This document shows positions 1 through 37,500 of a stretch of 37,500 bases of DNA, piece after piece (within the stretch, counting starts at the first letter, position 1; each line of letters opens with the position of its first letter). Source of the stretch: Nitrospirales bacterium (GTDB lineage Bacteria; Nitrospirota; Nitrospiria; Nitrospirales; UBA8639); contig WHTE01000012.1 of the NCBI GenBank assembly GCA_009377845.1, forward strand, positions 1 to 37,500, read 5' to 3'. The notes beneath the pieces were generated by a model. The model made no database searches. It had not been told where the DNA came from and was given only the letters and a program-made list of their open reading frames with translations. A program made the position numbers and the translations under genes.

Positions 1-34
1 CGGTACGATCCAGCCAAACAAGGGAGGATCCATC

Positions 35-655
35 ATGACACAGCTTGTGAGCGATATCGCCTTCACTCCGTCCGTGAAAGCCGTGCAGGCGCGTTTGGGA
101 TCGCGACAGCATTATGCCCACATGGAGGAACGGGACGGATGGTTGGATACCATTACACCCGAGCTTGCAGAATTTTTACGTGAACGGGACTCCGTCTATT
201 TCGCCACGGCCAGCGGGGACGGGAGGCCGTATATTCAGCATCGAGGAGGTCCGAAAGGCTTTCTCAAGGTGCTTGATGACCGCACGCTGGCGTTTGCGGA
301 TTTTAAGGGCAATCGGCAATACATCTCGGTCGGAAACCTGGCTGAAAACACACAGGCATTTTTATTTCTCATGGATTATGCCACACACACCCGAATCAAG
401 ATTTGGGGAAGTGCAGAGGTTATTGAGGATGATCCTGAACTACTGGCACGACTCACCGATCCCGGATACAAAGGAAAGCCGGAACGGATCATTCGTTTTC
501 GAGTCGAGGCTTGGGACGCGAATTGCCGGCAACATATTCCCTTGAAATATTCTCAAGACGATGTGAATGCCATTGTGAAGCCCCTCCGGGAACGGCTGGC
601 TGCATTGGAAGTCGAGAATGCGGCGTTGAAAAGACAATTGCCAGGGTCTGAATAA
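35..655 (+). CDS. Pyridoxamine 5'-phosphate oxidase-like FMN-binding protein
   Basis: 206-aa ORF with ATG; motifs 'FLRERDSVYFATASGDGRPYIQHRGGPKGFLKVLDDRTLAFADFKGNRQYISVGNL' typical of PNPOx-like split-barrel flavoproteins. Confidence 0.85.
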   Translation: MTQLVSDIAFTPSVKAVQARLGSRQHYAHMEERDGWLDTITPELAEFLRERDSVYFATASGDGRPYIQHRGGPKGFLKVLDDRTLAFADFKGNRQYISVGNLAENTQAFLFLMDYATHTRIKIWGSAEVIEDDPELLARLTDPGYKGKPERIIRFRVEAWDANCRQHIPLKYSQDDVNAIVKPLRERLAALEVENAALKRQLPGSE

Positions 656-901
656 TCGGCTGTCGGGCAAAGAGGGTAGAAATTCATGCTGAAATATACT
701 GCTAATATTGAGTAAATCTCCGGAAAATCCATTTTTGCATTGCGGCTAAGGGGAATTATATTCAAACGTATTAGGAAAAGAGATTTAGGAAAAGGAGACA
801 ATGAAATAATGACAAACGTATAATTAGTCGATATCCAATCTCAATCTGGGAACGGGGTACCACTCAAAAATGAACAAAAGACATTCAGCGGGAATCGAAA
901 C

Positions 902-1432
902 ATGAATAATGAATCTTTAGACTGGGTCGTAGAATTCCGGGCTCTTTTCGAGCGCAAAGTCACTGCCTATAAAAGCGGCACAAGAAGTGCGGACGGGATG
1001 TTTTCAAAAAAGGAGGAAGATTTTCTCCGCTCCATCGGGGCAACGCCACAGGAAATTTTCGACTTTGTAGAAGATTGGTGCGATGACGGGGAACCCGACC
1101 CGGAAACCGTGCTTGCCATCACCAGGATTCGACAGGACTATTTTTCCCAGGAACACCGGGGCAGGTTTTCCGAGCATTCGATCATCACGAGCGAACTGCC
1201 TTCCCGTCACGAAGCACTTGCGGGGTTGGAATGGTTTCCCCGAATTATTGAAAAAGCCAGAGCTAAACTTCGGGGAGAATTGCCGCCCGATCTGATGTAT
1301 GGCTGTGGCGGCGATCGTAGATTTTTAAAAAAGATCAACGTTGACCCCGCTGAATTTCTCCAAGTGGTGTGGGAGGCAGGAGACAATGTGGATCACATCG
1401 TCAAGTTTGTGACGGATCGAACAAAAACGTAA
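902..1432 (+). CDS. DUF5069-like hypothetical protein
   Basis: 176-aa ORF, ATG start; composition and 'GCGGDRRFLKKINVDPAEFLQVVWEAGDNVDHIVKFV' resemble DUF5069 proteins; family name from memory. Confidence 0.6.
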   Translation: MNNESLDWVVEFRALFERKVTAYKSGTRSADGMFSKKEEDFLRSIGATPQEIFDFVEDWCDDGEPDPETVLAITRIRQDYFSQEHRGRFSEHSIITSELPSRHEALAGLEWFPRIIEKARAKLRGELPPDLMYGCGGDRRFLKKINVDPAEFLQVVWEAGDNVDHIVKFVTDRTKT

Positions 1433-1459
1433 TTCCCTATTACATGAAGGAATCTTGCT

Positions 1460-2449
1460 ATGCCTAAAATCGTGCGTTTTCATCAAACGGGCGGGCCCGA
1501 AGTCCTGAAACTGGAAGACTTGCCGCTGGCCGAACCTGGAAAGGGGGAAGTTCGGTTCAAAGTAGAGGCCATCGGCCTCAACCGGGCCGAGATCATGTTT
1601 CGGAGTGGGCAATATCTTGAGGTCCCTCAATTTCCCTCGCGGTTAGGCTACGAAGCGGCAGGAGTCATCGACGCCGTGGGTCCCGGCACTACCGGCCTTC
1701 GCATAGGCGACCGCGTCAGTACGATTCCGTCTTTTCCTATCGGCCAATATGGCGTGTATGGAGAGAGTGCGATCGTGCCGGCCCTTGCGGCTGCGCATTT
1801 TCCCGATAATTTTTCTTCCATTGAAGGCGCGGCAATCTGGATGCAGTACATGACGGCTTACGGGGCGCTTATCGAATACGGAAAAGTGAGAAAAAACGAT
1901 TCGGTCTTGATTACGGCGGCCAGCAGCAGTGTGGGGTTAGCGGCTATTCAAATTGTCAAAGCCACCGGAGCGGTAGCTATCGCGACGACCCGTGGAGCTG
2001 ACAAGAAAGCCTTTCTCCTGGAAGCCGGAGCCGATCATGTCATTGTGACGGATGAAGAAGATCTGGTGGAAAGGGGAAAGTCTCTCACCTCCGGAAAAGG
2101 GGTTCGTGTGGTGTTTGATCCCATTGCCGGCCCCTTACTGAAACAACTCGGGGAGGTGACGGCATCATGGGGAATCATCTTTGAATATGGGGCGCTTTCT
2201 TCAAAGCCCACACCGTTTCCTCTCTTTTCCGCCCTGGCGAAAGGATTAACCGTGCGAGGGTACACGCTGTTTGAGATCGTCAGAAGCCCTGAGGCCTTGA
2301 CCCGAGGGAAAGACTATATCTACCAGGGGTTGGAGTCAGGTGCGTTAAAACCGATCATTGATCGGACGTTCAGATTAGAAGAAATAGTCGAGGCACACCG
2401 CTACATGGAATCCAACCAGCAAAAAGGAAAAATCGTGGTGACCGTGTGA
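1460..2449 (+). CDS. Zinc-type alcohol dehydrogenase / NADPH:quinone oxidoreductase family protein (MDR superfamily)
   Basis: 329 aa; 'GPEVLKLEDLPLAEPGKGEVRFKVEAIGLNRAEIMFRSGQY' and 'VLITAASSSVGLAAIQIVKATGAVAIATTRG'. Confidence 0.9.
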   Translation: MPKIVRFHQTGGPEVLKLEDLPLAEPGKGEVRFKVEAIGLNRAEIMFRSGQYLEVPQFPSRLGYEAAGVIDAVGPGTTGLRIGDRVSTIPSFPIGQYGVYGESAIVPALAAAHFPDNFSSIEGAAIWMQYMTAYGALIEYGKVRKNDSVLITAASSSVGLAAIQIVKATGAVAIATTRGADKKAFLLEAGADHVIVTDEEDLVERGKSLTSGKGVRVVFDPIAGPLLKQLGEVTASWGIIFEYGALSSKPTPFPLFSALAKGLTVRGYTLFEIVRSPEALTRGKDYIYQGLESGALKPIIDRTFRLEEIVEAHRYMESNQQKGKIVVTV

Positions 2450-2556
2450 AGGCATTTCCGTACCGTGTAAACTGTCCGTTGGTGGGTTAGCTCATCATCA
2501 AAGCTACACTGAACGTGTAATATTTCATGGCACACTCCTGAGTTGTCCTTCAGGTT

Positions 2557-2576
2557 CCCCCTTTTGAGAAAGGGGG
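2557..2576. repeat. Perfect palindromic hairpin CCCCCTTT-TGAG-AAAGGGGG, part of a dispersed-repeat-like sequence
   Basis: 8-bp perfect stem with 4-nt loop; flanked by 'taggaggatttg'; a related degenerate half copy lies near 10803-10830. Confidence 0.65.
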
Positions 2577-2672
2577 TAGGAGGATTTGATCATCTTTTGC
2601 CTATTTTTCAAACTCGTCACGGCCCGGTTTTCGGGTTGTAGATGGTGATCACAACGGAAGGTTCTTCAGAAG

Positions 2673-3359
2673 TTACAAAGATGGAAGAATTTTAGGAAGC
2701 TTTTCAGCCCGATGACGTTGCTCGGTCGAACGGAGGCGGATTTTAAAAATGACGCGACGACTCTTCTCACGATTCACCCTGTTAGGGGTTTCGTAAATCA
2801 AGTCCTGTCTTCCGCGACCGGAGGCTGACGTCATTTCCTGGAAGCATTGGTAGGCGGCCGGTTCTTGAGCCTCAATGACTGCCAATCCCTTCACCATCAC
2901 CGCCAGTGATCGTTCCTGGCTCAATTTCAGATTAAAGACATCATCGCCGCGATCATCGGTGTGTCCCTGGATTGCGAGGGAATCGATCTTGTGGCGCAAG
3001 GGTCCACAAAGGGCCGCCGCATAAAACGGCATGGACTCTTCTAAAAACTGATCCGCTTGCGGGGAAAGTGTGCTCCGACCGGACTCGAAGGTGAGCCGGT
3101 TTTCGGGGACGACGATTAAGAGAGTGAGCGGATCACGGGGATCGGGATCAAGTGAAAGCCCTAACCGCCCAAGGTGGTCGCGGAGAGCCGCCTGCACGTC
3201 CTCTTTGTTTTCTTGCAATTGCGATTGTGCTTCGGTGGAGGTCTGGGTGATGAAGGCTGCAAAGAGCAGGATGAAGACCATGGCCAACGAGGTCATGAGA
3301 TCGATGACACCGGTCGTGGTGGGAGAGCTGGAGGTACCGTGATCCGTCCCGGAAATCAT
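2673..3359 (-). CDS. MotB/OmpA-family protein, ZorB-like
   Basis: N-terminal single TM with Asp (GVIDLMTSLAMVFILLFAAFI) and C-terminal OmpA-like peptidoglycan-binding motifs (IQGHTDDRGDDVFNLKLSQERSLAVM...NREKSRRVIFKIRL). Start chosen at 3359 because ATG overlaps the upstream TGA stop; the longer ORF reaches 3464. Confidence 0.75.
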   Translation of the reverse strand: MISGTDHGTSSSPTTTGVIDLMTSLAMVFILLFAAFITQTSTEAQSQLQENKEDVQAALRDHLGRLGLSLDPDPRDPLTLLIVVPENRLTFESGRSTLSPQADQFLEESMPFYAAALCGPLRHKIDSLAIQGHTDDRGDDVFNLKLSQERSLAVMVKGLAVIEAQEPAAYQCFQEMTSASGRGRQDLIYETPNRVNREKSRRVIFKIRLRSTEQRHRAEKLPKILPSL

Positions 3360-4582
3360 CCTGTACGCCGTTGCCTGGAAAGCCACGGCCATCTTGGCCA
3401 CGAGCTGATTCTCTCGAAGAAATTGATAGTGGAAGAAACCCGTGGATAAGCGGAGGTTTTCCACAGGAGGGGGCGGTCATCGAAAAGCGTCTCCATCGGA
3501 ACAGGATTGGTTGGGGCATCCTTCAGCAACCTGGTGAGATCATGAATGGCATCAGTCAATTCATTCAGGGGGCCATGAAGCTCTGCTTTGATGATGCAGG
3601 GGAGCTCTGTCACCGTTCGTCGTGCCTCGGCATGGCCATCCTGCTGCAATTTCGTCAAGGACTGAATAGCCGCAGTCAAATCGGCCGTAGGGCCGGCAAG
3701 ACCGTTCGTCCCCCATCCTCCAACGTGTTCCCGGAGTTCCCCGCCGGACGCCGACCTGTCACCTTGTCGTTCGCCCTGAACTGACGTGAGTTGTTCCAAC
3801 ATCTGTTCCATGGTTTTACGGGGGAACAGTTGATCAATGAGACCAAGGAACCTCTGATGAGCGTTGATGAGCCGTGACACCATGGGTTTTTCAACGAATG
3901 TGAACATATTGGCCACAATGAGCCCGACGATGGACGTCAGGAATTTCCCTGCCAGTCCGTTAATCAATCCCTGAATTCCCACAATCTCACTTCCCTCGGC
4001 ATGAAGTTTCCCGAGGCCGATAAACAAGGCCAGAAAGGTCAGCAGTAACCCGATGCCGGTAACGAGTGAAGGAAATTGACTGTAGAAAGCCAGATTCACG
4101 CGGTTAGCCAGGAGGGCTTCCTGAGTAAACACCTCTGCGGCGCGCCTCGTACTGAATATACGTGGTTCAACAAACCAGGGGACCTGTTCCAGGATCAGCG
4201 TGTTCCGGTATTGTGCCCATGGTCCCCGAAACAGAGGTTCCTGTTGGATCCCCGAATTGAGGGTTTGGATGTCGTCGCAATCAGTACGCATGGCGGAGTT
4301 TGCCTTCCGGCCAGCCTGTGTTGGATATCCCTTCTTGGGATGAGGAGTGAATCGCTCACGATCAATGTTGCCGCGTTCTTCAGCCAGGGTGATTAACATC
4401 GGGCCTACTCGATCGAATGCCCGACGAACCAAAGCGGTCTCTTTTGTCAACTTGAAGATTTGCCACAGGAAAAAGAGCACCATTCCACAGGACCCCAGCC
4501 AACTCAGCATGGGGCTGTGCGGCCCTCCCAGGAAGGCCACGTCACGGCTCAAAAATTCCCATAAACCTGAAGAGGTGTTCAC
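3356..4582 (-). CDS. MotA/TolQ/ExbB proton-channel-like protein, ZorA-like, with long C-terminal tail
   Basis: 408 aa, GTG start; TM segments with 'FPSLVTGIGLLLTFLALFIGLGKL' and 'GLAGKFLTSIVGLIVANMFTFVEKPMVSRL' as in ZorA/MotA-type proteins. Confidence 0.75.
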   Translation of the reverse strand: MNTSSGLWEFLSRDVAFLGGPHSPMLSWLGSCGMVLFFLWQIFKLTKETALVRRAFDRVGPMLITLAEERGNIDRERFTPHPKKGYPTQAGRKANSAMRTDCDDIQTLNSGIQQEPLFRGPWAQYRNTLILEQVPWFVEPRIFSTRRAAEVFTQEALLANRVNLAFYSQFPSLVTGIGLLLTFLALFIGLGKLHAEGSEIVGIQGLINGLAGKFLTSIVGLIVANMFTFVEKPMVSRLINAHQRFLGLIDQLFPRKTMEQMLEQLTSVQGERQGDRSASGGELREHVGGWGTNGLAGPTADLTAAIQSLTKLQQDGHAEARRTVTELPCIIKAELHGPLNELTDAIHDLTRLLKDAPTNPVPMETLFDDRPLLWKTSAYPRVSSTINFFERISSWPRWPWLSRQRRTG

Positions 4583-4977
4583 CTGGTCGTCGGTGTCCTT
4601 ATGCTGCCCTCAGCTTCTCTATGGAAGCCTTCCATTCCCCAAAGATGTATGAAGCCTTCTCAAGTTTTGTGCCGAAAACCATTACGGTGGAAATTCACAA
4701 AAAAGCGGAAAACTGATCAGTGGATGAGAATTTTACGAGGCGTCGATGGGCAAAGAGTTCCATCTCCCTCGGCAAGTTGGTCCTTTGGAATTTTTTGGTC
4801 AAACAGGTTGACACGCGATTTGCGAAACAAAAGCTGACTCAACCGGGCATGAGGGAAAAATGCTCACGAAATGCCGAAGAGAGTCTCTTGTTTGAACCTT
4901 AAGCCAAAAGGATTACAATGCGCCTAAGAGTCCGACCATAGCCTTCTGTATGTGTCAGTCTTTTTTTGAGGAAGAAA

Positions 4978-7900
4978 ATGAGAAACATGAAGGCCGCCAA
5001 GACGAACCCACCGACTATTCTTGTTGTGGATGACGAGACAGATATTAGCCTGGCCCTCGGCGATTTACTGGAAAACGCAGGATATCAGGTGGAAGCCGTT
5101 GAGACCGGAAACGAAGCCCTGCTTCGGGTGTCCCCCACTCACGACTATAGTGCCGTCATTCTGGATTTAGGTCTTCCTGACATTGATGGACTGACGGTCC
5201 TTCAACGTCTGCGTGCACAGGATGAGACTCTTCCCGTGATCATTCTGACCGCGCATGGAGACCAAAGGGAAAAAATTGCCACCCTGCAGCATCACGCGTT
5301 TGCTCACCTGATTAAACCGTACGACCGGCCCGAAGTTGTCGAGATGGTGCATCGGGCGGTGGCGGTCAAAAATCTGACCCTGAAGGCGGCGCAGGCGGAA
5401 CAGGCACTCACCTCGAGTGAGGCTCAGCGTCAGCTTGAACAGGAACGCACACAGATTCTTCTTTCCGAAAGCGAACAGCGGCTTCATCTGGCCTTGAAAG
5501 CCGGCAACATGGGGATTTGGGACTGGCATATTCCAACCAATCACATCATCTGGTCCGAAGAAGTTGCCGGGCTCTTTGGTTTGGCTCAGGGGACCTTTGA
5601 TGGGACATACAAAGCATATGCAAACTCTATCCATCCCGAGGACCGGGCAATGCTGGAGGAAACCATTCGGAAATCGCTGGAAAACGAGGCGCCATATGAA
5701 GTCGAGCATCGAATCGTGTGGCCCACCGGAGAGGTCCGCTGGTTAGCCTGCAAGGGGCAGGTGATCAAAGATCAGGAAGGTCGCCCGCAACGAATGCTTG
5801 GTACCGTTCAGGATATCAGCACCCGAAAACGGGCAGAGATCAAACTGCGGGATAGTCAAATGTTTTTAACCTCCATTGTGGAAAACATTCCGCATATGAT
5901 TTTCGTCAAAGATGCCAAGGATCTCCGCTTTTTTCTCTTGAATAAGGCCGGCGAGGAACTCCTGGGGTATTCACGCACTACCTTGATCGGGAAAACCGAT
6001 TATGGCTTTTTTCCCAAATCGGAAGCGGACTTCTTTACCGGCAAGGATCGAGAAGTTCTGTCAGGCAAACAACTGCTGGATATCCCGGAGGAAGTGATTC
6101 ACACCACCACTCGAGGGACGAGATACCTCCATACCAAAAAAATCCCGCTCTTGGATGCCCACGGCGATCCGCTCTACCTCTTGGGGATCTCCGAAGACAT
6201 TACGGACCGGAAGCAAGCAGACTTGGAACAGGACGAACGGGAATTACTCTTGCGGCTGATGTTTGAGACTGGGGCCGGTTGCGTCAAACGGGTCGCCGCC
6301 GATGGGACGCTCTTGCACATGAACCCCGCCGGGCTGGAGTTCATTGAAGCGGACCAGGCAACAGAGGCACTAGGGCGTTCCGTGTTTGATCTGGTGACAC
6401 CGGAGCATCGAGCCGCGTTCCAACGGATGCATCAGGAGGTGATTCAGGGCAAGAACCAGACCCTTCAATTTCAAGTCCAGGGTTTCAAAGGGTCCCGGCG
6501 GTGGCTGGAGACGTATGCGGTACCGTTTCGGAATCCCCTGACGAAGGAAGTGGAACATTTGGCCATCTCTCACGATATCACGGAACGCAAGGCGTCAGAG
6601 GACCTTATTCGGAAAGGCGAGAGAAAATTTCGAGCCATATATGAACAGGCACCAGCTGGCATCGCCATCCTGGACTCACTCAGCGGGCGATTCACTCAAG
6701 TCAATAAGAAATATTGCGATATGGTCGGGTACTCCCAGGAGGAAATGCTCGATCGGACCTTTCAGGACATTACTCATCCGGATGACCTTCAACCTGATTT
6801 GAATCAGATGCAGGAACTTCTGGCTGGCCAAATCAGCAGCTTTCAAATGGAAAAACGATACATTCGAAAAAACGGTGAAATCATTTGGGTGCATCTGACT
6901 TGTGTCCCGTTATGGTTGGAAACCACAGATCCTCGTTTACATATTGCGATGGTTGAGGATATTACCCATCGGAAGCAGGGGGAAAAAACCATCCGGGAAA
7001 GCGAAGAATGGTTCCGAATGCTGACTGAAGCGATTCCGCAGCAGGTATGGACGGCACAACCTGACGGGTTACTTGATTATGTCAACCAACGTGTCCTCGA
7101 GTACTTTGCACGTCCCTTCGAGGACATCATTGGTCATGGATGGCAGGAACTCTTGCACCCTGATGATTTGCCGGTATGCCTGACTCGCTGGGCGGAAGCT
7201 CTGGAAACCAAGAAGCCTTATGAAATTGAATTTCGATTGCGTCGAGGAAGGGATCAAGCCTATCGCTGGCATTTAGGGCGAGCTTTGCCCATTTTTAATC
7301 AAGAGGGGCAGGTGGTGAAATGGTTTGGGACCAATACCGATATCACCCAATTGAAAGAGTTGGAAAATCAGGTTCGACAATCTCAAAAAATGGAGGCGAT
7401 TGGGACCTTAGCCGGTGGTATCGCGCATGATTTCAATAATATTCTGATGGGGATCGTGGGGTATACCGAACTGGCTAAGCAGAAGGCTGGTGGGAATGAA
7501 TTGGTCAAACGAAACCTGGATGAGGTGTTAGTTGCGGGGCAGCGTGCCAAGGAACTGGTCCAGCAAATTTTGGCGTTTAGTCGGCAAACCGAGCAGGAAC
7601 GTCAGCCGCTTGAACTCCAATTGGTGGTCAAAGAAGTTTGCAAATTCCTCCGCGCGACGTTACCGGCGACCATCGAAATTCGTCAAAATTTCACAGAGGC
7701 CCCCACGATCATTTTAGGAGATCCTATCCAAATGCACCAAGTGGTGATGAACCTCTGTGCTAATGCCGAACATGCCATGCGGGAAAGCGGAGGTCTTCTT
7801 GAATTGAAGGTGGATCATGTGGGGGCTGAACCTGATGGGATAGGGGCACATCCTGATCTGAAGGGAGGTTCCTATGTACACCTGACGGTTCGGGATACTG

Positions 7901-8511
7901 GAGCGGGCATGACTCCAGAGGTGGCCCAACGCATCTTTGATCCATTTTTTACCACCAAGGGGGTCGGTGAAGGGACGGGAATGGGCTTAGCCGTTGTCCA
8001 TGGAATCGTCATCAGCCATGGCGGTGTCATTCACGTGGAGAGTGAACTGGGCCAGGGAACAACCTTTAGCATTTACTTCCCGGAGATGGAGGCAAGGAGT
8101 ATCCTGGAGGAAGATAAACCATTGCAACAAGAAATTTTCATGGGCCGGGGGCGTATACTTTTTGTGGAGGATGAAAAGCCCCTCGCAAGGCTGGGAGAGG
8201 AGGCAATGAGAGAGTTGGGGTATGAGGTCATGGTGCGCACGAGCAGTGTTGAAGCACTGGAAGCCTTTCGGGCTGATCCCTTTCGTTTTGATGCGGTCGT
8301 GACTGATCAAACGATGCCGAATATCACTGGTGAAGCGCTTGCCCGTGAATTGTTACAGCTCCGACCCGACGTGCCCATTATTCTATGTACGGGTTTTAGC
8401 CATGAGATTTCTGCTGAACAGGCCAAAGCCATGGGGATTCGAGCTTTTCTTTTAAAGCCTCTGCTGATCAAGGACTTAGGGCGGGCTCTTCGGGAGGTCC
8501 TTCATTCATGA
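4978..8511 (+). CDS. Hybrid sensor histidine kinase: N-terminal REC, multiple PAS, HisKA, HATPase, C-terminal REC
   Basis: 'ILVVDDETDISLALGDLLE...VILDLGLPDIDGL' (REC); repeated 'EDITxRKQ' PAS/PAC ends; 'LAGGIAHDFNNIL' H-box; 'GEGTGMGLAVVHGIV' G-box; second REC 'ILFVEDEKPLARLG...VVTDQTMPNITG'. ATG at 4978 preceded by GAGGAAG; the ORF track opens at a TTG at 4966. Confidence 0.95.
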   Translation: MRNMKAAKTNPPTILVVDDETDISLALGDLLENAGYQVEAVETGNEALLRVSPTHDYSAVILDLGLPDIDGLTVLQRLRAQDETLPVIILTAHGDQREKIATLQHHAFAHLIKPYDRPEVVEMVHRAVAVKNLTLKAAQAEQALTSSEAQRQLEQERTQILLSESEQRLHLALKAGNMGIWDWHIPTNHIIWSEEVAGLFGLAQGTFDGTYKAYANSIHPEDRAMLEETIRKSLENEAPYEVEHRIVWPTGEVRWLACKGQVIKDQEGRPQRMLGTVQDISTRKRAEIKLRDSQMFLTSIVENIPHMIFVKDAKDLRFFLLNKAGEELLGYSRTTLIGKTDYGFFPKSEADFFTGKDREVLSGKQLLDIPEEVIHTTTRGTRYLHTKKIPLLDAHGDPLYLLGISEDITDRKQADLEQDERELLLRLMFETGAGCVKRVAADGTLLHMNPAGLEFIEADQATEALGRSVFDLVTPEHRAAFQRMHQEVIQGKNQTLQFQVQGFKGSRRWLETYAVPFRNPLTKEVEHLAISHDITERKASEDLIRKGERKFRAIYEQAPAGIAILDSLSGRFTQVNKKYCDMVGYSQEEMLDRTFQDITHPDDLQPDLNQMQELLAGQISSFQMEKRYIRKNGEIIWVHLTCVPLWLETTDPRLHIAMVEDITHRKQGEKTIRESEEWFRMLTEAIPQQVWTAQPDGLLDYVNQRVLEYFARPFEDIIGHGWQELLHPDDLPVCLTRWAEALETKKPYEIEFRLRRGRDQAYRWHLGRALPIFNQEGQVVKWFGTNTDITQLKELENQVRQSQKMEAIGTLAGGIAHDFNNILMGIVGYTELAKQKAGGNELVKRNLDEVLVAGQRAKELVQQILAFSRQTEQERQPLELQLVVKEVCKFLRATLPATIEIRQNFTEAPTIILGDPIQMHQVVMNLCANAEHAMRESGGLLELKVDHVGAEPDGIGAHPDLKGGSYVHLTVRDTGAGMTPEVAQRIFDPFFTTKGVGEGTGMGLAVVHGIVISHGGVIHVESELGQGTTFSIYFPEMEARSILEEDKPLQQEIFMGRGRILFVEDEKPLARLGEEAMRELGYEVMVRTSSVEALEAFRADPFRFDAVVTDQTMPNITGEALARELLQLRPDVPIILCTGFSHEISAEQAKAMGIRAFLLKPLLIKDLGRALREVLHS

Positions 8512-9201
8512 CACTCGGGAAAAGACCCACTTGTCGTTTCGACCGGAATGAAAAATCGTTTGGCTTCTTGTTTTGTATGCGAGGAAATTTTTCCTCAGAT
8601 TTCCCGTTATGCTCGAAAAGACCATTTTCAGGTTTCCTTCTTTCATCGAACCTACACCAAAAAATTCTGCAGATTCTTCATCGGGAAACCTCACGCTCAG
8701 AGTGTTTTTTCAGCAACAATGTGCGTAGCGTTTTCTAGGTGGGGCCTGTTGAAATACACGCCAGCGGGGTTCTCTCTGGTCAGGAAAAAGTGAAATGTGC
8801 GGAGAAAGAACCCCGAGCGTGCCTCTTTCCCCTCCCGCTTTTGACGCCTCTCCCCTTACTCTTCACGATTCCGTGCGGCCTTGCCGCGGGAATAGGCATG
8901 TCTTCATGCCGGGGTGAGCGGGTGAAAACACCTACCTGTCCTCGAGAACCCCGGGACACGCGTTGAGCAGTCTTTCCTCTTTCTGTTGTGTGATGTTTGT
9001 CAGGGGTCGCGTGCAAGCACGACATTGTTGAATGATTCAATAGCTCCATATGCCATTCACCGTATGCCAAAATCAGAATTTGAGCGAATATGTGCTGTTC
9101 GTGAAAATGCGATTGAGGATGATTGCCAAACCACTATACTGGATTCCTTGCAACTTCAGATTGGGAATACATACCAATAAGTGATAGGGATTTGTTGCTC
9201 A

Positions 9202-9379
9202 GGGTAGGGATCATCCTTACCCACGGGATCCCAGGGTGAAGGGTTCGGACTTGCAACCTCCTTTTCCTTCACCTTGGGGAGTCCCTGCCCGGCCTACATT
9301 CGGTGCTTAAGCCTCAAGGCGTCTTTTTGCGGAGTGCTGAAGAGGTTCCCTTGCCGTGCGGCCTCTTCCGAATCAGCAC
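9202..9379. other. Cluster of three hairpins in a non-coding stretch
   Basis: 9202-9222 GGGTAGGG/CCTTACCC; 9231-9242 CCAGGGTGAAGG with 9266-9277 CCTTCACCTTGG (12-bp stem, one GU); 9334-9379 GTGCT-GAAGAGG...CCTCTTC-AGCAC. Confidence 0.45.
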
Positions 9380-9580
9380 GAAGGGAGAAGTGAACCGAAC
9401 GAGAGTGCGCCGTCAGGCATCTTCATTGTGAGGGTTTTCCCTTTTCGCTCCTTACTTCTCGCAATTAGTGAACCGGCCTTTATGCCATTTTCCAAATGGA
9501 GTATGCGGCTGGAAAAGGATGAAGACGGATAAAAGGATTGGAGTTCATATTCTATATGACCGTTCCTTCCAGGATTTGCC

Positions 9581-9834
9581 ATGAGTGGTGAAGAGGCTGT
9601 CATTCAAGCTTATGAACATGCCGTCAAAATGGCCCAGGATGTCACGCGACCGGCATATGAGTCCTTGCAATGGGCCGCGAAAGCCGAGGCCTATGCTTTG
9701 CGCTTTGTCAATATTGCCAAGATTTAACCGGGCCGGGAGGGCTGATTTTCTGGCACGAACAAGCTCTTTCGGCCTATCGCCTCGGTCGGCAACAACTGGC
9801 AGAACTGCGCACGGGATACAAAGAGGCCGGCTAA
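9581..9834 (+). pseudogene. Possible frameshifted small hypothetical gene
   Basis: Frame 1: MSGEEAVIQAYEHAVKMAQDVTRPAYESLQWAAKAEAYALRFVNIAKI* (9581-9727); another frame continues LIFWHEQALSAYRLGRQQLAELRTGYKEAG* to 9834; both halves look coding-like and amphipathic. Confidence 0.35.
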
Positions 9835-10245
9835 ACGTGGGCATGCGATGGAGGGATACCGTCCAGAGCGATAATCTGCAACGCTCGCACGGCTTCCAGG
9901 TCATTTTGCCGCAGTAAACGGCAGCATTCATCAGTAGAAGGAAGATTGACCGCTGACACTTTCCAACATGACGGCGAGCATTCTTCGGGCGGCCGATCGT
10001 ATCATTATGCCGGTCCGGCAGTCCTTTCCGGATATCGTCTTGGAGCAGGCCTTGGTGGTCGTTCTTTTGCATTAGTCGCGGAGACCGGTTTTTGCCCATC
10101 GGCTTAGCCGAATTCATTTCAGGGTCTAATCATCGAATCGGGTCGGCTACCTGGCCGGTGTCTTCTGAGGTGCGGGGGTATTGTCACCACCTGCTGGTTC
10201 CCGGGTCACACGGGATGGAGACAGAGTGAGCAGAGAAAGATGATC

Positions 10246-10272
10246 CCTCGCCTGCTCTCGATGCAGGCGAGG
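10246..10272. terminator. Strong hairpin downstream of the His-rich gene
   Basis: CCTCGCCTGC-TCTCGAT-GCAGGCGAGG, perfect 10-bp stem plus outer ATGAT/ATCAT pairing; no strong T-tract, so terminator role is tentative. Confidence 0.45.
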
Positions 10273-10301
10273 ATAATCATTGAAGGAATGAACGGAAGGA
10301 G

Positions 10302-10649
10302 TTAACCGACATGGACTGGACCGTGGTCGTCGCAATGGGTCCCATGCGGAAAATGCAAATGGCCTTCAACCACATAGTCTATATGATCTCCGTGAGGGAT
10401 GGGTTCATGCCCGCAAGAGAGGTTGTGAAGATGTTTGGAATCATGAGAATCACACGAGTGGTCAGGAGTGCAGTCAGCCGGGTTCGCTTTGCTGACGGTG
10501 AGGGTGTGTTCATCCACATGTCCATTGTGGATGTTGTGAAGATGCCCATCGTGAAGATAATCCTGATGCCCATCGTGCCTGACAAGGGTGTGACCACAAC
10601 CGGGGCTGTGCACATGGGGATGTTCGTCATGAATACGGTGTTCGTTCAT
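10302..10649 (-). CDS. Histidine-rich metal-binding protein with internal duplication
   Basis: 115 aa from MNEHRIHDEH with 27 His; two copies of a module CGH-x(n)-H-x2-H-x-DY-x3-GHLH-x2-H-x2-H-x-D; preceded by 'AGAAAGGACACGCC' RBS region. Confidence 0.8.
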   Translation of the reverse strand: MNEHRIHDEHPHVHSPGCGHTLVRHDGHQDYLHDGHLHNIHNGHVDEHTLTVSKANPADCTPDHSCDSHDSKHLHNLSCGHEPIPHGDHIDYVVEGHLHFPHGTHCDDHGPVHVG

Positions 10650-10802
10650 GGCGTGTCCTTTCTTGATGATGGTTGTTTCCTTCACGTGCTATGAATTGTA
10701 TTTCAGTCTAGAAAATTACTCGAAATTGAGTCAAGCGATTATATATGAGCAACCTCTTCCGATTCAGAAAGCTCTACACAAAAAGACAGATTTGCGGGCG
10801 CA

Positions 10803-10830
10803 AATCCCTCCTGATCCCCTTTTTTCAAAA
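10803..10830. repeat. Degenerate half copy of the CCCCCTTT-type dispersed repeat (inverted orientation relative to 2557)
   Basis: 'caaatccctcctgatccccttttttcaaaa' aligns to the reverse complement of 2553-2594 'caaatcctcctacccccttTctcaaaa'; palindromic arm is lost at the IS110 remnant boundary. Confidence 0.45.
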
Positions 10831-11133
10831 AACGGTCTTCGCCACGTGCTGCGCATCCAACTTGTCCGTCTTGTTCTTCGTCTGAATCACGACCTTGGCC
10901 CGGCGCAGATCACTCACGACGACCTCATGGCCCAGCTCCTCCAGGAGCTGCGCCACCCATGCCGCTCAAGGAGCTGCCTCCACCACACAGCGCCGCCGCC
11001 CTCCCCCCTGCAGGCTCTGCGAAAACCCCGTGGGGTCGGTGGGGCCCAGCTGTTCGCGGAGGATCTTGCCCGTCGCATCCAGCACACACACCGCGCTGGT
11101 CTTGCTCGCTAAATCAATGCCACAATACTTCAT
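10825..11133 (-). pseudogene. IS110-family transposase N-terminal remnant (truncated, in-frame TGA)
   Basis: Reverse-strand reading: MKYCGIDLASKTSAVCVLDATGKILREQLGPTDPTGFSQSLQGGGRRRCVVEAAP*AAWVAQLLEELGHEVVVSDLRRAKVVIQTKNKTDKLDAQHVAKTVF*; matches the DEDD N-terminal pattern of IS110 transposases (GIDLA..., ..NKTDKLDA..). Confidence 0.75.
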
Positions 11134-11262
11134 CGGTCACTCTCCTTCAGAATGAGGCGTCAGGGAGACGACCTCGGGTCAAGGAATAAATTGTTCTGCT
11201 GGAGGGTGACCGATTTTTTTGCCTCGTGTCTAATGTACGACCTGCTTTATACCATCTGAACA

Positions 11263-11540
11263 ATGCCGTCGTGCCTGCGCCGAGCTCCCGGCCTTCGTAG
11301 CCGAAGCTACTTCGGCGGAGTAGGCTCGGCAGGCAGGCCAGCGGGGTTCTCGCTCCTTGGCCGTGCTCGCGTCCTCCTCCGTACGCTCCGCCCGTCCAAG
11401 TGGCTGCGGCCTTCCCTTCGAGAGGCCTCAGGGCAGGACTGGACGCGCCTGTTTGAACACTCCCTTCTTTTCTTCCGGTGGGTCTCGGTCATGCATGTGT
11501 TGATGAAAAGGCCAAATATTTGAAGTATTCAACAGCCCCT
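11263..11540. repeat. REP-like / palindrome-rich intergenic repeat element
   Basis: Contains CGTAGCCGAAGCTAC and CCGAAGCTACTTCGG hairpins, 'ggccagcggggttctcgctcc', 'gtacgctccgcccgtccaagtggctgcggccttcccttcg', bounded by 'ttcaacag'; no convincing ORF. 'ccagcggggttctc' also occurs at about 8761. Confidence 0.5.
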
Positions 11541-11560
11541 TGAATGATTCAATAGTCTCG

Positions 11561-14263
11561 TCAGAGAGACGCCACTGCGTCACGGATTAACCGGGTAGCT
11601 GTGACATGGGGGTCCTCGCCCTTGGTTATCCAGGTCTCGATCATGGATGAGGTGAAGATTTGGCCTTCGCCAAAGGTGAGTGTGATGGGATGGAAATGAG
11701 GTCGTTTGGCATCGGGTGGCCAGGCCTGAAAACTTCCTTCGATTTTGACGGGGATGACAGGGACGTTCAACTCACATGCCAGAACTCCAACGCCTTTCTT
11801 GAAGGGTAGGAGTTGGCCATCGATGCTCCGCTCGCCTTCGGGAAAGATCAGAAGGCTTTTCCCACTGCGGAGTAGGGCTGCTGAGATCCGGAGGACGGTG
11901 GCCAGGGACGTCTCCGGCCCCACGGGAATCACATGGCCCACGCGTGCAACCCATCGACGAAACGGTGAGCGAAAGTACGGTTCCCAGCCAAGTGTGTAGA
12001 GTTGCGAAAATGTCGCCTGTGGCACGGCGGCGAGTAATATGAAGGGATCGATAAAACTCAGATGATTGGCGGTGAGGATACAGGGACCCTCCCGAGGAAG
12101 GTGCTCGATGCCGTTGACGGTCAATTTGAAGGCCAGACGGAAGAGGCATTCGAAGATCCCCATCGCCATGTTCCCTATGAGCCGTTTCCCTTGGGGTAGC
12201 GGTGCGAGGAACTTCTTCGTCAGATCAGGGGGGAGAGGGGCTTCGAAGATCTCATGCCAAGATACAGGGACTTCTGGTTTTTCAGCATGAACATATTCGA
12301 GGGCCATGAGCTTTTCTATGACATCCCGTACGGTGACCACTTCTCCCATGAACTTCTCCGGTACCGGCCCCAACCGGCTTTCGAGGACGGCTTGAAATTC
12401 GACACGCTTGAGAGAGTCGAATCCCAAGTCAAGGTCAAGGTGATCATCCACACGGACGTCTCTGTGGGACGAAACCATCCCGGCCAGAGTTTCGATGACC
12501 ACTCGGCCCGTGGAGGTCTGGCGAATCTGCCGGTCGGTCTCGGGAACGTGATCCGGTGGTTTTTCGACAGAGGTCTTTTCTGATTGAGCTCTGGCCATGA
12601 CAAGATGTCGTTGAATTTTTCCCAGGCGAGTGCGCGGGAGTGGCTCCTTGACCAGGGTCACACCGCTAATCCGCTTGTATGTGGGGAGTGTGATGGCGAC
12701 TCTATTGAGCGCATCTTTGATGTAGCCTGCGGAATCATGAATGCGCTGTTCCCGTAAATAATCAAAATTTGGCACGACCACGGCATGAAGATGCTCGCCT
12801 TCCTCACCCTCGCGGGGTAGGCCGAGGATACAGAGTTCGGCGATCGCCGGATTCTGTTGGTATTCTCCTTCCAGTTCCTCGGGAAGGATGTTTTTCCCTC
12901 CAGGTGTGACGATAAGTTCCTTGATCCTCCCGGTGAGAAACACGTACCCGTCTGAATCCAGGTAGCCCAGATCTCCGGTGTGAAACCAGCCATCACGGAT
13001 GGCCTCAGCCGTTTCGGTTGGCGCTTGATCATACCCCTTCATGACATTCGGCCCCCGCACCACCACTTCTCCAACTCCCGCTTCGTCAGGTTTGTCGATT
13101 CGTACCTCGACATGTGCGACTGGTGGACCGACGGAACCCGGTTTCGGTCGAGACAAGGGACTGAAGGCAATCACAGGCGCCGTTTCGGTCAACCCGTACC
13201 CTTCTCTAATCGTAAATCCGAGGCTGCTCAGGTCTTTCGAGACCTGCGGATCCAGTTTGGCTCCGCCGCTACACAGAAGCCGAAGGGAGGGACCAAATCG
13301 GCTGTGAATAGGTGCAAAGAGCAGTCGTCCGGGATTCCACCTCGTATGGGTTCTCACAAGATCTGAGAGGCCGATGAGCAGAGTGAAGAGCCAACGACCT
13401 AGCGCGGGACGTCGACTCAGTTCGTCATAAACCGCCCGACGAATCATGGCAAAAATTTGGGGAACTCCCACCACGATCGTGATTCCGGTTTCATGAATGC
13501 ATTGCACCAGGTCCGGCCCCTTGAGTGATTGTAAGAAGGTGATTCTTGCACCCAGGAAAATCGGAACGAGGAAAGCGATCATGAAGGGATAGGCGTGGTG
13601 CAGGGGGAGCATCGCTAAAAAATTATCCTCCGGCCCCGCTAACCCTTCCCCCATGAGGGCCTTGGCGTTGGCCATGAAATTGCGGTGAGTGAGTAATACA
13701 CCCTTGGGCCTTTTAGTCGTGCCTGAGGTATAGAGCAACGAAGCCACGTCGTCCGGATTAACTTTGATGTCAACGGGTGGCGTCTGCTGCCCTTGTGGGA
13801 TGAGATCCCTCATGGAAGGTTGGTGAGGTCTTGTCGCGGCATCCATGCTCACCACCTCAATTGAAGCGGGAAGTTCTTGAACCAACGCCTCTGTTTTCGC
13901 GCTGGCGAAGACTAACCGGCTGTTGGAGGTGGTGAAGAAGGAGAGGAGTTGCTCCTGCGGCATCTGAATATCCAGTGGAACTGCTGTCGCGCCGACTGTG
14001 AGGATGCTGAGATACGCGATCACCCATTCCGGACGATTTTCAGCCACGATGGCGATACGATGCCCAGGACGAAGGCCGCGCTCGACAAGGCTGTTCGAGA
14101 GTCCATGAACTTGCTCCAACACTTCCCCGTAGGTGTGACGTCGATAGCCCTTGTCTTCTTTCACCTGCATGGCCACACGATCGGCGGCAACAGCCGCGAG
14201 CGCAAGAAAAGCCTCTGGAATACAATCTGGAAGCGTGTTGGGAGCGAGGAGAGGAGCCTGCAT
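11561..14263 (-). CDS. Trifunctional AMP-dependent acyl ligase / phosphopantetheine carrier / PlsC-type acyltransferase fusion
   Basis: AMP-binding 'LLYTSGTTKRPKGVLLTHRN', 'GYGLTETAPV', 'DGWFHTGDLGYLDSDGYVFLTGRIKELI'; carrier 'DLDLGFDSLKRVEFQ'; acyltransferase 'NHLSFID' (HX4D) and 'LIFPEGERSIDG'. ORF track starts at a TTG at 14290; ATG at 14263 preferred. Confidence 0.92.
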   Translation of the reverse strand: MQAPLLAPNTLPDCIPEAFLALAAVAADRVAMQVKEDKGYRRHTYGEVLEQVHGLSNSLVERGLRPGHRIAIVAENRPEWVIAYLSILTVGATAVPLDIQMPQEQLLSFFTTSNSRLVFASAKTEALVQELPASIEVVSMDAATRPHQPSMRDLIPQGQQTPPVDIKVNPDDVASLLYTSGTTKRPKGVLLTHRNFMANAKALMGEGLAGPEDNFLAMLPLHHAYPFMIAFLVPIFLGARITFLQSLKGPDLVQCIHETGITIVVGVPQIFAMIRRAVYDELSRRPALGRWLFTLLIGLSDLVRTHTRWNPGRLLFAPIHSRFGPSLRLLCSGGAKLDPQVSKDLSSLGFTIREGYGLTETAPVIAFSPLSRPKPGSVGPPVAHVEVRIDKPDEAGVGEVVVRGPNVMKGYDQAPTETAEAIRDGWFHTGDLGYLDSDGYVFLTGRIKELIVTPGGKNILPEELEGEYQQNPAIAELCILGLPREGEEGEHLHAVVVPNFDYLREQRIHDSAGYIKDALNRVAITLPTYKRISGVTLVKEPLPRTRLGKIQRHLVMARAQSEKTSVEKPPDHVPETDRQIRQTSTGRVVIETLAGMVSSHRDVRVDDHLDLDLGFDSLKRVEFQAVLESRLGPVPEKFMGEVVTVRDVIEKLMALEYVHAEKPEVPVSWHEIFEAPLPPDLTKKFLAPLPQGKRLIGNMAMGIFECLFRLAFKLTVNGIEHLPREGPCILTANHLSFIDPFILLAAVPQATFSQLYTLGWEPYFRSPFRRWVARVGHVIPVGPETSLATVLRISAALLRSGKSLLIFPEGERSIDGQLLPFKKGVGVLACELNVPVIPVKIEGSFQAWPPDAKRPHFHPITLTFGEGQIFTSSMIETWITKGEDPHVTATRLIRDAVASL

Positions 14264-14854
14264 GGTCTGAGCCTCGGAAGAGGGACACAAAGAAAAGCGG
14301 CGAAGCTAAGTCTACCCTAATGTGGCTGTTGTTCCAAGACCCAGCTCCGGAAGCTGAGATTCGCCTGGGTGAGATGTCCGGGAACGGCGTGATGGTGTCT
14401 TATTGCTGATGCGTGTGGTGCTCTCTGCGTTCCTTCAAATAAAAAAGTACACGGTTCCCGGGCGCCCGGGCTTTACAACAGGTGACTGAAGAGAGAGGAG
14501 AAAGAAAACACCCAGATTATAACCTTGGTAAGAACCAACCAAAGGCCTCGAGTGAAGCCTCAAAGGGTAAATCATGGGTCTCTCTTCGTTTCCAGTTTGG
14601 CCGGTCGGCTTGCATTCAATCCCGGCATTGTTGTGTCAGGAATCTCCCTCTCCTCCATGTGGTGGTTTCCTGAGTTGAACGGAGAAGGCTTCCCGAATAA
14701 ATGACGATTGGAAACCCTTAACCAGAAGGGAAAATAAACCGAAAAAGCAAGGAGCATTCTGTCATGTCGTGCGGCGGGCCTTCCGCGTTTGAAAAAATTG
14801 AGGCCCTTCACCACTTATTGGCCTTTTTAGAATCAAGCTGGAACGGGTCTTTTT

Positions 14855-16264
14855 ATGCCATTTATTGAAGTTGAAGATACTCGGGATCTCCAGATTGGAA
14901 CGTTTGTCAAACTTGAAGGGTCCTGGTTTAGTCATCCCTTTCCCACCAATACCTTTAAGATCAAATCTCCAGAAGATCTGGCCACCATTCAAGGCCTCAA
15001 AAACGTCACCATTCTCCATGATCCTGAGCGGTCCGCCTCGTTCGATGTTGAGGACCTTCAAGAGGAAAACCGGGGGCCATTAGATGGCGAGACGGACGCA
15101 TGTGTCTCGAAAGACGCAGAGACTTTTTCCGATTCAGCATTGAATCAACCTGAAGTCAACGAACCGCTCATCAAAGAATCCTCTCTGTCCGAAATTATGG
15201 ACCGGCGGGAGGACTACCATGAATTCCAGGACCACCTGCGTAAGGTGGAAGTGGCTTATCAAAAAACTCTGGGACAGGGACATGAACTGTTTCGTCAACT
15301 GAGTGACCGCCGACCAGCTGGACTCAAAACTGCCGATGCGATGGTCACGAGCATTGTCACAGCTATGCAAAATCCGAAGACGGCGATGTCGTTGATTGAC
15401 GTTATCGGCAGTAACGGGGTCGCTTGGAGTCTTTCGGAGCACGCCCTCAACGTGTGCACGCTGTCCCTGCTCATCGGCCGGCAGTTGGGTGTGGAAGCCG
15501 AGGGGTTAATGGAACTCGGCCGTGGGGCTCTCTTTCACGATGTGGGCTATCGAGGGCTACCCATGAAAGTGCGATTTAGTATGGCTGGCATGAAAGTCGA
15601 ATCTGATCCCGAGTTGGAACAACGGCATCCCGAGGTTGGGCGACAGCTTATGGCTTCCTTCCCCGATACCGGTCCAATGGTGTTGGAAATGATCGGTCAG
15701 CATCATGAACGACTGGATGGTTCGGGATTTCCCAATGGCACAAGGGCAGACGACCTCTCCCTGCTGACTAAAATCGTCATGGTGGCGGATCATTATGATG
15801 AACTCTGCAATGCCCCTGATCCACAAACGAGTCTCAGCCCGCATGCGGCGCTGTCCCGTCTTTTTCGCCACGTCGTCATGAAGAGAGAATCGTCAAAATT
15901 CTGTCAGGAGGTGGTGCAAGCCCTGGTGCAGGCCATCGGCGTTTATCCACCCGGGAGTCTGGTGGAATTAACGGATGGCGTTCTCGGGGTGGTGTCACTG
16001 ATCAATATCCACAACCCCACCAAACCGATTGTGTTGTTGTATGCCCCGTGGCTTTGCCGAAACGATGGCATGTTGGTCAATTTGGCGCATGAGCGTGAGT
16101 TGGAAATCAAGCAAGCCATGCACCCAAAGGATATCCCCGAGCAGGCGCTGGCGTACCTGAGTCCCCGTCGGATGGCCATGTTTGTGCATGCGACCGAACC
16201 CACCACTAGGGCGATCAACAGCAGACGGCGGCGGCAATCTCTCAAGCCTGGTCTGAAGCGTTAA
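14855..16264 (+). CDS. HD-GYP domain protein with DUF3391-like N-terminus (putative c-di-GMP phosphodiesterase)
   Basis: 'LFHDVGYRGLPMKV' and 'QHHERLDGSGFPNG' HD-GYP motifs; N-terminal 'IEVEDTRDLQIGTFVKLEGSWFSHPFPTNTFKI'. Confidence 0.88.
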   Translation: MPFIEVEDTRDLQIGTFVKLEGSWFSHPFPTNTFKIKSPEDLATIQGLKNVTILHDPERSASFDVEDLQEENRGPLDGETDACVSKDAETFSDSALNQPEVNEPLIKESSLSEIMDRREDYHEFQDHLRKVEVAYQKTLGQGHELFRQLSDRRPAGLKTADAMVTSIVTAMQNPKTAMSLIDVIGSNGVAWSLSEHALNVCTLSLLIGRQLGVEAEGLMELGRGALFHDVGYRGLPMKVRFSMAGMKVESDPELEQRHPEVGRQLMASFPDTGPMVLEMIGQHHERLDGSGFPNGTRADDLSLLTKIVMVADHYDELCNAPDPQTSLSPHAALSRLFRHVVMKRESSKFCQEVVQALVQAIGVYPPGSLVELTDGVLGVVSLINIHNPTKPIVLLYAPWLCRNDGMLVNLAHERELEIKQAMHPKDIPEQALAYLSPRRMAMFVHATEPTTRAINSRRRRQSLKPGLKR

Positions 16265-16317
16265 CCCGTTGTGTTTTGAATTGGAGATGGCACCTTCTCT
16301 CCAACGATGGTGGCTGT

Positions 16318-17748
16318 CTACAACCAAGGTTCGGCTTCGGGGTAAAATTGTAATAATATTTCTTGGGCCATGGTGGAGAGTAGACCAACGAGATTGGGGT
16401 GGGCTTGGTCTGTTTTTCCCGTTGTGAGTTGTGGGGATTGGGCCAGTTCCCACGCATGGCGCAGATCGTTTTTTCGTTCTTCAATGACCTTTTCAGCGGC
16501 GCGCTGCCAAAAGAGAGGAAACTCTCGATGGTCGGCATAGTTCCCCCGCCCTCTCCCACAATGGGTGACCGCTAAGTATCGTAACAACGCATCCCGCATT
16601 TGCCGGTCGAGAAATGCTGGAACCCAGGCAATCCGATTGGGATCTCCTTCTTCCTGACTTTTGGCATAGGCCCGCTCGGCTAATCCCCCCAGGATGGCTC
16701 CTCCAATGGTAAAGATGCCATGAGAGAGTCCGCCGGTTGCTAGGTCAGAAGCCAATCCGGCTGCTGCTCCACTAGCCAGTGCCCCCCAGAAGGTTTCTTC
16801 TTCCCACGGTTTTCTTTCGCCAGGCACGGTGACATCTTCAATGCGGGATTGCAGGGTGTGCGCCACGTCGCCGGTTAACCCATGCAACCCGATGAGGTGC
16901 GTGGTTATTGCTGAGATGCGTTGCGCTAACCGCTGATCCAGTGCATGAATAGCTCTTTTGATCAGATGCTTTTTTGAGAGGCCTGTGGCCTCTGGGGGGA
17001 GGAGTTCTCCATCCAAGGCCGTCTCGATCAATAGCCGGGCGAGATGGTTCATGGACGAGTCAAAGATCTGCCGGTGAGTGGCGGACCATGCCTTTTCCAG
17101 CCGTTCCATCGTTGGTTGTTTCTCTGGAGGCAAGGCATGGGTAATGCGATCCCATAATACACCTTCCTGGACCCAGCAACGAGTGAAGGCGTCCAGGCTC
17201 ATCACGTCTTTAATCACTTCCTGTGTGACCCAGTGTTGCTTCCAATGGGACTCCAGTTGTCGTTGTTGTTGAGGATCGATCAGACCGGTTTGATTGACTA
17301 ACACGATCACGGGTTTATTGAGCCATGCGAGGAGATCAAGTTCAGGTTTGAGATATCCCGCCATGGACGGGTCTTCCGTGGCATTGACGAGATACAACAC
17401 GACGTCAGCCTCCTCTCGGACATTTCGAATGGCTTGTTGGCTGCACCAGAAAGATTTGTCTGCAAGGCGGTCCCATACTTGTGCCACAAACCAACCAATC
17501 GGATTGGTCAGTCCTTGAAGTCGGTTCAATAGCTTGTGGCTGTTTCCAAAGCCGGGGGTATCCCACAAGTTCAGTCGGGAGCCATCAGACGTCTCCAGCA
17601 ACACAAATTGTTCATTTTGAAGTGTGACATGGGCCTGGTCGAGCACCTGACCAACGTCACGGCGCAAAAGGGTACGCGCCAGTGTGGTCTTCCCGATATT
17701 GGTGTGGGAAATCAGTGAGAGTGTGATTGAAGTAGGGGAGGTCTTCAT
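16318..17748 (-). CDS. GTPase, DUF3482-like
   Basis: P-loop variant 'SHTNIGKTTLART', 'LWDTPGFGNSHKLLNRLQG', 'VLVNQTG'; glycine-rich C-terminal hydrophobic stretch 'GALASGAAAGLASDLATGGLSHGIFTIGGAILGG'. Confidence 0.8.
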   Translation of the reverse strand: MKTSPTSITLSLISHTNIGKTTLARTLLRRDVGQVLDQAHVTLQNEQFVLLETSDGSRLNLWDTPGFGNSHKLLNRLQGLTNPIGWFVAQVWDRLADKSFWCSQQAIRNVREEADVVLYLVNATEDPSMAGYLKPELDLLAWLNKPVIVLVNQTGLIDPQQQRQLESHWKQHWVTQEVIKDVMSLDAFTRCWVQEGVLWDRITHALPPEKQPTMERLEKAWSATHRQIFDSSMNHLARLLIETALDGELLPPEATGLSKKHLIKRAIHALDQRLAQRISAITTHLIGLHGLTGDVAHTLQSRIEDVTVPGERKPWEEETFWGALASGAAAGLASDLATGGLSHGIFTIGGAILGGLAERAYAKSQEEGDPNRIAWVPAFLDRQMRDALLRYLAVTHCGRGRGNYADHREFPLFWQRAAEKVIEERKNDLRHAWELAQSPQLTTGKTDQAHPNLVGLLSTMAQEILLQFYPEAEPWL

Positions 17749-17754
17749 GTCTGT

Positions 17755-19236
17755 TCACCTTCTAGGGGGCCATAGGGCAGCATGGGCCTTCCGAAGAAGC
17801 TGGTCGCGGGACGTTTCCCTGGCATCAAAAGCCACGATCTGCAGATGGTAGTCGTCGGCTAGGCGCTGCCAGGTTTGCTGTCGTTCTATCATTTGGACTG
17901 GGTCAGCCACATGTCGATATGGCTCTTGGTCAAGTATGAGGAGCAATTGGTGTTGCCCTTTAGTGGCTTCCATGTGGGCTTGCAGCGCACGAAATACCTC
18001 ACCATGCACCTCCACTTCCGGGGTTTGCGCCAGATTACATACGATGGCCACCGTTTGGGGCGAGGAGGTGGGCGTCAACCAGGGAAAGCTCTCCTGACCA
18101 TAGGGGAGCGGTTCTCGCCAATGCAACGTCGCCTGATTACCAATGAGATCCAGGAGACATTTTCCAAGAAATTCCAAGGCCGCCTGGGATGGTTGATAAC
18201 TATAAGGAACAATTTCAATTTGGATGCCTCGACCGCGATCGGTGGTCAGGAGCTGCAGATAATACGGCTCATCAAGGGGGAGCGTGAACGATTCGGCGGC
18301 CTTGCGGGCTGAGCGTGCGGATATCCAGGCGAAGATCAACCGTGGCAGGACAATCCCGGCAAAGCCGGTCAGCGCCCACATATGAATCCATGGAGCGGCG
18401 GAGCCATGGCCGGGAGCTTGAAGTTGTGCAATGTCCTCGACTCGCGGAAACGGGAACCCCAGTAGCCAGGCAGCGGGTCCCAGCAGTCCGTGTAAGATGG
18501 TATGCACCTGTGCAGGTAACAAGAAGGTACTTTCCCAGGTGGCTCGATAATCCAATACCAGTCCTCTGAAGTACATACTGAGGATGATGCCAAGTGCCAC
18601 GCAGGTTGCTCCAAGATGAAGCAGATGGCGAACTCGACTGATTATGACGGGATGGCCTTGTATCCACCACAGGTTCATGAATCGTTCTGCAGACTGCAGT
18701 ACCCACTCTCTGCCTGTACTTCCAGGTAGTACAACATGTTGCCATGGTCCTTTCCCCAGCATTTCCGACAATTTGGCTAACCCTGTTGACATGGAACGGA
18801 GGAGAGGTCCGGTTGGGTCTTTTCCCAGAAGAGGAATGAGAAGAGTCAATGCATAGATGCCGATGTTCCACAGTAGCAGAAGCAGTAGCGGAAAATTTAA
18901 TAGATTTACTCGTTGAGACGTTCCTAGGCCATTGATGAGAAGGCCGGCAGCAAAGGCCGGAACCACCACCATAAAGGAAGGAAGATCTGCCTGGGCGCCA
19001 CGGAATGATTCCGTTATTGTTGGGTAGGAAGAGGAAAGGAAATTCCAGAGAGATTCGGTCCGGTGGGTGATGAATTGGATTGAACCTTCAGAAGACGAGG
19101 GTGGTAGGTGAGAAGAGATTTTTTTGGCGTGTTGGTTGGCCTGCTGTCTGTTGGAGAATGGGATGTATTGTGCTTGTGGGTCTGATTGTTCCAGGGCCTG
19201 GATAAACAGAATTTTGGAAAATTGTGTCGAATTCAT
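17755..19236 (-). CDS. DUF2868-like membrane protein, partner of the downstream GTPase
   Basis: 493 aa with several TM segments ('FMVVVPAFAAGLLINGLG...LLLLLLWNIGIYALTLLIPLLG'); 6-bp gap to GTPase gene. Confidence 0.75.
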   Translation of the reverse strand: MNSTQFSKILFIQALEQSDPQAQYIPFSNRQQANQHAKKISSHLPPSSSEGSIQFITHRTESLWNFLSSSYPTITESFRGAQADLPSFMVVVPAFAAGLLINGLGTSQRVNLLNFPLLLLLLWNIGIYALTLLIPLLGKDPTGPLLRSMSTGLAKLSEMLGKGPWQHVVLPGSTGREWVLQSAERFMNLWWIQGHPVIISRVRHLLHLGATCVALGIILSMYFRGLVLDYRATWESTFLLPAQVHTILHGLLGPAAWLLGFPFPRVEDIAQLQAPGHGSAAPWIHMWALTGFAGIVLPRLIFAWISARSARKAAESFTLPLDEPYYLQLLTTDRGRGIQIEIVPYSYQPSQAALEFLGKCLLDLIGNQATLHWREPLPYGQESFPWLTPTSSPQTVAIVCNLAQTPEVEVHGEVFRALQAHMEATKGQHQLLLILDQEPYRHVADPVQMIERQQTWQRLADDYHLQIVAFDARETSRDQLLRKAHAALWPPRR

Positions 19237-19459
19237 GACTGTTCATATCCCCGAATCTGAATTGTAGGAAACCTCAGTATTGTATGACCAGGCGAAAATG
19301 ATAGGGGACATGGACCCATGAAAAGGAATGACATGATCGTAGCATGCGGGGAAAAGGAACTGGCTATTTTTGTTTAGAGAAAGACGGCTGATTTGATCTT
19401 ATGGTGTATGGTAAAGAAGATGAATACAGGGGACAAACGGTGTGCCTGCGTTGCTTGCG

Positions 19460-20590
19460 TCAGGAATGGAGGGGTGCAGAACCGGCGTTTTCGGATTTCG
19501 AAGAAGAAGAGTCCGGTCGAGGCTTTTGAGTTTTGTTTCCCACGAATTGGGTAACAGAGACTTCAGAATCCAACAGGATGCTGATCCAATGGGTGGAGGA
19601 GCTGCTTTCCAGGGCGATTTTCACGACCATGGTTATGGGAACGGATAACAACATTCCGGCCGGTCCCCACACCCAACCCCAGAAAATCAAGGATAGAAAC
19701 ACCACAAGAGTGGAAAGACCGAGTTTTCGCCCCATGAGCTTTGGTTCCAGGGCGTTACCGAAGACCAGATTGACGACGCCATACCCCGCTGCAACCAGCA
19801 ATGCGCGTCCTAGGCCAAATTGAATGTAACCCAACAGCACTGGGGGAACCGCCGCAATAATGGATCCAAGGTTAGGAATGAAATTCAACAAAAAAGCCAG
19901 AAGGCCCCAGATAACGGGAAAATCAATCCCCAGTGCCCAGACCCAAATTGCCACGATCACACCTGTCCCAAGGCTGACAACGGTTTTTATGGCTAAATAG
20001 TTGTTGACGGCGGCCGTAATTTTTTTTACCTGCGACAAGGTTCCTTTCGGATCACCGAATGCGGCCCCCACTTTCTGCTGAAAACTGGAAGCCTCAAACA
20101 AGATAAAAATGACGGTCAGGAGAATTAAAAAAGAATTGGTGAGAATACCCCCCAATCCTGACAACATGTTGGCGACAAGTCGCATAGAGGCACCCGGATC
20201 GATGGATTTTAATAATATGTCTTTATCGAGTTGGAAGCCTAACCCCTGAATCCATTGGATGATGGGCTCGATCTCCTTGGTAAGCCGAGCCTGGTAGCGG
20301 GGGATGGCTTCAAAGAAATCATCCAACGAGGTCCCGATAATCAGAATGAACACAAATCCGACACCGAGCACTCCCAGGACCACCAATAACACCGCCAACG
20401 GCGCTGGAATCCCTTTTTGTCGAAGCCAAAAAACGGGTGAGGTACTAATAATGGCGAGGAATGCCGCGACAATGAGAGGGACGAGGATTGGTTCAGCGGC
20501 CCGCATACCAGCCACAACGATGACAAATGCTGCTGCGGTCAATAGGAACCGGCCGATTGGAGTTTGGGGGGAAGTAGGTGTCTGCATCAT
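19460..20590 (-). CDS. AI-2E family transporter / permease (PerM-like)
   Basis: Multiple TM; 'LGIDFPVIWGLLAFLLNFIPNLGSIIAAVPPVLLGYIQFG' and 'LGLSTLVVFLSLIFWGWVWGPAGMLLSVPITMVVKIALE' are characteristic. Confidence 0.92.
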   Translation of the reverse strand: MMQTPTSPQTPIGRFLLTAAAFVIVVAGMRAAEPILVPLIVAAFLAIISTSPVFWLRQKGIPAPLAVLLVVLGVLGVGFVFILIIGTSLDDFFEAIPRYQARLTKEIEPIIQWIQGLGFQLDKDILLKSIDPGASMRLVANMLSGLGGILTNSFLILLTVIFILFEASSFQQKVGAAFGDPKGTLSQVKKITAAVNNYLAIKTVVSLGTGVIVAIWVWALGIDFPVIWGLLAFLLNFIPNLGSIIAAVPPVLLGYIQFGLGRALLVAAGYGVVNLVFGNALEPKLMGRKLGLSTLVVFLSLIFWGWVWGPAGMLLSVPITMVVKIALESSSSTHWISILLDSEVSVTQFVGNKTQKPRPDSSSSKSENAGSAPLHS

Positions 20591-20794
20591 CGGTGATTGG
20601 GGATGGGGAGGATCTTGAGATCTAGGCGACAGCCTCACCCCTCTTTTCTGTATGATACTTGCTTTTTTCTTTCCTGTCTTCGAGTGGAAGGAGGTTTGTA
20701 TTGTGGCCACAAAAATGGGGAAAATGGAAATTTTAAGAGGTAAGTTCACTCTTGAACTTTTCTGGGTGGTTTCGACCTGAGGATGGGTAGGCGA

Positions 20795-21658
20795 CTACTC
20801 CTGAATGGCTTTCAAGCGTTGCTGGAGATAGGCATTTCGGACAGCTCCATACAAATCAAGTGTTCCTTCCTCGACGCCTTGAAATTTTTCTAGTGAGAGT
20901 GCCCGGAGATTCACCGTTTCGCCGCCGCTCATTCCAAGCCGTGCATAGTTGATGGTCGGATCATGTTGGAACAACCGGGGGGCGTCGGCGATTTCAAAAA
21001 TGGGAAGGACCAGCCAATTAAAGGGATCAAGGAAGGTGTCACCGATAAATCCAATTCCATCTCGTAATGTGAAGGGCCCCAGGAGAGGAATCATGAGAAA
21101 AGGTCCCGGCGGTACGCCATAGGTCCCCAATGTTTGCCCCAGGTCTTCTTGGGGGGTATCCAACTCAAACATGATTTTAGCGGGGTCAAACAATCCTCCC
21201 ACCCCAAGGGTGGAATTGATGAGGAACCGGCTCAGTTCAATCCCAGCCCCATGAAACTTAGCTTGAAACAGGTTGTTCAACAATCTGGGGACAAATCGAA
21301 TATTGTAAAATACGTTGGAGAAGCTTTGTTGCACATCGGGAGGGATAAAGAAATTGTAAACCTTGGCAGCCGGTTTCACCACATATTTGTCCAGCCGGTA
21401 ATTAAACTCAAAAACAGCGGAATTGACAGGTTCTAACGGATCATATTCCTTTACCGGGACATGGTCGAATTCGTCAAAGGGATCAAAAAATGCACTTTGA
21501 TTGCCTTGCCCTTCGAATGTGGGTCCGTCCATGGATTCAGCTATCTGAGCTTCAGATCCTGTTTCCGCATCACCTTGGGTTTTGGTGGATTTGCCATTCC
21601 CCGCACATCCACCAAATCCTAAGGCGAGGCATACTATCACCAGGATTTGCAACCGCAT
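20795..21658 (-). CDS. mlaA: MlaA/VacJ family lipoprotein
   Basis: Lipobox 'LGFGGCAG' after MRLQILVIVCLA; 'YDPLEPVNSAVFEFNYRLDKYVVKPAAKVYNFFIPPDVQQSFSNVFYNI', 'DLGQTLGTYGVPPGPFLMIPLLGPFTLRDGIG'. Confidence 0.92.
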   Translation of the reverse strand: MRLQILVIVCLALGFGGCAGNGKSTKTQGDAETGSEAQIAESMDGPTFEGQGNQSAFFDPFDEFDHVPVKEYDPLEPVNSAVFEFNYRLDKYVVKPAAKVYNFFIPPDVQQSFSNVFYNIRFVPRLLNNLFQAKFHGAGIELSRFLINSTLGVGGLFDPAKIMFELDTPQEDLGQTLGTYGVPPGPFLMIPLLGPFTLRDGIGFIGDTFLDPFNWLVLPIFEIADAPRLFQHDPTINYARLGMSGGETVNLRALSLEKFQGVEEGTLDLYGAVRNAYLQQRLKAIQE

Positions 21659-22212
21659 CGATTTTTCCTCATGCCAAAGGCTGTTATCCCAAGAGTTACT
21701 TGGAAATGGCCCACTCCATAAATAAGTTGGAGTCGACTTGGGTATTAGCAAGATTGAACAATTTTAAAGATTTCACAAAAAAACCCGGTGGACTGTAACA
21801 AAATCTTGAACCCAAGCCAAGAATTTCTTTAGTCGTCAGAACCTCTCTGAACTTCGGTGAGTGCCTCCAAGATTCATGTTTTCTTATTTTATGAGGGCAT
21901 TCTGAACGCAGCTGTAAGAGCTGTCAGTTTCCCTGACAGAACGGTACAGAGAAAAAGATAGGAGAAAATTAGAGGCTGACAATTCTATGCCATGATATCC
22001 CCATGGGTTGTAAACTGCATCGACGCTTTTGTCCTGACAAATTCATATAGAAGGAAAGCTTTTCATACTATTAGAGAGGAGTCGGCATTAACTAAAACCA
22101 AAGAGCACGATATGCAGAAACTTCTGTGGTGGCACTCCCTTTGCTCATTCGTAGCAGGTGAGTATTGAGGTTCACGAGGCACCAATGCCTCTTGTCAGGA
22201 AGGGGAGGTGAC

Positions 22213-23865
22213 ATGAGAACTTTCAACGGAAGGGAGTCAGGAATGAGCCAATCGGTTACAGCCCAGAAGTCTTCGTGGAATGGATCGATTAAACCGGTGA
22301 AAAAGCATGATCGCCATCCTGTCTCGTCTGGTGAGGGGTCCCCTGCAGAGGACAACTCGTCGGGAACCAGCGACAAGCAACTTCCCTTATATCTTAAGGA
22401 AATAGGGCAGGTGGCATTACTGGATCGTGATGGAGAAGTGCGTCTGTGTAAGAAAATTGAGGAAGCAAACCGAAGTAGGCTGGAAATTCTTTTTTCCCTA
22501 CCCATGACGTTGGATTTTCTCCTAGAACAACGGATGCGGTTAACCAATGGTGAGATCGACGCCCGCCATATTGTCCAGAAGGAAAAGGAGGGGGATTTAA
22601 ATACAGAATCTGAGGAAGAAACGGACATTCCGGATTTCCAAAGTGACCAGCAAGAGGATGAAGAATTTCGTCAACGGGTAATTCAACAATTGGTCCACCT
22701 TTGCCACTGTGTTCAATCCATGATGAAGAGGGAAAACGAGATTAATCCTACACACAAACATGGTTCTGTGCTTTATGCTCAAGCTAGAAAGAATTTATTG
22801 AATAGCCTTGAGGGAGTTAATTGGCATCCTGCATTCTACAGCCAGGTAGAAAACCGTCTTCGTGCTGTGGAACGCCAACTTGCAGAGGTGCTGATACGGT
22901 TAGGGATGTCTCCACAAGACATTCGGGATATCGACGATCGAAAAAGCCAGCGGAGACGGAATTCGCTGTTGACCACGAAAAATCGCGTCGAGGAAACGTT
23001 AAGTCAACACCGCTCCGCCCTAGAAGCTACGGAACACCTCAAATGTTTAGAGAATGAGGTTCTTCGCATGTCCTTTGCCGAATTTCTCGTACGGGTTCGG
23101 CAATTGGATCAAGCAAAAACCCGCTTGCATTTCGCCAAGCAGGCCATGTTGGAGGCGAACTTACGGCTGGTCGTCAGTGTCGCCAAACGATACGTAAATA
23201 GAGGGCTCGATCTGCTTGACCTCATTCAAGAGGGCAATATCGGACTCATGCGGGCGGTGGACCGCTTTGAATACCAACGGGGATATAAGTTCAGCACCTA
23301 TGCGACCTGGTGGATTCGGCAGGCAGTAACCCGGGCGTTGGCAGATCAATCCCGGACGGTGCGGATTCCAGTTCATGTGTGTGACGTCCTTACTCGAGTG
23401 CGGCGTACAATGGAACGATTAGCGGTTCAGTTTGGGCGTGAACCCAAATTGGATGACCTAAGCGATGCATTGGAGATTCCTTTAGACAAGCTTTCTGCGA
23501 TGTTGGAAGCGACAAAGGGAACTATGTCACTGGAGACCCCAATGGGAGATGAGGAGGGTTCACCGCTTGCGGATCTTTTGGAAGATCATTCCGCCGTTTC
23601 TCCGTGTTATTCAGCCGAAAGGATTGACCTTCAGGAAAAAGTGACCTCCTTGTTGAAAACGTTAACGCCACGGGAGGCACATATTATTCGGCGACGCTTT
23701 GGGATTGGAGAGCTTGAGGATGCCACGCTGGAAGAAATCGGCCATGAATTCTCCGTGACCCGAGAGCGGATTCGACAAATTGAAGAACGGGCGTTAGCCA
23801 AATTGCGTGAACCCAAGCGAAACGTGGTGTTGCGCAAATATTTCCACCCTTCCGGATCAGCATAA
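22213..23865 (+). CDS. RNA polymerase sigma-70 family factor, RpoD-like
   Basis: Region 1.2 '[25 protein letters not shown]', region 2 '[54 protein letters not shown]', region 4 '[28 protein letters not shown]'; ATG at 22213 after GGGAGGTGAC. Confidence 0.93.
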
Positions 23866-23952
23866 GAGAGCCTATATGAGGTCCGAGTCCCGTGTTTGCC
23901 CTTTGGAGATATAAGAAGACAGTTGGCTCTCAGATTGGTAAAAGACTCGAAA

Positions 23953-24633
23953 TTAGGGAAAGAGCTGATCGTCATGGAGTGGGGGAAAGTCAGTCGCTGA
24001 TGGTTCGTGCTGACCATAACTGCCTTGAAAATTGGCCGAGGCCGTGTTGGCGTTGAGGAAGGTCGTTCCATTGAGATTAGCCTGTTGAAAATCGCTCTCA
24101 TTTAGGTCGGCTTCTCGAAAATCAGCCCAAGAGCAATCCGTGGAAAAAAAGTTCCCCCCCCGGATTTGTGCCCGAACAAATGTTGCGCCACGGAGTGTCG
24201 CTTTCTGGAAATCGACTCCTTGAAGATCGGCTTGCTGGAAATCGGCCCAAATGAGATCGGCTTGTGAAAAATTAACCCAGGCCAATTGGGCGCCGGTGAA
24301 ACGGACACTTCGCAGATTAGCCCCTTGAAAATTCGCGCCACGAAGGTCGGTTCCCTCGAAATTCGCTCCGGGTAGATACGCTTCTTGAAAATTGGCGTTC
24401 CGAAGATCCTGGTGGCGGAAGTCGGCTTCCCGGAGGTCAACCTGAAAAAAATCTTGAGACCTTGGTGGGGATGTGTTCCCAGACTGGTCTTCTTCGGATT
24501 TTGCGGTTCTCGTTATTTCAGCGTGCTGTGAGCGTCTCCAAGTCCGATGGGTGTGTAGAAGAAGAGCCCGATCCTCTTCGAAGGTGTTGGGAGGAGGAAG
24601 AGGCTGGAGGGGATTTTCCTCAATCGCCGCCAT
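23953..24633 (-). CDS. Pentapeptide-repeat protein
   Basis: Run of A(D/N)(L/F)xx repeats: 'VDLREADFRHQDLRNANFQEAYLPGANFEGTDLRGANFQGANLRSVRFTGAQLAWVNFSQADL...'; start at MAAIEENPLQP preferred. Confidence 0.92.
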   Translation of the reverse strand: MAAIEENPLQPLPPPNTFEEDRALLLHTHRTWRRSQHAEITRTAKSEEDQSGNTSPPRSQDFFQVDLREADFRHQDLRNANFQEAYLPGANFEGTDLRGANFQGANLRSVRFTGAQLAWVNFSQADLIWADFQQADLQGVDFQKATLRGATFVRAQIRGGNFFSTDCSWADFREADLNESDFQQANLNGTTFLNANTASANFQGSYGQHEPSATDFPPLHDDQLFP

Positions 24634-24952
24634 GGGGAAGTACCACAAAAAGACCACAAAAATTTGTGGAAGAGGGACAATGAAACACGTGAGCGGTTGA
24701 CATTGTGAAACCTTAGCGAAAATGACGACAAGGGTCCAGCCCAGAAAAAGGGCCTGGAAAGAATCAATTTTTGTGTCAATGTCAGATGAGAGTGAAATTT
24801 CTACAAAGGAATGAGAAGAGAGCGGGGGATCGGGGAAACCCAATTATGGTATAAAAATACTGCGACCTTTTATTCATGATGGAAGAATGTCAGGAAGTCC
24901 CAAAAGATTCAATAAAACTGACATAGCACTATCAGGAACATGGTGATGTGAT

Positions 24953-25621
24953 ATGGAATTGACCTCAATTCTTCTATGGGTGGTCATGGCGTTCTTGGGC
25001 TATAGGTTCTGGATCTGGTGGAAAACAAACGGTTCATTCCAGCAAATCTTGGATCACCTTCGATATCGAATTCGAATTGGATTGAGAGCGGGCAGTATTA
25101 AGGAGCTGGAGGCCGTTCAAGACAATCTCCTTCGTCTGGAACAGCAAATACATGCCAGGCTATCTCACATGAAAACGGCGGAAGAATCCTCACATCAACA
25201 TCAGAAATGTCCTCAAGAAATTGATCCTCCGTTTGTTCCCTTCGAACAGTCTGGGGACTCCACCTCCTCAATGAACGCACCCTTTTCTCGCCCACGGTCA
25301 ATCGTGCGGAATGGTCTTCGATTTACTCTCAGCGATTCTATTTGGTCTCATATGGGAGTGGCGACGAGGGAAGATTTAGAGGATGGCCAAGTTCAGGCCA
25401 TGGTGCAAGGGCCGTTCTGTCGAGTTTGTTTGAAACGATTGGTGGGACGGGATCGTGTTCATGATGCAGAGGTTCCAGCGCAGTGCCGTCACTGTGGATT
25501 TTCCTGGAACAATCAAGCATCCGATAATCTGTCAATTTCTCTGCTCGAGGTCAAGCGCCAGGTATATGACAGCCTTGAACGTGAATTGAGAACGAACCGA
25601 AGAGTTCAATGCGAGGCGTAG
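24953..25621 (+). CDS. Hypothetical membrane-anchored protein with C-terminal zinc-ribbon-like CxxC pairs
   Basis: N-terminal TM 'ILLWVVMAFLGYRFWIWW'; 'CRVCLKRLVGRDRVHDAEVPAQCRHCGFSW'. Confidence 0.7.
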   Translation: MELTSILLWVVMAFLGYRFWIWWKTNGSFQQILDHLRYRIRIGLRAGSIKELEAVQDNLLRLEQQIHARLSHMKTAEESSHQHQKCPQEIDPPFVPFEQSGDSTSSMNAPFSRPRSIVRNGLRFTLSDSIWSHMGVATREDLEDGQVQAMVQGPFCRVCLKRLVGRDRVHDAEVPAQCRHCGFSWNNQASDNLSISLLEVKRQVYDSLERELRTNRRVQCEA

Positions 25622-25716
25622 ACGTTGGTCAGAAGATGAAAACGGTCCTGGTGAGCGGTCTATCGCTGTCATGCAGAACTTGTGTGGGTGTAGTTGGGAT
25701 GCTATAACCGAGCACT

Positions 25717-26406
25717 ATGAACGCTTGCCCTTCGTGTTCACAAGAAAATCCAGAAGCAGCGAATTTTTGTTTACAGTGTGGACAAGCTCTCGTCCCCCTT
25801 TCTTCGGAGGCTGGCTCTGAAGCGGTCCAGACCAAGACGACTCTCACTCAGTCCCAACTGTGGGAAACGTTCATCGGCCCGAGTAAATCCATTCAATTCT
25901 CATTAAAAGCAGGGTGGGTATGGCGCCCGGCTTTTTTGTACTACAAGGAAAAGTTTGCAACTATTGAAACTCCTCAGGGTCCACGATTTGCGTTAAGTTG
26001 GAACTGGCCGGCCGCGTTGTTTGATTCTTTCCTTTGGTTTTTATATCGCAAGATGTACATGTTTGCATTGCTATACGCCGTGGCCCCGGCCCTCGCCATT
26101 TTTTTGACCGGGGATATGATGGTGGGAATAGTATCGAGAATTTTGGCGGGGGCCAGCGCGAACTACTTGTATTATTGGCATGCGAAAGACAAGGTTCAGC
26201 GAATCATGGCGGTCCCCAATCTTGATGCCACAGTCCGTGCCAGGTTGATTCAGGAAGAGGGTGGAGTCCAGCCGTACGTGCTCTGGTTAGGAGCGGCACT
26301 GCACGTGTTGATGCTTGGGTTGTTGATTGCAGCGATTGTTCAGGGGCCTCCTGGGGCAGACCCACTCGGGGGGTCTGAAGGGAGTCCGGTTCCCAAATTC
26401 TTTTAA
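25717..26406 (+). CDS. Zinc-ribbon + DUF2628-like membrane protein
   Basis: 'MNACPSCSQENPEAANFCLQCGQALV' zinc ribbon; 'GWVWRPAFLYYKEKFATIETPQGPRFALSWNWPAALFDSFLWFLYRKMY' as in DUF2628. Confidence 0.8.
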   Translation: MNACPSCSQENPEAANFCLQCGQALVPLSSEAGSEAVQTKTTLTQSQLWETFIGPSKSIQFSLKAGWVWRPAFLYYKEKFATIETPQGPRFALSWNWPAALFDSFLWFLYRKMYMFALLYAVAPALAIFLTGDMMVGIVSRILAGASANYLYYWHAKDKVQRIMAVPNLDATVRARLIQEEGGVQPYVLWLGAALHVLMLGLLIAAIVQGPPGADPLGGSEGSPVPKFF

Positions 26407-26423
26407 GGTGGAGGATAGGGGCT

Positions 26424-27257
26424 CTAGGTTGAAGAAGGGGCAGCGTGGTGAGCCGAGGTGGTTTGCCAATTGAACCAGGCTCGAAACCAATCGTAGTCAG
26501 ATTGATAGGCGGTGAATTTGGCGTCCCCCTGTTGGCCCTTTTCCGTCAAAAGGGTGTAGGTTCGAGGCCAATTTTTCGTCCACCAGGATTTGAGGGCTTC
26601 AGGGGTTGACGGCTGATCATCGAATTGAAAAATGTCTGCGGCGGCAACAAGTTGCGCGATAAGCTTCCAGACGCGGTCTTTTCCCAATCCCAAATTTCGG
26701 AAGTGTTCCCGTAATAAAAAGACCACCCATAATTCCGCACTATGTTTCTTATTGTGTTTAAAGGGTTGTGTTTGACGAAGAGGGATAGGGTCAAAATTTT
26801 TGATAATGGAGGTATAATCGGGACCTCCGTAGCCACCTATCACTTCTGCGATTCCCTCTAACATGTTGGCCAATTCAACCTCCACTTCTGGCCGAGGAGA
26901 GGCATCGGGCGTATCGAGCGGGCTGGGTGTGGTGAGCATATCAATCACGGGCTTGAGTTCCCGGAGTCGAACAACAGCGGTTTTTAAAATCCGTTCTGAC
27001 TCCAACCAATAGTCGGAATCGTTTTTAGCGGTTCGTTCCTGGCCCGTGGGGGGAAGGACGGGGGGGATCCAATGCCGGATGAGGGTGAATAAGATATAGT
27101 CCAGGTCACCGCCTTCCTGGGCTGCCCGATCTAGTGCGTTTTGTGGCCCGAGACCTTGTTGAAAAAACCGCTCGGTTCGATCTGCCACGCCATGTCGGCG
27201 GGCCAAAGCAGTCCACCAGCCTGCGAATTGTTCCCATTTTTTTTCATCAGAGGCCAT
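26424..27257 (-). CDS. Hypothetical protein
   Basis: 277-aa uninterrupted ORF with ATG, coding-like composition; no recognised domain. Confidence 0.65.
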   Translation of the reverse strand: MASDEKKWEQFAGWWTALARRHGVADRTERFFQQGLGPQNALDRAAQEGGDLDYILFTLIRHWIPPVLPPTGQERTAKNDSDYWLESERILKTAVVRLRELKPVIDMLTTPSPLDTPDASPRPEVEVELANMLEGIAEVIGGYGGPDYTSIIKNFDPIPLRQTQPFKHNKKHSAELWVVFLLREHFRNLGLGKDRVWKLIAQLVAAADIFQFDDQPSTPEALKSWWTKNWPRTYTLLTEKGQQGDAKFTAYQSDYDWFRAWFNWQTTSAHHAAPSST

Positions 27258-27383
27258 AGCGTATCGAAAGAAGATAAAAATTTCTGGCCATGGTACGATT
27301 CGCTGCGCAGCAAAGCAAGCAAGAGCAGGCCACTCAAAAATGTGAAGAGACGGTCACTAAAGGAAGCAAGGGAGGATGAGGAG

Positions 27384-27992
27384 ATGTCCCAGTTGGTTTT
27401 AATTCGTCATGGCGAATCTCAGTGGAATCTGGAAAACCGGTTTACGGGCTGGGTAGATGTGCCGTTATCCTCTAAAGGGGAGCAGGAGGCCCGCGATGCG
27501 GGAAAGAAACTTCGGTCCTTTCGTTTTGATTGTGCGTTTACCTCGGTGTTGATGCGGGCCAAGGAAACTCTACGGCTGGTTCTGGAAGAAATTGGACAGA
27601 CTATAATTCCCATCGAGGAGGACAAAGCACTGAATGAGCGGATGTATGGAGAGTTGCAAGGGTTAAATAAAGCGGAAACGGCGCAAAAGTATGGTGAACA
27701 GCAGGTGAAAATTTGGCGGCGGAGCTTTGATGTGCCCCCCCCTGGTGGTGAAAGTTTGAAGGATACTGCCGAACGAGTCCTTCCATATTATAAGAATCGT
27801 ATCCGGCCGGCCCTGTTGGCGAATAATAAGACGGTATTGGTCGTGGCACATGGCAATAGCTTGCGGTCGTTGGTCATGCATTTAGAACAATTGTCCAAAG
27901 AAACCGTACTTGAGCTGAATATTCCGACGGGTGCGCCATTATGGTATGAGTTGGACTCCAGAGGGGCGGTCTCCAGTCATCGGTACTTGTAA
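27384..27992 (+). CDS. gpmA: 2,3-bisphosphoglycerate-dependent phosphoglycerate mutase-like
   Basis: 'LVLIRHGESQWNLENRFTGWVDVPLSSKGEQEA', 'LNERMYGELQGLNKAETAQKYGEQQVKIWRRSFDVPPPGGESL', 'VVAHGNSLRSLVMHLE'; ATG at 27384. Confidence 0.93.
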   Translation: MSQLVLIRHGESQWNLENRFTGWVDVPLSSKGEQEARDAGKKLRSFRFDCAFTSVLMRAKETLRLVLEEIGQTIIPIEEDKALNERMYGELQGLNKAETAQKYGEQQVKIWRRSFDVPPPGGESLKDTAERVLPYYKNRIRPALLANNKTVLVVAHGNSLRSLVMHLEQLSKETVLELNIPTGAPLWYELDSRGAVSSHRYL

Positions 27993-28089
27993 GTGAGCCT
28001 ATATAGCCATGCCAATGCTTCTAAAACGAATTTGCACGTAATCTTTTCCTAAGAAGAGTAACTTGCCTCTAGACCCGTTCGGATGATTC

Positions 28090-28479
28090 ATGATCGTTAT
28101 TATCCTTTTCTTTATTGCGGGGTTGTGGATGGCCGATGGGGTGGCCTTGTTGATTGCTCCGGAACGCATGATCGCTACCCTGCGGCAGTCCCTGATTGCG
28201 GCACCAAGATTTTTAAAATGGGGGGGCGTTGCAGCCTTATTGGGCCTTTTTCTGTTATTTGGAACCAGAGGGGTTCCCTACCAACCTCTCTGGATTATCG
28301 TGGGACTGAGTATGGTCGCGAAGGGCATCTTTTTGTATGCCGGACCAGATCTGTGGCGGTTACGGATCGTAAAATGGTGTTTAGAGCGGGAGCTTGTCGA
28401 TTATCGTATCTGGGGCCTCGGGTTATGTGCCCTTTCTGTCCTGCTCCTGGATGCGTTGGGCTGGGGAAAAGGCCCGTAG
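28090..28479 (+). CDS. Small integral membrane protein (possibly DUF2065/YjeT-like)
   Basis: 129 aa, 3-4 TM segments; 'LFFIAGLWMADGVALLIAPERM'. Confidence 0.65.
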   Translation: MIVIILFFIAGLWMADGVALLIAPERMIATLRQSLIAAPRFLKWGGVAALLGLFLLFGTRGVPYQPLWIIVGLSMVAKGIFLYAGPDLWRLRIVKWCLERELVDYRIWGLGLCALSVLLLDALGWGKGP

Positions 28480-28543
28480 CTGATTGTCATAGTGGAGGAA
28501 AATCTGTTACGGCAAGGCCTAAATACAAAAGCAATGAGGGCAT

Positions 28544-28837
28544 ATGACGAATAGCGATCGAGAGAAACTGGATGAAATCTGGCAGGTTCATCAATCTGCC
28601 GATTGGCCAGTAGGGTTGGAGAGCAACGAAGGTCAACTCATGACGTTGGATACGGTCATCGGGGGGTGCCTGACCTATTATTTGGATGAACACCACCTTG
28701 ATGAGACACGAATTGAGATCTTACGTGATTGCCTTGCTGAGTTGGAATCCATAGTCCCGGATTTGTCTGAGGCCAATATTGAATACTTCAGGCGTCTGCG
28801 ATTTCTGGGCGTGACCCTCCTTCAAGATTTTTCATGA
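28544..28837 (+). CDS. Hypothetical protein, 97 aa
   Basis: ATG ORF co-directional with neighbours; acidic soluble protein; start read from ORF track. Confidence 0.6.
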   Translation: MTNSDREKLDEIWQVHQSADWPVGLESNEGQLMTLDTVIGGCLTYYLDEHHLDETRIEILRDCLAELESIVPDLSEANIEYFRRLRFLGVTLLQDFS

Positions 28838-29023
28838 ATCCGTTTCCGTTTTTCCTCCATCCAGTTCCTTTCCAGTAGATTGTTGGTTTGGCCTCTTTAG
28901 GGTCACTGAAGCTTCGCGTCTCTCCTCCGAAAGGTTTTTTGTCTGTTTGACGCTGGAAAAAATGCTGTGGTACCGTGCCACGATGTGAAAATTTCACACG
29001 GACAAGAAGGTAAGGATGTTGCC

Positions 29024-29944
29024 ATGACTCCACAAAGTGATTTGAAAACGATCTTGAATAAACTCCATTATTCGGATGATGCCAAGGTGGTGGCGCAGAT
29101 TTCTGAACAAACCAAAATGGTCATGTCCCGGATGAAGGGTATCCGTCGCAAAGTGGTGGTGATGAGTGGGAAGGGCGGTGTGGGTAAAAGCATGACCACT
29201 GTGAACCTAGCCCTAGCCTTGGCTCGCATGGACCAGCGGGTCGGGCTGCTGGATGTCGATATTAATGGTCCTTGTGTCCCCCAGATGTTAGGAATGCGAG
29301 GGGTTGGATTATTCGATACCTCGGACGGGGTCATTCCTCCGACTGGACCGTTGGGCATAAAGGTTGCTTCAATGGATTTTCTGTTGCAGGCCAATGCCCC
29401 TGTTCGATGGAAAGGGCCAATGGACTTGAGTCCCGTCTGGTTGGGGATGACGGAAATGAATGTGATCCGGGAATTCCTTTCCGATATGGTGTGGGGCGAA
29501 TTAGATTATCTGTTAGCAGACCTTCCGCCGGGAGCGGCGGCGGATAAACCCCCGCTTTTAGCTGGGTTGATTCCGGATTTGGCTGGGGCCGTGGTGGTGA
29601 CGACCCCATCGGAAGTGGCCTCGAATGTGGTACAAAAATCGATAGCGTACGCGCAAGAATTAGGTATTGAGATTTTAGGAGTCGTTGAAAATATGAGTCA
29701 ATACCGATGTCCATCCTGTGGCGTCGAAAACCCTTTGTTTGAGGGCGATACCGAATCGATGTGTGAGGTGCTCGGCATTCCGCTCCTGGGACGTGTGCCG
29801 TTTGATCGGAGTTTTGCTCGCACCTTTGATAAAGGCCAACCGATTTTGGATGGGTCCAATCCCACTGTTGGGAAATATCAGGATATCGCGAAGAAAATTC
29901 ACACATTGTTGGACTACCAACAGGTGTTAGCTGGAAAATCGTAA
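29024..29944 (+). CDS. Mrp/NBP35-type P-loop ATPase (Fe-S carrier family)
   Basis: 'VVVMSGKGGVGKSMTTVNLALALARMDQRVGLLDVDINGPCVPQMLGM', 'ADLPPGAAADKPPLL', 'YRCPSCG'; ATG at 29024. Confidence 0.93.
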   Translation: MTPQSDLKTILNKLHYSDDAKVVAQISEQTKMVMSRMKGIRRKVVVMSGKGGVGKSMTTVNLALALARMDQRVGLLDVDINGPCVPQMLGMRGVGLFDTSDGVIPPTGPLGIKVASMDFLLQANAPVRWKGPMDLSPVWLGMTEMNVIREFLSDMVWGELDYLLADLPPGAAADKPPLLAGLIPDLAGAVVVTTPSEVASNVVQKSIAYAQELGIEILGVVENMSQYRCPSCGVENPLFEGDTESMCEVLGIPLLGRVPFDRSFARTFDKGQPILDGSNPTVGKYQDIAKKIHTLLDYQQVLAGKS

Positions 29945-29999
29945 AGTATAGAAGATATAGAGGTCGTTGTGGTCTGTTGACTCTCAGAAGGGGAACATT

Positions 30000-30758
30000 A
30001 TGAAATTTGTCTGTCTGAAGTGCGAAACTTATATGACCTTTGAAAAAGTTGAAAAACCGGCTGAGGGTTCTCTGGGAGTCTTTTTTGAATGCCCATCCTG
30101 CCAATCCCGATTTTCAATGGTGACCAATCCCGGGGAAACCCAGATGGTGTCCTCTCTTGGCGTGCAGTTGGGTGGGCGAACCGTGGATCATACCCCGTTA
30201 GAAATGACTCGGGGTGGATTGCAAGACAACGTGTCGGCGGGTATGGGGCAGATGGCTGCCTATCTGAATGAGAAAATTCAGGGGGGCCAGTCCGCAGCCA
30301 CGGCGGCGGCTCAGCCTCAAGCCACCACGCAATCCTCCTCCGAAAGTGGGGGATGCCCTTTCTCAGCCATGGTTGCCCAAATGGGGTTGACGTCTTCTGG
30401 CGCTCCGGGTTCTTCTGCTCCGGCTGGTGAACAATTATTGTGGACTCCAGATGCACAAGAGAAGCTGGGTCGGCTTCCGTCTTTTGTGCAACCAATGGTG
30501 AAAAGTAGCGTAGAAGGGTATGCCCGTAAGAATGGCTTTCCCGCGGTGACGCTTCAAGTCATGGATGATTCGAAGAACGCATCCACAGAGGGTATCCGAT
30601 GGACCCCTGAAGCGCAACAACGGTTAGATAATATCCCCGATTTCATCCGACCGATGGCTCGTCGAGAAATTGAGCGCTTGGTCAAGGAACGGGGAGCATC
30701 GGAAATTACCGCCCAGGTGATGGAAGAAGCCAAAGAAAAGTTTATGAAATTTATGTAG
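30000..30758 (+). CDS. Zinc-ribbon protein with two PCP_red-like (light-independent protochlorophyllide reductase subunit B C-terminal-like) domains
   Basis: N-term CLKC...CPSC; 'WTPDAQEKLGRLPSFVQPMVKSSVEGYARKNGFPAVTLQVMDD' and 'WTPEAQQRLDNIPDFIRPMARREIERLVKERGASEITAQVMEEAKEKF'. Confidence 0.85.
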   Translation: MKFVCLKCETYMTFEKVEKPAEGSLGVFFECPSCQSRFSMVTNPGETQMVSSLGVQLGGRTVDHTPLEMTRGGLQDNVSAGMGQMAAYLNEKIQGGQSAATAAAQPQATTQSSSESGGCPFSAMVAQMGLTSSGAPGSSAPAGEQLLWTPDAQEKLGRLPSFVQPMVKSSVEGYARKNGFPAVTLQVMDDSKNASTEGIRWTPEAQQRLDNIPDFIRPMARREIERLVKERGASEITAQVMEEAKEKFMKFM

Positions 30759-30784
30759 CATGCGTTGAATCATTCTTACCCCAA

Positions 30785-30815
30785 GGCGGCTCTTGCCCAA
30801 GAGCCGCCTTTTTTT
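30785..30815 (+). terminator. Rho-independent terminator
   Basis: GGCGGCTCTTG-CC-CAAGAGCCGCC perfect 11-bp inverted repeat followed by TTTTTTT. Confidence 0.93.
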
Positions 30816-31200
30816 ATTTTCCCCCAAGAGGTTTTAATGGCAATCTTTGAAATGCCTCGCAAAGGTTTACTGTATGGTCGTTTCTAGTCAGTCTCCAGAT
30901 GGATTTTGAGAATTCATACCTTTTGCGCGGCCAAGCCGCAAAGTCCCATAGAGAGAAAGTGCGAGCATTTTCTGAATAAAATAAGTTGCTCAGCTATCTA
31001 GAATAGGGCATGGGGCGCGGGGCAATCATAGGGTATTGCAGGGACGAAATGGTTTTGAGTGCTTTTTCCAAAACAAAAGGCACTTCGTCTGAGTGGGCGA
31101 AATCCGCAAAAACATACTTAGCTGCCCTCAAAGCGGGCGATCTCCCCTGAAGTATGAATTGATAGATGTGAGTTACTTGTTCAGCATCGCAAAGCGACCC

Positions 31201-31827
31201 TCAAAAGGCAGTCCAATTTGTATAGGGTTTCGATCGATAGATCTCTTCTACGCTTTTTGATAACACGACTCCTGCTTTTTCGAGTAGTTTCGCGGTTTTT
31301 CGTAATGGCAACCCCACCACTGTTGTGAAATCTCCCTCGATTCGTTCAATCAACTGGCCCCCCACACCCTGAATCGAATAGCTGCCTGCTCGCCCTTCCC
31401 ACTCCTTAGTGGACAGATAGGCTTCGATGTTCAAGTCGGTGAGGGTCTTAATCCACACGGTGACCGAATCTGCGTTGTGCAAGACACTTGGTGGGGAAGG
31501 CGACACCAGAGCGATTCCCGAATGGACTTGGTGGGCGCGTCCGCTTAAACAGGCAAGCATGGCGCGTGCCTCTTTTTCAGTGGCGGGTTTGCCTAAAATC
31601 TGATGATCTACTTCAATGAGGGTATCTCCTCCGAGAATGATTGAGTCTGGGTGATGTTCAGCCACGGCTTGTGCTTTTTGAACCGCTAAGTTCTCCGCCA
31701 CCTGCCTTGGAAGGTTTGAAGAATTAAAGTCTTCCTGAAATTCCGAGGCCATGATTGAAAATGGCAGGCCGAGTAAGGCTAGAAGGTCACGTCGTTGGGG
31801 AGAAGTCGAAGCGAGGATTAGAGGCAT
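31201..31827 (-). CDS. maf: Maf family nucleoside triphosphate pyrophosphatase
   Basis: 'LILASTSPQRRDLLALLGLPF', 'ILGGDTLIEVDHQILGKPATEKEARAMLACLSGRAHQVHSGIAL', 'GSYSIQGVGGQLIERIEGDFTTVVGLPL'; start at 31827. Confidence 0.93.
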   Translation of the reverse strand: MPLILASTSPQRRDLLALLGLPFSIMASEFQEDFNSSNLPRQVAENLAVQKAQAVAEHHPDSIILGGDTLIEVDHQILGKPATEKEARAMLACLSGRAHQVHSGIALVSPSPPSVLHNADSVTVWIKTLTDLNIEAYLSTKEWEGRAGSYSIQGVGGQLIERIEGDFTTVVGLPLRKTAKLLEKAGVVLSKSVEEIYRSKPYTNWTAF

Positions 31828-31853
31828 GGGAGTGGGTGAACGGTGGTGGAGAC

Positions 31854-33020
31854 TTAAAACGAGGAAGCAGCTGGAAATCCCATAAATTGGGACAGGGAGC
31901 TGTTCGTGTACTCGTTGACTAGATTGGTGACATCTTGACTGGTGTGCGTTCTCACCAATTGCGCCCGCATCGAAGCGGCATGGGGAAAACCTGAGCAATA
32001 CCAACCCAAATGTTTGCGCATTCGGGGAAAGTGCTCTTTCCCATGCATGGTTTCGAATAATTTGGCATGTTCCATCATCACCCGAAATTTTTCATGAAGG
32101 TTAGGCATGACATCTGTAGACGAGAGAGGTGACCCCGTGCGTATGGCATCTCGGACATGTCGAATGCCTTGAAATATCCAGGGATTCCCGAGTGCGGCTC
32201 GGCCAATTAAGACCCCGTTGACTCCAGATTTCTGGATCCGTTGATAGGCTTCATCTAATGTGCGAATGTCTCCATTTCCCAGGGTGAGAATTCCGTGGGT
32301 GCGAATGCGGGTTGCCGCTTGGGCAATGGCTTCCCAGTCCGATTGGCCGCGGTACATTTGCGACAGAGTTCGTCCGTGAATGGAAATAACTTCCGGTCGG
32401 GCTTGAATAAGGCATTCGCTCCATTCGTCAATAATATTCCGGTCATAGCCCAACCGGGTTTTGACGGACAACGGAATCAGGGCCCTTCTCCTTGGGCCCT
32501 CCGATCCAAGTCGTTCGGCGTTCAGCTGAGCAATGGCGCTGAGCGCACTAGTCTTTAACCCGAGTTGTGTTATGAGTTGCCCTTCAGCCCAATCATGGAT
32601 GCCTTTTCTCGCCATGGCTATCAGTTCCAGGGCTAAGGTTGGGGTGCGAATCAACCCGGCGCCACTTCCGGAAGATGCCACGTTTTTCGAGGGACAGCCC
32701 ATGTTGATGTCTAGCCCGTCAAAGCCTAATTCACAGACCACATGTGCGGCCTGGTAGAATAACAATGGATCCTTTCCATAAATTTGCGCGATGACCGGAT
32801 GTTCCAAGGCTGAGTATCGCAGGCTATCGAGGGCTTTGATGCGACCCGAGCAGATATCGTGGACATTGGTGAATTCCGTGAAAACCACATCAGGTTTTCC
32901 ATATTTCGCAACAATATGGCGGAAGGCCGAATCCGTAACGCCGTCCATAGGGGCCAGCCCAATCACTGGTTGAGGGAGGGTTCGCCAGAGGGTGAGAATG
33001 GTCTGTTGAGAATTGGTCAT
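31854..33020 (-). CDS. dus: tRNA-dihydrouridine synthase
   Basis: 'PVIGLAPMDGVTDSAFRHIVAKYGKPDVVFTEF', 'DGLDINMGCPSKNVASSGSGAGLIRTP', 'ISIHGRTLSQMYRGQSDW', 'GVLIGRAALGNPWIF'. Confidence 0.94.
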   Translation of the reverse strand: MTNSQQTILTLWRTLPQPVIGLAPMDGVTDSAFRHIVAKYGKPDVVFTEFTNVHDICSGRIKALDSLRYSALEHPVIAQIYGKDPLLFYQAAHVVCELGFDGLDINMGCPSKNVASSGSGAGLIRTPTLALELIAMARKGIHDWAEGQLITQLGLKTSALSAIAQLNAERLGSEGPRRRALIPLSVKTRLGYDRNIIDEWSECLIQARPEVISIHGRTLSQMYRGQSDWEAIAQAATRIRTHGILTLGNGDIRTLDEAYQRIQKSGVNGVLIGRAALGNPWIFQGIRHVRDAIRTGSPLSSTDVMPNLHEKFRVMMEHAKLFETMHGKEHFPRMRKHLGWYCSGFPHAASMRAQLVRTHTSQDVTNLVNEYTNSSLSQFMGFPAASSF

Positions 33021-33203
33021 GGGAAGTGTGAATGAAATCGGGTCCTTGAGTTCTGAAACAGGTTTACCGAAACTGTAGAGGTGTTCCTTTAAATCTTACG
33101 CCTTTAATTCCGATACAGCCGACCGACAATTCCCAGGAAGCTTCTGGGTGAGTCCAGTATAAATATACTCGTTTTCGGAGTTGGTGTATGCGGAGGATAG
33201 TGT

Positions 33204-34319
33204 ATGTCATTACCCAAAGATACGATTTTGGAAACACCATCTGTTATGAATGTTATAAACCGTTCTGCCAATATAAACCGTTCTGCCAAAAAAATGGTCT
33301 TGGAAGAGGAGATTGTACGGGAAATCAAAGCTCTTTGGACAGGACCTACCACTGATGTGCGAACTGCCTTATTAAAAGAAATGGTCGGGAGTGTGGTCAA
33401 GCTTCGCGATCTGGATACGGATGTCTTAGATGTCAAAATTCTTCATAGGGCCTTAAAAGAACTGCGCTATGCCTTCCGGGTGTTTCGGCAATATCGCGAC
33501 GTAAAAAAAGTGAGTATTTTTGGTTCGGCTCGGATCCGAGCGGATGATCACAACTATAAGCTGGCGTCCCAATTCGGAAAAATACTCAGCCAAAGCGGGT
33601 TTATGGTGATCACAGGTGGCGGACCTGGCATTATGCAGGCAGGGAATGAAGGGGCTGGTCGGGAGCATAGTTTTGGGGTAAATATCATGCTGCCTTTTGA
33701 GCAAGCCCCGAATTCTTTGATTGCGGATGATAAAAAACTGGTGAATCTCAAGTATTTCTTCACGCGTAAGCTATTACTGGTTAAAGAAACGCATGCCGTC
33801 GCTCTCTTTCCTGGAGGATTTGGGACGTTAGATGAAGCGTTTGAAGTGTTAACTCTTATTCAAACGGGGAAAACTGACCCGATTCCCGTAGTGTGTATTG
33901 AGTCTCCCGGCGGCGATTATTGGGAACGGATGATGGAGTTTCTGGAGCAACAGCTCTTGTCTCGCGGGTTGATCAATCGATCCGATTTAGCCCTGTTCAA
34001 AGTGGTATATTCGGCAGAGGCTGCGGTTGAGGAAATTCAGAATTTTTTCCGGGTTTATCATTCATTACGGATTGTGGGAGATACGATGGTTATCCGAATT
34101 CAGCAACAGCTTTCGCAGAGGGAATTGACCCAGCTGAATCAGGAATTTTTCGACCTCTTGGCTGATGGGCAGTTTCGGCAAGTTGAAGCGTTACCCGAGG
34201 AGTGGGATGAACCTCACATTTCTCACTTGCCACGTCTGGTTTTTCATTTCAATTGGAAAGAGTTAGGGCGCCTTCGGCAGTGTATTGATTGGCTGAATGC
34301 GCGAGCGGTTTCCACTTAG
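33204..34319 (+). CDS. LOG family protein (Rossmann-fold, lysine-decarboxylase-like)
   Basis: 'VSIFGSARIRADDHNYKLASQFGKILSQSGFMVITGGGPGIMQAGNEGA', 'LFPGGFGTLDEAFEVLTLIQTGK' (PGGxGTxxE). Confidence 0.9.
   Translation: MSLPKDTILETPSVMNVINRSANINRSAKKMVLEEEIVREIKALWTGPTTDVRTALLKEMVGSVVKLRDLDTDVLDVKILHRALKELRYAFRVFRQYRDVKKVSIFGSARIRADDHNYKLASQFGKILSQSGFMVITGGGPGIMQAGNEGAGREHSFGVNIMLPFEQAPNSLIADDKKLVNLKYFFTRKLLLVKETHAVALFPGGFGTLDEAFEVLTLIQTGKTDPIPVVCIESPGGDYWERMMEFLEQQLLSRGLINRSDLALFKVVYSAEAAVEEIQNFFRVYHSLRIVGDTMVIRIQQQLSQRELTQLNQEFFDLLADGQFRQVEALPEEWDEPHISHLPRLVFHFNWKELGRLRQCIDWLNARAVST
33254..33289 (+). repeat. Perfect 18-bp tandem duplication inside the LOG-family gene
   Basis: TATAAACCGTTCTGCCAA at 33254-33271 and 33272-33289; encodes repeated INRSAN/INRSAK. 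Confidence 0.9.
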
Positions 34320-34404
34320 GCATATTGAAAGCGCATGTAGGGTTTGGTCGGGGTCCATTGACATCCGTATGCAAACTGGTAAGCTCGGCTCGAAAGGGGG
34401 CAGG

Positions 34405-35280
34405 ATGATGACAAGATTTGATGAATTAGCCAACCCGTACCCGCCGGACGTGGTGTTGTATCATGCCGAATGCATGGATGGGTTTGGAGCAGCTTGGGCT
34501 CTCTGGAAACGGTTTCCGCATGCTCGCTATGTGGCGGTCAAGCATGGGAATCCACCGCCTGATGGATTACAGAACCAGCATGTGGTGATGGTTGATTTTA
34601 GTTATAACCGCGAAACCATTATGGCGTTGGCCAACCAAACGGCCAGTCTGCACATATTGGATCATCACATTACCGCACAAGCTGCTCTGGAGGATTTGCC
34701 TTTTGCGTACTTTGATATGAACCGAAGTGGGGCTGTGTTGGCATGGGAATGGGCCCATACGCAGCCGGTTCCCTGGCTCTTGCAATATGTGCAGGATAAG
34801 GATTTGTGGCAGTGGCAACTTCCAGACAGTCGGGAAATCAGTGCTTCGTTAGCGTCATACCCGTTTGGATTCGAAACGTGGGAAAGCCTCCAATTTGAAA
34901 GATTAAAGGTCGAGGGAACGGGAATTTTACGATACGAAAAGACCTTAGTTGAAAAAATGGTGAACGAAGTCATCATGGTGTCGTTAGCAGGGCATACGGT
35001 TCCCGCCGTTCATTCAGCCATTTTAACCAGCCAAATAGGGGAGCATCTTTCTGACAAGCATCCATTTTGTCTCATTTGGCATCAAAAAGATGGCCGTCGT
35101 TATTTTTCTTTACGGTCAAAAACCGGAGGGATTTCCGTGGCCGACATTGCGGCGCAATATGGCGGAGGCGGGCACACTCATGCCGCCGGATTTTCAATCT
35201 TTCTTGATGGAGATTCTCAGAATTCTCTTAACCCCGTTTTGGGTCTTCCTGATTTCTTCCCTGCCTCTGCTCGGTTTTGA
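34405..35280 (+). CDS. DHH-family phosphoesterase-like protein with DHHA1-type C-terminus
   Basis: 'YHAECMDGFGAAWALWKRFP', 'HILDHHITAQ', 'AQYGGGGHTHAAGF'; ATG at 34405 after AGGGGGCAGG. Confidence 0.88.
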   Translation: MMTRFDELANPYPPDVVLYHAECMDGFGAAWALWKRFPHARYVAVKHGNPPPDGLQNQHVVMVDFSYNRETIMALANQTASLHILDHHITAQAALEDLPFAYFDMNRSGAVLAWEWAHTQPVPWLLQYVQDKDLWQWQLPDSREISASLASYPFGFETWESLQFERLKVEGTGILRYEKTLVEKMVNEVIMVSLAGHTVPAVHSAILTSQIGEHLSDKHPFCLIWHQKDGRRYFSLRSKTGGISVADIAAQYGGGGHTHAAGFSIFLDGDSQNSLNPVLGLPDFFPASARF

Positions 35281-35309
35281 CCATTTTCAATCTTCTCGCG
35301 GATTAATGA

Positions 35310-36026
35310 ATGATTCCACTGCGGGATGACAACCCAACTGAAATTACGCCTGTAGTGACTGTGGTGTTTATTGTGGCGTGTATCTTGGTATTTCTATATG
35401 AGATCTCTCTCCCAATGCCAAGCAGGGAAGTATTTTTGTATGTGTATGGGGCGATTCCCGCTGTCGTGTTTGGGCATAATCAATTACCTCCAGAATTGGT
35501 GAACATGCCTGCCTATGGGACGCTTATTTCAAGTATGTTTCTTCACGGAGGCTGGCTGCATTTAATTGGGAATATGCTCTATCTGTGGATTTTTGGAAAT
35601 AATATTGAAGATGTAATGGGGCATGCAAAGTTTATCGTGTTCTATTTGATCTGTGGAGTGTTGGCGGCTTTGAGCCATGCGTTGATTGATCCCGAATCAA
35701 CAATACCAATGGTTGGTGCTAGCGGGGCAATTTCAGGGATTTTAGGTGCGTACTTATTATTGTATCCTCATGCGCGTGTTTTAGTTTTAGTTCCCTTGGG
35801 ATTTATAGGCACTTTTAATGTTCCAGCGGCGATGGTATTGGGTTTGTGGTTCTTAATGCAGTTATTCAGCGGCGGGATGAGTCTTGGGAATCAAGGAGGC
35901 GGGGTCGCTTTTTTTGCGCACATTGGAGGATTTCTTACTGGTATGGCATTGATTGGATTCTTCAAGCATCCCCATATCCGATTTTTTAATCCACCCCATG
36001 TTCCAAAAGCATCTGACTCTTGGTAA
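35310..36026 (+). CDS. Rhomboid family intramembrane serine protease
   Basis: 'SMFLHGGWLHLIGNMLYLWIFGNNIED', 'GASGAISGILGAYLLLYPHARV', 'AHIGGFLTGM'. Confidence 0.93.
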   Translation: MIPLRDDNPTEITPVVTVVFIVACILVFLYEISLPMPSREVFLYVYGAIPAVVFGHNQLPPELVNMPAYGTLISSMFLHGGWLHLIGNMLYLWIFGNNIEDVMGHAKFIVFYLICGVLAALSHALIDPESTIPMVGASGAISGILGAYLLLYPHARVLVLVPLGFIGTFNVPAAMVLGLWFLMQLFSGGMSLGNQGGGVAFFAHIGGFLTGMALIGFFKHPHIRFFNPPHVPKASDSW

Positions 36027-37158
36027 TAAAGTATATGCATAACCGATTTTGAAAACGTTTCGCGGATTCAACTTTGAAGTATAACCGTTACTCCTAGTTG
36101 TCGTTTCGAAGCCTCTCTCCTCCAGTGTTCGAACCCCTAACCCTTTCTTGGTCGGTGAGCAAGCTTCTTCCCAGTCCTGCTCCAGTTCGGTTTCGGTCCC
36201 CCGTGCTTAAAATGACGGGCTTTTCTGGCAGCCTTGACGGATGCGGCTGGCGGTGCTCTCCTTTCATTCCCATTCCGCGGACGTAGACGGGTGAGTGAAA
36301 TCGATACACGTCTCAAGGGCTATCGCCAACCCGCATGGGCGGCGCATTCGCGCCAGTTGTCATCCGTGATCGTATGCGTCCGAGCCTTGTATGGAACGAG
36401 GCCGCAGTACACAGCGGTACTCACCGAATCGGCCATCTTATGCCGGACGGGTGGAGTACGGTCGACTTCGACTGTCGGTCTACCAGCGTCCCTAAGGCTC
36501 CGCGAGGGCCTTTCCTGATCGCCGGATTTCCTCCCCTGTCGCACACTCGCCGCTTGGCTTTGATCCCGCTCAGGTGCTCCTCAAACAAGACCTGATGGGG
36601 AAGGATTCCGTGCGGCCTAGGGGGCATTCTGGTTACGCCAGGCCTTCTGGCAGCGCAAAGACCGGACGCCGCCTGCGTGCGTATCGGCATAACTAGGCGG
36701 TGCTCTCCACCTCTGCTCTGCTTCAAACCGAACGACGATGTGCGGCGAACTCTACCCCGTGTGGCGCAGGGCTTCATCTGGTTGTTAGACCTCGCTCAAC
36801 AAGTCGGGGCTGAACTGCGTGAGCACGGCGTATCCATGCCCACGCGTGCGCCTGTCCCAAGCGATAGCCCCGGTGACGCTGGCGTTCCCGGCTGAGGGGT
36901 CGATTGAGGTTCCCCCGATTACTATGACGATGGCTGTTTGATGTTGCCCGCCTTTCTCTCAGTGCCAAAGGGTGGTCCTATGGGTCAGCGGCTTGTATGC
37001 TATCAGGTATGCTCCCTCTTCCTTGGTAGATTGGAGTAACCCGCGAGGCTATCGCAGCTTGCTTACTGACCAACAGCAAGAGTTGCACGGACAAGCTGAA
37101 TGCAGGTTTTATTATTAGCTCGACATTAAAAACTGGGTAATTAGAGCGATTAGTAATC

Positions 37159-37500
37159 ATGATGCGAAATAGGGGATGCATGGTTACTGGACAAAATGCC
37201 GTTTTTTGTTGTGCGACAAACTTTCTGCGGGGTCGCAAGTGTAAGCTTTGTGGATCCTTTCAGGTCTTGCAAGCCTGTCAAGGCACTGTGAAATGCCCGT
37301 GCTGTGGTAAGAGCAAAAGACTGAGTCGACTGACTCGGGAGATGGACATCCCTCAGGGGTTCTATCAGCTCCAACCGGCCTATCGATTGACCCAAGATTT
37401 TGGTGCCGATTGCAAAGTCGTCACGCGGGTCTATCAACGCTTGCGGGAAGAGCTGTATCATCTGGCGGAGTTGGAGGGCGTAAGCTCAAGAGCAAAATCG
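37159..37500 (+). CDS. IS1595-like transposase, N-terminal part, open at window end (probable frameshift near the edge)
   Basis: Reading from 37159: MMRNRGCMVTGQNAVFCCATNFLRGRKCKLCGSFQVLQACQGTVKCPCCGKSKRLSRLTREMDIPQGFYQLQPAYRLTQDFGADCKVVTRVYQRLREELYHLAELEG...; zinc-ribbon then 'VYQRLREELYHLAELEG' resembles IS1595/ISXO2-like transposases. Confidence 0.6.
   Translation, partial: MMRNRGCMVTGQNAVFCCATNFLRGRKCKLCGSFQVLQACQGTVKCPCCGKSKRLSRLTREMDIPQGFYQLQPAYRLTQDFGADCKVVTRVYQRLREELYHLAELEGVSSRAKS

What the first reader, a model, noticed from the sequence alone, without database searches (positions are those of the whole stretch)
2673..4582. Stand-alone ZorA/ZorB-like motor pair without recognisable Zorya effectors
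The two minus-strand genes overlap by ATGA (stop of the MotA/TolQ-like gene and start of the MotB/OmpA-like gene at 3356-3359), indicating translational coupling. The MotA-like protein has an extended C-terminal cytoplasmic tail (roughly 170 aa). The MotB-like protein has the TM Asp and OmpA motifs. This is the architecture of ZorA-ZorB, the proton-driven anti-phage motor of Zorya. However, no ZorC, ZorD helicase/nuclease or ZorE gene follows; the next gene downstream is a convergent quinone oxidoreductase. It may be an orphan or minimal motor with a different effector, or a housekeeping ExbB/TolQ-like system.
Basis: partly seen in the sequence, partly recalled or inferred. Interest (0 to 1): 0.62.

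Follow-up and report, generated by a model that had tools for sequence, protein, structure and literature searches.

The report
Stand-alone Zorya-type motor pair in Nitrospirales
This is a two-gene ion-driven membrane motor of the type that powers the Zorya anti-phage system, but in these nitrite-oxidiser-related bacteria it is kept across most of an order without any Zorya effector gene found and with a shortened tail, so its output is unknown and may not be phage defence.

Summary
By profile, solved-structure and fold comparison they are ZorA and ZorB, not MotAB, TolQR or ExbBD; the predicted cytoplasmic domain shows the two-helix-plus-beta arrangement reported for Zorya-type proteins. The pair is no local oddity: strong homologues occur in about 149 of 236 searched genomes of the order and 18 of 21 of the genus, normally single copy. 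In 35 loci of eight genera the only constant genes are zorA and zorB; no ZorC, ZorD or ZorE is adjacent, and no ZorC, ZorE, ZorG (DUF2894) or above-cut-off ZorD was found in the genus. Complete Zorya I systems elsewhere in the phylum have ZorA tails of 381-476 aa, against 129-206 aa here. Ion-channel and peptidoglycan-binding residues are invariant and both proteins are under purifying selection, yet some relatives lack the pair or carry degraded copies. Best reading: a stand-alone, PG-anchored ZorAB-type motor or sensor whose cytoplasmic partner, if any, is unlinked. A defence role is neither shown nor excluded. New variant of a known kind.

The parts
3356..4582 (-). zorA-like gene, 408 aa, GTG start: MotA/TolQ/ExbB-type channel subunit with Zorya-type cytoplasmic domain (predicted helices 101-112, 116-126 and beta pair 129-132/141-144), membrane helices within predicted helices 25-78, 164-196 and 199-252, and a 154-aa C-terminal tail with one long predicted helix 298-355
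2673..3359 (-). zorB-like gene, 228 aa, ATG start: N-terminal TM helix with invariant Asp20 (DLMTSLA), periplasmic OmpA-type peptidoglycan-binding domain with invariant T134/D135/G138/N143/S147/R150
3356..3359 (-). ATGA stop/start overlap of zorA and zorB (translational coupling inferred)
   Evidence: sequence; a 4-base overlap recurs in many homologous loci, others have gaps of up to 41 bases
4583..4965 (.). divergent intergenic region between zorA and a PAS-rich hybrid histidine kinase; presumed promoter region, no sigma-70-like match above the shuffled expectation
2450..2672 (.). convergent intergenic region downstream of zorB; no third gene in the operon

Best explanation
A genuine ZorA-ZorB motor that works as a two-gene unit. 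Inferred mechanism: ZorA5-ZorB2 sits in the inner membrane; ZorB's OmpA domain can grip peptidoglycan; engagement (for example on envelope deformation) opens the channel, ions pass via ZorB Asp20 and the ZorA Thr/Ser ring, and ZorA with its bundled short tail turns or changes shape relative to the anchored ZorB, passing an envelope signal to the cytoplasm. Shown here: family membership, conserved channel and PG-binding residues, co-conservation of the pair, purifying selection, shortened tail, absence of identifiable Zorya effectors. Inferred: 5:2 assembly, ion flux, rotation, PG binding. Unknown: what the tail acts on. Most likely the lineage has kept ZorAB as a chromosomal envelope sensor/motor with an unlinked or shared partner, rather than as a canonical effector-bearing Zorya system.
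For: Family: PADLOC, PDB profile, fold. Intact function: invariant D20, T182, S217 and OmpA residues in 35 of 35; dN/dS mostly 0.05-0.14 core and 0.06-0.21 ZorB, tail 0.09-0.56. Stand-alone: no third conserved neighbour; ZorC/D/E queries hit none of 35 loci but hit the complete systems; no ZorC, no ZorE above noise, ZorD only as generic SNF2 helicase below cut-off and also in G013 that lacks the pair; no DUF2894/ZorG. Not a replacement for Tol/Exb/Mot: at least three other MotA_ExbB proteins per genome, including G013. Mostly vertical: most genus clades agree with rpoB. Complete Zorya I in the phylum, including the same order, has tails of 381-476 aa.
Against: No experiment. The ZorC negative had no positive control in the control set of that search, though phylum ZorC/D proteins were found next to long-tailed ZorA. 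Effectors unlike any known Zorya gene could be encoded elsewhere. Absence in some relatives (G013, G003) and degraded copies (G099, G139) show it is dispensable, as defence genes are. AlphaFold models were of moderate confidence (mean pLDDT 64-65) and monomeric.
Confidence: 0.6

Rival explanations
1. A split or minimal anti-phage system: ZorAB senses phage-induced envelope damage and recruits or triggers an unlinked, non-homologous effector, or acts by itself as an ion leak that stops infected cells.
For: ZorAB is the sensor/motor half of Zorya, and effectors are modular (CD, E, FG) in the literature (PMC11890865, PMC8565338). Patchy presence and decayed copies in some genomes, and one apparent transfer between families, fit an accessory defence gene.
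Against: [quoted passage not shown] The tail here is about a third of type I length. Not next to defence genes in the tested flanks; single copy and near-core.
Confidence: 0.28
2. A housekeeping MotAB, TolQR or ExbBD system.
For: Same superfamily; weak PF01618 match (15.8 bits, below cut-off).
Against: ZorA/ZorB profiles and folds are far better; separate MotA/TolQ/ExbB-type proteins exist in every genome tested; no Tol, TonB or flagellar neighbours.
Confidence: 0.05
3. A decaying remnant of a complete Zorya system that lost its effectors recently.
For: Degraded copies exist in G099 and G139; the tail evolves faster than the core.
Against: Intact open frames, invariant functional residues and low dN/dS across many genera; the same two-gene form in all 35 loci implies an old state.
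Confidence: 0.05

Closest known systems
Zorya type I (ZorABCD); ZorA/ZorB of PDB 8QYD and 8VVN
   Same: Channel core, Zorya-type cytoplasmic domain, ZorB TM Asp and OmpA domain; gene order A then B; best profile and fold matches
   Different: No ZorC or ZorD in cis or detected in trans; tail 129-206 aa instead of 381-476 aa in type I systems of the same phylum
Zorya type II (ZorABE); PDB 8VVI
   Same: ZorB profile match to 8VVI (2.8e-13); shorter ZorA
   Different: ZorA scores lower against ZorA2 models; no ZorE; N-terminal TM plus large cytoplasmic domain is type I-like
NCBIfam NF033915 'anti-phage ZorAB system protein ZorA' (383-position model)
   Same: Best NCBIfam match; a short ZorA
   Different: 58 bits against a cut-off of 100: related subfamily, not a member by that rule
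MotAB, TolQR, ExbBD, AglRS stators
   Same: Superfamily; inferred A5B2 ion-driven motor
   Different: Distant; Foldseek 1e-2 or worse; lack the Zorya-type domain (PMC12505986)

Membership tests
ZorA/ZorB protein families | Sequence profile match to ZorA and ZorB above other stator families | tested here: met
   PADLOC ZorB 3e-38, ZorA 7e-22; PDB profile hits led by ZorA/ZorB chains. NCBIfam curated cut-offs are not reached
ZorA/ZorB protein families | Zorya-type cytoplasmic domain (two helices plus beta-sheet) | tested here: met
   Predicted H101-112, H116-126, E129-132, E141-144, block pLDDT about 72-89; trait as defined in PMC12505986; Foldseek ZorA first
ZorA/ZorB protein families | ZorB membrane Asp with ZorA Ser/Thr ring, PG-binding OmpA domain | tested here: met
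   D20, T182, S217, T134, D135, N143, S147, R150 invariant in 35 of 35
ZorA/ZorB protein families | A5B2 assembly with bundled tail, ion flux | not testable with these tools
   Multimer prediction and biochemistry not available
Zorya defence system type I | ZorC and ZorD genes with ZorAB | tested here: not met
   tblastn of phylum ZorC/ZorD finds none in 35 loci; ZorC absent, ZorD below cut-off in genus
Zorya defence system type I | Long ZorA tail (about 380-480 aa) | tested here: not met
   129-206 aa, median 155, n=35
Zorya defence system type II | ZorE nuclease gene | tested here: not met
   Only two marginal ZorE matches in the genus, none in the window's genome; none in 35 loci
Zorya defence system type III | ZorF (DUF3348) and ZorG (DUF2894) | tested here: not met
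   DUF2894 absent in 21 genomes with one control genome ringing; ZorF itself was not searched
Any Zorya defence system | Phage protection | not testable with these tools
   No experiment
TolQR/ExbBD/MotAB | Best profile/fold match and operon partners | tested here: not met

The most novel reading that the evidence does not exclude
Zorya-type ZorAB has become, in Nitrospirales, a stand-alone ion-driven envelope motor with its own non-defence (or new-effector) output, that is, a further class of chromosomal rotary stator beside Mot, Tol, Exb, Gld and Agl, kept for a long time across the order.
Probability: 0.45. Interest if true: 0.68.

Novelty: new variant of a known kind. Interest (0 to 1): 0.5.

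Why it matters
It asks whether the Zorya motor can work without its nucleases. If the pair does something by itself, it gives a clean system for measuring what ZorAB rotation or ion flow does, separates sensor from effector, and bears on whether Zorya was assembled by adding effectors to an older envelope motor or the motor was domesticated from Zorya. The tree made here cannot decide that direction.

Tried and rejected
Rejected: MotAB/TolQR/ExbBD. Rejected: third operon gene; same-strand neighbours differ between genera and often appear close only because of over-long start choices. Considered: the divergent PAS hybrid kinase (4966-8511) as a partner; it flanks the pair in five of six genus loci examined, but kinases near two loci of genus g31 are not orthologous (about 33-50% local identity over part of the length), the orthologue is unlinked in G020, not found in the two g9 genomes tested and present without zorAB in G003, so it is at most a genus-level regulator. 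A first rpoB tree was wrong because minus-strand loci had not been reversed; it was redone. Pairwise distance correlation between trees was weak (Pearson 0.15), which I attribute to the discordant clades and uneven rates; topology agreement was used instead. dN/dS for pairs with L107 is inflated in the core by N-terminal over-extension. One viral-contig scan found only an apparently complete Zorya.

Full report
Check of the observation. Both minus-strand ORFs are present as described: 3356-4582 (408 aa, GTG) and 2673-3359 (228 aa, ATG), overlapping by ATGA at 3356-3359. The downstream neighbour is a convergent quinone oxidoreductase-like gene ending at 2449; the upstream neighbour is a divergent hybrid PAS histidine kinase starting at 4966. 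The second protein has a membrane Asp (D20) and an OmpA domain (PF00691, 5e-7).

Identity. Generic Pfam sees the first protein only weakly (MotA_ExbB 15.8 bits, under the cut-off), whereas PADLOC gives ZorA 7e-22 (core only, residues 103-266) and ZorB 3e-38 over nearly full length. All 34 aligned ZorA sequences match PADLOC ZorA models. Profiles built from Nitrospirales homologues find, among solved structures, ZorA chains 8VVN, 8QYD and relatives, and 8VVI (1e-15 to 1e-6), with no MotA, TolQ or ExbB chain at E up to 1, and ZorB of 8VVI, 8QYD, 8VVN first, OmpA/MotB-type domains later. AlphaFold models, of moderate confidence (mean pLDDT 64-65), show long membrane helices, two cytoplasmic helices and a short beta pair, and one long tail helix 298-355. 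That cytoplasmic arrangement is what PMC12505986 names as distinctive of Zorya-type proteins. Foldseek ranks ZorA entries at 1e-8 to 2e-5 and ExbB/TolQ at about 1e-2 or worse; for ZorB, ZorB entries are first. NCBIfam curated cut-offs are not reached, so this is a divergent ZorA/ZorB subfamily.

Distribution. The window lies in a 3.2-Mb MAG; record titles of the nearest named loci are Nitrospirota/Nitrospirales and Nitrospira MAGs. The pair is in 18 of 21 genomes of the genus. In the order, 157 of 236 genomes match ZorB at E up to 1e-3; leaving out eight weak matches about 149 remain, almost all single copy (this count is mine from the listing and includes G160, a complete Zorya, and the degraded G099). 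Outside the order only five genomes of a 396-genome phylum sample matched the profile at 1e-12.

Neighbourhood. In 35 loci of eight genera zorA and zorB are always together and in the same order; no other gene is constant, and each genus has its own flanks. In four loci the ZorB ORF was initially hidden by an antisense ORF and was recovered. Flanking genes are ordinary: a 6-pyruvoyl tetrahydropterin synthase-like protein, an FGE-sulfatase-domain protein, a KsgA-type rRNA dimethylase, an EamA transporter, a histidine phosphatase, a GGDEF response regulator. PADLOC hits in the window's tested flanks are confined to the hybrid kinase, where they overlap its receiver domains.

Effectors. ZorC, ZorD and ZorE proteins taken from complete systems in the phylum find nothing in any of the solo loci, while the ZorC and ZorD queries find the other complete type I systems. 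In the genus: ZorC none (but no control genome rang), ZorE only two marginal 74-residue matches, ZorD only generic SNF2 helicase segments far below the cut-off, also in G013 which has no zorAB, DUF2894/ZorG none with one control ringing. ZorF was not searched. At least three other MotA_ExbB proteins occur in each of 13 genomes, including those without zorAB, so the pair does not substitute for Tol, Exb or Mot.

Contrast with complete Zorya. L152, L153 and L156 carry ZorA-ZorB-ZorC-ZorD in order, and L157 ZorA2-ZorB-ZorE (L152 assigned by homology). L156 is in the same order as the window. Tails after the LFP motif are 381-476 aa in five type I-like ZorA proteins, 255 in the type II one, and 129-206 (median 155) in 35 solo ones. 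Published work says the tail is needed for defence and that ZorAB alone is not sufficient (PMC11890865, PMC8565338).

Constraint and history. D20, T182, S217 and the OmpA ligand residues are invariant in 35 of 35. Nei-Gojobori dN/dS for eight clean close pairs is about 0.05-0.14 for the ZorA core, 0.06-0.21 for ZorB and 0.09-0.56 for the tail: both proteins are maintained, the tail is less constrained. A ZorA-core plus ZorB tree recovers most rpoB groups (14 of 24 splits shared), with exceptions: one genus of the other main family (g31) groups with the window's family, which suggests a transfer; the deep member G020 joins g9; and g29 splits. G013 keeps the PNPOx-DUF5069-oxidoreductase block but lacks zorAB and the kinase; G003 keeps the kinase without zorAB in the 3.6 kb beside it; G099 and G139 carry broken or partial zorB in conserved synteny. 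So it is long-kept, usually vertical, but dispensable.

Interpretation. What is shown is a real, conserved, two-gene ZorAB with intact motor and anchor residues, a short tail and no recognisable effector. What is inferred is the A5B2 motor action. What is open is the output. I put 0.6 on a stand-alone envelope sensor/motor with an unlinked or non-Zorya partner and 0.28 on a minimal or split defence system. It works like ZorAB; it is a member of the ZorA/ZorB protein families; it is not a member of Zorya types I, II or III as defined by their effectors. Among the papers held, three mention both Nitrospira and Zorya; I read passages only of PMC12505986, which excluded ZorAB from its phylogeny. 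I found no description of this group, but the library is partial.

Noticed in passing
L156 (G160:C1:4556700-4576600), L152, L153: Complete type I Zorya operons with long-tailed ZorA in Nitrospirota, one of them in the same order as the window.
   Followed up: yes
L190 (IMGVR_UViG_3300042516_006151): A contig classed as viral in IMG/VR carries ZorA, ZorB, ZorC and ZorD homologues, suggesting a mobile-element-borne Zorya or a misclassified contig.
   Followed up: partly
window 10302-10685 (-): A 127-aa histidine-rich protein with repeated CGHxxxxHxDHxDYxxxGHLH-like motifs, no Pfam match; looks like a metal-binding small protein. An overlapping ORF lies on the other strand.
   Followed up: partly
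window 4966-8511 (+): PAS-rich hybrid histidine kinase with receivers at both ends, divergent from zorAB in five of six genus loci examined, unlinked in G020.
   Followed up: yes
L158, L159 (G139, G099): Partial or stop-riddled zorB in otherwise conserved synteny: recent losses of the pair.
   Followed up: partly
genus g31 loci (L103-L106, L123, L124): ZorAB of this genus (other main family of the order) groups with the window's family, against the rpoB tree: likely transfer between families.
   Followed up: partly
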